A stretch of 53,510 bases of DNA from Planctomyces sp. SH-PL62. Lineage in GTDB: Bacteria; Planctomycetota; Planctomycetia; Planctomycetales; Planctomycetaceae. The translations under genes and the position numbers were made by a program. Positions 1 to 53,510 of the stretch are shown in pieces. Position 1 is the first letter of the stretch, and the number at the start of each line of letters is the position of its first letter. The stretch spans positions 1 through 53,510 of the forward strand of contig CAMDPX010000015.1 in NCBI GenBank assembly GCA_945905295.1, read 5' to 3'. The notes below the pieces were generated by a model. The model did no database searches. It worked only from the letters and a program-made list of their open reading frames with translations, and was not told the origin of the DNA.

Positions 1-118
1 CGCGCGACGTCCGAAGTCTCACGACTCCGGCTACAAGCTCGTGATTCCGGTTGTGGAGTTGGCGTATCCATGCGGAGGTTCTCGCTCTGATTTGGGAAGT
101 AACGCGGTCAGGGTGTGG

Positions 119-382
119 TTACCAAAAATGCTTGCACTTGGTGCAGCGCCAATTCTGAAATCTCATGGTCAGAAACCAAAACCCGACTCCCCATCCGATG
201 TTGGTGCCGACCACGCCAACACGGCTCCAAAACTGGTCGCCTTGGAAAAACACCAAGGCCAACACCAATTGCGTGATGGCATTGAGGACAAACAAAAGCA
301 CGCCCAGCGGGCGGAGCCAAGAATAATTCTTGATCTCGGTCGCTCCGCACTTCGGGCAAACAGTTTCAGGGGTTGAGGACAT
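119..382 (-). CDS. Small membrane protein with split zinc ribbon
   Basis: An 87-residue protein of unknown function. It opens with a CPKCG motif near residue 9 and closes with CTKCK near the C-terminus, so two CxxC knuckles flank the hydrophobic core and could form one zinc ribbon. Two hydrophobic stretches (about 27-47 and 55-72) look like a membrane hairpin, which would place both zinc knuckles on the same side of the membrane. It is the last gene of the minus-strand block that begins with the ECF sigma factor at 9.6 kb. The gene is short, but the paired cysteines argue that it is real. Confidence 0.6.
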   Translation of the reverse strand: MSSTPETVCPKCGATEIKNYSWLRPLGVLLFVLNAITQLVLALVFFQGDQFWSRVGVVGTNIGWGVGFWFLTMRFQNWRCTKCKHFW

Positions 383-420
383 GATCGCTTTCAGTTCGTG
401 TTGTTGGAGCTATTCGGCAA

Positions 421-1017
421 TCACGGACGCGGCGTCACGTCCCACAGCTTCACTGTCCGATCCCAGCTTGCCGACGCCAGCCGTTTCCCGTCCGGGCTAA
501 ACGCAACGCTCGTGACCATGTCGGCATGCCCTTTCCACGTGAGCGTCTCCTGACCACTCGTGGCGTCCCACACCTTCACCCTCCCATTTCCATTGCCCGC
601 TGCCACCCGCTTTCCGTCCGCGCTAAACGCCACGCTCAAGGACTCGCTGGTATGCTGCAACGCGAGCGTCGCCTGACCGCTCGTAGTGTCCCACACCATC
701 ACCGTCTTATCGTTGCTTGCCGACGCCAACCGTTTCCCGTCCGGGCTAAACGCCACGCTCACAACTTCGCGGGGGTGTCCTTTGAACGTGAGCGTCGGCT
801 GACCCGCTTCGTGTACCTGCGGAGCTTGCGCCTGCTCTTTGACCGGAGCGGCGGAGTCGGCCTGCTGCTTGTCAGCGTTCGGGCCGTTGTCACGTTCCTG
901 ACCGCCCAGCAGCGGGAATGCGAGTCCTACGGAGACCACGACCAGACCCACATAGGTTCTCGCAAGCAACGCAGCGTTTCGAACGCAACGTCCAAACTGT
1001 CTGCCAGTATTCTTCAC
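421..1017 (-). CDS. WD40-repeat protein with N-terminal membrane anchor
   Basis: Three WD40 repeats fill the C-terminal two thirds. Each has the GH...[14 protein letters not shown]...VWD pattern (the middle one is more divergent), and the protein ends inside the third. A full propeller needs about seven blades, so this is a short form that must oligomerise, pair with another protein, or be a remnant. The start chosen is a GTG at 1017, preceded by a purine-rich AAGGGGG about 8 bases upstream. A longer reading to 1146 would add about 43 unconvincing residues and overlap the previous gene. After this start a hydrophobic segment ([13 protein letters not shown]) serves as signal or anchor, followed by a Gln/Ala-rich linker. 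Planctomycetes often pair such proteins with Ser/Thr kinases, as here. Confidence 0.7.
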
Positions 1018-1114
1018 TGTGGCCCCCTTTCTGCGTTTCTCGACGACAAGTTCAATGTCCGTTGTGCGGACCTCAATCACTGCGAATCGTGTCGGCGCGA
1101 CCAAGCCATGCGTC

Positions 1115-1765
1115 CTAACCCCTTGGATTCTGCGTTTTTCGCTCACGGGATTTCGCGGCTCGCCGACAAGACCACAATCCGAGCATCGCCAGCCCCATCA
1201 TTCCACCGCCGATGATGCAAGATATTCCGGCCTGCCCGTAAAGCAGCCCGCCAGCGATTCGGGCTTCGCCCGGCCGGTCCTTCCTCACGAGAATCGGCAG
1301 GCGCGTGCCGAGGCCCGGCGTGCGTCGGCCCCATTTTCCAAACGAAGGTGAGACTTCAATCTCAAAGCGGCCCGGTTGAAGCACCGGACGAAGCACCACT
1401 TTGGTCGGCCACGGGAACCAAGTTGGATCGAGGTGTTTCACAACGACGCCCCGCTCATTGTCCGCACCGATGGCGAACAGCAGGTTGCTCCCAATCGCCC
1501 AGGCTCCGGGCAGGAAGAACGCGAGGCCGATCATCATGAAGACGCTGAGCATTACGACGGCGCACCCCGCGCGAGTCGGCTTGGCCACGAACTTCCCCGG
1601 CTCCTCCGCCCGCAGTTGCGCCTCCAGCTTGTCGACGATCTGCTTCGCATCCACGAGGCTGCTGCCGGTGGCTTCGCGATGCGCCTTGAAGGCGTCAATC
1701 GTGCGCCCGGAGAAGATCGCATCCTTCACGCGGCGGAGGTTCTCGTCGGATTCCGACATGACCGC
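1115..1765 (-). CDS. Membrane protein with N-terminal ribosomal L7/L12 C-domain-like segment
   Basis: The N-terminal ~45 residues ([19 protein letters not shown]...[16 protein letters not shown]) match the helix-turn pattern of the L7/L12 C-terminal domain, which recurs in bacterial membrane proteins of unknown function. Two membrane segments follow, one around [18 protein letters not shown] and one near the C-terminus ([15 protein letters not shown]). The loop between them resembles DUF3592-type proteins. The start is placed at ATG 1765 because the reading further upstream runs into the palindromic repeat at 1780-1855; a second ATG lies at 1756. No clear ribosome binding site is visible, since the repeat occupies that position. 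Function unknown. Confidence 0.65.
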
Positions 1766-1779
1766 CATTTCTTGCTTGA

Positions 1780-1855
1780 GTAGCCACGCTCGCCAAGAGC
1801 GTGGGGGGTTGTGGTTCAATTGCTGCTCTCCCACGCTCTTGGCGAGCGTGGCTAC
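1780..1855. repeat. Palindromic element, family A (GTAGCCACG type), copy 1
   Basis: Inverted arms of about 26 bp (1780-1805 and 1830-1855), starting GTAGCCACGCTCGCCAAGAG and ending with the reverse complement, around a ~24 bp loop. It lies immediately upstream of the ATG of the L7/L12-like gene and just past the stop of the next DUF1579 gene. Two further copies are at 3196-3261 and 34042-34106. Confidence 0.9.
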
Positions 1856-1861
1856 GAAACG

Positions 1862-2902
1862 TCACTTTCGCGGAGTCGATTTGATCGTCAGGTCCATCTG
1901 AACTTTGCCGTCTGGTGTGTTGGTCAGTATGTGAGTTTCGATTGCGCCGTTGCCGATCAGGCGACTGGTGGAAGTTCGCATCAGACCAGTCGCGTCACCG
2001 ACTCCCTTCCACTCAAACGACCGAGCGGCCTCGTTCCACTGACCGATGTTTTCTTCGAGTTCTCCGTTGGAACCCATGCGGACGTACCGAAACGCTTTTT
2101 GGTTGGTGTCGTAGCCTGTGACAAACAGAGACTCTTTATCCCCCAGCCCCGTGCGAGCGAGCACAAACCGTCCGTCGAGAATCCATGCCCCCGACGAGAC
2201 CGACTTCGATGAGCCTCCTTGTGGTGAGACCACGGACGGTCGATGAATGAACTCGACATCCTTGGGGCCGACGAACGATTCCAGCTTCTTCACTTCGTCA
2301 GGGAGCGGTTGAATCGGCGTGCCGATCTTGGCCCATTGCTCCTGAAGCGAATTCGGCGTGAGACCTTTCTGGCGAGTCCGAGTCCAGACCATGTCGAACA
2401 TCTTGACTCCGTCGTTGCGAGCGAGGAGCAGCGAACCGTTGATCGAGTCGTTGCTCGCAAACGTTTCCGTGAGCTTCAGGGTCATGCTCGGCGGTGGATT
2501 CGAATCGACGTGACGGAACGTCTTGCTGGCCGCGTCCCAGGTTCCCGTCACCTTCGACATGTTGCCCGACGATTGGAACGACCAGCCGACATACTTTTGG
2601 GAACTCGCATCGAACGTCCACACAAACAGCGACTTCGTGATCTTGTCCGGTTCACCGACGATGTGATTCACCTCAATGTGCCGCAGAAACCAGCCGTTGG
2701 GAACGAACTCGGCGTGATTCGAGGTGCGGTACTTGATCTCGCGTGGAGTCCACTCGGCCGGCTTGCTCGTGACATCCGAGGTCCAGTCCCCGACGTACTG
2801 GCCGAGAGCCTCAAGCTCCTTCGGCTTTTGTCGCGGCTCTTGCCCGAATGCGCTTCCGCAACACAGCGCAACACAAAGCACGATAATCGTCGGTGATTTC
2901 AT
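1862..2902 (-). CDS. Secreted tandem-DUF1579 protein
   Basis: A 346-residue protein with a cleavable signal peptide (hydrophobic core IIVLCVALCCGSAFG). Two DUF1579-like domains follow, each with the family pattern of a conserved [G]xW near the start, a GWFL/GRF-type strand, a WTFD/GYD 'sample' strand and a GxWD/GQWN motif. The first spans about 30-175 and the second about 200-345. DUF1579 is a lipocalin-like barrel family of unknown function. The start is supported by AAAGGAA about 7 bases upstream. The same paired domains occur in the protein at 7861-8889 and at the C-terminus of the kinase at 3277-7782, so the locus carries six copies of this fold. It probably acts in the periplasm or paryphoplasm. 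Confidence 0.8.
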   Translation of the reverse strand: MKSPTIIVLCVALCCGSAFGQEPRQKPKELEALGQYVGDWTSDVTSKPAEWTPREIKYRTSNHAEFVPNGWFLRHIEVNHIVGEPDKITKSLFVWTFDASSQKYVGWSFQSSGNMSKVTGTWDAASKTFRHVDSNPPPSMTLKLTETFASNDSINGSLLLARNDGVKMFDMVWTRTRQKGLTPNSLQEQWAKIGTPIQPLPDEVKKLESFVGPKDVEFIHRPSVVSPQGGSSKSVSSGAWILDGRFVLARTGLGDKESLFVTGYDTNQKAFRYVRMGSNGELEENIGQWNEAARSFEWKGVGDATGLMRTSTSRLIGNGAIETHILTNTPDGKVQMDLTIKSTPRK

Positions 2903-2938
2903 GGAAGGTTCCTTTTGAAAGAGTTATTGGCCGCTCCG

Positions 2939-3181
2939 TCACTTCTTCGTTGTTTTGGACTTTGCTCGCCACCAAGCGAGAACCACCGGAGCCATGAAGG
3001 CGACGCCGGTCGGCCCCAGATACAGGACCGGATCGTCGCCATAGTATTCGTCGTTGCCGTGCCAGCGCGTTCCGAGTTGCATCAACACGGTGACAGAAAT
3101 CACGAACGCAATGAACGCCCACAACGTCATCCGCAAGAAGGGGACATGTACGGCAGAGAGCAACTTGAACCACTCAAACAT
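2939..3181 (-). CDS. Small two-helix membrane protein
   Basis: An 80-residue protein starting at ATG 3181 with GGAAAC just upstream. It has two hydrophobic helices (MTLWAFIAFVISVTVLMQL and GVAFMAPVVLAWW) and a basic tail (RAKSKTTKK). No family is recognised. It lies between the large kinase gene and the DUF1579 gene, in the same direction, and is separated from the kinase by palindromic element A copy 2. The hydrophobic pattern and start fit a real gene; the longer reading upstream is a shadow. Confidence 0.6.
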   Translation of the reverse strand: MFEWFKLLSAVHVPFLRMTLWAFIAFVISVTVLMQLGTRWHGNDEYYGDDPVLYLGPTGVAFMAPVVLAWWRAKSKTTKK

Positions 3182-3195
3182 GCTCGTTTCCTTGG

Positions 3196-3261
3196 GTAGC
3201 CACGCTCGCCAAGAGCGTGGGGAAAGTCGCAGAGAACCCACGTTCTGGCGAACGTGGCTAC
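3196..3261. repeat. Palindromic element, family A, copy 2
   Basis: Arms 3196-3222 and 3237-3261, about 25 bp each. The left arm matches copy 1 (GCTCGCCAAGAGC) while the right arm carries the GTTCTGGCGAAC variant seen in copy 3, so the two arms have diverged. It lies just downstream of the kinase stop codon and upstream of the small membrane protein. Confidence 0.9.
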
Positions 3262-3276
3262 GGTTTTGAACAGACC

Positions 3277-6200
3277 CTAATTCTTCCGCCGCTTGTCTTG
3301 CGTCATGTCCAACATCACGCGGCCGGTTTCGTCTTTGATCGTGGCCTGATTGTCGAATGTGTCGTCGTTGACCCAGCGGTTGAAGCCGGTGCCGGTCCAG
3401 CCGGTCGGCATGTCGATCGCACGAAAATGAAAACCGCTTGAGGCTTCGTCCCAGGTCAGTCGCCATTCGCCGCGGGAGCCATCCGCGTTGAAGAACCAGA
3501 AGCGGTTCGACTTTTCCATCGGTTCGTAGGTCGCGATCCAGATCGAAGTGAGTTCGTCTTTCTCGTTGAAGGCGCGCGTCATCAGGAATCGGCCGCCGAG
3601 AATCCAGACGCTCGTTTCGCGGATCGTTTCTTCGCGTGGCAGCGGATTCCAAACGGAGGGTTTGTACTTCGCGCGAATCGTCCACTCGCCCGCGAACTTG
3701 TTGAGTTGCGACAGTTCGGCCGGCTCGGCGACGTGCGATTTCGCGGTGGGAACATCGACCTTGGCAATCGCGGCCTTGCGAGTCGCCGTCCAGCGGCCGG
3801 CGTCTTTCATGCCCATCACGTATTGGAATCGTAGCTTGGCCTCGATGTGGTCGGCGTCCACGAATCGTTCGCTGGAAAACAGATTCGAAGCATCGGGCAA
3901 CATCCGGAGTTCGAGCGATTTCGTCGCATCGTCCCACGGTCCACGCCACTCGAACGCCTTGCCGTTGCTGCTGAAGAACCATTGCCGAAACGCGCCGAGG
4001 TTTTGATCGAACGTGAGGAAGAGCAGTCGCTCGTTACCACCATTGACCTCTGGCGAGCGGGGTGGCGTCAGCCCCCCGGTGTTGTTGTCGTCGCCGGACC
4101 GGGGGGCTGACGCCGCCCCGCTCGCCTGCGGAATTTTCTTCGCGTGTGAAAGCAGGAAATAATCGCCGAGCGTCCTCTCGGACGCCGTGTTCATCGTCAG
4201 CCTGGTTTCGTTCGGCGAATTGTCGAACTCTCGGAAGGCGTACTCCGTTTCCCAAGCTCCGACCCAGCGGTCGAGCGAATTCGGCCCGGTCAGTCGATTG
4301 TGACGACCGTGCCGCGAGTCGAAGTCGGTCGGGAGCTTGTCGCGGTCGTAGGCGACCAACTCCAGATCGTCGAACCAACCGCTGCCGCTCCCTTCGACAT
4401 GGCACATGGCATAGAAGTGATCGGCCTGCGGATACGCATCGAGCGCGTCGGTCTTCTCGAACAGATGCCAACCCGGCTGATCCGCCGTCACGCCGACGAG
4501 ATCATGCACTCCGAGAAACTCGCTGCCGCGAAAGTAGTTGAACTTGATGATCGCTCGCGCGTCCTTGTCTCCTTCAAACTTCGCCCAGCCCTTGAGCGCG
4601 TACCGCTTCGTCCGATCCGCCTTCAGATCGTTGCCGAACACGACGCCGCGAGTCCCTTTGCCGCTGATTTGCAGCGACCGCTGCCCGGTGTGTCCACCGT
4701 TGACGACCTCGCAACGAAAATCCGAACCGTCGTTGTGCCACGCTCGCCAGTCGCGCGGCAACTGCGTGAGTCCCGTGTTCTCGAACGACGGATCAGTGAT
4801 CAGGTTGCTGCCGGTGGAACTCGCCCCCTTCGTCGGTGCCTTCTTTGGCTCCGGCAGCGGCAGCGGTTGAACGGTCGCGGCATAGGTGTTGGGTCGCCAT
4901 TTCCCGTCGTCATCGACGTTCAGCATCACCGTTTCCCAAAGCCCCTTGTGCTTCTCGAAGTCGGAGACGTACTGCACCGCCGCGTATCGGCCGGGCGGCA
5001 GTCCGAGGAACTCGTCGATCAGTCGCACTCGTTGCAGCGTCCGGTTTTCGACCTTGCCCGCAGTGTCCCGAATCTGTTGATACAGCGGCACAACCTGTTC
5101 GCGCTTCGCTTGTTTCTTGGCGAGGTTCGATCCGAGGTCGTAGAGCTTGTCGAAATTCTCTTCGTCTGCCACAGCCAGAAACGCCTCGGCTGCTTTGAGG
5201 ACGTTGCGTTCCTCTTGGCCCAGCAACTCGACAACAACCTGTCCCTTCATCGCCTGCCGCACGGCATCGACAGGCAGCGACACCCGAAAGCCGATTTGTT
5301 CGAGTCGGACCAATGCACCGAGCGTGTGGCGATACGATGCACGGCAGGCGAACGCGGGGAAGGGCCAAGCGCTACCCCGCATCACACGCACTGCGTCGTC
5401 TTTTGGTGGTGGGCCATTGGGGTCGAGAGCGGGCTGCTCCTGAAATTGGCCGTAGTACGTGAGTTCCCACGGATCCTGGCACCATTCCCACACATTGCCC
5501 TGGAGGTCGTGCATGCCGAAGGGATTCGCCTGCAATTCTCCCACGGCATGTGTGCGGTTGGCCGAGTTCCGGCCGATCCAAGCAATCTGGTCAAGTTGTT
5601 CGTCCCCATCGCCGCTCGAATACTTCATCGTCGATCCGGCGCGGCACGAAAACTCCCATTCGGCTTCCGTCAGCAGGCGGTAGCCGACGCCGTTGAGTTG
5701 CGTTGCGCCATCATCACGGCGGGAATTGTCTGGCTGCTGTTTCTCCTGCTGGCTCAGCTTCGCGCAGAACGCGACCGCCTCGTGCCAACTGACCATTTCC
5801 ACGGGGTGGTTCGTCGTGTCCAGGCCAGCGACTGCATCTTTCCCCGGACCAGTCACGGAAAAGTGGGACGGGTTCTTCCCCATCACTTTTTCGTATTGCG
5901 CCTGCGTGACTTCGTAGATTCCCACATAGCGCGGTTGCGAGAGGATCACCTTGTGTTGAGGGCCTTCACTCTTCGCGCAGCGCTGCGCAAACTCGTTGTC
6001 GTCGGCGATCTTGAGAGCCTCCTCGATTTCAGCGGGCGTGCTGCCCATCATGTATTCACCCGGCGGGATGAGGACGAACTTCATGCCGATGGAGTTCTTG
6101 TACTCGACCGGCACGCCGAGATGCTTGGCCCAGGCTTCCTGATGTTTTTTCGCCTGTTCGGCATCGAACGGTGCGATCGCTCGTGGTGGGATGTCTTTCG

Positions 6201-7782
6201 GCCGACTTTTTTTGTCGTGCTTCGCGGCAACGCCGTTGGCTTCCGGCTTGCGATTCAGCGTGACAATCACTTTGCCCCAACGCGAAAGCTTGAAGTTGCC
6301 TCCTTTGATTTCGACGTCATTGCGATCGCCGTTCAGCTTGAGCTCGTAATCGCCGGACGGCAGCAGCGTGACCTGTGAACCGGTCGTGATGTCGATGACA
6401 TCAATTTGCTCGCCACCCTGCTTGATGACGACCTCCACACCATCGACTTCCGACTGAATCTCGACGCGGCCCTTGCTGGTCTGCACGAAGATCACACCGG
6501 CCAACAAGGCTGCGACACCCATGCACAGCACCGCAACCAGCGTCCGCGCTCGACGCTTCGGTGGTGATGCGGCGGGTTTCGCAAACGGAGCCAGTGCCTC
6601 GGCGACAGCGGCAGGAGTTTGAAACCGCTCGGCCGCTTTCTTGGCCATCATCCGAGCGACGACGTTCGACAACTCTTGCGGTACGTCGCCGCGCAGCTTC
6701 GTCAGCGACTCCGGCACTAGCTCGGCATGCGCCTTGAGCTTGGCGATGATGCTGTCCGAGACAAACGGCGGCTTGCCGGTCAGCAGGAAATGCAGCGTGC
6801 AACCGAGACTGTAGATATCCGCGCGAATGTCCGCCGAGTGCGCATCCTTGGCCTGCTCCGGCGCGATGTAGTCCGGCGTCCCCATCACGCTGCCAGCCAT
6901 CGTGAGGTGCCCGTGGCCGACGCTGCCAGCGTCGGCGTTTTGGCTGGTTTGGACGCTGGCAGCGTCCACCACGACGGACTCCGTCACGAACCCAGCCAGA
7001 CCGAAATCCAGAATCCGCACCTGCCCCTCGGCCGAGAGCATCAAGTTGTGCGGCTTGATGTCGCGGTGAACCATCCCCTTCTCGTGAGCGTGTTGCAGCC
7101 CCTCGGCCGCCTGTCGGATGCACTCGCACGCTTCGACGACGGACATTGGTCCCCGATGCTTCACCACGCTCGCGAGGTCGGTCCCCTCGACGAACTCCAT
7201 CACCAGGAAGTGAACTTCGCCGGCCTGCTCGGCGTCGTAGGCGGTGACGATGTTGGGATGAGTCAGCTTCGCCGCCGCCTGCACCTCGCGCCGAAACCGC
7301 TCGACTGCCTGCGGCTGCCGGATCAGTTGCGAGTTGATGAGCTTGATCGCGACCGGCCGATTCATCAGCCGATGCTCGGCCCGATAGACGTTCCCCATGC
7401 CGCCGCGACCGATCAGTTCGACGATGCGGTAACGCGGATGGTCCTGCAATTCGGCGGGCAACTCCTCGACACAGACCGCCTCACCCGATTGCACCAGCAA
7501 CGTGGCGGAATGGGCCGAGTCGTGGCCGACGCAGCTTGCGTCGGCGCCCGGATCGGTGCGGACGCTGGCCCACCGCGGCGGGTCCGGCACGGCGATGCTC
7601 GGCTGCGCAATCTTCACCAGCCCGACGAACGTGTCGTCTTTCAAATCCAGCAACGTCTCGCAGCACTCGCGGCAGACTTCGAGATGCTGCTCGACCGACG
7701 ACGACTCGTCCGCCGCGAGCTTGCCTTGCCCGAACGCGATCAACTGATCTTTGGGCGGATGATTGAGCGAATCGGTAGTCAT
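3277..7782 (-). CDS. Ser/Thr protein kinase with anti-sigma-like zinc motif, FGE-sulfatase and two DUF1579-like domains
   Basis: A 1501-residue multidomain protein. Residues ~10-50 hold an HLEVCRECC motif (HxxxCxxC), like zinc anti-sigma domains. The kinase (~118-400) has GRGGMGNVY (125-133), Lys147, HRDIKPHN (239-246) and DFG (259-261). A transmembrane helix at ~413-434 divides a cytoplasmic kinase from an exported part: PEGA-like region, FGE-sulfatase-like domain (~560-840; GMKFVLIPPGEYMMGS, ending GFRV), a CBM-like jelly-roll segment (~1020-1160) and two DUF1579-like domains (~1175-1500). Only one of the two FGE catalytic cysteines is apparent, so enzymatic activity is doubtful. Palindromes sit in frame in the linker, activation loop and C-terminal part (separate entries). 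AAGGA precedes the ATG. The nearby ECF gene suggests sigma control by phosphorylation. Confidence 0.9.
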   Translation of the reverse strand: MTTDSLNHPPKDQLIAFGQGKLAADESSSVEQHLEVCRECCETLLDLKDDTFVGLVKIAQPSIAVPDPPRWASVRTDPGADASCVGHDSAHSATLLVQSGEAVCVEELPAELQDHPRYRIVELIGRGGMGNVYRAEHRLMNRPVAIKLINSQLIRQPQAVERFRREVQAAAKLTHPNIVTAYDAEQAGEVHFLVMEFVEGTDLASVVKHRGPMSVVEACECIRQAAEGLQHAHEKGMVHRDIKPHNLMLSAEGQVRILDFGLAGFVTESVVVDAASVQTSQNADAGSVGHGHLTMAGSVMGTPDYIAPEQAKDAHSADIRADIYSLGCTLHFLLTGKPPFVSDSIIAKLKAHAELVPESLTKLRGDVPQELSNVVARMMAKKAAERFQTPAAVAEALAPFAKPAASPPKRRARTLVAVLCMGVAALLAGVIFVQTSKGRVEIQSEVDGVEVVIKQGGEQIDVIDITTGSQVTLLPSGDYELKLNGDRNDVEIKGGNFKLSRWGKVIVTLNRKPEANGVAAKHDKKSRPKDIPPRAIAPFDAEQAKKHQEAWAKHLGVPVEYKNSIGMKFVLIPPGEYMMGSTPAEIEEALKIADDNEFAQRCAKSEGPQHKVILSQPRYVGIYEVTQAQYEKVMGKNPSHFSVTGPGKDAVAGLDTTNHPVEMVSWHEAVAFCAKLSQQEKQQPDNSRRDDGATQLNGVGYRLLTEAEWEFSCRAGSTMKYSSGDGDEQLDQIAWIGRNSANRTHAVGELQANPFGMHDLQGNVWEWCQDPWELTYYGQFQEQPALDPNGPPPKDDAVRVMRGSAWPFPAFACRASYRHTLGALVRLEQIGFRVSLPVDAVRQAMKGQVVVELLGQEERNVLKAAEAFLAVADEENFDKLYDLGSNLAKKQAKREQVVPLYQQIRDTAGKVENRTLQRVRLIDEFLGLPPGRYAAVQYVSDFEKHKGLWETVMLNVDDDGKWRPNTYAATVQPLPLPEPKKAPTKGASSTGSNLITDPSFENTGLTQLPRDWRAWHNDGSDFRCEVVNGGHTGQRSLQISGKGTRGVVFGNDLKADRTKRYALKGWAKFEGDKDARAIIKFNYFRGSEFLGVHDLVGVTADQPGWHLFEKTDALDAYPQADHFYAMCHVEGSGSGWFDDLELVAYDRDKLPTDFDSRHGRHNRLTGPNSLDRWVGAWETEYAFREFDNSPNETRLTMNTASERTLGDYFLLSHAKKIPQASGAASAPRSGDDNNTGGLTPPRSPEVNGGNERLLFLTFDQNLGAFRQWFFSSNGKAFEWRGPWDDATKSLELRMLPDASNLFSSERFVDADHIEAKLRFQYVMGMKDAGRWTATRKAAIAKVDVPTAKSHVAEPAELSQLNKFAGEWTIRAKYKPSVWNPLPREETIRETSVWILGGRFLMTRAFNEKDELTSIWIATYEPMEKSNRFWFFNADGSRGEWRLTWDEASSGFHFRAIDMPTGWTGTGFNRWVNDDTFDNQATIKDETGRVMLDMTQDKRRKN
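4052..4126. repeat. Palindromic element, family B (GGCGAGCGGGG type), in frame inside the kinase gene
   Basis: Arms of 29 bp (4052-4080 and 4098-4126) with one mismatch, around a 17 bp loop. It is translated on the minus strand as about residues 1220-1244 of the kinase, a Ser/Pro/Gly-rich insertion (GAASAPRSGDDNNTGGLTPP) that interrupts the first DUF1579-like domain. A single arm of the same element is at 46633-46661, between ftsH and the DUF4058 gene, which shows that the sequence is mobile or dispersed. Confidence 0.9.
6913..6972. repeat. Palindromic element, family C (GACGCTGCCAGCGTC type), in the kinase activation loop
   Basis: Arms 6913-6933 and 6952-6972 share GACGCTGCCAGCGTC, itself nearly palindromic. 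The element encodes about residues 271-290 (VDAASVQTSQNADAGSVGHG), exactly between DFGLAGFVTES and the TMAGSVMGTPDYIAPEQ activation segment. Related planctomycete kinases have only a short link there. Confidence 0.85.
7522..7573. repeat. Palindromic element, family C variant, in the kinase N-terminal linker
   Basis: Starts GTGGCCGACGC like the activation-loop copy and contains a perfect 9-bp inverted repeat around GCT (GCCGACGCA/TGCGTCGGC, 7525-7545), followed by GGACGCTGGCCCAC. It encodes about residues 70-87 of the kinase (ASVRTDPGADASCVGHD) in the linker between the zinc motif and the kinase domain. Confidence 0.75.
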
Positions 7783-7814
7783 GGCTCGGTCCTTGTGACT
7801 CGCGATGGGGCAAA

Positions 7815-7878
7815 TCAGCCGGAACGCGCTAGCGTCCGGTTCCTGTCGAACAACCGGACGCTAGCGCGTTCCGGCTGA
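7815..7878. repeat. Palindromic element, family D (AGCCGGAACGCG type), copy 1
   Basis: Perfect 27-bp arms (7815-7841 and 7852-7878) around a 10-base loop. The right arm contains the TAG stop and the last few codons of the DUF1579 gene at 7861-8889. The rest fills the gap to the kinase start. A second copy is at 16529-16600. Confidence 0.93.
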
Positions 7879-8889
7879 TCCCTTCACACGCTGGCTCGTC
7901 CCTTCCATGCGGAACATCGCGACCTTCTGCGGATTCTCGACGAGTACCGTCCAATCGAGCTTCTCGCCCACGAACCGATGCTGAGCCGTGCTGGTTAGCC
8001 CGTTCGAGTCGGTCAGTTTCCAAGTAAACGCCTTCGCGGCCTCATCCCACTTGCCGGTCGAATTGTTGAACTGCCAGGTCGAGGAGAACCACCATGCGCG
8101 GTACTGCTTGCGATCCGAATCGAACAGCATCAGAAACGTGTTCTCGGTCCCGTCGGCGTGCTCCGTCCGTTCGCGGACCATCTGCCCGCCAAGTTCGCGG
8201 CTGAAGACCATCGTGGCCGAGCCGCTCTTTTCTTCGGGAGTCCATTCGGCCTTGGGCAACCGGTACTCGGTCTTCCAGGTTCCGAGGAATCGGTCGAGCT
8301 GTTTGAGTTCCGCCGAGCGTTCGGGCTCCTTCGCCGCCGTCCTGGTCGTCGGCTTCGATGGTCCGTCCTTTCGCAGCGTGTTCTCACCAGCCATCTCACC
8401 GACTTGCTTGCCATCGCGATCGGTGTAGAGGAACTTCCAACGCTCCTTCCCCGTCGTCGAAAAGTCGGCCGTGTTCGTCGCGCGAATGCCGTTCCTATCC
8501 GGCTGCGAGACTGAGGTCATCAGTTTCGACTTGGCATCCCAGGTCATCTCCGCTTGGCCCGTCGAGCCATTCGATGCGAACGTCCAAACGCGATATTTCT
8601 TCGCGTCCGTGTCGAACGTGAACAGAGTCGTGATCCAGAGATCCGGGTTGCCCGGTGAGTGCATCGCTCCGGATTGCTCCAGGAATCGCCCGCCGAGAAT
8701 CCAGTTCGTCGTCACCTCTCCTTTGCTGGCGGCATTGTCCAGCACGACATCCCACGTTCCGGCGTAGTGCTGCAAGACCTGCAACTCCGGAACGTCTTTG
8801 GTCGGTCCGGTTTCCTCCGCTCGAACGCCGGTCGAGCCGGTGGCGGCCAGCAAACACGTCAACAAGGCAATGACAAAACGTCGTGACAT
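7861..8889 (-). CDS. Secreted tandem-DUF1579 protein
   Basis: A 342-residue protein from ATG 8889, preceded by AGGAG 9 bases upstream. The N-terminal signal peptide (FVIALLTCLLAATGSTGVRA) is followed by two DUF1579-like domains: one beginning LQVLQHYAGTWDVV with WILGGRFLEQSG, and one beginning LKQLDRFLGTWKTEY with a GTWD/GKWD-type strand. The last codons and the TAG stop come from palindromic element D, so the native C-terminus was probably trimmed or rewritten. The gene lies between the ECF sigma gene and the kinase gene, all minus strand. The kinase carries the same paired domain at its C-terminus, which suggests that all these proteins sense or bind the same type of ligand. Confidence 0.8.
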   Translation of the reverse strand: MSRRFVIALLTCLLAATGSTGVRAEETGPTKDVPELQVLQHYAGTWDVVLDNAASKGEVTTNWILGGRFLEQSGAMHSPGNPDLWITTLFTFDTDAKKYRVWTFASNGSTGQAEMTWDAKSKLMTSVSQPDRNGIRATNTADFSTTGKERWKFLYTDRDGKQVGEMAGENTLRKDGPSKPTTRTAAKEPERSAELKQLDRFLGTWKTEYRLPKAEWTPEEKSGSATMVFSRELGGQMVRERTEHADGTENTFLMLFDSDRKQYRAWWFSSTWQFNNSTGKWDEAAKAFTWKLTDSNGLTSTAQHRFVGEKLDWTVLVENPQKVAMFRMEGTSQRVKGSAGTR

Positions 8890-9043
8890 CGGTGTGGCTC
8901 CTGAAGAGAGGTGATGCACCCGCGAGCGATTGCTCCGCCAAGGAAAGTGCATGGTGACGGGAATTCTTACACGAGAATTCGAAAGATTCTCCGTAGCCCT
9001 GTCGCACCACGAAAGGAATGCCGGACACTTTGCCCAGCCTGCG

Positions 9044-9631
9044 CTACTCATCAATCAGCCCGGCCGCCTCACGGCGCAGGATGCTGAGCACTCGGCTCCG
9101 AGCGACATAAACCGAATTCAGCGGCATCCCCAATTCGGCCGCGACGACATCGGCTCGCTGGCCATCGAACATCTGACGACGAAACGCTTCCCACGTTTTC
9201 GGCTCGAAGCGCGGCCGAACGGACTCCAGCAGTCGAGCCATCACATGCCGGTCGTGATCCAGATTCCATTCGCGGCTGGCGTTGCTCGATTCGTCCGCGA
9301 GCTGTTCGAGTTGCTCAGCCCACGTGCTGCCACCGGTCGCGGCCGGTCGATACTTCCGCGATCGCCAGAAGTCGCGCAGTCGATGCACCAGAATCGTCCG
9401 CAGCCAACTCCGAAACGCACCCGCTCGGCCAGAGTGCTCGAACCGAGTTAGCTCACGCGAAACGGTCAGCAGAACTTCCTGAATCAAATCATCCGCGTCG
9501 GTCGCCGGAACCTCGAATCGCGTCAGCCAAGATCGCAACAGCAACGCATACAACTCCGCGACCTGTTGCCAAGCATCGTCACTCGCGTCCGCTTGAGCGC
9601 GGGCCAACAGACTCAACGATGTGTCACTCAA
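9044..9631 (-). CDS. ECF-type RNA polymerase sigma factor
   Basis: About 195 residues with sigma region 2 (LLRSWLTRF...DADDLIQEVLLTVSREL..FE...FRSWLRTILVHRLRDFWR) and region 4 (FDGQRADVVAAELGMPLNSVYVARSRVLSILR). Region 3 is absent, as in extracytoplasmic-function sigma factors. The start is set at TTG 9631 because GGGAGG stands 7 bases upstream; a TTG at 9646 reads in the same frame but lacks such a site. It is the first gene of the minus-strand block containing two DUF1579 proteins and the large kinase, whose N-terminus has an anti-sigma-like zinc motif. That arrangement fits the kinase-linked ECF groups common in Planctomycetes. Confidence 0.88.
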   Translation of the reverse strand: MSDTSLSLLARAQADASDDAWQQVAELYALLLRSWLTRFEVPATDADDLIQEVLLTVSRELTRFEHSGRAGAFRSWLRTILVHRLRDFWRSRKYRPAATGGSTWAEQLEQLADESSNASREWNLDHDRHVMARLLESVRPRFEPKTWEAFRRQMFDGQRADVVAAELGMPLNSVYVARSRVLSILRREAAGLIDE

Positions 9632-9674
9632 GGCCGCACCTCCCAAACCCAGCCATCATCTTTGGCCTTCTTCA

Positions 9675-9992
9675 TCAGACAATATCCTCCACCAGAAAGA
9701 GGCGAACGACCGACGTGACGGCTCGCGCCTTATGAGCGTGCGGCGCTCCCGCCGGAATGAGAAGCGCAGATCCCTCCGGGAATCGCACGACTTGCCCGCC
9801 GAAATCGACTTCGAGTTCCCCGGTCAGTACGAAGCCGGCATGGCCCTTTTCACACCACTCCGCTTCGACGAACTCCGACGTGAACTCGACCAGCCGCACC
9901 TGCTTCGATTCGTCACGGCGCACTTTGAAGCGCACACCCGGCTGCGGTGAGTGCCACTCGATCTGATCGAAGAGAATCCGATAAGTCTCCAT
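9675..9992 (-). CDS. Cupin-domain protein
   Basis: A 105-residue single cupin barrel. Motif 1 is represented by the EKGHAGFVLTGELEVDFGG stretch and motif 2 by PEGSALLIPAGAPHAHKA, which gives a plausible metal-binding set (Glu, His, and the His residues of PHAH). Small cupins of this type bind metals and act as isomerases, dioxygenases or sensors; the specific role is unknown. It is followed 50 bp downstream by the DJ-1-like gene start region's neighbour on the same strand and may be co-transcribed with it. Confidence 0.75.
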   Translation of the reverse strand: METYRILFDQIEWHSPQPGVRFKVRRDESKQVRLVEFTSEFVEAEWCEKGHAGFVLTGELEVDFGGQVVRFPEGSALLIPAGAPHAHKARAVTSVVRLFLVEDIV

Positions 9993-10043
9993 CTTTGATG
10001 CCTCAAGTCCTGAGTTCGTCGCAGGCGAAGTTTCATCTCAGCA

Positions 10044-10730
10044 TTATCCTTCGCTCAAGGTTGCCGCTTGCTCAAGACGCGTGCGCAGGGCGGCATTGGT
10101 TTTTGCGTAGTGCTCGGACAGCACGGATTTGACTGCGGCGGGTGCTCTGTCGGGATGGCCCGAATCGAATGGCGGCAGCGGGTCGTATTCGATGCCGAGC
10201 TGAATGGCGCGGGCGGTCGTCTCTCCCGCGATTTCCGCGACGAGACTCAGAGCGAAATCGATCCCAGCGGTGACACCTCCGGCGGTGATCACGTGGCCGT
10301 CCCGGACGACTCGGCCCGGTTCATGCGTCGCACCGACGAGCGGCAACAGATTCGTGTAAGCCCAATGTGTGGTCGCTCGGCGCCCAGTCAGTAATCCGGC
10401 AACACCAAGTATGAACGCGCCGGTACAAACTGACGTGACATACCTCGCGGTGGCGGCCTGCTGGCGGACGAACTCCACGGTGTCTCGATCACTGATGGCT
10501 CCAATGACCCCCTTTCCGCCAGGAACGCAGAGCAAATCGAGGGGCGGACAGTTCGCGAACGTGCGCGTCGGCACGAGGCTGAGCCCACAGTCGCTCGGCA
10601 CCGGAGCGTCCGACTTGGCGACAATGTGGATGACCGCCTGCGGAAGCCGGGCCAGAACCTGCAATGGGCCAGTGAAGTCGAGCTGTGTCAGATCGGGAAA
10701 AATGACAAAGCCGATCTGGAAGTCTGACAT
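10044..10730 (-). CDS. DJ-1/PfpI family protein, isonitrile hydratase-like
   Basis: A 228-residue protein with the DJ-1/PfpI fold: FQIGFVIFPDLTQLDFTGPL at the N-terminus, the Glu-equivalent strand LDLLCVPGGKGV, and the nucleophile elbow SVCTGAFILG with the probable catalytic Cys. The C-terminal GIEYDPLPPFDSGHPDRAP stretch is typical of isonitrile hydratases, which add water to isonitriles to give N-substituted formamides. The start is ATG 10730, with GGGAGG about 12 bases upstream. The reading frame immediately upstream belongs to a truncated kinase remnant, so this gene seems to have arrived by, or sits at, a recombination junction. Confidence 0.82.
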   Translation of the reverse strand: MSDFQIGFVIFPDLTQLDFTGPLQVLARLPQAVIHIVAKSDAPVPSDCGLSLVPTRTFANCPPLDLLCVPGGKGVIGAISDRDTVEFVRQQAATARYVTSVCTGAFILGVAGLLTGRRATTHWAYTNLLPLVGATHEPGRVVRDGHVITAGGVTAGIDFALSLVAEIAGETTARAIQLGIEYDPLPPFDSGHPDRAPAAVKSVLSEHYAKTNAALRTRLEQAATLSEG

Positions 10731-10756
10731 GCTTCGTGGGCCTCCCAAATGAAATT

Positions 10757-11131
10757 CTTCTGCTTGCCAGGTCGCGGGAACTTGAGGGCGACGTCCCGCT
10801 GCAACTTCGGATCGTGGGCCAGCCAGACTTCGCCGAAGCTCCCCTTGCCGAGCGGCTTCAACAACTGAAAGCGGCCAAATCGCTGTTCGTCTGGCGCTTC
10901 GGCGGGAGTCGCGTCTTGCGGGAGACCTGCGGTCGGGAGCGGCGGCTCGGTCGGAGACCGGCCGCAACCGGCCTGGCCGTCACCATCGGGTGAGTCTACG
11001 GACATGGGGCGGAGGAACGTCGCATCCGCGCTGCTGACGACGCTCCCGCACTTCGGGCAGGTCACTTCGCTGCCCGCCACGACGTCGATCAACTCAATGG
11101 CAACTTGGCAATGAGGACATCGAATCTGCAT
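10757..11131 (-). pseudogene. Truncated Ser/Thr kinase, N-terminal remnant
   Basis: The protein begins at ATG 11131 with a zinc ribbon (MQIRCPHC...CPKCGS), then a Pro-rich linker, then the kinase start: FQLLKPLGKGSFGEVWLAHD (Gly loop) and RDVALKFPRPGKQK (ATP-binding Lys). Homology stops after about residue 125, and the frame runs on for ~22 unrelated codons into the start of the DJ-1-like gene. HRD, DFG and all later kinase motifs are missing, so this is a dead fragment. Such zinc-ribbon kinases are normally several hundred residues longer. Confidence 0.85.
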
Positions 11132-11312
11132 CGCAGCCACTCGCGCTGAAGGTCACGTCGGCCAATCTGTATCGACGTTGTATCGCCACCAGCCCCGTTG
11201 CCAACCGAGCTATGCCTCATGCGGATCAAAACGAGAGATCTCGATACCGAGCCGCGCCTGTCAGGAAGCAGTATTTGATGACCGCTTCTTGACGGGTGCG
11301 GCAAAGCCTGGA

Positions 11313-13625
11313 TCAAAAGTCCTTCCTCCAGATGTAGACGCAACCGAAGCCCAGCACGACGGCGAGGAAGCCGAGGTTGCTCCAGATCGGGGACCAGACG
11401 TCGATCACCACGCGGTCGGTGCGCAGGTCGGATTCTTCGCCCATCGGAGCCGTCTCCTGCTTGGTGAGGAGATACGTCACGACGTTGTCGAGTTCGGCCG
11501 GCTTGGGGAGCACCAGGTACAGCGGGTCCACGGCATAGCGATAGATCATCTCCAGCATTTCGCTCTCGGGTTCGAGACGGCGTTCGATGGTGAACGGGTC
11601 CAGTTTGTATTCCGTCACGCGCTGGAAGCGGTCGGCGACGAACAGTCGGTTGTCGGCGGCCAGCGTTGCCGCCGAGATGTCGCGTTGCCCCGCGATGCCG
11701 AATGACGCGGGCTTTTGCTGCTCGGCGTCGTACAGCCACAGCCGGCGATTGTGTGACACGACCGCGAACCAGCGACCATCCGGCGACGCGACGGCGGCTC
11801 GCGGCGGGTTGTCGCCGAACGGTTGGAATTCGCTTTGTGGGGCGAGCGTGTCCGCGTCGAGAATTCGGACGCGCCCGTTGTTCGACGCGACGACGACTGT
11901 TTTCCCCGCACACGCCAGCGCGGCGGCTTCCGTGGAATCGAGGTCCAGTTCGGCCGCGACCGTGTACTTTGACGTCGCTCCTGAGGGATCGGCTTCGCGG
12001 TTCAAGCGCAGCAATCGTTTCCGTTCGCGGATGATGAGCGAGCCATCGGCGACTCGCATCGCGGCGGCGAATGGAGTCCCCCATTCCGACGATCCCTCCG
12101 AGCTGACCGGAACGAACTTGCTGCCGACCAACTTTGGCGTCAGGTCCAAGCCGAAGAGTTTGAACTCCTTGGTTTCTTTGGCCGGGTCACCCTCGAACCG
12201 ATGCACGCCGCCGACTCCGGCAATCAGGATTTCGCCGCCGGGGCGGACAAACAATTCCGACGTCCTCGCAGGGACTTCAACGCTGGTTCGGACACGCCAG
12301 TCTTCGCCGCGCAGGCCGACCTGCAACCGACCGGTTCCCGAGAACTGAGCGAATCGCGGCACGTCCGACTGCACGGCCAGCAACCGATCACCGGTCGCGT
12401 CGTAGACCGGTCCGATGCGCTGGTTGCCGAAGTTGAACGGACCCTGACGCCGCTGCTCGCCCGGCTTGAAGATCTCTTCCCACGTCCGCTTCTCCGGTTC
12501 CCAGACGAGCGTCTGGCTCGACTTGTTCGCAACGAACAGCGATTCGCCCGCGGGCAGAATCGTTTCCAACCGGCGCGGGTTGAGGAACAAGGTCTCGATC
12601 ACGCCGCGAGCCATCCCCAAGCCCGAGCACATCACCCAAAACACAATGGTCAACACCACGCTGACGATCGCGTTCTTCCAGATCAACCCAGCTACGGCCG
12701 ACACGGCGTAGCAGATCGCGAACAAAAACAGGAACACGGGAATGCACAGCAGCAGATTGGCGTTCCACACTTGGAACCGCACTCCGGCGATCACCCACAG
12801 TCCGGCGATCAGGTAGCTGGCGTTGATCAGAATGAACACGCAACCGCCGAAGAATTTCGTCACGAACACCAGCATGCGTGACACCGGTTTCGACAGCAGC
12901 AGGTCGATGGCTCCCGGTTCAAACGTGTGCGGCACGATGGCCGCGGTGACGAGGATCGCGATGAACACACCCAGTCGGCCGAGAATCAAACTGATGAACG
13001 CCGCCAGCACTTGTTGGATCGGCTTCTGAATGTCCTTAGCTGGGAATGGCAGCGCGTCGCCGATCTTCCACCCGAACCACGACACGTACAGCGCCATCCC
13101 CTCCGACTTGCGAATCAGCTTCGGCAACGCGGTCTCGATCAGCAGCCGGTTCAGCCGCCGGAGATCGGGGTCCGGGAGTGAAGCAATGCCGCGCTCGATC
13201 AGCTTTTCGGACTCGATCGTCAGTTCCACGCCCTGCCAGACATCTTTGTCGTAGAAGTCACGGCGAGCGAGCTGTTTGTTGAGTTCGCCTCGCAACCGGT
13301 TGGCGATCCGCACTTCTCGAAACGGATCCTCCGCCGCAGGCTTCGAACGCGAAGCAGCTTCCTCGCGGAAGTCGTCTGGAAACAGTTCCCACACGCGCTT
13401 CGCTGGCGAAGGGGACTCGGCTTTGCCGGTGGCAGCGAGATTGTCCAACAGCCCCGATGGATCGAACAGGTCCGCCCGTTGCAGCGTCGAGGCCGCTTCC
13501 TGCGTCAGCCCGAACGGCGCGAGCAACGCCAGCGTGAGCGTGATGAGCACCAACAGCACCCACAACGTGTACGACGCGAACGCTTCGCGAAACGAGTCTT
13601 TGAGAATGGCGAGGTAGGGACGCAT
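11313..13625 (-). CDS. ABC-2 type transporter permease with embedded beta-propeller
   Basis: A 770-residue protein. An N-terminal helix (YTLWVLLVLITLTLALLAPFGL) is followed by a ~160-residue extracytoplasmic loop, then a bundle of helices (including FISLILGRLGVFIAILVTAA, VFLFLFAICYAVSAVAGLIW and VVLTIVFWVMCSGLGM). A ~350-residue soluble region with propeller-like strands (LLAVQSDV, VVASNNGRVRILDADTLA, LWLYDAEQQKPA) comes next, and a last helix (IWSNLGFLAVVLGFGCVYIW) closes the protein. ABC-2 permeases are usually 250-500 residues; the propeller between the last two helices is an elaboration seen in planctomycete exporters. Its partner ATPase is upstream at 13905-14891, separated by a repeat cassette. 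Substrate unknown. Confidence 0.82.
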   Translation of the reverse strand: MRPYLAILKDSFREAFASYTLWVLLVLITLTLALLAPFGLTQEAASTLQRADLFDPSGLLDNLAATGKAESPSPAKRVWELFPDDFREEAASRSKPAAEDPFREVRIANRLRGELNKQLARRDFYDKDVWQGVELTIESEKLIERGIASLPDPDLRRLNRLLIETALPKLIRKSEGMALYVSWFGWKIGDALPFPAKDIQKPIQQVLAAFISLILGRLGVFIAILVTAAIVPHTFEPGAIDLLLSKPVSRMLVFVTKFFGGCVFILINASYLIAGLWVIAGVRFQVWNANLLLCIPVFLFLFAICYAVSAVAGLIWKNAIVSVVLTIVFWVMCSGLGMARGVIETLFLNPRRLETILPAGESLFVANKSSQTLVWEPEKRTWEEIFKPGEQRRQGPFNFGNQRIGPVYDATGDRLLAVQSDVPRFAQFSGTGRLQVGLRGEDWRVRTSVEVPARTSELFVRPGGEILIAGVGGVHRFEGDPAKETKEFKLFGLDLTPKLVGSKFVPVSSEGSSEWGTPFAAAMRVADGSLIIRERKRLLRLNREADPSGATSKYTVAAELDLDSTEAAALACAGKTVVVASNNGRVRILDADTLAPQSEFQPFGDNPPRAAVASPDGRWFAVVSHNRRLWLYDAEQQKPASFGIAGQRDISAATLAADNRLFVADRFQRVTEYKLDPFTIERRLEPESEMLEMIYRYAVDPLYLVLPKPAELDNVVTYLLTKQETAPMGEESDLRTDRVVIDVWSPIWSNLGFLAVVLGFGCVYIWRKDF

Positions 13626-13655
13626 GATGATGACGTTGGACGTTGAAATAAGTTG

Positions 13656-13893
13656 CTCAAACTGAGCGGTTTTATTTTTGTCCCGTCAGGGACACTCGAA
13701 AATAGCCCAGCACGTCAGTGCTGGGATGACCGATCAGCGTGCCTCTTGAGTCCCGTCAGGGACGACAGAGCAGGATCGTTCTCTGTCGTCCCTAACGGGA
13801 CTCTGTGATCATTTGCGTCACGAAACCCAGCACTAACGTGCTGGGCTATTCTCGATACGTCCCTAGCGGGACTCAAAAACCGCTCAGTTTGAG
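13656..13893. mobile_element. Short non-coding cassette with terminal inverted repeats and a target-site-like duplication
   Basis: The ends are 18-bp perfect inverted repeats, CTCAAACTGAGCGGTTTT (13656-13673) and its complement (13876-13893). TAAGTTG is directly repeated outside both ends (13649-13655 and 13894-13900); the shared direct repeat extends to TAAGTTGCTCA if some end bases are counted as target. Inside are hairpins with GTCCCGTCAGGGAC, AATAGCCCAGCAC..GTGCTGGG, and GTCCCTAACGGGAC. This is the same internal architecture as the tandem units at 17.9-19.1 kb. No protein is encoded. It looks like a MITE-type insertion that split an ABC ATPase/permease operon. Confidence 0.8.
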
Positions 13894-13904
13894 TAAGTTG
13901 CTCA

Positions 13905-14891
13905 CTATTCCAGCTCTAGCACATGCAGATCGGCGGCAGGCTCCGGCTTGTCCTTGACCAACTGCATGAACGCTTCCTCCAACGTCAGCCGCCGCCGCGA
14001 GACTTCCTGCAGGCTGATGCCGGCGGCACGCAGCGCGTCGATGCTGGAGTTCAATTCCGGTTGGCCGCTGATCCGCACGGCGATATCGAATCGACGCTCG
14101 CCCACCGCTTTCCAATTGGTGATCGTGCGGCCTTGCAGAGCATTGCGAATCGAGGTGGGATCCCCTTCCAAGCGGAAGTCAGCTTCGCTGGTGGAACCGA
14201 CCGTCAGCTCCGACACGTTGCCGAGCTTTCGCAATTCGCCGTGGACGAGGATCGCGACACGGTCGCACACGAGTTCGATTTCTTGCAGCAGGTGACTGTT
14301 TAGGAAGACCGTCTTGCCTTGCGATTTGAGACGCTTCAGCACTTCACGAATTTCCGCCCGGCCCACCGGATCGACGCCGTCGGTCGGTTCGTCGAGGACG
14401 AGCAAATCGGGATCGTGCAGCATGGCTTGAGCCAATCCCAGGCGCTGGAGCATGCCCTTCGAATACTTCTTGACGCCCGTGTTGCCCCAATCGGCGAGGC
14501 CGACCGTGGCGAGCAGTTCTGTGCGCCGGCGGCGCACTTCGCCCGCGGATAGGCCGCTCAGCCCCCCGTAGTATTCGAGAGCCGTGTTCCCGGTGAGATG
14601 CCGCGGGAGTCGATGCCCTTCAGGGAGATAGCCGACTCTTCGGCGGGTCGCTCTGTCTCCCGCCGCGCGATCGAGCAGCGCAGCATCACCGCTCGTCTTC
14701 CGGACGATCCCCAGCAGCACCTTGATCAGCGTGGTCTTGCCCGCACCGTTCGGACCGAGCAGTCCGAAAATTTCACCGCGCTGCACCTGAAACGTCACGC
14801 CGCGCAGTGCTTCGATTCGCTTGCGCCCCAACCAGCCGTCGCGGTACGTTTTCCGCAGGTCGCGAACTTCGATCACGGAAGCGTCGGGCAT
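13905..14891 (-). CDS. ABC transporter ATP-binding protein (ABC-2 exporter type)
   Basis: About 328 residues from ATG 14891. Clear motifs: Walker A GLLGPNGAGKTT, Q-loop region VGYLPEGHRLP, signature YSKGMLQRLGLAQAML (an SGGQ variant, SKGM, normal in this subfamily), Walker B LLVLDEPTDGVDP and switch His in LNSHLLQE. The C-terminal ~100 residues form the DUF4162-like extension common in ABC-2 ATPases. It powers the permease encoded downstream (11313-13625). The 14 bp between this gene's stop and the repeat cassette, plus the cassette itself, separate the pair. An in-frame ATG at 14927 would add 12 residues without homology. Confidence 0.93.
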   Translation of the reverse strand: MPDASVIEVRDLRKTYRDGWLGRKRIEALRGVTFQVQRGEIFGLLGPNGAGKTTLIKVLLGIVRKTSGDAALLDRAAGDRATRRRVGYLPEGHRLPRHLTGNTALEYYGGLSGLSAGEVRRRRTELLATVGLADWGNTGVKKYSKGMLQRLGLAQAMLHDPDLLVLDEPTDGVDPVGRAEIREVLKRLKSQGKTVFLNSHLLQEIELVCDRVAILVHGELRKLGNVSELTVGSTSEADFRLEGDPTSIRNALQGRTITNWKAVGERRFDIAVRISGQPELNSSIDALRAAGISLQEVSRRRLTLEEAFMQLVKDKPEPAADLHVLELE

Positions 14892-15051
14892 GGTGAGTGT
14901 GCGCCGGTCTTGAAATCGTTCTCCCACTCACTCCGGGAGACGGCCGGGGTGAGGGGGCGTGAAGTGGAAACGGGCACTACAGCTCCGCACGGCAAGCGAA
15001 TACCGCCTTCGCACCACGCAAAGCCATCTCCCTCTCACGCCGCAGGGGCGA

Positions 15052-15798
15052 TCAGAGGAGAGTCTCCAGCAGCATTCGCAGTTTTCGCATCTCGAGAAGT
15101 CGGTTGATTTCGGTGTCGTAGAGTTCCGGAAAAAGTTCAACCGAGAGAATCCGATCGTAGTTCTCTTTGTGAAGCTGAGCGATCAACCGTGTGTAGTCCA
15201 ACTCACCCAAGCCCACTTGGACTTGGATCTGATTGGGAGTGCTATCTCGCAATTGAACATGGAAGACGTGCGGGATCAGCGAGTCGATGCCACGCGCGTT
15301 ATGCGGTCCACAAAGGTAGAAGCTGGGATCGAGAGTTAAGCCCAAGCCTCGCGCCGACTGGCACAACTCCACGGCGGTTCGAGGATCCTCGGTCAATGTT
15401 CCAGTTTTCGTCTTAATCGAAAGGCGAATCGTTTCTTCATTGGCCAGCCGGACGAACGTGCGGAGACGATCAATCTCTTCATTGAACGGCGTGCCCAGTG
15501 AGGAAGCCGGTACGGTGATTTGTGCGACTCGCATCAGTTTGGCGAGCTTGCAGAGATCATGCAGAACCGTTGGCGGAACGTCATGTTCGAGGGTGAACGC
15601 GACGGGAGTCAGTCGAGTGACTTCGCGATACTGCGCGAAAAAGCCATCGAGATTCTTTACGACCTCACTCGGCCGCAGGTGCTGGCTGTTGTCGTCAAAC
15701 CAGAGTTCGACCTTGTCGAACTCCAGATCCGTGATCAAGTGGCAGGCTTCGGCAAAGCCTTTATCGGAAAAACACCGGGTCGAAGCGGCAACGAACAT
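15052..15798 (-). CDS. Sugar phosphate isomerase/epimerase-like TIM-barrel protein
   Basis: 248 residues from ATG 15798, which has AAAGGA about 10 bases upstream. The sequence runs as a xylose-isomerase-like (AP-endonuclease family 2) barrel: FVAASTRCFSD at strand 1, FDKVELWFDD at strand 2, PVAFTLEH, AQITVPASSLG, IRLSIKTKTG, LTLDPSFYLCG with an Asp in place of the usual metal-binding site, VFHVQLRD and ILSVELFPELYD with the conserved late Glu. The HVQLRD and VELFPE motifs are characteristic of this superfamily. Substrate unknown. It stands alone between the ABC operon and a divergent lipoprotein gene. Confidence 0.75.
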   Translation of the reverse strand: MFVAASTRCFSDKGFAEACHLITDLEFDKVELWFDDNSQHLRPSEVVKNLDGFFAQYREVTRLTPVAFTLEHDVPPTVLHDLCKLAKLMRVAQITVPASSLGTPFNEEIDRLRTFVRLANEETIRLSIKTKTGTLTEDPRTAVELCQSARGLGLTLDPSFYLCGPHNARGIDSLIPHVFHVQLRDSTPNQIQVQVGLGELDYTRLIAQLHKENYDRILSVELFPELYDTEINRLLEMRKLRMLLETLL

Positions 15799-16091
15799 AT
15801 CGGTCAGTCCTTTGAGCAATATCGCTTTGCACGCGGCAACTCACTTCCAGAGAAATGGTTGCGGCCAAGTCGGGCCAAGCCCGCGAACGATCCTGAAGTC
15901 GGTCGGACTCTATACCGTTTTCCGCGAGTGCTGCAAGATCGAGGGTTTCCGTGAGATGGGCTGACTTTGACGGTTTTGAGGAATCGCCCAATTCCGCCGA
16001 GCCTGCGGGTCGATAACAACAGCGACCGCTCCTCGAAAGAGGTGGGTGTGTCTCGGTTGTCGAGCCAGTGAATATCCAAGGGAGGCCGCAG
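15799..16091. other. Divergent intergenic region
   Basis: About 290 bases between the TIM-barrel gene (minus) and the lipoprotein gene (plus). It presumably holds both promoters. I see no convincing coding sequence, palindrome or promoter hexamer pair here; the overlapping frames look like noise. Confidence 0.5.
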
Positions 16092-16481
16092 ATGAAGTCT
16101 CATTTAATACTGTGCGTGATGGTTGCCGGAATGTCCGCACTCGTCGGTTGCCAGACAAATCATTCGATCGTTCGTGGGCAAACTCCGGGGCAGACCTCAT
16201 CGCCAGCATATGGCCCGATGGGATCAATGCCCGGACCGATGTCCTACAACAACGGTCCCGCTGGGGCTGGGCCGATGAATGGTTCGCCATGCCACAATCA
16301 TCCGCACGGAGCCCAATGCCCGGTCTGTGCTCCGGACAATTTCTGGACTCCGACGCACCATCACACTTACGACTACAAACAGCCGAAAGACCTGGTGTAT
16401 CCGCCACAGAATCAGCCTGCGGCTGCGGTCGTTTATCCCTACTACACTCTGAAGGGGCCTTCGGACTTCTTCATGAAGTAG
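16092..16481 (+). CDS. Small lipoprotein, His/Pro-rich
   Basis: 129 residues. The start ATG 16092 is preceded by GGGAGG and gives a classic lipoprotein signal (LILCVMVAGMSALVGC, lipobox LVGC). The mature part is rich in Pro, Gly, Met and Asn, then has a Cys/His cluster (PCHNHPHGAQCPVCAPDNFW) and HHH. CHNH...CPVC could bind a metal. It ends in Pro/Tyr-rich sequence. No family is recognised. Likely anchored in the outer or inner membrane with its metal-binding-like segment exposed. Confidence 0.7.
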   Translation: MKSHLILCVMVAGMSALVGCQTNHSIVRGQTPGQTSSPAYGPMGSMPGPMSYNNGPAGAGPMNGSPCHNHPHGAQCPVCAPDNFWTPTHHHTYDYKQPKDLVYPPQNQPAAAVVYPYYTLKGPSDFFMK

Positions 16482-16528
16482 CCGCCTCCCGCGGGCACAA
16501 TGGAGCTCGCTTTGATGGGCGCGAAGAT

Positions 16529-16600
16529 GAGCCGGAACGCGTTAGCGTCCGGTTTGTCGTTCGTTCTGATGTCGGAACCGGACGCTAGCGCGTTCCGGCT
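16529..16600. repeat. Palindromic element, family D, copy 2
   Basis: Arms 16529-16554 and 16576-16600 repeat the GCCGGAACGCG[CT]TAGCGTCCGG sequence found at 7815-7878, one arm with a C-to-T change. It fills much of the gap between the lipoprotein gene and the next plus-strand gene and may also form the transcript end of the former. Confidence 0.92.
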
Positions 16601-16702
16601 GACCAAAGCGAGAGTTCCATCAAGGCACCTTGACCAACTTCCGCGACCTCCGTTATTCCGCCGCCGCTTCTCGGCTACGAATGGCAGACAAGGAGGTTCG
16701 TC

Positions 16703-17362
16703 ATGGTCAAACGCTGGCTCGCCGGATTGGGCATCACCGCGTATCTGGGGACACTCCTCTTCGGGATCGTGTCCCACGCCGCCAACTTTCAGGATGGCTC
16801 GCACCCTTCGATGTATTTCATCGTCTGGGACATGTTCTGTGGTTGGTCGGCCTACGAATCGCGCACGCACATCGTCGGCCAGGGGATCAGCGGCAAGTAT
16901 TACGAACTCTCGCCCGGCCCCTGGAGCGACTATCACCCCTACGGCGACATCAGCCGGCAGAATTACGACTCGTTCAACCTGCATCCACACACGATCGCGT
17001 TGAACTGCCTCAAGCACACCGAACACGAGCCGATGACTCGGCTGTACGTCATCGAGGAAGCTTGGGCGAAGAAATTCAACCTGCCCGAGTCTGTCTGGCA
17101 ACAGCGCTACGCCGAACCGAAGGAACCGTTCTCGTACTTCCGACTGCGGACGGTGATGACTCCGGAAGGCCGAGTGACCCGCAGCGCGGTGCCGTGGCTG
17201 TCCTATCAAACCAACCTGACGATCACGGACAACCCACGTCTGATGGCCGAGTCTCAACGCGGCCCGATGTTCATGGTCCGCCCGATATCCCAGTGGGACT
17301 ACGAACCACAGGATGCCGCCCCCGAATCAGAAGGCTCTTCAAGAGCGCCGCTGGGGAATTGA
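16703..17362 (+). CDS. Secreted or anchored protein of unknown function
   Basis: 219 residues with a strong AAGGAGG 8 bases before the ATG. The N-terminus has a signal/anchor helix (WLAGLGITAYLGTLLFGIVSHAA). The remainder is aromatic-rich (MYFIVWDMFCGWSAYESRTHIVG, GPWSDYHPYGDISRQNYDSF) with several His residues and no repeats or recognised catalytic motif. The C-terminal ~25 residues are acidic and disordered. I do not recognise the family; composition and start signals support a real gene. It ends 34 bp before the convergent transposase gene. Confidence 0.65.
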   Translation: MVKRWLAGLGITAYLGTLLFGIVSHAANFQDGSHPSMYFIVWDMFCGWSAYESRTHIVGQGISGKYYELSPGPWSDYHPYGDISRQNYDSFNLHPHTIALNCLKHTEHEPMTRLYVIEEAWAKKFNLPESVWQQRYAEPKEPFSYFRLRTVMTPEGRVTRSAVPWLSYQTNLTITDNPRLMAESQRGPMFMVRPISQWDYEPQDAAPESEGSSRAPLGN

Positions 17363-17395
17363 GGCAGAGTCAATGACCACCTTCCACAGCTCCTC

Positions 17396-17842
17396 TCAGT
17401 CCAACATCCATTCTTCGTATTCAAGTTCGTGCTTTTTGAGGAACGCTTTCAGCTCGTCCTTGAACGATTTCTTGCGGTGATGTTCGGCTTGGTTCTCGAT
17501 GTACTTAATCGTGTCCTCGACGCCTGACACGCCGATGCTGAAGGCTCCATAGCCTTCTTGCCATTCAAACGTCTTGAGCTTTGGAAAGGTCTCGTGAATC
17601 CACTTCGACGAGTTGCCTTTCAACAATTGCACGGCTTTGGCAATTGCCAGCGTTGACGGGAGCGAAAGCAAAATGTGGACGTGATCCTCGACTCCGCCGA
17701 CTTTCAACGCCTTCATCTTGTTCTCGCGAGCAATTCCGCCGAGGTACGGCCACAGCCGATCTTGGATTTCCGGCGTGATCCAAGATCGCCGCTCCTTCGT
17801 GGAAAAGACGACGTGCATCAAACAACTCACAAACGAGTGCAT
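17396..17842 (-). CDS. IS200-like / REP-associated (RAYT) Y1 transposase
   Basis: 148 residues, the normal size for Transposase_17 proteins. The HUH metal site is visible as EDHVHILLSLP (HxH), and the late helix KYIENQAEHH carries the candidate catalytic Tyr before ENQ. The C-terminal FKDELKAFLKKHELEYEEWMLD is typical of the REP-associated branch. Such enzymes nick and rejoin single-stranded DNA at hairpins. An array of hairpin-bearing repeats begins ~100 bp upstream of its start, the arrangement expected if these repeats are its substrates. No left/right IS ends were identified, so it may be a domesticated single-copy gene rather than an active IS. Confidence 0.88.
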   Translation of the reverse strand: MHSFVSCLMHVVFSTKERRSWITPEIQDRLWPYLGGIARENKMKALKVGGVEDHVHILLSLPSTLAIAKAVQLLKGNSSKWIHETFPKLKTFEWQEGYGAFSIGVSGVEDTIKYIENQAEHHRKKSFKDELKAFLKKHELEYEEWMLD

Positions 17843-18370
17843 GGTTGAGCCTCGCGTTGGAGAAAAGATGTGTTGGAGTCGGGATCATCGGAGCGAGCGC
17901 GGAAAAACAAGCACGGCCGAGAAACGCGAATCCCAAGTGCCCTTGTCCCGCCAGGGACATCCGACAATAGCCCACCGTTTCAACGGTGGGAAACGAATCG
18001 GTCGCGGATCGACAATGCCCCGGTAGGGGCGAAAGAAATCGGCACTCAACACCCGATCTGCAACTCGGATCCGTTGGCACCGAACTCCGAATCGTCTTTC
18101 GTCCCTAACGGGACTTCCCGGATCGTTGTGTTCCGTTAACCCAGCGATGAATCGCTGGGCTATTGTCGAATGTCCCTGGCGGGACAAAGACAACGCAACG
18201 GCACAAATCTCGCGTTGCGCACGACATCTTCCGCGTGACGTTTACCGTGCGCTTTGTCCCGCCAGGGACATCTCGAAAATAGCCCACCGTTTCAACGGTG
18301 GGTAGCGAGATCACCCGACGAGGGCCAAGCCCCGGCAGGGGCGAAAGAGGGCGGTGATCGCCGCTCCGCT

Positions 18371-18452
18371 GTTCGCGAACATCCGCACGGTCGGAGGTAC
18401 CGAAGCCGCGATGCAAGCATGGTCGTTGCGGGCGCGAAGACGAATCGCGTTC
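18371..18452 (-). pseudogene. DUF433 antitoxin fragment in repeat unit 2
   Basis: Read on the minus strand this gives DHACIAASVPPTVRMFAN, which aligns with GQACIVGTRIPVHQVVRMFAN of the intact antitoxin at 19493-19729. The DNA also shares GCGAACATCCGCACG and GATGCAAGC with it. The fragment is short of both ends and contains small deletions, so it is a fossil. Confidence 0.75.
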
Positions 18453-18743
18453 GAGACTCGTTGCGAAACCATTCGCTCCAAAATTGGTCTTTCGTCCCTG
18501 CGGGACTTCACGAATTGTTGTGCCCCGAAACCCAGCAATGAATTGCTGGGCTATTTTCGGACGTCCCTAGCGGGACAAAGACAAAACAACGGCACCAAAC
18601 CGTTATCGCGCGTAAAGACTTTCATGCTTTGTCCCGCCAGGGACATCTCGAAAATAGCCCACCGTTTCAACGGTGGGTGACGAGATCACCCGACGAGGGC
18701 CAAGCCCCGGCAGGGTCGAAAGAGGTCGATGATCGCCGCTCCG

Positions 18744-18833
18744 CCGTTCGCGAACATCCGCTCGATCGGAGGCACCGGAGCCGCGATGCAAGCATGGTCG
18801 TTGCGGGCGCGAAGACGAATCGAATCGCGTTCG
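18744..18833 (-). pseudogene. DUF433 antitoxin fragment in repeat unit 3
   Basis: The same fragment as in unit 2, about 376 bp further on, sharing CGCGAACATCCGC, GGCACCGGA and GATGCAAGCATGG. It has a short GAATC duplication relative to unit 2. It evidently multiplied with the array unit and not independently. Confidence 0.75.
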
Positions 18834-19145
18834 AGACTCGTTGCGAAACCATTCGCCCCCAAATGGGTCTTTCGTCCCTACGGGACTTCACGAATTGTTG
18901 TGTCCTGAAACCCAGCAATAAATTGCTGGGCTATTTTCGGACGTCCCTAGCGGGACAAAGAGAAAGACAACGGCATCAAACCGTTCATCGCGCGTAAAGA
19001 CTTTCATGCTTTGTCCCGCCAGGGACATCTCGAAAATAGCCCACCGTTTCAACGGTGGGTGACGAGATCACCCAACGAGGGCCAAGCCCCGGCAGGGGCG
19101 AAAGAGGTCGGTGGTCGCCACTCCGCCGTCCGCGAACAACCTGAC

Positions 19146-19496
19146 TCACTTCGCGCGATAGACGCTCTGCACGGAATCTCGCATGACGACAGTGAAACCC
19201 GACCAATCGTTTTCTGGAAATTGCCGCAGCGCGGCCATGACGCGAGCATGGATTCGCTGCTCGTTGGGCTGGTGCAGACGCACGATGAGAATTCCCCAAT
19301 GAGCTTCTTCACGATGTGTCGTGAAGCCTTTGTCCGTGGTCACGAGCAGGCGTTGCTCGCTCTGAGCCAGCGACCACAATTCGTCGTCGAGCATCCCTTG
19401 CTGAAACGTGCCACGGATGTCGAGGACGTCATGGCCCAACGTCCGCAATTCCTGAACGGTCACGTTAGGGATGTTCTCGTCCACGATAATCTTCAT
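19146..19496 (-). CDS. DUF5615 PIN-like protein, probable toxin
   Basis: 116 residues. The PIN-like fold is suggested by conserved acidic residues: IIVDENIPN at strand 1, DILDIRG, LVTTDKGF and a late Asn/Asp region. DUF5615 proteins are Mut7-C/PIN-like predicted RNases. It overlaps the upstream DUF433 gene by 4 bp (ATGA), the usual toxin-antitoxin order with antitoxin first. The stop codon lies ~35 bp from the truncated last unit of the repeat array. Activity is inferred from family and context. Confidence 0.8.
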   Translation of the reverse strand: MKIIVDENIPNVTVQELRTLGHDVLDIRGTFQQGMLDDELWSLAQSEQRLLVTTDKGFTTHREEAHWGILIVRLHQPNEQRIHARVMAALRQFPENDWSGFTVVMRDSVQSVYRAK

Positions 19497-19729
19497 GGCG
19501 TGACGACCAAATCATCAAGCGGCGTCACCTGTTCTTCAGCTAGCGAGGCGGCGTATTCGAGGCACGCGAAGATGTCCTCACGCGTGATCGACGGGTACGC
19601 CCGCAGCAGGTCGTCAGTGCCGTCGCCGTTGGCGAACATCCGCACGACTTGATGCACCGGAATCCGAGTCCCGACGATGCAAGCCTGCCCGTGGCAGACG
19701 TTCGCGTGAATCGAAATGCGTTCGCTCAT
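19493..19729 (-). CDS. DUF433 antitoxin-like protein
   Basis: 78 residues, the normal length for DUF433. Motifs: HGQACIVGTRIPVHQVV, an N-terminal strand and helix-turn, then LLRAYPSITREDIFACLEYAASL. The core is a winged-helix-like DNA-binding fold, and the family is routinely encoded before a DUF5615 gene. GGAG stands ~8 bases before the ATG. The 4-bp overlap with the downstream toxin gene implies translational coupling. Fragments of a closely similar gene occur in the adjacent array. Confidence 0.85.
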   Translation of the reverse strand: MSERISIHANVCHGQACIVGTRIPVHQVVRMFANGDGTDDLLRAYPSITREDIFACLEYAASLAEEQVTPLDDLVVTP

Positions 19730-19753
19730 GTTTGCTCCGCCAATTTCAAATGG

Positions 19754-20650
19754 TCACGGCTCGAATCCGTGCCGCCTGCGGTGATCTGCCAAATACGCTG
19801 CCATCTTCGCTGTTGGACGCTTGGTTAGCGAGCTTCCTGCGATGCCAAATATCTTACGCTCAGCGCCGCTCAATTTCGGTGAGATAATCATTCGGCCGGA
19901 TGCTTCAAAGGAAATCAATCCGGCATCAAATAAGGCATCGAGATTTGCAAGAAGAGGAAGCCCATTATCGGGGTCGAGCCTCTCGTCATTGGTCGAATCT
20001 CGCCAAGGCTTGATGTGCGACGCCCTGATCGCCCTCTCGGTGATTGCTGACGTTACCGCACACTGACGCCCCCACTTCCGGAGGACCGACTCTCGAAACT
20101 TGCCTTGGCCAAGGCGAGCGTCGATTAGAGTTTTCTTCTCTGTTGCTGAAATGGTCGGATTGTTGGTTAGCTCTTCAATGTCTTCTCTCTGAGAACATGA
20201 GATGTCGCTTGTTGTTTCCGGCAAGTGCGACATCCATTCAATTGCCTCTGACGCGTCGCAACGAAGCCAACCGAGTTGTGGAAAAAAGAAAGTGGAGGGC
20301 TTGATCACATTGAGGGCTGAGACGAGGCGTACTTTGAATCCTAGACAGTAGCCGGAATCAGCTTTGCGCTGGAAATACGGATCAATTTCGGGATTTTCAT
20401 CGAAGAGATTTGTTCGCAACCGTTGAGCTAGTTCTTGCTTTTTGTGGTATTGAAAAGGATCGACTTCGAGCACCCTTGTTTCCCACAAGATGGCCTTGTC
20501 ATCCGGTTCATACCAATAAAGCGTGTCCCCAACTTTCAGATCGCGGTACGGCCAATCTCGTCGCGGCCAGACGCAGTACCAAGTCCGCTCGCCGTGATCG
20601 TCGAAAGTCACCCGATCTCCGCCTGTGCTCAAAACAAATCTGCTAGGCAT
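19754..20650 (-). CDS. HNH endonuclease with N-terminal PUA/EVE-like domain
   Basis: 298 residues. The N-terminal ~130 residues (WYCVWPRRDWPYRDLKVGDTLYWYEPDDKAILWETRVLEV) look like a small barrel of the EVE/PUA type, which can recognise modified bases. The C-terminal ~120 residues form an HNH_2-type nuclease: ARLGQGKFRESVL, ASHIKPWRDSTNDERLDPDNG and LLANLDALFDAGLISF. EVE/PUA-HNH fusions are known as modification-dependent restriction enzymes. It sits next to the toxin-antitoxin pair, which suggests a small defence pocket. The N-terminal domain call is the less certain part. Confidence 0.75.
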   Translation of the reverse strand: MPSRFVLSTGGDRVTFDDHGERTWYCVWPRRDWPYRDLKVGDTLYWYEPDDKAILWETRVLEVDPFQYHKKQELAQRLRTNLFDENPEIDPYFQRKADSGYCLGFKVRLVSALNVIKPSTFFFPQLGWLRCDASEAIEWMSHLPETTSDISCSQREDIEELTNNPTISATEKKTLIDARLGQGKFRESVLRKWGRQCAVTSAITERAIRASHIKPWRDSTNDERLDPDNGLPLLANLDALFDAGLISFEASGRMIISPKLSGAERKIFGIAGSSLTKRPTAKMAAYLADHRRRHGFEP

Positions 20651-20701
20651 TTGGGATGCTCGCGTTCTTCAAGATTGCGATCAACGAGTGTTTGCTGTCC
20701 T

Positions 20702-21970
20702 TCACCCTTCCACCGAATAAGGCGTCGTCAGGCGGAACTGCGGGTGCGTTTCGAGGTACGCGGCGATGCGGTCGGTGCGTGACAGGGCGACGGGGATGAA
20801 GTCCACCGCTTGTTGCAGGCGGTCGTTGGGTTCGGCGCAACTGAAGCGGAGGAAGCCGCCGCCGGCTTCGCCGAAACATTCGCCGCCGAGGCAGGCGACG
20901 CCGAAGTGGTCGTCGGCTCCTTCCAACAGGTACAGCGCGAGGCCGTGGCTCTTGATGCCCAGACGGTTGCAGATCGGGGCGACGTTCGGGAAGACGTAGA
21001 ACGTCGCGGTCGGGTCGAGCGTTTTGAAGCCGTCGATCTGGTTCAGGCCGTTCGTCAACAGGACCACCTTCTCGCGGAACTTGGCCATGACGGCGTCACG
21101 CTCGGCGGAGTCTCGCTCGAGCGCGGCTTTGCCGGCGAGTTGCACGATGGGGGGCGTGCAGCTCAGCGTCGTGTTGATCATCTTGCTGATCGAGTCCACG
21201 ATCTCGGCCGACGAGACCGCGAAGCCCAGACGCCAGCCGCTCATGCTGTAGCTTTTGCTGAACGTGTACGCGGCCACGCACTGCTCCATCATGCCGGGCT
21301 GAGCCAGCAGCGAATGATGCTTGCCCTTCCAAACCATGTGGCAATACGGCTCGTCGCTGAGCACCGCGATGTTCTTGCCGCGGATCAGGTCGGCGATCTC
21401 GCGGAGATCTTGCTCGGTCTGCACACCGCCGGTCGGGTTGTGCGGCGAGTTCAAGAAGATCGCCTTCGGTTTCGGATCGTCGCGCAGAAACGCTTCGATG
21501 TCCGCGATCGCCGGACGGAAGCCGTTCGATTGTTTGAGCGGCTTGAAGACCGCGCGAGCACCGCGCCGCAATATGTTTGGTGTGTACGTCGGGAAGTACG
21601 GGCTGAAGACGAGCACTCCGTCGTTCGGATCGAGGAACGCTTCGCAGAAGAATTGCTCGAAGACTTTCGCTCCGGGGCCGACGACGACGTTCTTCGCTTC
21701 GGCCGGGATGCCGAACTCTTCGCGCACGAACTTGGCCGCCGCGTCGCGGAACTCCGGCAGTCCTGGTGACGGGCAGTAATGCGACTGATTATTCGCGATC
21801 GCTTGGGTGCCGCTCGACTTCGCCGACGCGGTGCTGTCGAACGGGCTGTCGCCGATTTCGAGTTCGACGACGTCTTTGCCTTTCGCCTTCAAAGCCTTGG
21901 CGACGGCGAGCACGGTGAAGGCGGTTTCGACGGTGAGTGACTTCGTGAACTGGCTGAGTTGAAGAGACAC
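20702..21970 (-). CDS. Class I/II pyridoxal-phosphate aminotransferase
   Basis: 422 residues starting at GTG 21970, with AAGGAG 7 bases upstream. The longer reading to 22084 runs into the group II intron remnant and is rejected. PLP fold-type I features: HYCPSPGLPEFRDA at the N-terminus, FLNSPHNPTGG with the conserved Asn, VLSDEPYCH with the PLP-binding Asp and Tyr, FSKSYSMSGWRLGF with the Schiff-base Lys, and a late FLRFSCAEPNDRL with the substrate carboxylate-binding Arg. It resembles aspartate/aromatic aminotransferases; substrate unassigned. It probably transfers an amino group to a 2-oxo acid in the cytoplasm. There is no obvious operon partner. Confidence 0.88.
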   Translation of the reverse strand: MSLQLSQFTKSLTVETAFTVLAVAKALKAKGKDVVELEIGDSPFDSTASAKSSGTQAIANNQSHYCPSPGLPEFRDAAAKFVREEFGIPAEAKNVVVGPGAKVFEQFFCEAFLDPNDGVLVFSPYFPTYTPNILRRGARAVFKPLKQSNGFRPAIADIEAFLRDDPKPKAIFLNSPHNPTGGVQTEQDLREIADLIRGKNIAVLSDEPYCHMVWKGKHHSLLAQPGMMEQCVAAYTFSKSYSMSGWRLGFAVSSAEIVDSISKMINTTLSCTPPIVQLAGKAALERDSAERDAVMAKFREKVVLLTNGLNQIDGFKTLDPTATFYVFPNVAPICNRLGIKSHGLALYLLEGADDHFGVACLGGECFGEAGGGFLRFSCAEPNDRLQQAVDFIPVALSRTDRIAAYLETHPQFRLTTPYSVEG

Positions 21971-22029
21971 GGGATCGCTCCTTGGAGGTTTGTTGGAAGT
22001 GATGCGCGCCACAAGATAGCCGAGGTCGC

Positions 22030-22255
22030 GCAGAGGCGACACGGATCGGCAAGGCACGGTGCTCAGTCCGTTGCTGAGCAACATTTACCTCAATCCGCTG
22101 GACCATCTGTTGGCGGCGCAAGGGATCGGGATGGTGGCCGTTCAATCTTCTCGCAGGTCAGACCATCAACCGGAGAGCCGGATGCGGGAAACCCGCCCGT
22201 CCGGTTCGGAGGAAGGGGCGACCGAAATCAATCGGTCGTTCCGCCCCCGATCATG
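22030..22255 (+). mobile_element. Group II intron remnant (RT fragment plus 3' ribozyme end)
   Basis: On the plus strand, 22045-22136 reads RQGTVLSPLLSNIYLNPLDH then LLAAQGIGMV, the RT motif just before YADD of group II intron maturases. The reading leaves homology immediately before YADD. After ~40 bases come domain V and a VI-like stem (22175-22248). The 5' ribozyme, most of the RT and the maturase X domain are missing, so the element is dead. It lies between the aminotransferase gene and the DapA-family gene, opposite to both; the latter's last codons overlap its 3' end. Confidence 0.85.
22175..22248 (+). ncRNA. Group II intron domain V and domain VI-like hairpins
   Basis: 22175-22207 is a 33-nt hairpin starting GAGCCGGATGCGGG and closing with CCCGCCCGTCCGGTTC. 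It has the expected GAGC/GGTTC base, internal bulge and GNRA-like GAAA loop of domain V. A second stem with outer arms GGGGCG and CGCCCC (22215-22248) follows at the domain VI position. Without domain I it cannot splice. Confidence 0.8.
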
Positions 22256-23190
22256 AGTGCCGACCAAGTGCTCCACCAGTTTTTGAAGAGCTGCCATTGT
22301 TGCCGTGCGAACTCGCGCTGAGACGGGCTGAGAGCATCCGACTCGTTGAAGTTCAGCTCGTACTCGGGGTTGCCTTCCAGGACCAGGAGGTACTTGTAGA
22401 AGAGCACCAAGTCCGGTCCTTCATCGAACTTCGAGAGCACATGCAGCGCCTCATCGAGTTCCAGCGCGTGTTGTCGTGCGACGGCATCTCCGGCAGCGGC
22501 TTGCTCGCACAAGGCGATCAGTCGCAGCACCGGCTTCGGCAGCGCGTTGCCGATGCCCGTGATGGCTCCGACCGCTCCGCAGCGGACGAAACCGTGAAAG
22601 ACCTGGGTATCCACGCCGACCATCAACGCGAGATCGGGATCGCCGCTGGTGATGAACTCGGCGGCATAGCTCAGCGATTCTGCTCCGCCGAATTCTTTGA
22701 AGCCGACCAGATTGCGATGCTCGCTCCGCAATTGCATGAACAAGTCGGCCTTGGTCTGAAAGCCGTAGTAGGGGCTGTTGTAGATCACCGCCGGCAGATC
22801 GCCGCCCGCTTTCAAGACCGCGGAGAAGTGAGCCCGCTGAGCCGCCGCCGAGCTGCCTCGTGACAGCAAGCGCGGGATCAACATCAGCCCCGCCGCCCCG
22901 ACTGCTTTGGCGTGAGCCGCATGCTCCGCCGCGAGCCGTGGATTCTGGGCTCCGGTGCCGACAACGACCGGCACCCCCGCCTCGACCAGCCGCCGCACTC
23001 CCTCTTGCCGCTGCTGATCGGTGAGCAGCGGCCAGTCCCCCATCGACCCGCAATACACGACGGCTCGCATTCCGACGTCGATCAGTTCACGCGCTTTGCG
23101 GACGAGCGCCTCGTAGTTCACCGAGCGATCCGGAAAGCACGGCGTCATCAGCGCCGGCATGCAGCCACGAAAAACATCAGAAGACGACAT
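22228..23190 (-). CDS. DapA-family aldolase/deaminase, hydroxyproline-pathway type
   Basis: 320 residues from ATG 23190; GGGA lies ~10 bases upstream. TIM-barrel motifs of the dihydrodipicolinate synthase/N-acetylneuraminate lyase superfamily: YCGSMGDWPLLT, VVVGTGAQN, IYNSPYYGF with the conserved Tyr, LVGFKEFGG with the Schiff-base Lys. From memory the sequence is closest to bacterial 1-pyrroline-4-hydroxy-2-carboxylate deaminases of hydroxyproline degradation (GCMPALMTPC and HVLSKFDEGPDLVLFYK stretches); sialate lyase or another aldolase is possible. The last ~8 codons and stop lie within the intron remnant, so the native C-terminus is altered. An enolase-superfamily enzyme at 34.1 kb could belong to the same pathway. 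Confidence 0.8.
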   Translation of the reverse strand: MSSSDVFRGCMPALMTPCFPDRSVNYEALVRKARELIDVGMRAVVYCGSMGDWPLLTDQQRQEGVRRLVEAGVPVVVGTGAQNPRLAAEHAAHAKAVGAAGLMLIPRLLSRGSSAAAQRAHFSAVLKAGGDLPAVIYNSPYYGFQTKADLFMQLRSEHRNLVGFKEFGGAESLSYAAEFITSGDPDLALMVGVDTQVFHGFVRCGAVGAITGIGNALPKPVLRLIALCEQAAAGDAVARQHALELDEALHVLSKFDEGPDLVLFYKYLLVLEGNPEYELNFNESDALSPSQREFARQQWQLFKNWWSTWSALMIGGGTTD

Positions 23191-23257
23191 CAAGGATTCC
23201 CTTTCGAGTTAAATGAAAAACGTGACAGAATTCAGCATCAGCCGGAACACACTCGTT

Positions 23258-24949
23258 TTACTGTCTCTTCAAGTAAGCGTCAGCCATTTCCTCGCCCAGC
23301 AAGAGCGTTCCCTTGGTTCCGAAATGCAGTCGAGCATGTGGCAACTCGGACGTCTTGATGATCGTGATGCGCGGATCGGTGCGAGCCATTTCATTGAGCG
23401 CCGCGTTGACCGGTTCGATGTTTCGCCACGGCGCGTTCTTGTGTTGCTCGGAGATGAACCAGGCGAGATCGGGCTGCTTGAGGTCCGCTCGCGACTGGTC
23501 GATCAACTGCTGCATCCACTTGGCGTTGTTGTTGGCGTACGGACCGAAATAGGTGTCGTTCTCGCCGGTGTGCCAGAAGATGCCTTCGAGGCGGCTCTCG
23601 AAACCTTGCTGCATCAAGTCATCCTGAGACGCCTGAATGAAGCTGATGAGCTTCGGATAAAGATTGCGATGCGACTCGGCCGAGCCGTTCGGAAACCAAT
23701 CGGGGCCTTGCGCTCCGCTGTGCGTGAACTTGATGATCGCCACTCCCTCTTTCGCATCCACCGACTTTCGCAATCGAGCACCGAAGCTCAGCTCAGGGCC
23801 GAAATTGCCGAGATCGCCCACGAGGCCGAGCGGCTCCCAACCCGATGACGACTTCACTCCGCCACCAACCGAGTAACGAAACAGGACGCTGTTCTGATCC
23901 TTGGCCAAAGATTCGTAGTTCGGCTGTTGAGCGATTTCGGAGACGAAGGAATCCTCACCTTCCATGTTGCGTTGACCGGCCAGCACGAACAGCTTCACTC
24001 GGGCCAGCTTCGCGAGCGGCAGCCCGTTCTTGAAGCGGCGATCGGCCGCGGCCACCGGCTTACTGATGTCGCGGAGATACGCGGCCGCGAAGGCTTCGCC
24101 CATCTGAAGCTGGCCCTGAGTGCCGAAGTGATAGTGAGGTTGTCCGCTCCCCATAACCTCGAATGCGAGATGCGATGTCGGCACCCAACGCAACAGCGGA
24201 TCGGCCTTCAGCGCCTGCTCTTGCTGCTGACGCAAGATGCCGAGGTTGCTGCGGTGATCCATCCCCCAGATCCCCTTCTCGCTGACCTCCGCGATGTACC
24301 ACTTCAGCTCGGGAGCCTTCAGGTCGGCTCGCAGCCGCGCGACGAGCTTCGTCAGCCCGTCGGCGTATTGCTTGTAGAGATTCCGGTCGAGCATGTCGTT
24401 CTCCCCCTGATGCCACATGACCGCTTCGAGCCGATAGCGAACGCCGCGCTTGTCCAATTCATCGAGCGACTCGCGAATGAGCTTGAGCGTTCGCGGGTAG
24501 AGCTTCTGCCCCTTCTCCGGCGCATCGGGATTCCAATCAAAGGCGATGGTCGTCCCACCCACCGCCGACTTGATGACGGCGATCGGGAATTGAGCGTGCT
24601 TCCGAACTCGTCGAGCAAACGTCACCTCCGGCCCGAACGAACGCAACGGCTTAAGCGGCACCCAACCTTTGGAAGCTTCATCGCCATTACCCAGGATGTA
24701 CGAGTAAAGCACGTCGCTCTGAGGCTCGCCCGCGCCTTTGAAGTTCGGATAGTCGTCGATGCGATCCGCATGCGCGTCCGACCCCACCATGTTGGACTGC
24801 CCGGCGAAGAGGAACACTCGCGTGACCTCCTCGGCGATGGCGGAACCATTTGTCATGCAGGCCAACGCCAACAACGTCAGGGCTGGCACGATCGCTTTTC
24901 GAAAAGGGGGATTCACGGAGTTCCTCGTTTCGTGGTCGGAGGTTTTCAT
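23258..24949 (-). CDS. Two-domain secreted SASA (sialate O-acetylesterase-like) protein, second domain inactive
   Basis: 563 residues with a signal peptide (ALTLLALACMTNGSAIA). Two SGNH-type SASA domains are fused. Domain 1 (~44-295) has the nucleophile block FAGQSNM (Ser52), MWHQGEND and PHYHFG. Domain 2 (~315-563) has LAGQRNM, FWHTGEND and ARLHFG: the catalytic Ser is Arg327 (codon CGC at 23969-23971), so this domain cannot use the usual Ser nucleophile. The family removes acetyl groups from sugars. The neighbours are a DapA-family enzyme downstream and a GH99-like secreted protein upstream. A GTG start at residue 12 also has a purine-rich site upstream. Confidence 0.85.
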   Translation of the reverse strand: MKTSDHETRNSVNPPFRKAIVPALTLLALACMTNGSAIAEEVTRVFLFAGQSNMVGSDAHADRIDDYPNFKGAGEPQSDVLYSYILGNGDEASKGWVPLKPLRSFGPEVTFARRVRKHAQFPIAVIKSAVGGTTIAFDWNPDAPEKGQKLYPRTLKLIRESLDELDKRGVRYRLEAVMWHQGENDMLDRNLYKQYADGLTKLVARLRADLKAPELKWYIAEVSEKGIWGMDHRSNLGILRQQQEQALKADPLLRWVPTSHLAFEVMGSGQPHYHFGTQGQLQMGEAFAAAYLRDISKPVAAADRRFKNGLPLAKLARVKLFVLAGQRNMEGEDSFVSEIAQQPNYESLAKDQNSVLFRYSVGGGVKSSSGWEPLGLVGDLGNFGPELSFGARLRKSVDAKEGVAIIKFTHSGAQGPDWFPNGSAESHRNLYPKLISFIQASQDDLMQQGFESRLEGIFWHTGENDTYFGPYANNNAKWMQQLIDQSRADLKQPDLAWFISEQHKNAPWRNIEPVNAALNEMARTDPRITIIKTSELPHARLHFGTKGTLLLGEEMADAYLKRQ

Positions 24950-25026
24950 TCACTGTCTCTCTTCATTCGCGGTCGATCATTTTGACAGCGAATGAAGAGA
25001 GGCCGCGAATGTTGGGTAAGGTGTTT

Positions 25027-26172
25027 TCATGGTTTTGCGTTTCGGAGAGGCTGGAGTTCACGGAGTGCCTTCCCCAAAGCGTGGATCCGGGAGTCGTCCG
25101 CCTTCCCATCGGCGCCGCGCGTGGGCTGGAGCCAGCCTCCTTCGTCGTGCTCGTTCCAGGCATAGATGATGACCGCGTTGGCGGGATTCAGATCGCGATG
25201 AGTTCTCGCCCATTCGACCGCCCCAGTGACATGAGCAGCGAGTTCGTCGGGAGTGGCCGAGACGGAGTCGATGAGTGGCTTTTGCTGGGCCGGCGGAGTG
25301 GGATCGGGCTCGGCCTTGATTTCATTCTTCATCCAGAACGGCGGGCGTTCGTTGCGCGGGCGAGTGTCCCAGCCCGCACTGGCAAAGGTGATGCAGGGGA
25401 CGCGCAGGGCCTGCCACCTCTCCCAACGCTCACGGCGGATGAGGCCGCACTGCTCGGCATAAGTCGGCTGCGTCATGCTGTAGCTGCCGCCGCGAGCGTA
25501 GGCGGACACGGCGTCGAATCCGATCGCGGTCATGTCCTTCGCATCCTGCTCGGGACGGTAGCCCATGAGCACGAGATACGGCGTCTTCAAGCCGGCGGCG
25601 AGCGTCTGACGCCGCAAGTCATCCCACTCGGCCTTGAGAAGCGTCGTGGGTTGCCCAAACACAAACAACAGCGGACGCCCATCGAGCACCGTCTGGTAAT
25701 CGGCCCGCTGAAAGTGTTCGACCAGTCGCTTCCAGCCCGCGCTGCCGATCTTGTCCAGCCGTTGACCTTCCTCGACCAGACAATAGCGGACGCCACGTTT
25801 GTCTTTGGCGGCGAGATAACGGTTCAAGGCGATGCTCATGCCTGGAGCCTCATCGCAGTAATCCACGACGGCCCAGTAGTTCAACCGCGCTGCCGCAGCG
25901 TACGCGAGCTCCTGCTCCATGATGGCCTGAGAATCGCCGTTGATCCGCACCGAGCCATCGCTCTGCAACTGCGCGAACCACGGCAGCCGAAAATGATACT
26001 TCGGCTGCCCGAGCGATGCCTCGACCGCCTTTGTCACGGTCGCATCTCCATACCAGCCATCCCAGCGAATCGCGCCGACGATGGGCCCATCGTCACCCGC
26101 CTGCACCGCGGCCAGCGGCGCGAGCAGCAGGGGCAAGGCGGCGAGAAGGAATGTCGTTCGGAGTGTGGTCAT
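25027..26172 (-). CDS. Secreted GH99/WbsX-like glycan-acting protein
   Basis: 381 residues from ATG 26172 with a signal peptide (FLLAALPLLLAPLAAVQA). The mature part looks like a TIM-barrel related to GH99-like or WbsX proteins: GAIRWDGWYGDA, FRLPWFAQ, LNYWAVVDYCDEAPGMS, VLDGRPLLFVFGQ and the C-terminal YAWNEHDEGGWL, which parallels the NEWGEG box of that superfamily. The probable catalytic acidic residues are in this last motif. A role in cleaving or modifying extracellular polysaccharide fits its position between two SASA esterases. Family assignment is by motif memory only. Confidence 0.65.
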   Translation of the reverse strand: MTTLRTTFLLAALPLLLAPLAAVQAGDDGPIVGAIRWDGWYGDATVTKAVEASLGQPKYHFRLPWFAQLQSDGSVRINGDSQAIMEQELAYAAAARLNYWAVVDYCDEAPGMSIALNRYLAAKDKRGVRYCLVEEGQRLDKIGSAGWKRLVEHFQRADYQTVLDGRPLLFVFGQPTTLLKAEWDDLRRQTLAAGLKTPYLVLMGYRPEQDAKDMTAIGFDAVSAYARGGSYSMTQPTYAEQCGLIRRERWERWQALRVPCITFASAGWDTRPRNERPPFWMKNEIKAEPDPTPPAQQKPLIDSVSATPDELAAHVTGAVEWARTHRDLNPANAVIIYAWNEHDEGGWLQPTRGADGKADDSRIHALGKALRELQPLRNAKP

Positions 26173-26296
26173 GATTTCTTCGTCGTTCTGCTGACAAACC
26201 ATAGAGGGTTGTTGTTCCCTCTCCGCGCTTTACGAACTTGGTCGTCTTTCCTCGCGTCTCTTGCATCAGTGTCGCGAAGGAATCGCCGCTTAAGAA

Positions 26297-26361
26297 CCTC
26301 TGCGCTCTTCCAATCTCTGCGGTGCAAATGAAACACCGCAGAGATTGGAAGACCGCAGAGG
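26297..26361. repeat. Palindromic element, family E (CTCTGCGGTCTTCCAATC type)
   Basis: Arms 26297-26324 and 26334-26361 (28 bp, one mismatch), both ending in CTCTGCGGTG or its complement. Another single arm (CCAATCTCTCGCGGTGCAAA) follows at ~26389. The same hairpin occurs three times in the tandem repeat at 27.2-27.6 kb and in reduced form at 29980-30035. Confidence 0.9.
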
Positions 26362-26418
26362 CCGACTTCTCAATCCCCGCTGCGGTTCCCCAATCTCTCG
26401 CGGTGCAAACTCCCCCGC

Positions 26419-27237
26419 TCACTTCGGCCTATAACTTCGGTTAATCCGTTTGATTTCAGTCGCCATTGAATCGGAGTGAAAGTTGAAGCACAGGCCGGCT
26501 TCGACATCGCTGACTTTCAAGAGTGATCGCTGACGTGCCAGATGAATCGGCTCCACCTCTTTCGTGCAGACGCAGGCGACCATGAGGCTGCCTTCGACCA
26601 CCATCGGGATCTCCTTCTCGCTGGGAATGAGCTGCTCGCGATAGACGAGATTCACGGGCAAACGCTGCGCGATCTTCATGCCGCGTAGTTTCAGTTCGTG
26701 AGCGAGGGCCGCTTCATAGGCACTGCGAAGCAAGCCCGGGCCGAGGACATGTTGTACCTCGATCGCCGCGTTGATCACCTCGTGAGACAACGGATCGAAT
26801 GTGGTGTCGATTGCCAATTGATTGTGTTGTCTGAGAGCTGGGACGTGGGAATTCGCACGCCGCAAGATGCCATCGCGGAGCATCATCTCGGCGAAGTTGA
26901 TAAGCAGTCCGAGCTTGAGTCGGGAGAGTCGCAGGTACGTAATCAACTGCGCCTCATGCACCGGATGCAGCTTCTCAACAGCCTTGAGTTCGATCAGAAG
27001 TTGCCGAGCGACGATCAGGTCGATGCGATAGCCGCAATCCAAATGAGCCTCTTTGTAAATCAGCGGCAGCCCGACTTGGCATTCGTGTTCAATCCCTCTG
27101 GCCGTGAGTTCCAAACTCAATGCACGCTCATAGTCAGGTTCGTCCACGCCAGGACCAAATTCTCGATGCACGGCAATGGCCGCAGCGATGAGCTGACCGG
27201 AGAGCTCTCCGCCAAGGTTTTCATGTTTGAAAGGCAT
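26419..27237 (-). CDS. Fused double GxxExxY protein
   Basis: 272 residues containing two GxxExxY domains, normally separate ~130-residue proteins of unknown function with a PD-(D/E)XK-like core. Copy 1 (~10-130) has GPGVDEPDYERAL, GYRIDLIVARQLLIELKAVE, and ITYLRLSRLKLGLLINF. Copy 2 (~150-270) begins SHEVINAAIEVQHVLGPGLLRSAYEAAL but its E-x-K core is eroded (VVEGSLMVACVCTKEVE), so only the first half looks intact. The ATG at 27237 lies in the tandem repeat, and no ribosome site is seen. Its first ~66 bases are copied upstream twice. Confidence 0.8.
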   Translation of the reverse strand: MPFKHENLGGELSGQLIAAAIAVHREFGPGVDEPDYERALSLELTARGIEHECQVGLPLIYKEAHLDCGYRIDLIVARQLLIELKAVEKLHPVHEAQLITYLRLSRLKLGLLINFAEMMLRDGILRRANSHVPALRQHNQLAIDTTFDPLSHEVINAAIEVQHVLGPGLLRSAYEAALAHELKLRGMKIAQRLPVNLVYREQLIPSEKEIPMVVEGSLMVACVCTKEVEPIHLARQRSLLKVSDVEAGLCFNFHSDSMATEIKRINRSYRPK

Positions 27238-27630
27238 GTCTTTTTACACTACGAGAGATTGGAAGACCGCAGAGGTGAGGAATTGGAATCTGTCCTCTGC
27301 GGTCTTCCAATCTCTCGCGGTTCATGGCAATGGCCGCAGCGATGAGCTGACCGGAGATCTCTCCGCCAAGGTTTTCATGGTTGGAAGGCATGTTTTTTAA
27401 CACCGCGAGAGATTGGAAGACCGCAGAGGTGAGGAATTGGAATCTGTCCTCTGCGGTCTTCCAATCTCTCGCGGTGCATGGCAATGGCCGTCGCGATGAG
27501 CTGACCGGAGATCTCTCCGCCAGGGTTTTCATGGTTGGAAGGCATGCCTTTTAACACTACGAGAGATTGGAAGACCGCAGAGGTGAGGAATTGGAATCTG
27601 TCCTCTGCGGTCTTCCAATCTCTCGCGGTG
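27170..27630. repeat. 154-bp tandem repeat carrying the start of the GxxExxY gene and a palindrome
   Basis: Three copies, with the hairpin start GAGAGATTGGAAG at 27253, 27407 and 27561 (exact 154 bp period). Each unit combines the antisense of the N-terminal GxxExxY codons (HENLGGEISGQLIA region) with a family E hairpin in the order GAGAGATTGGAAGACCGCAG ... CTGCGGTCTTCCAATCTCTC. The gene's real 5' end is the first copy; the others are near-identical start-codon duplicates without a following gene body. Confidence 0.93.
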
Positions 27631-27704
27631 CCAGAACCTCCCACTCGTCTGGCCGAAGTGCGGGATCGGGTTACCGGTTGTGGCCAAGTTGCGGAGAAAG
27701 TCGG

Positions 27705-28808
27705 CTACTTGAGAAGTTCCGCCATCGCGCGGCCGAGTGCGTCGCCGGTTTCGTAGTAGGTCTCGGCGTTGTGGTTGTAGTGATAGCCTTGATTCACCGG
27801 AGACACGTCCGCTTCGCGCCAGAGGTCGCGCGTATCAATCGCTTTCACATTGCCTTTGAACTCGGGGTATTTTCCCTTGGCACCATCGACTGCGAGCTGC
27901 GCTTCCGCGATCTGCAAACCGAAACTCTCGCGCCCAGGATTGCCGCAACCGGTTGCCAACACGAACTTCGCATTGGGCGAGTTGAAGTCTTTGCGCAGCG
28001 ACTTGATGAGCTGCACGAGGTTCTGCTCGTAGCGGCCGGCCAGCGCGGCGCTTTGGTCTTTGTGCCCCTGCCACCAGACGAAGCCTGTGACCTCGTAGCC
28101 CTGACCTTTGTAGCCGGGGTAATACTTTTCGAGGTTCTTCAGCACGGCTTTCGCATGCGCCGTATCGGCGTCGTACTGCCGGCCGGCGTACCACGGAACG
28201 GGCTTCGGCTCCGCACCCTTGTCCCAGAAGTTGGCGACGTCCTTCGAGCCCGCGTAGATCTTGCCGTCGAACTCGAATCGCTCACTGCCAGGCGGCAACA
28301 AGTCCCAACCGAGACTGCGATTGCCGATGCACGCTTTGAGCAACAGCACCGGTTCGTCGTGAAAGTGTCCCATGACATGCCCGAAGCCCAGTTCGGGACC
28401 GAACGATCCTTTCGGAGTCAGCCATTCGTTGCGGACGTCGCCGAACTTCTCCATGTCCTTGTAATCAACGCCGCGCGGATCCATCACATGGACGTACCGC
28501 ACATCTTGCCGAGTCGTCCAATTCCCGGCGTCATCGACCAGGTGCGAGTACTTGCCCTTCTCTTTGACCATGAACTCCAACGAGCCCTTCGTCTCCTTTG
28601 GCCCAACCCTGCCGAAGCCCAGCATGTTGGATTGCCCCAGCATGACGTAGACCTTGATCGGCTTGCTGTGATCGCCCGGCTTGCCGTCTGGCTTCGGCAA
28701 TTGGAATTCTGAATCAGCCGCGACTTTCTCCACCGCCGCTGCGTCGGCAGTGCCCACGACCGTTGCGGCCACCAGCGTCAGAAATGCGAATAGCGAGTTC
28801 CAGGTCAT
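27705..28808 (-). CDS. Secreted SASA-domain protein (sialate O-acetylesterase-like)
   Basis: 367 residues from ATG 28808, with TGGAGA ~10 bases upstream. Signal peptide LFAFLTLVAATVVGTADAAA. SASA motifs: YVMLGQSNMLGFG with the catalytic Ser, GSFGPELGFG, LLLKACIGNRSLGWDLLPPG, FVWWQGHKDQ (where HQGEND is usual), and a final GYHYNHNAETYYETG with the probable catalytic His. Single domain and apparently intact. It lies 74 bp downstream of the ThuA-like gene on the same strand. Planctomycetes often have such esterases in secreted polysaccharide-degradation sets. Confidence 0.83.
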   Translation of the reverse strand: MTWNSLFAFLTLVAATVVGTADAAAVEKVAADSEFQLPKPDGKPGDHSKPIKVYVMLGQSNMLGFGRVGPKETKGSLEFMVKEKGKYSHLVDDAGNWTTRQDVRYVHVMDPRGVDYKDMEKFGDVRNEWLTPKGSFGPELGFGHVMGHFHDEPVLLLKACIGNRSLGWDLLPPGSERFEFDGKIYAGSKDVANFWDKGAEPKPVPWYAGRQYDADTAHAKAVLKNLEKYYPGYKGQGYEVTGFVWWQGHKDQSAALAGRYEQNLVQLIKSLRKDFNSPNAKFVLATGCGNPGRESFGLQIAEAQLAVDGAKGKYPEFKGNVKAIDTRDLWREADVSPVNQGYHYNHNAETYYETGDALGRAMAELLK

Positions 28809-28882
28809 GACGTTGTCTCCATTACTTGATTGACGTTTCCGACAACACGTCACTCGGACAAGCCCGGGTGCCACAACGTTTG

Positions 28883-29947
28883 TCATCTGTAGAAGCTCGG
28901 TTTTCTCGGCACGATGTTGAGCTGCTTGTAGGCAAAGCCGCTGTCGGGCGGATCGTATTCGCCAACAAGATCCATGCTGGATTTGTCGTTGATGTCAGCT
29001 TCCATCTGTAAGCACCAGTAGGCGGCGTTCACAGTCATGCGACGAAGCCCTTCGCTCTTGAAATCTTGGGCGCTCCCCATCGTGACATGGAAAACGCGCG
29101 CGGTGTGGCCGGTGTTTCCGGTCCATGTTTTCACCCAGGCCACCGGCAGCGGAATTAGCTCGGCATTTATGTCATCATCGTGTTTGCGACCCTTCAGCGG
29201 CTGACCATCGACCAGCGGCAGGCAGCCTTCGGGCAGGCTGCCACCTTCTTTGTAGGTGCGATAGACATCCGACGTGCCCCAGATGTCTTTGACACCTTTC
29301 AAGACGGGATGATTCTTGTTCTGCTCGACGATGATGCCGCGAGTGGAATCCTGCTGCCAACGGCCATGATGATTGCGGAAGGAACCACCCAGCACGCCTT
29401 CGCCGAAGTCGATCTTCTTGCCATCCTTCGTGTAGTCGAAGCCAATGAAACCGTGATTGGCAGTACGAATGCCGATGATCGGTTTCCCGGAATCCAGGTA
29501 GTTGTAGATGTGCTTCAATTGTTCGGGCGGCAAGGAAATCAGTCGGCTGAACAAGATGACGAGATCGCACTTCTCCAAATGTTCGAGACCGGGAATGTTG
29601 TGAGTGACCGTCTTGTCCTCCCACCGAATTTTTTGAGTGGGATCGACGTCGTTGTCCTTGTTCAAACTGAAGAGGACGGTGCAATGAAACCCATGATGCT
29701 TGGCGAGGAGCCGTGCCAGCATCGGCATCGAATGTTCGCTGCGGTATTCCTGATCCGCCGCGATCAGGACGATGTGTTTCCCTGCACCCGGTCCCTTGTC
29801 GCCGGAATACGTCAGCCAGAGCGGACTCTCCGGGACCGGATGCTCGGCGGCCTTCAATCGGTCAGCGTTGCCTGAAATCGCGACCAGAACACCCAAGCTC
29901 AAAGCGAGCAAGACAGAGAGTCCAGTCGTTGGTTTCGTTGGGGACAT
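28883..29947 (-). CDS. Secreted ThuA-like protein
   Basis: 354 residues with a hydrophobic signal (LSVLLALSLGVLVAISG). The ThuA fold (class I glutamine-amidotransferase-like) is indicated by HIVLIAADQEYRSEHSMPMLARLLAKHHGF, CDLVILFSRLISLPPEQL, YLDSGKPIIGIRTANHGFIG and ARVFHVTMGSAQDF, a typical end of this family. ThuA proteins are implicated in sugar utilisation (trehalose in rhizobia). The Cys nucleophile of true amidotransferases is absent (RTANHGF). It is followed by the SASA gene and preceded by the propeller and cytochrome genes, consistent with extracellular sugar oxidation. Confidence 0.82.
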   Translation of the reverse strand: MSPTKPTTGLSVLLALSLGVLVAISGNADRLKAAEHPVPESPLWLTYSGDKGPGAGKHIVLIAADQEYRSEHSMPMLARLLAKHHGFHCTVLFSLNKDNDVDPTQKIRWEDKTVTHNIPGLEHLEKCDLVILFSRLISLPPEQLKHIYNYLDSGKPIIGIRTANHGFIGFDYTKDGKKIDFGEGVLGGSFRNHHGRWQQDSTRGIIVEQNKNHPVLKGVKDIWGTSDVYRTYKEGGSLPEGCLPLVDGQPLKGRKHDDDINAELIPLPVAWVKTWTGNTGHTARVFHVTMGSAQDFKSEGLRRMTVNAAYWCLQMEADINDKSSMDLVGEYDPPDSGFAYKQLNIVPRKPSFYR

Positions 29948-29979
29948 TTTCGGCTTCCGGATAATCTTTGATGGTTGTT

Positions 29980-30035
29980 TCTGCGGTCATCCAATCTCTG
30001 CGGTGTAAGAGTTTGAATACGGAAATGACCGCAGA
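29980..30035. repeat. Palindromic element, family E, degenerate copy
   Basis: CTGCGGTCATCCAATCTCTG then GACCGCAGAGG, in the ~100 bases between the ThuA-like and propeller genes. The left arm is complete while the right arm is reduced to ~11 bp. Confidence 0.7.
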
Positions 30036-30055
30036 GGCGATCCTGTGCGTCGGGG

Positions 30056-31648
30056 TTATCGCGAGGGAATCTCATTGACGGTGTAGAACGCGTTGCGATG
30101 CAGCAGTTCTTCGTTGTCGCGCGAACGCAGACGCGCCAGATCGAGTTCGTACACAAATCCTTGGTCGAGCTTTTCCAAAGTGATCTTGGCCGAGAGTCCG
30201 TCCTCGGCCAGCGCGACGGCTTTCACGCCGGATTTATGTTGGTCAACTTCCGGCCCGCCGTAGCCGCCGTGATACGGGTGAGTAAACGCGGAGATCACAT
30301 AGGAGTCCGCTGAGCCGCCCGTGTCGCGGTCAACGGGCTTGGTGAACGTCACCTTGAAGCCATCCGGTTCGATCGTGATGCGATTGATCTCGAAGGGCAT
30401 CTTGCCGCTCCATTCGAGTCGTTCGAGGGCGAATGGTTTGATCCCTCGAACGGGCCAGCCGCGGTTGGTCCCGCCACACAGCAGCTTGCCTCCCGGAGTG
30501 AATTCCACATTGAGGATGCCTGTCGAAAGCCCCTCGCGAAACGGATAGCACGCTCCCTGCCAGACGCCGTTGACCTGTTCCGTCGTGGCGCGCATCAGGA
30601 TCGATTGCGTGTAGTCCCCCAGGAACATCTGGTTCTCAAACGGGCCGAACTTGCCCTGCGTCTTATCGACGCTGAAGGCCGTGATGGACCGGCCCATGCG
30701 GATGTACGGAAAGATGACGGCGTAGGGGACCAGTTGTTTGACGCGGTTCTTTTCGGTGGCGATCCGTGTTCCTGACGTCGGCTTCTCCGGCACTGGGCCG
30801 AGTTCGGGTGAAAACGGATACCAATTGAAACTCGCCGGGTGCCCGTGAAAGCTGTTCTGCGAGACCGCCTTCAAACTGCACGAACAATTCCACGGCCCCT
30901 GGCTTTCGACATAGAAGAGCGATCCATGCTCGTCGTGTCCGATCCCGCCGGGACTGCGCAGGCCGCTGGCGAATGCAGTCGTCTTTCCGTCCGGTGCGAC
31001 CTTCATGATGAAGCCACGGTTCAAGGCATGTGAGTGGTAAGACTCCGACAGGCCGAGCGACACGAATTGGTTTCCGTCCGCATCGAGCTTTGAGCCGAAC
31101 GCGTATTCGTGGTAGTTCGCATATCCCCAGGCATCGGAGATCGTTTCAAAGCGATCAGCCACGCCATCGCCATTTGAGTCGCTGACGCGCGTCAATTCGC
31201 AGCTTTGCGTGACGCGGAGTGCGTTGTCTTTCCAGGTCAGTCCGAAGATCTCGTCGAGTCCCGTTGCGAACCGGTGAAACGAAGGAGTTGGTTTCGCTGC
31301 ATCGACTCCATCAATCAGATAGATCTCGCCATGCCGCGTTCCCACGGCGACTCGGCGGTCAGGCAGCACCGCGAAGGCCCCGGCCTCGATGACCGTGTCC
31401 TTAGGCAGGGGAATGTTGACGATGGGATAATACTCACGTTCGCGTTCTTCGGTGCCCCAGCGTTCGCCAACCTCTTCGGCGTGCAGCGTCGAAGTCGCCG
31501 ACAGAGCGATCAGAAGCAGAAGACAGAGCAGTCTTGTAGGGTGGGACAAGCTCGCTTCGAGCGCCGGCCCACCAATGGCAATCGCGACGGTAAATGGTGG
31601 GCCGGCGCGGCGGATCGCCGCTTGTCCCACCCTACGGCTTAAGTTCAT
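30056..31648 (-). CDS. Secreted beta-propeller, sorbosone dehydrogenase-like
   Basis: 530 residues. After the signal (LLCLLLLIALSATSTLHA) comes a propeller-like repeat: FAVLPDRRVAVGTRHGEIYLIDG, FGLTWKDNALRVTQSCELTRVSDSNGDGVADRF, LRSPGGIGHDEHGSLFYVESQGPWN, QMFLGDYTQSILMRATTEQ and LLCGGTNRGWPVRG. These match secreted glucose/sorbosone dehydrogenase-type propellers, which in planctomycetes stand beside multi-haem cytochromes that could accept electrons. Residues ~10-34 before the signal core are encoded by palindromic element F, so the N-terminus has an unusual origin. It overlaps the upstream cytochrome gene by 17 bp, suggesting translational coupling. Confidence 0.75.
   Translation of the reverse strand: MNLSRRVGQAAIRRAGPPFTVAIAIGGPALEASLSHPTRLLCLLLLIALSATSTLHAEEVGERWGTEEREREYYPIVNIPLPKDTVIEAGAFAVLPDRRVAVGTRHGEIYLIDGVDAAKPTPSFHRFATGLDEIFGLTWKDNALRVTQSCELTRVSDSNGDGVADRFETISDAWGYANYHEYAFGSKLDADGNQFVSLGLSESYHSHALNRGFIMKVAPDGKTTAFASGLRSPGGIGHDEHGSLFYVESQGPWNCSCSLKAVSQNSFHGHPASFNWYPFSPELGPVPEKPTSGTRIATEKNRVKQLVPYAVIFPYIRMGRSITAFSVDKTQGKFGPFENQMFLGDYTQSILMRATTEQVNGVWQGACYPFREGLSTGILNVEFTPGGKLLCGGTNRGWPVRGIKPFALERLEWSGKMPFEINRITIEPDGFKVTFTKPVDRDTGGSADSYVISAFTHPYHGGYGGPEVDQHKSGVKAVALAEDGLSAKITLEKLDQGFVYELDLARLRSRDNEELLHRNAFYTVNEIPSR
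31536..31635. repeat. Palindromic element, family F (GTAGGGTGGGACAAG type), coding
   Basis: Arms 31536-31574 and 31595-31635 (GTAGGGTGGGACAAGC... and ...CTTGTCCCACCCTAC) with GGCCGGCGC inner pairs. On the minus strand it gives the TAG stop of the cytochrome gene and is translated as part of the N-terminal region of the propeller protein. Confidence 0.92.
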
Positions 31649-34013
31649 AGAGAAACTCCAGAGATGATTTGCCTTGGGGAATTGGCAGGCGCAGCAGCAA
31701 CTCGGATCGCTTGGGTTCGTCCGACAGCGATCTCAGTTTCGTTTCGGTCTGGGGAATCGTCAGCCGCAGTCGACCACTGCGGAAGACTCGTTCGGACTCC
31801 TGGCTGATGTCTCCGGTGAGCGCTCGAAACCAAACGATCTGCGCCGACGGCGAGTCCAATTGCAGAACACGTTTGAGCTGTCGTTGTTCTTCGGCTCCTG
31901 TCGCCACCGACCGATCCTCGATCTCAATCGTGCCGCTGCGATACAGGAACGTGGGGATTGAGGATTCGCCGAGAACGTAACCGCGGAACTGATACCCGAC
32001 ATTCTTGGGATAGAGCGGATTGGGATTGGTCCGAGCCTCTTTGGTCATCACCGGCAGCAGCGGCCACGGAGCGGTTTCATCCGCGAGCTGCACGATCGAG
32101 ACATCCTGAGCCAGAGTGATTGGTTCGCTGGCGGGATTGAAATCCCCCGAACCCTGCCCGCTCCAATTGACGCCGATGAACTCACCCTGCCAGATGGCTG
32201 AGAGTGTTCCGGTTTCGGCATTGAAGGCGTAGCTCAGCTTCTCGGGTAAGCCGACGGCGATGCCTCGAAAGCCGGCGACTCGACTTCGTCCGCGATAGGT
32301 TTTGGCCTGATCATCGACCGTCACCTTCGTGCTCACACCGCGGATGCCGGACGGATCGGCGGCCGAAGTGCCGAGCGAGAGGTAGTACCAGATCGCTTCG
32401 ATCTGCCTGTCGGTGTTGCCATCCAGAATCGTTTTGTGTGCGGCAATCCCATTGGGCCAAGCGGTCGGCATGACCGTCCGCGGACGAAACGCGCCAGGGT
32501 TTCGCAAGTAGCTGTTGAACCAGCCAGGCTGAAGTCGCTGATACGAGGTCGGCAAGTCGATCCCTTGATTGACCAGCGCGGCCTTCCCATTGAAGTTGTG
32601 ACAGGCGACGCAATTCAGTCCCTTGTCGCCCAGCAATTCCCGTCCCCCCGCGCGAAGCAACTTCTCTCGTTCACGCTCGCTTTCCGAGCGACTCTCCGGA
32701 CTCGGAATCTTCATCTCCGCCCCTTTCAAAACGTCGAGGCGACTGAAGAGGGCCGGCAAGTGCTGGAGATTGCCCGTGCCGTACTGCGGCATCCGAGTCG
32801 CCATGTAATGGCGGACGCTTTCGCCATCGAAGAGCACCTTCTTCATCCAGGCCGGTTGCAGCTTGGCCCCGACCAGTGTGAGCGGCGGGGGGATGCGACC
32901 GTCGTCACCCAGTTTCAATTCGCTGCCGGCAAAGAATGGGTTGTGTGCGTCATGAACTCCGCCGAAGTCATCGCGAACATGACAGGCGATGCAGTGAAAC
33001 GCGGTGAGAGTTTTCGCCACCACAACTTTGTCCGAGTCGGCCGTCGGTTCTTCCTTGAGCGATGCGACAACCGCTTTGACCTGCGCGTCATCGAGAAGGA
33101 AGCGCGGACTTCGACCACTCGTCTTCGACAAACAGCCGCGTGACAGATCCGCGTTCTTCAACGAACCAATCAGAGGAGCCGCCGCAATGCCGGGGAGTGA
33201 ATGACAGGCGGCGCAGTTCAATTCCTGAAAGTATTTTTTTCCTTTCGCCGCCAACGATGCCTCTGGAACCAAAGCCTTTCCTGGTTGTGGCTGTTCTCCA
33301 ATTAGATAACCGGCGATGGCCAGCGACTCAGCGGGAGTCAGCTTCATGTCCGGCATGCGCCCGGAGCTTCTGACTCGCAGCGGCTGAAACAGGAACTCGC
33401 TGAGCGACTTCGCGCTGTACTTGGCGGCGACATGCCCAAGCTTCACGGTCAGCGGCTTGATGGCCTTCTTCGCGGCGAGCGCCTTGTCCTCATCGTCGTC
33501 CTCCTCGTCGTTGCGTTTCGGTTTCTGCGGCGCGTCGGTGAGTGCTTCCTTCGGACCATGACAGGCCACGCAGCCGACCGAATGAAACAGCGCTTTGCCT
33601 TGTTGTCGATCAATCGGCTCAGTTGCTTCCGTCTGAAAGACGGCCTTTGACTGCGCAATCAGAAAGTGAGTCAGAGCTTCAGCGATCCGGTCCCGCTCCG
33701 CCTCCGGTTGCGAGACCAACACGTCCGGCATGGTTGTTCCGGGATGAGTGGCCGACGGAGACGCGAGGTATCGCCGGAGGTATTCGGGGGAGATCCGCGC
33801 ACCGGCTTCGATCAAGTCAGGAGCAGATTTCTCTGGCAGCGAACCTCGTTCGACACCACCGTGACACGCCGCGCATCGCAGCTCCGAGATCAGCAAGCTC
33901 CCAACCTGAGCCTGAGTGAGCGGGTGGTTGCCGGGCAGTGCCGGATCGCCAGCCGCGACAAACGTGTTGGCGATCACAAGCCAGCTAGTCATGAACGCGG
34001 AGACTCGTCTCAT
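31632..34013 (-). CDS. Secreted multi-haem c-type cytochrome
   Basis: 793 residues from ATG 34013, with a hydrophobic N-terminus (FMTSWLVIANTFVAAG). Five CxxCH haem sites: CAACH (47), CVACH (148), CAACH (267), CIACH (341) and CVACH (467). Several are spaced with a Met ligand motif (GRMPDM, RMPQYG, TVMPTAWP). A ~250-residue C-terminal domain without haem follows, with beta-rich sequence. An acidic low-complexity segment (EEDDDEDK) lies between sites 2 and 3. This family accompanies sugar or alcohol dehydrogenase-like propellers; the next gene is one. Likely periplasmic electron transfer. The stop codon is provided by palindromic element F. A reading further upstream is excluded because it runs through element A. 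Confidence 0.87.
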   Translation of the reverse strand: MRRVSAFMTSWLVIANTFVAAGDPALPGNHPLTQAQVGSLLISELRCAACHGGVERGSLPEKSAPDLIEAGARISPEYLRRYLASPSATHPGTTMPDVLVSQPEAERDRIAEALTHFLIAQSKAVFQTEATEPIDRQQGKALFHSVGCVACHGPKEALTDAPQKPKRNDEEDDDEDKALAAKKAIKPLTVKLGHVAAKYSAKSLSEFLFQPLRVRSSGRMPDMKLTPAESLAIAGYLIGEQPQPGKALVPEASLAAKGKKYFQELNCAACHSLPGIAAAPLIGSLKNADLSRGCLSKTSGRSPRFLLDDAQVKAVVASLKEEPTADSDKVVVAKTLTAFHCIACHVRDDFGGVHDAHNPFFAGSELKLGDDGRIPPPLTLVGAKLQPAWMKKVLFDGESVRHYMATRMPQYGTGNLQHLPALFSRLDVLKGAEMKIPSPESRSESEREREKLLRAGGRELLGDKGLNCVACHNFNGKAALVNQGIDLPTSYQRLQPGWFNSYLRNPGAFRPRTVMPTAWPNGIAAHKTILDGNTDRQIEAIWYYLSLGTSAADPSGIRGVSTKVTVDDQAKTYRGRSRVAGFRGIAVGLPEKLSYAFNAETGTLSAIWQGEFIGVNWSGQGSGDFNPASEPITLAQDVSIVQLADETAPWPLLPVMTKEARTNPNPLYPKNVGYQFRGYVLGESSIPTFLYRSGTIEIEDRSVATGAEEQRQLKRVLQLDSPSAQIVWFRALTGDISQESERVFRSGRLRLTIPQTETKLRSLSDEPKRSELLLRLPIPQGKSSLEFLYELKP

Positions 34014-34041
34014 GGTGGTTTCTATCGCTGTTTGTTGTGGG

Positions 34042-34106
34042 GTAGCCACGTTCGCCAGAACGTGGGTTTTTCGCGAATCTCCCCACGTTCTGGCGAACGT
34101 GGCTAC
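34042..34106. repeat. Palindromic element, family A, copy 3
   Basis: Perfect arms 34042-34066 and 34082-34106 (GTAGCCACGTTCGCCAGAAC and complement) in the ~110-bp gap between the cytochrome gene and the enolase-superfamily gene stop. Confidence 0.93.
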
Positions 34107-34123
34107 AACCCGGCGTGCCGTGC

Positions 34124-35227
34124 TCACGCGACCTCCACGACTCGTTTGCCGAGGACATCCATTCGCGGTGTGATTCCCAGTCCCGGCTCGTTGCTCGCGG
34201 CCATGAAACCTTGCTGGCGTTGCGGAGCACCGGTTGCCGTGCTGACGGTGACGTAACTGTTGAAGTCGGTGCTCGTGAAACGGAACTCTTCCGGAGTGCT
34301 GTGAGCCAGGTGAGCGATCGCGGCCGTCGTTATGTCGCCTCCCCAACTGTCTTCCAGAGTCATGGCGATCCCCATGCTCACACAGAGATCGCGAACCTGT
34401 TTGGTTTTCGTCAGGCCGCCGAGCTTGCTGATTTTCAGATTGGCGACATCCAGCGCCAGATCGGCTTTCGCTTGCAGCAGCATGTCGAGGCTGTCGATGT
34501 TCTCATCCAGCACGAAGGGATGATCGGTATGACGTCGCACGGCGAGACACTCTTCGTAAGTGAGGCACGGTTGCTCGATGTAGACGTCGACGTCGCGAAC
34601 CGCGCGGACCACGCGCATCGCCTCATGCTGAGTCCAGCCGGTGTTCGCGTCGGCGACGAGTCGATCGGTGGGGAGCAGCATTGCGCGGACGGCTCGGATG
34701 CGTTCGATGTCCGTATCCGGATCGCCGCCGACCTTGAGTTGAAACCGGGTGTATCCGGCGGCTCGATAACCGGCGACCTTTTTCGCCATCTCGTCGGGGG
34801 ACTCTTGCGAGATGGCTCGATACAGCCGCACGCTCTCGCCGAAGCGACCACCCATCAGCACGCAGACCGGCAAGTTCGTCACTTTGCCCAGGATGTCCCA
34901 GCACGCGATGTCGATGCCCGACTTCACATACGGATGCCCCTTGAGCGCCGCGTCCATCCGCTGATTCAACTTCGCCAGCTCGCGCGGATCGCAGCCGATG
35001 AGATGCGGTGCGAGTTCGCGCAGCCCCGCGCGCACCCCCTCGGCATAGGCCGGCAGATAAAACGGTCCGAGGGGACAGACCTCGCCGTAGCCGGTGAGGC
35101 CGGCGTCGGTCTCGACACCGACGATCGTGCTGTCGAACACCGAAACCGATTTTCCGCCGGACCACTTGTAGCTCCCCTCGTGCAGCGGCAGTTCCACGCG
35201 ATGAGCAAAGATGCGAGTGATTTTCAT
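34124..35227 (-). CDS. Mandelate racemase/muconate lactonizing enzyme family (enolase superfamily)
   Basis: 367 residues from ATG 35227. The N-terminal capping domain ([25 protein letters not shown]) is followed by the barrel: [16 protein letters not shown] (metal Asp), YIEQP (metal Glu), VLDENID (metal Asp/Glu) and NLKISKLGG, giving a KxK pair at the last strand. The order and the KISK motif fit the MLE subgroup that includes cis-3-hydroxyproline dehydratase and hydroxyproline-betaine epimerase. The exact substrate is not readable. It stands alone between the cytochrome and RTX genes. A link to the DapA-like enzyme at 22.2 kb through hydroxyproline metabolism is a hypothesis. Confidence 0.82.
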
Positions 35228-35435
35228 GGGGGATTCTTTCTGAGTTTGATCAACCAGAATGTGTTCGTGCCACAAATCAGAATCGCGATATTACTCAATG
35301 GCCGTCCAAAATAAGCGTCGCCCCGGCTTGGTAACTGGCGGATTCCTTCCGATCCGTGGCCGTTCCTGAATCCGCGGGGTGATTGATCCCCTGCGGACTC
35401 AAGAGTGCTCGCGGATTCAAAGCAAAGACCGCCAC

Positions 35436-38400
35436 CTATTCCAAAGCGGTCCCCAGCCAGGCGAACGGCCGGATTCGGTTGCCGAGGAAATCGAATTCAC
35501 TGTCGAGCGTGTAGATCGCGGTGATCGCCAGATCTTCGGCGAGCACGGTCACCACATCGTTTTCGACAATCCCATTGCTGGTGCGCGGCGCGAGCACATC
35601 ATTTCCCAGTCCACCATCCAGCGTGTCGAGACCGGAGCCGCCGACCAGCGTGTCGTTGCCGTCTTGGCCCAGCAGCGAATCGTGGCCCGCACCGCCGCTG
35701 AGTTGATCGTGGCCTTTGCCCCCGCGCAGGACATCGTTGCCGAGTTGCCCGAACAACACGTCATCGCCATCGCCACCATCGAGGTTGTCGAGGCCGCCGC
35801 CGCCGAGCAGCGTGTCGTTGCCGGTTGCGGACAGCAGCCGATCGTTCCCCTCGCCACCGTCCAGCAGATCGTCGCCGCGTCCTCCGTTGAGCGTGTCGTC
35901 GCCGTCGCCGCCGAGCAGCGTGGCCGCCACGAGCGCCGCCGTCGCGTCCAACAGATCATTCCCCGCGCCGCCGGATAATGACCACGGCGTGGAATTGCTC
36001 GCGTTGATGAACGTGTCCGCTTTCGAGCCGCCGACAAGATTCTCAAACGAGTCCCACTTCAAGATGCGTGCGGCGGATGAAGTGAGATCCTTGTATTGTT
36101 TGCCGGCGAGATCCCACGTCGCGACGGCGTTCAACCCCGCGAGCGTGTCGCGACCCGCGCCGCCGCGAACCGACTCGATCGCTCCGAACGTCCCCCCCAG
36201 CACTTGTTCGCGGCCAGCGAAGCCGCTGGTCGAACTGCTCGTCAGTGTCAGCGAGCGATTCGAGGTTCCCTTTGAGAAATCGACGACATCGGCTCCCGCG
36301 CCGCCATCCAGCAGTCCGGCGAAGATCGTTCCCTCCGAGATTGCGAATGAATCGTCGCCGCCGCCGCCGGAGAGTGTTTCGAAGCCGTTGAACGTCACGC
36401 CGGTCAGGCCCGACATCGTCACGCCGGTGGGTGTCAGATCGAAGACGTCCGCGAAGGTGCTGGCACCTTGCAGTTTGTCGCTGCCATCACCACCGAGGAT
36501 CGCTTCGAAATCCGAGACCGGCAGACCGTTGATCGCGACCGTGCCTCGCGCACCGTCGGCCAGCACGGTGTCGTTGCCGGAACTCAGCGTCAGCGAATCG
36601 GCGAACGCTCCGCCACCGCCAGAGATTGACTCGATGCTCGTGAAGAGCGTCTTCGTCCAGCCGCTCACGCCGAAGCCCAGCGAGGCCATCACGAATGATT
36701 CGGCGGCGGTGTCGCTCCCTTGCACGCGATCGGAACCTGCGCCGCCGGTGATCGTTTCAAAGCCCAGGATCGTGAGTGTGTTCCATTTCACGCGACCGGG
36801 AGACAGCAGTTGAAAGACATCGTTCCCCGACGTGCCGGTCAACGAATCGGCTGTGCCCGCACCGATCAGAGTTTCGATGTCCGCGATCCCGGCCAGAGTG
36901 GTCGGGGCCATGACGAACGGGCCGGTGATGCGCATCGTGTCCGTATCCGCTCCGCCGCTGAGCACATTGCCGGTCGGTGCGTCATCCAGCACATCGTCTC
37001 CCGTACCGCCCAACAGAGAATCGTTTCCAGCGCCGCCGATCAGCCAATCGTTCCCCGCACCGCCATCAAGGCTGTCGGTCGAGCTACCGCCGATCAGCTT
37101 GTCCTCCCCATTGCCGCCGGTCAGCGTGGTCGATCCGCTGAACGCCGAGGCGTCCAGCACGTTCGCCGAATCACCGCCGGTCAGCCACGCTTTTTCGATG
37201 CCCAACAGCGTGTCTTCGAGCACTCCGGCGAACGACAGCGAGCTATTGGTCAACAGCATGTCCGCATCGCGGGAGGCGATCAGGCAGTCAATCGCTCCTC
37301 CGCCGATCAGCGAATCGTTTCCCGTTCCACCGATCAGCGTGTCGGCTCCGTCGGCACCGTTGAGCGTATCGTTGCCGTCGCCCCCTTCCAGAAGTTCGCC
37401 GCCGCTGCTGCCGGTCAATTGGTCCGCTCCACTTCCGCCGCACAACGCTGAGATCCCGACGATCGAGCCGGCTCCCGTTCCACCGGACGACAAGCTCACG
37501 CTGACCGCGCTGCTGAAGGCCGAGTAATCCAGCCGATCGCGTCCCCCTCCGCCTTCCATTCGCGCGACCGAACCGGTGGGCAACATCGTGAAGAGGTCAT
37601 CGCCCAGACCGCCGCGCACCGTTTCGATGTTCGCGAATGTGAGCCCCGCGACTTCGCCGCCGTTCGTGCGTGAGATCGTCCACGCGGTCGCGACCCCCGC
37701 GTTGCTCGGCACGATCAGCGAGTCGTTGCCGCCGCCCCCCGACAACACTTCAAAACTCAGGAACGACGCCGCCACGCCGGTGACTTTGATTCCGGTCGGA
37801 CCGATCGTGAACGCCTCGTTGGTCCCGTTGTCACCTTGCAGTCGATCGACGCCACCGCCGCCGGTGATCGTCTCGAAGCCGAGCAGCGTCGCGCCATAGG
37901 CGGTCATCCTGCCGTTACCACTGACTCCAAATTGATCGTCTTGATCCTGTCCCGTCACCGTGTCGAGACCAAGGCCCCCTTGCAGCGTCTCGAAGCCTTG
38001 GAAGATCTGCCCCGGTGAGCTGCCGACGAGTACGCCGTCACTCGTCACCGTGAAGAGATCCGCCCCGCTCGTCCCCGCCAAGACGTCGGACGATCCCGCG
38101 CCTTGAATCGCTTCCACGCTGAGACTCGTCAGCCCCGAACCCGACGCACCCAGCGTCCACGTTCCGATGAAGCGGACCGCATCGTTGCCGAGACCGCCAT
38201 CGAGCAGATTGGTGCCGGACGTGTCGTCGAACGAGTCATTCCCCGCGCCGCCCGACAACGTATCGTTGCCGAGTCCTCCGGTCAGACAATCATCCCCTTC
38301 GCCACCATCGAGATTGTCCGCTCCCGTCCCGCCGGTCAACGTGTCGCGGCCATCTCCGCCGCGAAGCGTGACCGCTGCGATCGCGTCCGACGCATTGAGC

Positions 38401-41400
38401 GAATCGTCTCCCGCGCCGCCATTCAAGCTCGTGGCCGAGGCCCCCCGCATGTTGAAGAACGTGTCGTTGCCTGTGCCTCCCACCAGCGTTTCAAACGAGT
38501 CCCACAACAGCAGTCGATGGCTCGCTCCCTCCGTGAGTTGCTTGTCACCCACATTCCAAGTCATCGCGATGTCTGCGCCGATCAACGTATCGTTGCGCGA
38601 ACTCCCCTGCAGCGACTCGATCCCACGGAAGCCGCCAGACACCGACGCTTCGTTGCCGACAAAGCCAGCCGAGTTGCTGTCCGTCAACGTCACCGCGCGG
38701 CCGCTCGAGGCCGACGACCAGTCGAGCCGATCGTTCCCCTGTCCGCCGTCAACCACACCGCCAAACAAGACACCGTCTCCGAACACAAACGCATCGTCGC
38801 TGTTGCCGCCGCTGAGTGACTCGAACCCCGTGAATTGCAGCGGCGGGCTGAGCGGATTCCCTTGCGCCGAACCGCTCGTCGCCCCGGTGATCCGCCACGT
38901 CGTCGAGCCGCTCTGAATGCGCAGCGTGTCGAGCGCCGTGGGATCGTCGTTCACTCCGCCATCAAGCTGCCGAGTCTGTCCCGCGTCCGCCACCAGAAAC
39001 ATCACAGTGTCGGCAAATCGTGAACCTCGAAACTGCTCGATCTCCGCGTTCAGCGTCAGTCGATGATTCGCTCGCAGCGCTTGCTGCGTGGTGCGCGTCA
39101 GGTCGATGCTCACGCCCCCATCGGCCGGTGAGTAATCGAGCCGGTCGCTGCCACCCCCCGTCGCTTCCACGATGATGTCCGTGCCACTCGCCAGCATCCG
39201 ATAGACATCGCTGCCGTTGCCTCCGGCGAGCCGATCGTGCCCCGTCGCATCCCCCAGCGTGTCGCGGCCGTCGCCACCCAACAGCGTCACCGTACCGGAG
39301 AACCCATTCGCGTTGAGCACGTTGTCTCCCGCGCCGCCGGTCAATTGCGCGAGTTCGATGTTCTGCACCGCCGCAGTGCCGATACCGCTGAGCAGTTCCG
39401 AGTCCGTCAAATGAAAATCGACATCCCCGCTGCCCGTCAGCATGTCCGAGCCAGCACCGCCGTTGATGGAGTCGTCTCCGAGACTGATCAGGATCGTGTC
39501 GTCATCCGCTTCGCCGAAGCTCGAGTCGTTGTCGCTGCCACCATCCAAGGAATCATTCCCGAAACCGCCGCGCAGAACGTCGTCGCCCAGTTCGCCCAGC
39601 AGCACGTCGTTCGCGCCGAGTCCGTTCAACGAATCATCACCGGCACCGCCCCACAGCGAGTTCACATTGTCGTCGCCAATCAACGAGTCGTTGCCGGTTC
39701 CGCCGCCGACATTTTCGAATTGCGCAATCTGTCCGACGGTCCCTGCGAACGCCGCCAGTCCATCGCGCAGCGACACCGACACGTCCGACGTGAATGCTCC
39801 GAAATTGAGCCGATCGGTTCCCGCGCCGCCGCTGATCGTGCCGCTCCAACTGGCCGTCGGCGAAATATGAAAGAGGTCGCTGGCTTCGCTGCCGGTCAAC
39901 GATTCGATCTGCGTGAAACGAATCAATCCAGTCGCCGCGCCGCGGACCTGCCCCGTTCCATCACCGGTCACGAACCAATCCCACTCCCCGAAGTTGGTCC
40001 CGTTCAACAGCGTCAACTGATCCGCGCCGGAGTTCGTTCCGTCGAATTCCAGAACACCTCCCTTCGGCACCGGCGTCCCGGCGGAGAAGTCGAGGCTCAA
40101 TTGCAGCGACTGTCCTGCATCAGCGCTGACAACCAACGTGTCGAACGCCGAGACCGTTGTTTGCGTGCCGGCCAACGGAGTCGTCGCCGCCGCGCTGGCG
40201 AACAGCGCGACTGAGTTCGCTCCGGTGCGACGCAACACGACGCTGCCGCTGGCGTGCAGTTCGACGCGCTGCCCAGGTTGAATGTCGTAGGTGCTGATGA
40301 CTTGCTGGTACTCGCCCCAAGTGCTGTGAAACAGAACCTGCGTTCCATCCGACGAGGCGTTGACGATCGGCTGCGCGATGTAGCTGTCGCCGAATTGCGA
40401 GCGATGTCTCGCTAACACGACTGCCCCGTCCGGGCCGCTCGGCTGTTCGAGGTTGATCGCGACGATCGCTCCTTGATAGGCCGGCGACGACGCGGTGAAG
40501 GGGTTCGTGCCGCTGTAGTACGACGCGAACACGTACCCAGGATTCTGCGTGTTCGTCGCCGTGATGTCCCCCAGCGTCTCGCGGCCGGGCAGGATGTTTT
40601 CGAAGGCCGGATTCGTGAGGGCCGCGAACTTGTTGGTCGTGGGATCGAATCGCACCACCTGTCCGATGACGTTGCCGCCCGCGAGGTACTCGATGTTCGG
40701 ACTAACGAGATTGTCTTTGCTCCACTTACCGGGTTGCCCGACGACATACACGTTGCCGCTGGCTCCTTCCGCGAACACCGGATGATGCCACCGCATCGGG
40801 AAGAAGCCGTTCAAGCGGACGTCATCGCGCCGCAGCACGGGGATGTCCTCATCGGGTCTCGGCATCACCGGCATGACGTGCGGAGTGATCGTGCCGCTTG
40901 CCAGATCCACATCGAGCAACCGAAACGCCGCTCCCTCATCACTGAGGTAGCTGACCATGATCCCGCTGCCATCCGGAGCCACATAGAAGTCATCCACATT
41001 CTCCGGCGCGCTGCCGTACGGAAAGCCCGCCGAACCTGCGGGAGCAGTCAGCGTGAAACTGGCGACGACCGGATCGACCCAGCGATCCGCGCTCTCCGGT
41101 GTGTTCGGCAACGGCGCGGCATCCAGATCGACCACGTAGGCATTGAGCACCGACCGATCAAACTCGTTCGGATTGCTCACGCTCCGCGGATTGCCGAGCA
41201 GCACCGTGTAGTTGTGCCCGTTCTCCGGATTGAAGAAGAGCGACGTCTTCGAGGTGAAGATCAGACCGCCCGCTTGCCACGGATCAAAGGAGGTGAAGAC
41301 CAGCGTTTGGTCGGCGTGTTGATAAACCTGCTGGATGCCGCTGGGATCGTCCACGCCATCGGCAGCCGTCAAGTAGCGATACTTCCTCACGCCCGACGAC

Positions 41401-43346
41401 TCACCATCCGGTCCGACACCGGAGACGAATCCGTATTCGACATGCGGTTCGGCGGGATTCAGGCTCCAGCGCCAATTGCGGCTGGGGATCGTCGCGGTGA
41501 CCGGCGTGATTCCCGAGGACGGATCGGCAAGCTGATTCGAATCGAGCAACAGATTCCAATTCGTCTGTCCGGCTTCGTTCGGTCCACCGAGCGGCGACAC
41601 GAAGTTGACCAGATGAACCAGATCGCTCGTCACGTTGAAGCTCGGCGTCGTGACATAGGGCGAGCGCACCAGCCCGCCCCATAGATGCAGTTCATCGGCG
41701 ACGTCCCCCAGCCGACTCGCCGTCAGCACCTCGGTTCCCGGATCGCCCCCCAGCCGAGTGATCGTGCCTCGAATTGCGGCGACCGATTCGCCAAACGTCG
41801 GAGGGGACGCATTCAGATCCGGCGGGACCGATTGCCGCCGCCCATCCGGCACCAGTTGCACCGACTTGTAGCGATCGTCGTTCGCTGACAGATCGCTGAG
41901 CACATCGTTCCCGCCCAGTTGCGGATCGCCCGCCGTGTCCGAGTACGACAGCAACTCATCCGACACGAAGAACCAATCGTCCCCGCTGCCGCCGGTCAGC
42001 GTGTTCGAGACGAAATCCTCGAACACCGTCTGTCCGACATCGGCATTCACCGGAGTGGTCCACAACGCCGTCGTCCGCAGCGGCGACTGAGATCCCGCCT
42101 GCACGGTCAGCACCGAGTTCGCATCATGCGTCGTGCGCGGACCCAGCGTGCGATCAACGACCAGAATCTCGGAGTCCGGATCGGTCGTCGCGACGCGCGA
42201 GACAACGCGCACGACTTCGTCGTCGATTCGCGCGAGGAAGTTCGTCCCCGACGGCATCTCGCCCACGTAATTCGCCGGATCGAACGCCGCCGCCAACGAG
42301 GTGGGGACGACAAACCGGGTCGAAGTCGCGGTGATGTCTTTCGCCTTCAGCGAATTCGCCGACAGCGGATCGACCCGCCCATCGCCATTGTCATCGACTC
42401 CCAAGACGACCGTGCGCGTCGGCGCGATCGTCTGCCGCCGCACCTCGCCGTTCGCGGCCGACGCCAGCCAGCGATTGCGCACGTCATTCGCCCCGTTGAT
42501 CAGACTCACCTCGAATTCGAGCGTCGCGCCGATCAACAGATCGTTACCGCTGCCGCCATCCAGGCTGTCACGACCAAAGCCGCCGATCAACACATCAGTT
42601 CCCGCGCCGCCGATCAGCGTGTCGTTCCCCAATCCGCCGATCAGTAAGTCGTCACCGTCGCCACCATCGAGCCGATCCGCTCCGACTCCGCCGAGAACCG
42701 TATCGTCACCGCTCCCCCCGAACACGACATCGTCGCCCGCGAAGACGGTGACGCTGTCCTCTCCCAGACCCAGATCAAGCCATTCGTGGAACGCGCTTCC
42801 CGCCACACGATCGTCACCTCCAAACGTGGAGACGATCACGCCGAAATAGCTCGGCACGGAGAGCGATTTCGCCTCGTCGAGATTCGCCGGGGCCGGCCAC
42901 TCACCACCCATCGCCGCCGCCTGCTGCAATCCAAAACCACTGGTCACGCCGGTCAGGTCGATGACGTTCGCAGATTCGTCCCCCACGACGATCACACGCC
43001 CTACCAACGCCGCCGACAGATTGAGCAGCGCTGCCTGAGTGCTCGCTTGTTGAACGCTTGCAGCCGAGCCGTTGATCGTGACCCGCACAGCCTCGAACGA
43101 GACTCCGTTGGCGGAGTTCACCAACTGACGGCCGATCGTCACGGTGGAAGCGGAAGTCTCGGCCAGTTCGATGACCAGCACGCCGGGCGTTTGTAGATCG
43201 CCGGTGAACGACACCGCGCTGGGCACGGTGCGAGACTCCAACAGCTCTGCCGCGAGCGAGTGTCGCCAGCCGCGCGGCTTCTGCCGACGATGACGGCTCG
43301 CGCGAACGCGCCGAGGAATCGCACGGAGCCAATCAAACAGTCGCAT
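35436..43346 (-). CDS. Giant secreted RTX/hemolysin-type calcium-binding repeat protein
   Basis: 2636 residues from ATG 43346 (GGAG upstream). The N-terminus has a basic region then LAAELLESRTVPSAVSF, the planctomycete motif of giant secreted proteins. Residues ~205-280 hold the first GGxGxDxL block. A propeller-like, non-repeat region follows (~480-1130; e.g. FYVAPDGSGIMVSYLSD, GNVYVVGQPG). The rest is about 1,400 residues of GGxGxD nonapeptide repeats, interspersed with weakly conserved strands (LTGGAGDDS, GAGTDRLNF). Such repeats form calcium-binding parallel beta-rolls. No type I secretion genes are in the window. The C-terminus (ITAIYTLDSEFDFLGNRIRPFAW) has no recognised anchor. Likely an extracellular structural or adhesive protein. 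Confidence 0.85.
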   Translation of the reverse strand: MRLFDWLRAIPRRVRASRHRRQKPRGWRHSLAAELLESRTVPSAVSFTGDLQTPGVLVIELAETSASTVTIGRQLVNSANGVSFEAVRVTINGSAASVQQASTQAALLNLSAALVGRVIVVGDESANVIDLTGVTSGFGLQQAAAMGGEWPAPANLDEAKSLSVPSYFGVIVSTFGGDDRVAGSAFHEWLDLGLGEDSVTVFAGDDVVFGGSGDDTVLGGVGADRLDGGDGDDLLIGGLGNDTLIGGAGTDVLIGGFGRDSLDGGSGNDLLIGATLEFEVSLINGANDVRNRWLASAANGEVRRQTIAPTRTVVLGVDDNGDGRVDPLSANSLKAKDITATSTRFVVPTSLAAAFDPANYVGEMPSGTNFLARIDDEVVRVVSRVATTDPDSEILVVDRTLGPRTTHDANSVLTVQAGSQSPLRTTALWTTPVNADVGQTVFEDFVSNTLTGGSGDDWFFVSDELLSYSDTAGDPQLGGNDVLSDLSANDDRYKSVQLVPDGRRQSVPPDLNASPPTFGESVAAIRGTITRLGGDPGTEVLTASRLGDVADELHLWGGLVRSPYVTTPSFNVTSDLVHLVNFVSPLGGPNEAGQTNWNLLLDSNQLADPSSGITPVTATIPSRNWRWSLNPAEPHVEYGFVSGVGPDGESSGVRKYRYLTAADGVDDPSGIQQVYQHADQTLVFTSFDPWQAGGLIFTSKTSLFFNPENGHNYTVLLGNPRSVSNPNEFDRSVLNAYVVDLDAAPLPNTPESADRWVDPVVASFTLTAPAGSAGFPYGSAPENVDDFYVAPDGSGIMVSYLSDEGAAFRLLDVDLASGTITPHVMPVMPRPDEDIPVLRRDDVRLNGFFPMRWHHPVFAEGASGNVYVVGQPGKWSKDNLVSPNIEYLAGGNVIGQVVRFDPTTNKFAALTNPAFENILPGRETLGDITATNTQNPGYVFASYYSGTNPFTASSPAYQGAIVAINLEQPSGPDGAVVLARHRSQFGDSYIAQPIVNASSDGTQVLFHSTWGEYQQVISTYDIQPGQRVELHASGSVVLRRTGANSVALFASAAATTPLAGTQTTVSAFDTLVVSADAGQSLQLSLDFSAGTPVPKGGVLEFDGTNSGADQLTLLNGTNFGEWDWFVTGDGTGQVRGAATGLIRFTQIESLTGSEASDLFHISPTASWSGTISGGAGTDRLNFGAFTSDVSVSLRDGLAAFAGTVGQIAQFENVGGGTGNDSLIGDDNVNSLWGGAGDDSLNGLGANDVLLGELGDDVLRGGFGNDSLDGGSDNDSSFGEADDDTILISLGDDSINGGAGSDMLTGSGDVDFHLTDSELLSGIGTAAVQNIELAQLTGGAGDNVLNANGFSGTVTLLGGDGRDTLGDATGHDRLAGGNGSDVYRMLASGTDIIVEATGGGSDRLDYSPADGGVSIDLTRTTQQALRANHRLTLNAEIEQFRGSRFADTVMFLVADAGQTRQLDGGVNDDPTALDTLRIQSGSTTWRITGATSGSAQGNPLSPPLQFTGFESLSGGNSDDAFVFGDGVLFGGVVDGGQGNDRLDWSSASSGRAVTLTDSNSAGFVGNEASVSGGFRGIESLQGSSRNDTLIGADIAMTWNVGDKQLTEGASHRLLLWDSFETLVGGTGNDTFFNMRGASATSLNGGAGDDSLNASDAIAAVTLRGGDGRDTLTGGTGADNLDGGEGDDCLTGGLGNDTLSGGAGNDSFDDTSGTNLLDGGLGNDAVRFIGTWTLGASGSGLTSLSVEAIQGAGSSDVLAGTSGADLFTVTSDGVLVGSSPGQIFQGFETLQGGLGLDTVTGQDQDDQFGVSGNGRMTAYGATLLGFETITGGGGVDRLQGDNGTNEAFTIGPTGIKVTGVAASFLSFEVLSGGGGNDSLIVPSNAGVATAWTISRTNGGEVAGLTFANIETVRGGLGDDLFTMLPTGSVARMEGGGGRDRLDYSAFSSAVSVSLSSGGTGAGSIVGISALCGGSGADQLTGSSGGELLEGGDGNDTLNGADGADTLIGGTGNDSLIGGGAIDCLIASRDADMLLTNSSLSFAGVLEDTLLGIEKAWLTGGDSANVLDASAFSGSTTLTGGNGEDKLIGGSSTDSLDGGAGNDWLIGGAGNDSLLGGTGDDVLDDAPTGNVLSGGADTDTMRITGPFVMAPTTLAGIADIETLIGAGTADSLTGTSGNDVFQLLSPGRVKWNTLTILGFETITGGAGSDRVQGSDTAAESFVMASLGFGVSGWTKTLFTSIESISGGGGAFADSLTLSSGNDTVLADGARGTVAINGLPVSDFEAILGGDGSDKLQGASTFADVFDLTPTGVTMSGLTGVTFNGFETLSGGGGDDSFAISEGTIFAGLLDGGAGADVVDFSKGTSNRSLTLTSSSTSGFAGREQVLGGTFGAIESVRGGAGRDTLAGLNAVATWDLAGKQYKDLTSSAARILKWDSFENLVGGSKADTFINASNSTPWSLSGGAGNDLLDATAALVAATLLGGDGDDTLNGGRGDDLLDGGEGNDRLLSATGNDTLLGGGGLDNLDGGDGDDVLFGQLGNDVLRGGKGHDQLSGGAGHDSLLGQDGNDTLVGGSGLDTLDGGLGNDVLAPRTSNGIVENDVVTVLAEDLAITAIYTLDSEFDFLGNRIRPFAWLGTALE

Positions 43347-43648
43347 GAAGCACTCCGCGCACAACGTCTCCGAAACCGGTGACTTGTTGATCGTGCGCGC
43401 GGGGCGGGCCTTCGCAAGCTGTCAATCGCCCCTTCGCGGAGTTTCCCTGAAAGGCGAGGCCGGTTATGTCGGCATCCGCACGGCAGGTGTGATCGCTGTG
43501 AGACGCACCGTAATTTCGACGCGTGCAATCGCTGCACTCGGTGAATTCATCCGGCTGAAATTCCTGGCGTAGCAATGCTGCCAACCGCGCCGATCACCTC
43601 GGTCCGCGCGGTTAATCCGGCGCCCAAACGTGGGAAGTATTGCCCCAA
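43347..43648. other. Upstream region of the giant RTX gene
   Basis: About 300 bases between the RTX start and palindromic element G. It must contain the RTX promoter, and with the following 190 bases the Maf promoter. I see no convincing gene or hexamer pair; the reading frames here lack family motifs. Confidence 0.45.
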
Positions 43649-43746
43649 ACCCCTCCGAGCTTGCCTCGGTGGTTACGGGCCTTTGCACTACGCTGGTCTC
43701 GTTCGTAGTGCAAAGGCCCGTTTCCACTGAGGCAAGCTCAGTGGGG
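43649..43746. repeat. Palindromic element, family G (CTTTGCACTACG type), copy 1
   Basis: 43-bp arms (43650-43692 and 43704-43746) with a small number of mismatches: GGGCCTTTGCACTACG pairs with CGTAGTGCAAAGGCCC, and outer GAGCTTGCCTC with GAGGCAAGCTC. It lies in the divergent RTX/Maf intergenic region. A related copy is at 53272-53388, at the broken end of dnaE2. Confidence 0.9.
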
Positions 43747-43837
43747 TATGTGCTGTCCTCAAACGATGTCGCCTAAACCGCCGGATTGGCCGACCCCTTG
43801 TTCGCCGACAATGAACTCAGGCAACGAAGAACCTCCA

Positions 43838-44485
43838 ATGTCTGACTCGCGACTCATTCTGGGATCACGCTCGCCGCGCCGGCGCGAGTTGCTGGAGCTG
43901 CTCGTCTCACCTGAGTCGATCGACGTTCAACCGCCGCTCACATCGGACGAGTTGGGATTCGAGGGCCTGGCTTCGTGGCCGGAGATTACTCAGCGGTTGC
44001 AGCGGATCGCTCGCGAGAAGAACCACGACGTGCTCGCGCAGCTCTCGCCGCGAAGTGCAGATGCCGGACTCGTACTGACGGCTGACACGGTCATCGTCGC
44101 CAGCGATGCTGATGCGCGATTACATGTACTTGGTCAGCCGCCGGCCGATGAATCCTGGCGCGACATCGTGCGCGGTTGGTTCCGCGACTTGTACGCCGGA
44201 CGCAGCCACATCGCGGCGACGGCGGTCTGCTTGACCGACCGGCTGAGCGGCCGACGGCTCGAACGCATCGTGCAATCGCAGGTGTGGGTCCGCGACGATG
44301 TCGAACCGCTGCTGGAGTGGTATCTCGCGACTGACGAACCGCGCGGCAAAGCGGGAGGCTACGCTCTGCAAGGACTCGGCAGCGTGTTTGTCACGCGCGT
44401 TGAAGGGAGCATCACCAACGTCGTCGGCTTGCCATTGGAGGCGCTCGTCGAAATGCTGCCGCAACTCGGATGGCCGTTGAAGTGA
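43838..44485 (+). CDS. maf: Maf family nucleotide pyrophosphatase
   Basis: 215 residues from ATG 43838. Maf motifs: ILGSRSPRRRELLELL at the N-terminus, LVLTADTVIVA with the catalytic Asp, GRSHIAATAVCL, and GKAGGYALQGLGSVFV...GSITNVVGLPLEAL at the C-terminus. Maf enzymes hydrolyse non-canonical nucleoside triphosphates (such as dTTP/UTP or modified pyrimidine types) to monophosphates and inhibit septation when overproduced. Upstream ATGs at 43811 and 43748 exist but add unconserved residues. The following palindrome at 44488-44573 may also act as its transcript end. It is slightly longer than typical because of an insertion after the ADTVI block. Confidence 0.9.
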   Translation: MSDSRLILGSRSPRRRELLELLVSPESIDVQPPLTSDELGFEGLASWPEITQRLQRIAREKNHDVLAQLSPRSADAGLVLTADTVIVASDADARLHVLGQPPADESWRDIVRGWFRDLYAGRSHIAATAVCLTDRLSGRRLERIVQSQVWVRDDVEPLLEWYLATDEPRGKAGGYALQGLGSVFVTRVEGSITNVVGLPLEALVEMLPQLGWPLK

Positions 44486-44487
44486 AC

Positions 44488-44573
44488 GGGGTCGAGAGTC
44501 TTTTTCCTGCCGCCGAACCGTCGCAAACGTTCGTCGCTTCCATGACGGCGGCAGGAAAAAGACTCCCGACCCC
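44488..44573. repeat. Palindromic element, family H (GAGAGTCTTTTTCCTGCCG type)
   Basis: Arms 44488-44515 and 44546-44573 (28 bp, near-perfect: GAGTCTTTTTCCTGCCGCC against GGCGGCAGGAAAAAGACTC). It starts 2 bases after the maf stop codon. It could serve as a bidirectional terminator, although the T-run is inside the stem and not after it. Confidence 0.88.
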
Positions 44574-44667
44574 TTCGTGACGCCCAGGAGCGGCGTCGCT
44601 ACGATCCGCCCTTCGCGCGAGTCTGTTTCGCGCTCCGGTTTTGGCCGAACTAGAAACGTCTGCCGCG

Positions 44668-46623
44668 ATGCCTGATCCCGATACTTCCACGCCCCCGCCG
44701 AGCAATGAACCTACACCGAAGCCGCGGCCGCCTCGACGAGAACGCGACGATGACGACGCGCCCCGCCCGTCCCTGTGGGGACCGGCGATTTTGATCGGCT
44801 TGTTCCTCTCGCTGATGCTGGCGATGAGCTGGAAGAATTTGGTCGGCTCGGCCAACGAGGTGGACTTCTCGGTCTTCTGGAAACAATTGAACGCGAGCAA
44901 TGTCTCCGAACTCGCGCTGACCGGAAGCCACGCCGCCGGCAAATGGAAAGTCATCCCGGACGGTCCCGATGCAGGCGGCAAGAAGCTCGTCGAGACGTTC
45001 AGCACGCACATCCCCGAGCCGATGCTGGAAGACCCGGAGCTGCGCAATCGGCTGCGGCAAGTTCCCAAATTCAAAGCCGACGACGCGACGCCGCAATTGT
45101 TCAGCCAGTTCTTGTTCGGCTCAATGTTTCTGATGGCCATGCTGTTGGTCGTCTTCTTCATCATGCGGCGTTCGATGGACCCCAGCGGAACATCGTTTAT
45201 CGGCAGCTTCGGCAAAGCGGGAGCGAAACGCTTCAAGCTCTCGGACCATCACACAACCTTCGCCGACGTGGCCGCGATGGAATCCGCCAAGGGCGAACTG
45301 ATGGAGATCGTTGAGTTCCTGAAGACTCCGGAGAAGTTTCACAAGCTCGGCGCGCAGATTCCCAAAGGGGTGCTGCTGATGGGTTCGCCCGGCACCGGCA
45401 AGACGCTGCTAGCTCGCGCGACGGCGGGCGAGGCGGGCGTGCCGTTCTTCACGATCAACGGCTCCGAGTTCATCCAGATGTTCGTCGGCGTCGGCGCGAG
45501 CCGCGTGCGCGATCTGTTCCAGCAAGCTCGCGATAACTCGCCGTGCATCATCTTCGTGGACGAGATCGACGCCGTCGGCCGCGTGCGCGGCGCGGGACTC
45601 GGCGGCGGACACGACGAGCGCGAGCAGACGCTCAATCAAATCCTCAGCGAGATGGACGGCTTCTCGCCGACCGAAGCGGTGATCGTCATGGCCGCAACGA
45701 ACCGGCCGGATGTGCTCGACCCCGCTTTGCTTCGCCCCGGCCGCTTCGATCGGCACGTCACCATCGACAGGCCGACCAAGGAAGGCCGCAAGCAGATTCT
45801 GAAAATTCATGTCCGCAAAGTGCCGCTGGCCGATAACGTCGATCTGGGCGAAGTCGCCGCGTCCACCATCGGCTTTACAGGTGCGGAACTCAAGAACCTC
45901 GTCAACGAAGCCGCGCTCAACGCCGTGCGCGCCATGCGAACCGCCGTCGTTCGTGACGATTTTGAAGTCGCTCGCGACCGCGTGCTCATGGGAGCCAAAC
46001 GCGAGGAGATCCTCACCGAGCACGAAAAGGCGATGACCGCGTACCACGAAGCCGGACACGCGCTGCTCGCCTGGTTCCTGCCCGACGTCGATCCGGTCCA
46101 CAAGGTCACGATCATCCCGCGCGGCCGAGCACTCGGCGTCACGCAATTGCTCCCGGAAGAGGACCGCTATCACTACGGCGAGAAGCGCATGCACTCGCAA
46201 ATGGCGATGATGCTCGGCGGCCGAGCGGCCGAGAAGCTGGTCTTCGACGAATACTCCGCCGGAGCCGAAGACGATCTGAAGCGAGCGACGTCACTGGCAC
46301 GCCGCATGGTCAGCCACTGGGGCATGAGCGAGAAGATCGGCCCCGTCGCCTTCCGTCAGGGGGAAGATCATCCCTTCCTCGGCAAAGAGTTGCACGAAGC
46401 TCGCGAGTTCAGCGAAGAGACCGCGCACACCATCGACCTGGAAGTCCAACGCTTCCTCAACGCCGCTGCCGACCGAGCCTCCAAGCTCTTGGCCGAGCAC
46501 CGCCCGCAACTTGAAGCCGTCTCCAACTCGCTGCTGCAAAAAGAAAGCATCGACCACAGCGACATTGTCGCGCTGCTCGGCCCGCCGATCCCGCGCACCA
46601 ACAGCGATGCGAAGAAACCGTAG
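44668..46623 (+). CDS. ftsH: ATP-dependent zinc metalloprotease FtsH
   Basis: 651 residues from ATG 44668 (an in-frame TTG at 44641 would add 9 residues; neither has a good ribosome site). A Pro/Asp-rich N-terminus precedes TM1 (~36-55), a ~90-residue periplasmic loop and TM2 (~143-164). AAA domain: Walker A GSPGTGKT (239-246), Walker [12 protein letters not shown], second region of homology [20 protein letters not shown]. Protease: HEAGH (460-464) with the third zinc ligand in [14 protein letters not shown]. It degrades misfolded membrane proteins and selected regulators. Full family length. The loop is longer than in E. coli FtsH. Confidence 0.95.
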
Positions 46624-46632
46624 AGCAAAACA

Positions 46633-46661
46633 GGCGAGCGGGGCGGCGTCAGCCCCCCGGT
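46633..46661. repeat. Single arm of palindromic element family B
   Basis: 29 bases identical to the reverse complement of the right arm at 4098-4126, beginning GGCGAGCGGGGCGGCGTCAG. The second arm is missing. It lies just downstream of the ftsH stop. Confidence 0.85.
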
Positions 46662-46787
46662 CCGGACGCGAAGACAACGGCTGCGGAAATGGCTCGCGTG
46701 TTCCACGGGGTCTTGTTGTAATGAGCCCAACGATCCGCATGAGAAATGACAGCAGCGGATTGAGCGTCGGTCATGGAGCCGTTCCCC

Positions 46788-47459
46788 ATGAAGAATCCGT
46801 TTCCCGGCATGAACCCCTATCTGCAACAACGGTGGGGCGATTTTCATACCAGCTTCACGGTCGCGATCAGCGACGCGTTGAACCAATCCTTACCGGAAGA
46901 TTTGGTGTCACGGATCGAGGAAACCCTTGAACCCAATTGGGCCATGCCGCGCGATGACCCACGCACCGCACGGCATATTGAAATCATCGCTTCGAACGCT
47001 GGCCGACAAGTCACCACCGCGATTGAAATTCTCTGTCCCGCAAACAAATCGAACGCCGGCTGCGAGACATACCGTAAGAAACAGGCGAAGTTCGTCGCCG
47101 CACGGATAAACCTCGTGGAGATCGACCTCGTTCGAAGTGGCACGTTCGTTTTGGCGATACCGGAGCGAACAATGCCTTGGAAGTGCTGCACGCCATACGT
47201 CATCAACGTCCGCCGCGCGATACGTCCCGCGACGGCCGAACTCTATTCCGTCCCGCTACGCGAGCCGTTGCCCAACATTCCTATTCCGTTGCGTCCCACC
47301 GACAGCGACCTCGTCCTGCAACTGCAACCGCTGCTGGATGAGTGTTACGAACGCGGCCGGTATCGGATGAATTACCAGCAGCCTCCCGACCCACCATTGC
47401 CGGCCGACGACGACGCTTGGGCGAATCAGTTGCTGCGGGAGCAGGGACTGCGACCGTAA
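46788..47459 (+). CDS. DUF4058 family protein with an internal deletion
   Basis: 223 residues from ATG 46788 (GGAG upstream). DUF4058 hallmarks: NPFPGMNPYLQQRWGDFH at the N-terminus, IEILCPANKSNAGCETYRKKQ, VEIDLVR, REPLPNIPIPLRPTDSDL, LLDECYERGRYRMNY and a final DAWANQLLREQGLR. Family members normally have a further ~30 residues with an RPDV-type strand between the first and second blocks; here ARHIEIIAS follows EPNWAMPRDDP directly, so an in-frame deletion is likely. The family function is unknown, and it resembles restriction-endonuclease-like folds. It is probably still expressed. Confidence 0.8.
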   Translation: MKNPFPGMNPYLQQRWGDFHTSFTVAISDALNQSLPEDLVSRIEETLEPNWAMPRDDPRTARHIEIIASNAGRQVTTAIEILCPANKSNAGCETYRKKQAKFVAARINLVEIDLVRSGTFVLAIPERTMPWKCCTPYVINVRRAIRPATAELYSVPLREPLPNIPIPLRPTDSDLVLQLQPLLDECYERGRYRMNYQQPPDPPLPADDDAWANQLLREQGLRP

Positions 47460-47492
47460 TGCGGAACAGCGAGTCGAAGGGGATTTCGCAGC

Positions 47493-48926
47493 ATGCTCAA
47501 TGTCGCTTCAAACTGTTCTCAGCCGAATTGCGGTTGCCTCTCTCGTCGCGATTTCTTGCAGGCCGGCACGTTGTCACTCGGCGGGCTGACGTTGCCGTGG
47601 CTGTTCGAACAACAAGCCGCGTTGGCGGAGATCGTGGCCGGTGCGACCAATTCTGGGCGGCCAAGTTTTGTGCGTGACAAGTCGATCGTGCTGCTGTTTC
47701 TTTCTGGAGGCGCTTCGCATATCGAGACGTTTAATCCGGCGGTGGACGCACCGGCTCCGTACAGCAGCATGACCGGCGAGGTGAAGACGTCGCTGCCGGG
47801 AGTCACGTTCGGCGGGACGTTTCCGCAGCTTGCGCGGCATGCTCACGAGATGGCGGTGGTGCGGAGCTTTCAGCATCCGCTGACGGGGCATGTCGAGGCC
47901 ATCGTCCACATGCTGACCGGTGGGACTGATCCGGTCGGGAAGCGGAAGACGGGATTCAGCATGGGTTCGATCTGCTCGCGGTTGGCGGGAGCGAATCATC
48001 CACGCACCGGGATGCCGAGCTTCACGCTGCTCAACACGGACGAGGTCGATCCGCAGTATCGCAACGAACGGACGCGCGTCGAGAACGGCTCCGAACCGAA
48101 TTCGCTCGGCGCGGCGTTCAGTCCGTTCAATCCGAGCGGCAAGAGCGACGCGGTTCGGAACATGACGCTCAACATCCCGCGCGGCCGGCTCGACAACCGC
48201 CGCGAGCTACTGGCTTCGCTCGATCAACTGAAGGCCGAGGCGGAGGAGTTGCAGATGCTCGACAGCGCCGACCGCTTCACGCAGCAAGCGTTCGACGTGA
48301 TCTTGGGAAGCGCGGCTGAGGCGTTCGATCTGTCGAATGAGAATCGCCGCTTGGTCGAGCGGTATGACACCAGCCACATTCAAGTCGGCAAGAAATCGTT
48401 CCGCTCATCACAGCTTGGCCAGCACATGTTGACCGCGCGTCGATTGGTCGAGTCGGGCTGCCAGTTCGTGACGGTGCATTCGGCCGGTTGGGACATGCAC
48501 GCCGATGGCAACAACCCCGGCATCGTCGCCGGCATGGAGATGCTCGGCCGGTCGGTCGATCAAGCGGTCTCGGCGTTTCTGGAAGACGTGGCCGCTCGCG
48601 GGCTGAGCGACAAGGTGCTGCTGATCATCACGGGGGACTTTGGCCGCACGCCGAAGATCAACAAAAACGGCGGTCGCGATCACTGGTCGAGTCTGAGCAC
48701 GCTGGCCTTCGCCGGTGGTGGCCTGAAGATGGGCCAGGTCATCGGCCAAGCGGCTCGCAAAAACGACGTGCCGCTCAGCGAACCGCTGACGACATCGCAC
48801 CTGCTCGGCACGGTGATTCATACGCTGTTTGATGTCGCCGCGCTGCGGCTGGCTCGCGGAGTCCCACGCGAGGTGATGTCGCTGGTCGAACAATCCGAGC
48901 CGGTGCCGGGTTTGGTCGCCCGTTGA
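47493..48926 (+). CDS. DUF1501 family secreted protein (Tat signal)
   Basis: 477 residues with AAGGGGA about 9 bases before the ATG. The twin-arginine leader is SRRDFLQAGTLSLGGLTLPW. DUF1501 motifs include DKSIVLLFLSGGASHIETFNP, LTGHVEAIVHMLTGG, VLLIITGDFGRTPKINKNGGRDHW and LSEPLTTSHLLGTVIHTLFD. These resemble the alkaline-phosphatase/sulfatase-like fold (GDFGRTP and GRDHW as metal-site-like blocks). Planctomycetes carry many copies, usually beside a DUF1553/DUF1549 gene; none is present here. Exported folded. Function unknown. Confidence 0.88.
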   Translation: MLNVASNCSQPNCGCLSRRDFLQAGTLSLGGLTLPWLFEQQAALAEIVAGATNSGRPSFVRDKSIVLLFLSGGASHIETFNPAVDAPAPYSSMTGEVKTSLPGVTFGGTFPQLARHAHEMAVVRSFQHPLTGHVEAIVHMLTGGTDPVGKRKTGFSMGSICSRLAGANHPRTGMPSFTLLNTDEVDPQYRNERTRVENGSEPNSLGAAFSPFNPSGKSDAVRNMTLNIPRGRLDNRRELLASLDQLKAEAEELQMLDSADRFTQQAFDVILGSAAEAFDLSNENRRLVERYDTSHIQVGKKSFRSSQLGQHMLTARRLVESGCQFVTVHSAGWDMHADGNNPGIVAGMEMLGRSVDQAVSAFLEDVAARGLSDKVLLIITGDFGRTPKINKNGGRDHWSSLSTLAFAGGGLKMGQVIGQAARKNDVPLSEPLTTSHLLGTVIHTLFDVAALRLARGVPREVMSLVEQSEPVPGLVAR

Positions 48927-49005
48927 AAATCATCTCACGGGACTGATCCCAACAGCGCGTCGGCTTTGGGGCGGCTCCAATTCCAACCAATGCTTCCAAG
49001 CGTTA

Positions 49006-49296
49006 TCAACCGGTGGGCATCGGAGCGGCGTTTCCACTGCCAAATGGACGCAGTGGCTCATCTGGCTCAGCTTCGTAGACCACGGGAAAGCCACCGCACA
49101 TGGCTTCGAGAACGGGAATGGGGACGTTCGTTGTCTTGGGTACGGACGCGAGCAAGGCCCAGTTCCCTTTGGCGTCGCAGGTGATTCCTGTGCGGCGCAC
49201 TAACGGATGAGTCAGAGTATCACACAGGGTCAACAACTCCGCCGGAGGATCAGCGGACTTCGGTTCACCCGGTATGTGCAGTGTTGGTGGCAGCAT
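49006..49296 (-). CDS. Small protein encoded downstream of the trypsin-like protease
   Basis: About 96 residues from ATG 49296, preceded by GAGGGG at about -9. Upstream in-frame starts at 49314 and 49350 also exist but the latter lies in the terminator. The centre (TGITCDAKGNWALLASVP) and FPVVYEAEPDEPLRPF resemble a short protein family I have seen next to such proteases, but I cannot name it. No signal peptide or membrane segment. Because an intrinsic terminator separates it from the protease gene, it needs its own promoter or read-through. A role as protease partner or inhibitor is speculative. Confidence 0.6.
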   Translation of the reverse strand: MLPPTLHIPGEPKSADPPAELLTLCDTLTHPLVRRTGITCDAKGNWALLASVPKTTNVPIPVLEAMCGGFPVVYEAEPDEPLRPFGSGNAAPMPTG

Positions 49297-49322
49297 TGGA
49301 CGATCCCCTCGCATTTCGAATG

Positions 49323-49357
49323 AAAAAACTGCCGTTGGATTCTCGTCCAACGGCAGT
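49323..49357 (-). terminator. Intrinsic (rho-independent) terminator
   Basis: On the minus strand, a perfect 12-bp stem ACTGCCGTTGGA (loop CGAGAA) with its complement is followed by TTTTTT (AAAAAA at 49323-49328 on the plus strand). It lies 24 bases past the stop codon of the protease gene at 49382 and should end that transcript. Confidence 0.85.
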
Positions 49358-49381
49358 TCGGGATTCTAACCAACTGATTGA

Positions 49382-50461
49382 CTAGGCGGGAACGACGTTG
49401 AATCGCGAACAGACGGCGGTGAGATCGCACGCGGTCGTAGACGTTCCATTGCCTGCGAACAGGAGCGCGACCGGACGTCCGGACGCTTGTTCCAGGATCG
49501 CCGATCCCGAGTCGCCAGGAAGGCTAAACGACCGGCCGGGCTGCCCGGCGATCTGCACGCAGTTGTCGAAGACCGCGATCTGCGGAGACTGCTGAGTTCC
49601 ATAATTCACAGTGACACCGTTGACCCGAATTGCCGTGACCGTCCCCTGAGTGACGCCCGTTGTGCGTCCCGACTTCGTGACTCGCATTGCCGGACGTGCG
49701 GCCAACAAAGTGGGGGTGTAATTGGCGATCCCGAACATCTTGTTTGTCTGAACGAGGTTGGCTTGCGTGATGGATGCGATGGCGGCATCCATGCGATTCC
49801 TGGGAGTGGTGCCGCCCGCAGGAAATTGAATCGGTTCAATTTGACTCAATCTCGCAAAAACATCGTTCGGTGCCACACCGAAGGCTTGCACGATTCTTGT
49901 CCCAATCGGCAAGGCATTCGTGTCGGCCAAGACATGGTTGTTGCTCAACGCAAACAACTGTCCGCCGACCACTGGACCACGGCGGACGAGACATCCCAAG
50001 GTGCCGACGAATGCCGCACCTAAGGGGCTGATCTGAATTCCTCCAATCACCGGCCGCCGCCGAGCTTGATGTTGCGCCGGCGTGGTTCCCGCCTGCGCCG
50101 TTGCCGAGGCACGTCGCTTTGCCAAGGCTTGCTGAACGGGCAGGTGTTCGACATCAATTTCGATGCCTTGAAATGCACCCTGCGTCAGTTTCGGAGTCTT
50201 CTTTCCCAAGTCTTGCTTGTCGAACACATAGACTTTGAGCACGAATTCATTCGCGAGGAGTTTGCCACCCTTGATCCGAATTCCCACGCCCGTGGCATGG
50301 ACGTTGTTCAACGGTGTTGCGAATGCCGACATGGCACCTCGCGCGGCAAATGCGCCAGCAACTGCGCCCGCCACCGCTCCTGGTCCTTCGTCTTGCTGCG
50401 CCTCCATCAGAGCCAAGCGATAGTCGTCCAATGCCGCAAACGCGTCTGAGAAACTCGCCAT
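49382..50461 (-). CDS. Trypsin-like serine protease
   Basis: 359 residues from ATG 50461 (GGAG about 9 bases upstream). Catalytic triad: His in ALSNNHVLAD, Asp in NRMDAAIASI, Ser in LPGDSGSAIL, in the order of chymotrypsin-like proteases. Upstream is a ~130-residue region: an Ala/Gly-rich stretch (GPGAVAGAVAGAFAARGAM), then GVGIRIKGGKLLANEFVLKVYVFD, the N-terminal barrel strand typical of cytoplasmic Nal1-like and plant-type trypsin relatives. No classical signal peptide is visible. It is terminated by a strong intrinsic terminator. Substrate unknown. Confidence 0.83.
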   Translation of the reverse strand: MASFSDAFAALDDYRLALMEAQQDEGPGAVAGAVAGAFAARGAMSAFATPLNNVHATGVGIRIKGGKLLANEFVLKVYVFDKQDLGKKTPKLTQGAFQGIEIDVEHLPVQQALAKRRASATAQAGTTPAQHQARRRPVIGGIQISPLGAAFVGTLGCLVRRGPVVGGQLFALSNNHVLADTNALPIGTRIVQAFGVAPNDVFARLSQIEPIQFPAGGTTPRNRMDAAIASITQANLVQTNKMFGIANYTPTLLAARPAMRVTKSGRTTGVTQGTVTAIRVNGVTVNYGTQQSPQIAVFDNCVQIAGQPGRSFSLPGDSGSAILEQASGRPVALLFAGNGTSTTACDLTAVCSRFNVVPA

Positions 50462-50816
50462 GATGTCATCTCCGAAATCTGGAAGAACTTCCCGCCAAGC
50501 ACACACGCTGTCTGCTTGGCCTCGTAGTGGATGAGTGTGTGAACGTAAAACTGGGAATTCAAGCAATACGGCATACCGGATAGTCCTGGTGTCACCAGTT
50601 TTTTTGAAACTTGTGGTTGTTTTTGAGGACGCCGCTCCGGGCGGAGTTTGTTCCAGATCGAGGTGTGCGTCAGAGACTGAACCAGCACCTGTCTTCGGTT
50701 TAACGAACCAACATGGCTCGCAGCGCGTGGCACACGGCGTCGCGTTTGGCGGTGTTGGCGGTATCCTTCAACTCGCGTGCGTTGGTCCGAACCGAGTCAC
50801 AGGGAATGCCGAAAGT
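50462..50816. other. Divergent intergenic region
   Basis: About 355 bases between the protease gene (minus) and the SRAP gene (plus). It should carry both promoters. I find no LexA-like palindrome, hairpin element or credible gene by eye; a plus-strand reading through it into the SRAP frame has no family homology. Confidence 0.5.
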
Positions 50817-51539
50817 ATGTGCGGTCGATTTACTTTGAGAACGGCGGCTCGGCAGATTGCCGAGTTCTTCCAGTTGATGAGTGGGCTGGTCGAATGGGAC
50901 GACCCGCGATTCAACATCGCACCGACACAATCGGTGTTGGCGATTCGCCGATTGGCAGTAGGACGCGAGCCAACATTGCTTCGCTGGGGGCTGATTCCAA
51001 GCTGGGCGAAGGATGCGTCGATGGCCGCCAAGTGCATCAACGCCCGTGGCGAGGAGTTGGCGAACAATCGAGTGTTCCGCACTCCGTTCCGCCGGAGCCG
51101 CTGCTTGATTGTGGCGGATGGCTTTTATGAGTGGGACAAGACCAACCCGAAGAAGAAAGTGCCGATTCGATTTTCTCTGTCGGACGACAGCCTGTTCGCG
51201 TTTGCTGGATTGGCGGATCGCTGGAGCGGGCCGGCGGGCGAGGTTGTCGAATCGTGCTCCGTCATCACGACAGAACCGAACGCACTCGTGCAGCCGACTC
51301 ACAATCGCATGCCGGTCATTCTGCATCCGGCCGATTACGACCGCTGGCTCGATCCGCAGAACCAAGAGGTCGCTGCATTGCAGCCACTGTTGGTTCCGTT
51401 TCCCCCCGAGGCCATGCGGGCGGAACGAGTGAGTGACGCGATCAACAATGCAAAGAACGACGTTGATCCGCGATTGATCGTTGCTGTTGAACCACCGCGA
51501 TTGAGAGCCCGAAGTTTGTTTGACGATGACGACATCTAG
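50817..51539 (+). CDS. yedK: SOS response-associated peptidase family (SRAP/HMCES/YedK)
   Basis: 240 residues from ATG 50817; the Met is removed to expose Cys2 (MCGRFTLR), the residue that crosslinks abasic sites in single-stranded DNA. Other catalytic-site residues: Asn in RFNIAPTQ, Glu in ADGFYEWDK and His in QPTHNRMPVIL. RWGLIPSWAKD and CINARGEELANN are further signatures. The longer in-frame reading upstream lacks homology. SRAP genes commonly sit beside error-prone polymerase genes; here the next gene is a DnaE2 fragment. Length and motifs appear complete. Confidence 0.95.
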   Translation: MCGRFTLRTAARQIAEFFQLMSGLVEWDDPRFNIAPTQSVLAIRRLAVGREPTLLRWGLIPSWAKDASMAAKCINARGEELANNRVFRTPFRRSRCLIVADGFYEWDKTNPKKKVPIRFSLSDDSLFAFAGLADRWSGPAGEVVESCSVITTEPNALVQPTHNRMPVILHPADYDRWLDPQNQEVAALQPLLVPFPPEAMRAERVSDAINNAKNDVDPRLIVAVEPPRLRARSLFDDDDI

Positions 51540-51604
51540 GATTCTTGAGGTCGGAATGTTGTTACCGACGAGTCACGCTTTGGCAGCATCGAACAGCATG
51601 CTTT

Positions 51605-51707
51605 CGCACACGGATGCGAGGGGCGCACACGGATGGAGGTGCGGCGAACGAATTGCTGATCTGTGTGCGTGTTTTGCATCCGTGTGCGCCTCTCGCATCC
51701 GTGTGCG
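51605..51707. repeat. Palindromic element, family I (CGCACACGGATGCGAG type)
   Basis: Arms of 31 bp (51605-51635 and 51677-51707; CGCACACGGATGCGAGGGGC against GCGCCTCTCGCATCCGTGTG). The unit CACACGGATG is repeated inside each arm. It lies between the convergent SRAP and dnaE2 genes, where it could end both transcripts. Confidence 0.92.
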
Positions 51708-51764
51708 TAGTCCCAGATGACCGCGTCCCCAAACATGGAAACCACTCGATTCGATTGAGTTGGC

Positions 51765-53366
51765 TCACCGAAAATCACGGGACTTGGTTTCGATCTGCGT
51801 CAGTTCGTGAGACAAGTCCTCCAGTCGGTTCACCAGAACGTGGATATTGGCGTCGTGCCGCTGCAAGATCCCGTGAGCCAACAGCACGGTGGCTGAGCGT
51901 GCGGCTTGATGATGTCGCTCCCACACGTCGGGGCGAACGATCAGATTGATCGTGCCGCTTTCATCCTCCAATGTCACGAACGTAATGCCGCGCGCGGTGC
52001 TCGGTCGCTGACGCAGCAAGACCAAGCCGGCAACCCGTAGGAAGCGACCGTTGCCAGTAGAGGCCAGCCGCCAGGCGGGCGTGATGCGGCGCGTGTCGAG
52101 TTGCGGACGGAGAAACTTCAGTGGATGAGCTCGCAGCGACAAGCCGGTCGTGCGGTAGTCGGCGATGACCTCTTCATACGCTCCCAGATTCGGAAGAGAA
52201 ACGGTCGGCTCATCGGCAACCGGTTGTACGTTGAGCAACGGACTCGGCGAGTGATCCGGAAGCGATTGCCACAACGCCGAGCGGCGATTCAACCGCAATG
52301 AAGCGAACGCATCCGCTTTGGAAAGACGAGTCAGCACGGCGTTGCTCACGCCGGTACGCTGCGCGAAATCGTCCAACGATTCGAACGGCCGCACGCGGCG
52401 CTGCTCGACGATCCGTTCGGCGTGCGCGGCGGAGAAGCCGCTCAGCATGCGGAAGCCGAGACGAAGTTGAGGGGAGGAGGGGAGGAAGGGAGGAGGACAC
52501 GGCACACTCACTCCTCCCCTCTCCTCCTCTCCTCCTCCCCTCCTCCCCTCCAACGTGCAATCCCACTCGCTGAAGTTCACATCCACCGGCAGCACGGTGA
52601 CGCCATGTTTCCGAGCATCCCCAACAAGCTGAGCCGGCGCGTAGAAGCCCATTGGTTGGCTATTGAGCAGCGCCGCCGTGAACGCGGCGGGGTGGTGATA
52701 CTTCAGCCAAGCGGAGACATAGACCAACAGCGCGAAGCTGGCGGCGTGGCTTTCAGGGAATCCGTACTCGCCGAATCCACGAAGCTGCCGGAAGACTCGA
52801 TCCGCGAACTCGGCCGAGTAACCGTTGGCGGTCATGCCGTTGATCAGCTTCACGCGGAATTGGTCGATGACTCCGCGCCGTCGCCAGGCACCCATCGCGC
52901 GGCGAAGTTGATCGGCTTCTCCGGGTGTGAAGCCGGCGGCGACGATCGCCAGACGCATGGCTTGTTCTTGGAAGATCGGGACTCCCAAGGTTTTCTCCAG
53001 CACGGCGCGGATGCGGTCGTCGGGGTATTCGACCGGTTCCTCTCCGCAGCGACGGCGCAAATACGGATGAACCATGTCTCCCTGAATTGGGCCGGGGCGA
53101 ACGATCGCGACTTCGATGACTAGGTCGTAAAAGCAGCGCGGCTTGAGTCGCGGCAGCATCGACATCTGGGCTCGGCTTTCGATTTGAAACACGCCCATCG
53201 TGTCCGCTCGCGAGATCATCTCGTAGACGCGGCGGTCATTGGCCGGGATGGAAGCCAGAGTCAGCTTCTTCACCACCCCACCGGGCTTGCCCCGGTGGCT
53301 CGCGGGCTTTTGCACTACTTCCTCTTTTTCAGAATGCTGCTGCGTAGTGCAGAAGCCTTTCACCAC
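51765..53366 (-). CDS. dnaE2: Error-prone DNA polymerase DnaE2, C-terminal half (N-terminus missing)
   Basis: 533 residues, against ~1,050 for complete DnaE2. Homology begins at LTLASIPANDRRVYEM (residue ~35), then DTMGVFQIESRAQM, RCFYDLVIEVAIVRPGP (with the third palm Asp), GEYGFPESHAASFALL, the helix-hairpin-helix, and an OB-fold region (ITFVTLEDESGTINLIV). The PHP domain and the first two palm Asp residues are absent. The first ~34 codons come from palindromic element G, with a GTG start and TAA just upstream, so the gene is interrupted there. In-frame CT/GA-rich residues (~273-300) are also foreign. Non-functional unless joined to a separate N-terminal part beyond the window. Confidence 0.82.
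   Translation of the reverse strand: MVKGFCTTQQHSEKEEVVQKPASHRGKPGGVVKKLTLASIPANDRRVYEMISRADTMGVFQIESRAQMSMLPRLKPRCFYDLVIEVAIVRPGPIQGDMVHPYLRRRCGEEPVEYPDDRIRAVLEKTLGVPIFQEQAMRLAIVAAGFTPGEADQLRRAMGAWRRRGVIDQFRVKLINGMTANGYSAEFADRVFRQLRGFGEYGFPESHAASFALLVYVSAWLKYHHPAAFTAALLNSQPMGFYAPAQLVGDARKHGVTVLPVDVNFSEWDCTLEGRRGGGEEERGGVSVPCPPPFLPSSPQLRLGFRMLSGFSAAHAERIVEQRRVRPFESLDDFAQRTGVSNAVLTRLSKADAFASLRLNRRSALWQSLPDHSPSPLLNVQPVADEPTVSLPNLGAYEEVIADYRTTGLSLRAHPLKFLRPQLDTRRITPAWRLASTGNGRFLRVAGLVLLRQRPSTARGITFVTLEDESGTINLIVRPDVWERHHQAARSATVLLAHGILQRHDANIHVLVNRLEDLSHELTQIETKSRDFR
52469..52551. repeat. Purine/pyrimidine-rich inverted repeat in frame inside dnaE2
   Basis: A GA-rich arm (52469-52496, GAGGGGAGGAGGGGAGGAAG) and a CT-rich arm (52513-52550) flank ~16 bases. 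On the minus strand it encodes Arg/Gly/Glu-rich then Pro/Ser-rich residues between DCTLEG and LRLGFRMLSG, where normal DnaE2 proteins have only a short link. Confidence 0.88.
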
Positions 53367-53388
53367 CGAGACAAGGGGCCTGTCGGTT
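53272..53388. repeat. Palindromic element, family G, copy 2, at the broken end of dnaE2
   Basis: Contains CTTTTGCACTAC (right part of the left arm) and GTAGTGCAGAAGCCTTT with flanking CCACCGGGCTTGCCCCGGTGG and CACCGAGACAAGG, in the same order as 43649-43746 but more diverged. It is translated as the first 34 residues of the dnaE2 reading frame. Confidence 0.82.
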
Positions 53389-53442
53389 TAATCGGAAAGA
53401 AGCCCTGTTCAGTACATTTACACTAATTTGAATTTGGCACTT

Positions 53443-53492
53443 TAAGCGTCCGAATGACATTTTTTTGAAGTGACCTGCAATTTGGACGCTTA
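53443..53492. repeat. Short inverted repeat at the window end
   Basis: TAAGCGTCCGAAT (53443-53455) and ATTTGGACGCTTA (53480-53492) are inverted, with one mismatch, around a 24-base AT-rich segment. The sequence here is more AT-rich than the rest of the window and non-coding; it may be the end of another element or of unrelated sequence joined to dnaE2. Confidence 0.65.
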
Positions 53493-53510
53493 TACGCGAA
53501 CACGCTTCGA

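Follow-up and report, generated by a model that had tools for sequence, protein, structure and literature searches.

TnpA subclass 1.2 is defined in the table of Quentin et al. (2018, PMC6006769) by the motifs Y---Q--HH, DH[IV]H and WQ, a median length of 148 aa and a low copy number. Its hosts are given there as mostly Cyanobacteria and Bacteroidetes, and the REP column of the table reads ‘no’ for this subclass. GTAG is a known tag of REP hairpins, as described by Di Nocera et al. (2013, PMC3733652). The two-hairpin motif Acido-Lenti-1 comes from a different field: in the entry of Weinberg et al. (2010, PMC2864571), it is rated ‘y’, probably RNA, in Acidobacteria and Lentisphaerae, and Rfam curates it as RF01687, an sRNA whose role is unknown. 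A 2026 paper (PMC13298647) still considers that it may regulate protease genes, and PMC10059132 names it too. Among the openly licensed papers that our searches listed, no published link between Acido-Lenti-1 and a transposase was found.

The window analysed here, i.e., the whole stretch of 53,510 nucleotides of contig CAMDPX010000015.1 from Planctomyces sp. SH-PL62, contains a Y1 transposase gene beside an array of hairpins, which confirms this part of the original prediction. We consider it likely that the locus is REPtron-like, with a low-copy HUH/Y1 TnpA bearing the subclass 1.2 signature beside its putative cognate DNA hairpins. The hairpin cassettes lie upstream of tnpA, at higher coordinates. 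In each cassette half, a short stem-loop, HP1 (GTCCC..GGGAC), is joined to a longer one, HP2 (e.g., CCCACCGTTTCAACGGTGGG), by a linker with ATAG at its end; in the window, this ATAG directly precedes HP2. The second half is the mirror image of the first, and further GTCCC- or GCCCC-type hairpins are situated between the halves. The features are as follows:

13656..13893, no strand: isolated cassette of six hairpins, bearing terminal inverted repeats of 18 bp, CTCAAACTGAGCGGTTTT; RF01687 match at 13679-13725(-), 42.3 bits
17396..17842, minus strand: tnpA, HUH/Y1 transposase, ORF of 148 aa (Pfam Y1_Tnp, E 3.5e-31)
17945..18185, no strand: cassette 1, diverged, hairpin positions rechecked; RF01687 scores two sub-threshold matches here, 17944-17990(-) with 35.0 bits and 18140-18186(+) with 35.6 bits
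within cassette 1, first half: HP1 17945-17958, ATAG 17967-17970, HP2 17971-17990
within cassette 1, between the halves: GCCCC hairpin 18017-18030
within cassette 1, mirror half: HP1' 18101-18114, HP2 18140-18159, HP1 18172-18185
18256..18576, no strand: cassette 2, two mirror halves with DUF433-like filler; RF01687 match at 18531-18577(+), 41.7 bits
18631..18956, no strand: cassette 3, organised as cassette 2; RF01687 match at 18911-18957(+), 38.7 bits
18367..18434 (cassette 2) and 18742-18809 (cassette 3), no strand: DUF433-like fragments of about 70 bp, found by repeat comparison
19013..19101, no strand: half-cassette near the end of the DUF5615 gene; HP1 19013-19026, HP2 19040-19059, GCCCC hairpin 19086-19099
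19146..19496, minus strand: gene of the DUF5615 family (PIN-like), part of the surroundings of the array
19496..19729, minus strand: DUF433 gene, which the array filler resembles

Tandem Repeats Finder reported a repeat at 18251-19138 with a period of 375, 2.3 copies and 93% match, the copies beginning at 18251, 18626 and 19008. The first two units, 375 and 382 bp long (18251-18625 and 18626-19007), are nearly identical, and a partial unit follows from 19008. The predicted ‘three full units and one partial’ is correct as a count of cassettes, but the third, nearest to tnpA, is the diverged cassette of 241 bp, which has no DUF433-like filler. After the positions were rechecked, GTCCC/GGGAC hairpins and longer hairpins of the CCCA type were found in every unit, as had been stated, and the separate related cassette proposed at 13.7 kb is indeed present. 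Inverted matches of 65, 57 and 53 nt between cassettes, with 78-87% identity, and the three RF01687 matches over the gathering score in the window show that the resemblance is not due to chance. The filler of the array is matched by two stretches of the DUF433 gene, 19624-19661 (84%) and 19675-19700 (77%). In a relative (L058) whose tnpA is 93% identical, a partial DUF433-like stretch precedes the cassette, and tnpA is followed by a longer one; hence, the array units look like a cassette plus a piece of the target gene, repeated.

The window protein has D53-H54-V55-H56 (the HUH motif), W94-Q95 and Y114-IEN-Q118-AE-HH. These are the DHVH, WQ and Y---Q--HH motifs of subclass 1.2, and its length of 148 aa equals the published median. 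It therefore carries the subclass 1.2 signature, an assignment made by motifs and length. The protein passed the NCBIfam IS200/IS605 equivalog with 78.7 bits (cut-off 55), while against the NCBIfam REP_Tyr_transpos model it reached 19 bits, below the cut-off of 80. A RAYT was thus ruled out by sequence. The Y motif of class 2, YI..NP in Table 1 of PMC6006769, is absent from the window protein, which has YIENQAEHH instead. The AlphaFold model (pLDDT 92.2) gave 30 PDB matches at E <=0.001 in a structure search, which are IS200-type transposases and, in last place, the RAYT 4er8; the closest structures were those of IS608/ISDra2.

Thirteen Y1_Tnp matches were found in the window's own genome, and the subclass 1.2 signature occurs in four of them, the same number as was found with the subclass profile. 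The other three signature proteins are 34-55% identical to that of the window, and near-identical tnpA copies, as expected of an insertion sequence, were not found in this genome among the four signature genes compared. As judged by eye, all four genes lie amid cassettes that share one plan but differ in hairpin sequence. The hairpin families are GTCCC/CCCACC in the window, GTCGC/CCGTGGG at C390, GGTCC/CCCGCCC at C90 and GGCCC/CCAGGGCC at C45. The C45 family has no TAG at the hairpin foot and gave no RF01687 row in the own-genome search. Among the scored candidates of this genome, no RF01687 row falls within 5 kb of the nine other Y1 genes. Around seven of these nine, listed as a control, four hairpins were counted in all; the control is weak, as the stretches inspected began only 200 bp upstream and 100 bp downstream of the match. 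The equivalog score and the nearness to the IS608/ISDra2 structures would suit a classical insertion sequence of the IS200/IS605 family with ends that are elaborate by chance. This reading is very improbable given the divergence of the signature genes, the many hairpin copies without a gene and the tagged, REP-like character of the sites.

An Rfam scan of the window gave three RF01687 matches over the gathering score, with E from 2.8e-6 to 2.6e-5. The same scan also gave one group II intron match. The basic site, HP1 - linker - [AG]TAG - HP2, is Acido-Lenti-1 read on the opposite strand. As a pair, the hairpins of the original prediction thus already have an Rfam entry of their own, under which they count as an RNA family. 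In the own genome (8.6 Mb, 476 contigs), the covariance-model search found at least 35 RF01687 matches over the cut-off and at least 90 rows at E up to 10, both counts being lower bounds from 150 scored candidates out of 1677.

The hairpins beside tnpA genes of relatives were analysed in the best 80 of 499 confirmed loci, which had been searched with four proteins alone, the hairpins playing no part in the choice. The records are planctomycete, verrucomicrobial, acidobacterial, calditrichal, KSB1 and others, although some labels look wrong. The Y---Q--HH motif is present in 75 of these best 80. The density of stem-loops with a perfect stem of >=7 and a loop of 2-8 is 7.15/kb up to 250 bp from tnpA and 2.66/kb between 250 and 500 bp; at 3-5 kb it is 0.75/kb, about a tenth of the value nearest to the gene. 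A TAG-type foot was found in 142 of 383 hairpins within 500 bp and in 21 of 257 beyond 2 kb. The 142 feet comprise ATAG (67), GTAG (56), TTAG (14) and others (5), and 105 of the 142 tagged hairpins are in mirror orientation around the gene. At least one tagged hairpin lies within 500 bp in 60 of these 80 loci. The [AG]TAG tag at the foot recalls GTAG-tagged REPs, and GTAG-type tagged hairpins flanking the gene, one of the criteria for RAYTs, were indeed found. In the 39 of the 80 loci with tagged hairpins on each side of the gene, the hairpins of the two sides match at 0.90, compared with 0.61 between loci and a permutation maximum of 0.70.

Apart from three tRNAs, the Rfam scans of the same best 80 of 499 loci gave only RF01687, with 71 matches. 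Sixty-seven of these are within 600 bp of tnpA, whereas random placement gave a mean of 10.8 and a maximum of 22 in 2000 trials. An over-threshold match lies within 600 bp of the gene at 35 of the 80 loci and anywhere in the fetched locus at 37. Of the genomes that 25 of these loci come from, 23 hold RF01687 at E up to 1e-4, and in 20 it exceeds the cut-off. Within 250 bp of tnpA, 28 matches are upstream on the minus strand, 23 are downstream on the plus strand and nine are oriented the opposite way.

This orientation bears on the alternative that Acido-Lenti-1 is a genuine small RNA, or a regulatory element made of RNA, and simply travels in the vicinity of transposase genes. Besides the sRNA label in Rfam and the ‘y’ rating in the entry of 2010, the stems, which covary strongly, speak for an RNA: when one RF01687 sequence was taken from each of 35 loci, pairing was seen in 98.9% of cells, the GGCT is invariant, and 11 of 13 stem pairs are changed on both sides, as is expected of RNA too. 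DNA hairpins, however, covary alike, and the 35 sequences were picked by the Rfam model, which favours pairing. Moreover, the motif is mirror-oriented on the two sides of tnpA and is found as inverted pairs in cassettes, both of which argue against an RNA. We regard this explanation as improbable; the Acido-Lenti-1 ‘RNA’ is probably the DNA target of the enzyme.

The presence of the transposase and of the motif was mapped in three samples of genomes. A subclass profile with a limit of E 1e-15 served for tnpA, and RF01687 matches were accepted to E 1e-5. The phyla of the samples were deduced from member records: the window's phylum from L057/L058, Acidobacteriota from L062 and Bacteroidota from L106 (Balneolaceae). 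Following GTDB usage, we take Balneolaceae to belong to Bacteroidota. Per genome, 20-23 RF01687 candidates (with stricter filters) and at most 13-15 tnpA candidates were scored, and the counts come from genome tables covering every matching genome. Among 255 genomes of the window's phylum, including the window's own, both were found in 48, only tnpA in 12, only the motif in nine and neither in 186. The corresponding numbers were 51, 21, 16 and 209 for the 297 genomes of the Acidobacteriota sample, and 22, 89, six and 130 for the 247 genomes of the Bacteroidota sample. Fisher p values, which ignore relatedness, were 3e-31, 2e-26 and 2e-4, respectively. The family cut-off was exceeded in 51 of 57 RF01687-positive genomes of the window's phylum, 65 of 67 in Acidobacteriota and 21 of 28 in Bacteroidota.

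The two thus occur together in Planctomycetota, Acidobacteriota and, more weakly, Bacteroidota. The original prediction would have fallen if the hairpins were as frequent in genomes lacking the transposase; in the window's phylum, RF01687 was found in 48 of 60 genomes with tnpA and in nine of 195 without it. The proposed restriction to planctomycetes did not hold, as relatives exist in acidobacterial, verrucomicrobial, calditrichal and Bacteroidota-type records, and together with the co-occurrence in the Acidobacteriota and Bacteroidota samples they rule out a planctomycete-specific system. What had been proposed as a RAYT/REP-like system is therefore well supported as a REP-like system of transposase and hairpins, but its enzyme is not a RAYT by sequence and its range is wider than one phylum.

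A second search for tnpA, at E 0.001, covered the nine motif-only genomes of the window's phylum and the six of the Bacteroidota sample, but not the 16 of Acidobacteriota; of these 15, three gave weak or partial matches and 12 gave none. Ten of the 12 genomes of the window's phylum that have tnpA but not the motif yielded 14 tnpA regions. Read by eye, four of these have tagged hairpins (five if the tag may stand one base off the foot), and four have no stem of >=7 within 450 bp. The link between tnpA and the motif is thus strong without being universal, and it is less marked in the Bacteroidota sample; RF01687 picks up some hairpin families and misses others.

In the own genome (G000) and its sister genome G526, the isolated cassettes form elements about 238 bp long that carry the terminal repeat CTCAAACTGAGCGGTTTT. 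The pair of terminal repeats was found at 25 of 33 loci tried in the two genomes, and the eight loci without it were left out of the following count. A direct repeat of >=5 nt flanks 17 of the 25 cassettes, compared with a permuted mean of 2.3 and a maximum of nine in 2000 permutations. The cassette at 13.7 kb is itself flanked by the direct repeat TAAGTTG (13649-13655 and 13894-13900). Terminal inverted repeats and target duplication, the two marks of a MITE, are therefore both present in many of the isolated cassettes of G000 and G526. In these genomes, the matches of the terminal repeat fall, by eye, at cassettes or at remnants of them (e.g., C171 of G526). Among these matches in G000 and G526, no longer element was apparent, and no DDE enzyme to go with the repeat was found. 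In a relative (G263), the cassette of 13.66-13.89 kb is absent from the matching intergenic region, where about 115 bp differ and obscure the ends of the insertion. Of the cassette sites compared, 14 in the own genome and six in G526, a single pair (L022/L162) has both flanks in common and is therefore a shared old insertion.

A similar picture was obtained for G648 from the Acidobacteriota sample, in which 12 of 16 copies carry a different pair of terminal repeats, of the GTGTCTGTGT type. Ten of these 12 have a direct repeat of 4-5 nt (counted without a permutation control), and eight copies are situated inside GTCCC..GGGAC hairpins. Around the three inverted pairs of G205, no terminal repeats were seen by eye. 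Taken together, the direct repeats around isolated cassettes in G000, G526 and G648 are 4-8 bp long. IS200-type transposition is not known to make a target duplication and uses a fixed tetranucleotide target. The copies with terminal repeats in G000/G526 and G648 were thus probably placed by a DDE-type enzyme.

It follows that the spread of isolated cassettes by TnpA is partly contradicted by their MITE-like ends, and our claim is limited to the relation between enzyme and substrate and does not extend to TnpA spreading every copy. The same repeats would also agree with cassettes that are ordinary DDE-type MITEs, their link to tnpA being secondary, either through MITE-rich spots or through MITEs that captured REP hairpins. 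The copies of G648, with their repeat pairs, direct repeats and insertions into hairpins, point the same way. Nevertheless, the terminal repeats differ between G000/G526 and G648 and none were seen by eye around the inverted pairs of G205, no longer element is apparent in G000 or G526, and it is the HP1-RTAG-HP2 core and its position beside tnpA that recur. We therefore find this explanation rather unlikely.

The REP-like reading draws on the protein family, the predicted fold, the motif residues, the hairpin architecture, the proximity to tnpA, the co-occurrence in three phyla and the matched flanking hairpins. The sites are often inverted pairs, either around tnpA or, where tnpA is missing, as cassettes of about 200-250 bp. 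The HUH and Y residues and the fold of the enzyme, together with tag, position and conserved strand orientation, lead us to infer that TnpA would most likely recognise HP2 on the strand with the RTAG tag, while HP1 would serve as an accessory hairpin. It may nick and rejoin single-stranded DNA nearby, for example on the lagging-strand template, and this could lead to local shuffling of sites or to tandem growth such as that seen in the window's array. A broader proposal, which we put forward only tentatively, as it may well prove wrong, is that Acido-Lenti-1, rather than being an RNA gene, serves as single-stranded DNA substrate in a REP system that is widespread, spans at least three phyla and is run by subclass 1.2 TnpA, and that dispersal involves two enzymes. 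TnpA would act locally at the hairpins and build arrays, and unrelated DDE transposases would carry the cassettes as MITEs, some of them into the hairpin loops of other copies.

If Acido-Lenti-1 is the DNA substrate of this TnpA, one explanation would serve for two orphans, a transposase subclass listed as having no repeat and an RNA family with no assigned role. REP biology would be extended far past Proteobacteria, a re-labelling of RF01687 in Rfam would be suggested, and many natural enzyme/hairpin pairs would be available for the study of how HUH enzymes recognise single-stranded hairpins.

As in REPtrons, a low-copy Y1 gene is flanked by tagged hairpins in inverted pairs, and there are several families of genes and repeats per genome with many copies lacking a gene. 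The locus differs from REPtrons in its enzyme, which has Y---Q--HH (subclass 1.2) and not the YI..NP of class 2, in its site, which is a double hairpin tagged with ATAG at least as often as with GTAG, and in its cassettes of about 200-250 bp, some of which are inside MITE-like elements. The protein agrees with TnpA subclass 1.2 as tabulated (PMC6006769) in DHVH, WQ, Y---Q--HH, 148 aa and few copies per genome. In contrast to that table, hairpins stand beside the gene in most of the best 80 of 499 loci, and the range takes in planctomycete, acidobacterial and verrucomicrobial records; the tabulated absence of REPs is thus contradicted in samples from phyla other than Cyanobacteria, a main phylum of the published sample.

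Class 3 of the same table shares with our locus the hosts (Planctomycetes and Acidobacteria) and atypical, high-copy hairpins. It was ruled out for the window enzyme, which has 148 aa and Y---Q, compared with a median of 178 aa and Y----Q in class 3, whose hairpin foot is CnGA. The TIRtron/TIRYT systems, as described in PMC3733652, likewise have a Y1 gene between inverted repeats, some of them double-palindromic and some repeated elsewhere, as well as acidobacterial members. Their enzymes, compared here by description, probably belong to subclass 2.1 according to Quentin et al. (PMC6006769). With RF01687 as published (PMC2864571), the locus has the two-hairpin motif in common, matched three times in the window; there it is a probable RNA, whereas here it is taken as DNA tied to a transposase. 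What is new is probably a REPtron-like variant whose DNA repeat is an Rfam RNA family.

The domain scan of the window identified a gene pair adjoining the array of hairpin cassettes upstream of tnpA, the HUH/Y1 transposase gene:

19146-19729, DUF5615 (PIN-like) and DUF433 gene pair

We take this pair to be likely of the toxin-antitoxin type. At the related locus L058, whose tnpA is 93% identical to that of the window, a partial DUF433-like stretch precedes the cassette and a longer one follows tnpA, all within approximately 4400-5717 of L058, and similar DUF433-like fragments lie within the units of the window's array.

Two further repeats are present in the window:

16530-16600, 25-bp inverted repeat of the AGCCGGAACGCGTTAGCG type, 96% complementary, with a spacing of 21 nt
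27167-27631, tandem repeat with a period of 154, 3.0 copies and a 94% match

The sequence of the inverted repeat differs from the cassettes, and the tandem repeat overlaps the start of a PD-(D/E)XK nuclease-like ORF (26419-27237). The Rfam scan also placed the group II intron family (RF00029) at 22173-22245 on the forward strand, with a score of 44.5 bits, and the matched stretch is perhaps an intron remnant; the five larger ORFs scanned downstream of it carried DHDPS, SASA (two), WbsX-like and PD-(D/E)XK domains, and none a reverse transcriptase.

The genome-sample searches revealed numerous strong copies of the Acido-Lenti-1 motif (RF01687) in genomes G011, from the window's phylum, and G667, from the Acidobacteriota sample, in neither of which did the profile search detect a subclass 1.2 tnpA; a second tnpA search of G011 at E 0.001 still gave no match. 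The copies may be orphan repeats, the gene may have been lost, or the assembly may be incomplete.

In genome G648 of the Acidobacteriota sample, loci L240-L248 contain MITE-like elements of 143-227 bp bearing the same motif. Eight of the 16 G648 copies are inserted in GTCCC..GGGAC hairpins, seven of these eight with 5-bp direct repeats (e.g., CGTAG), and we read the hairpin insertions as loop-targeted.
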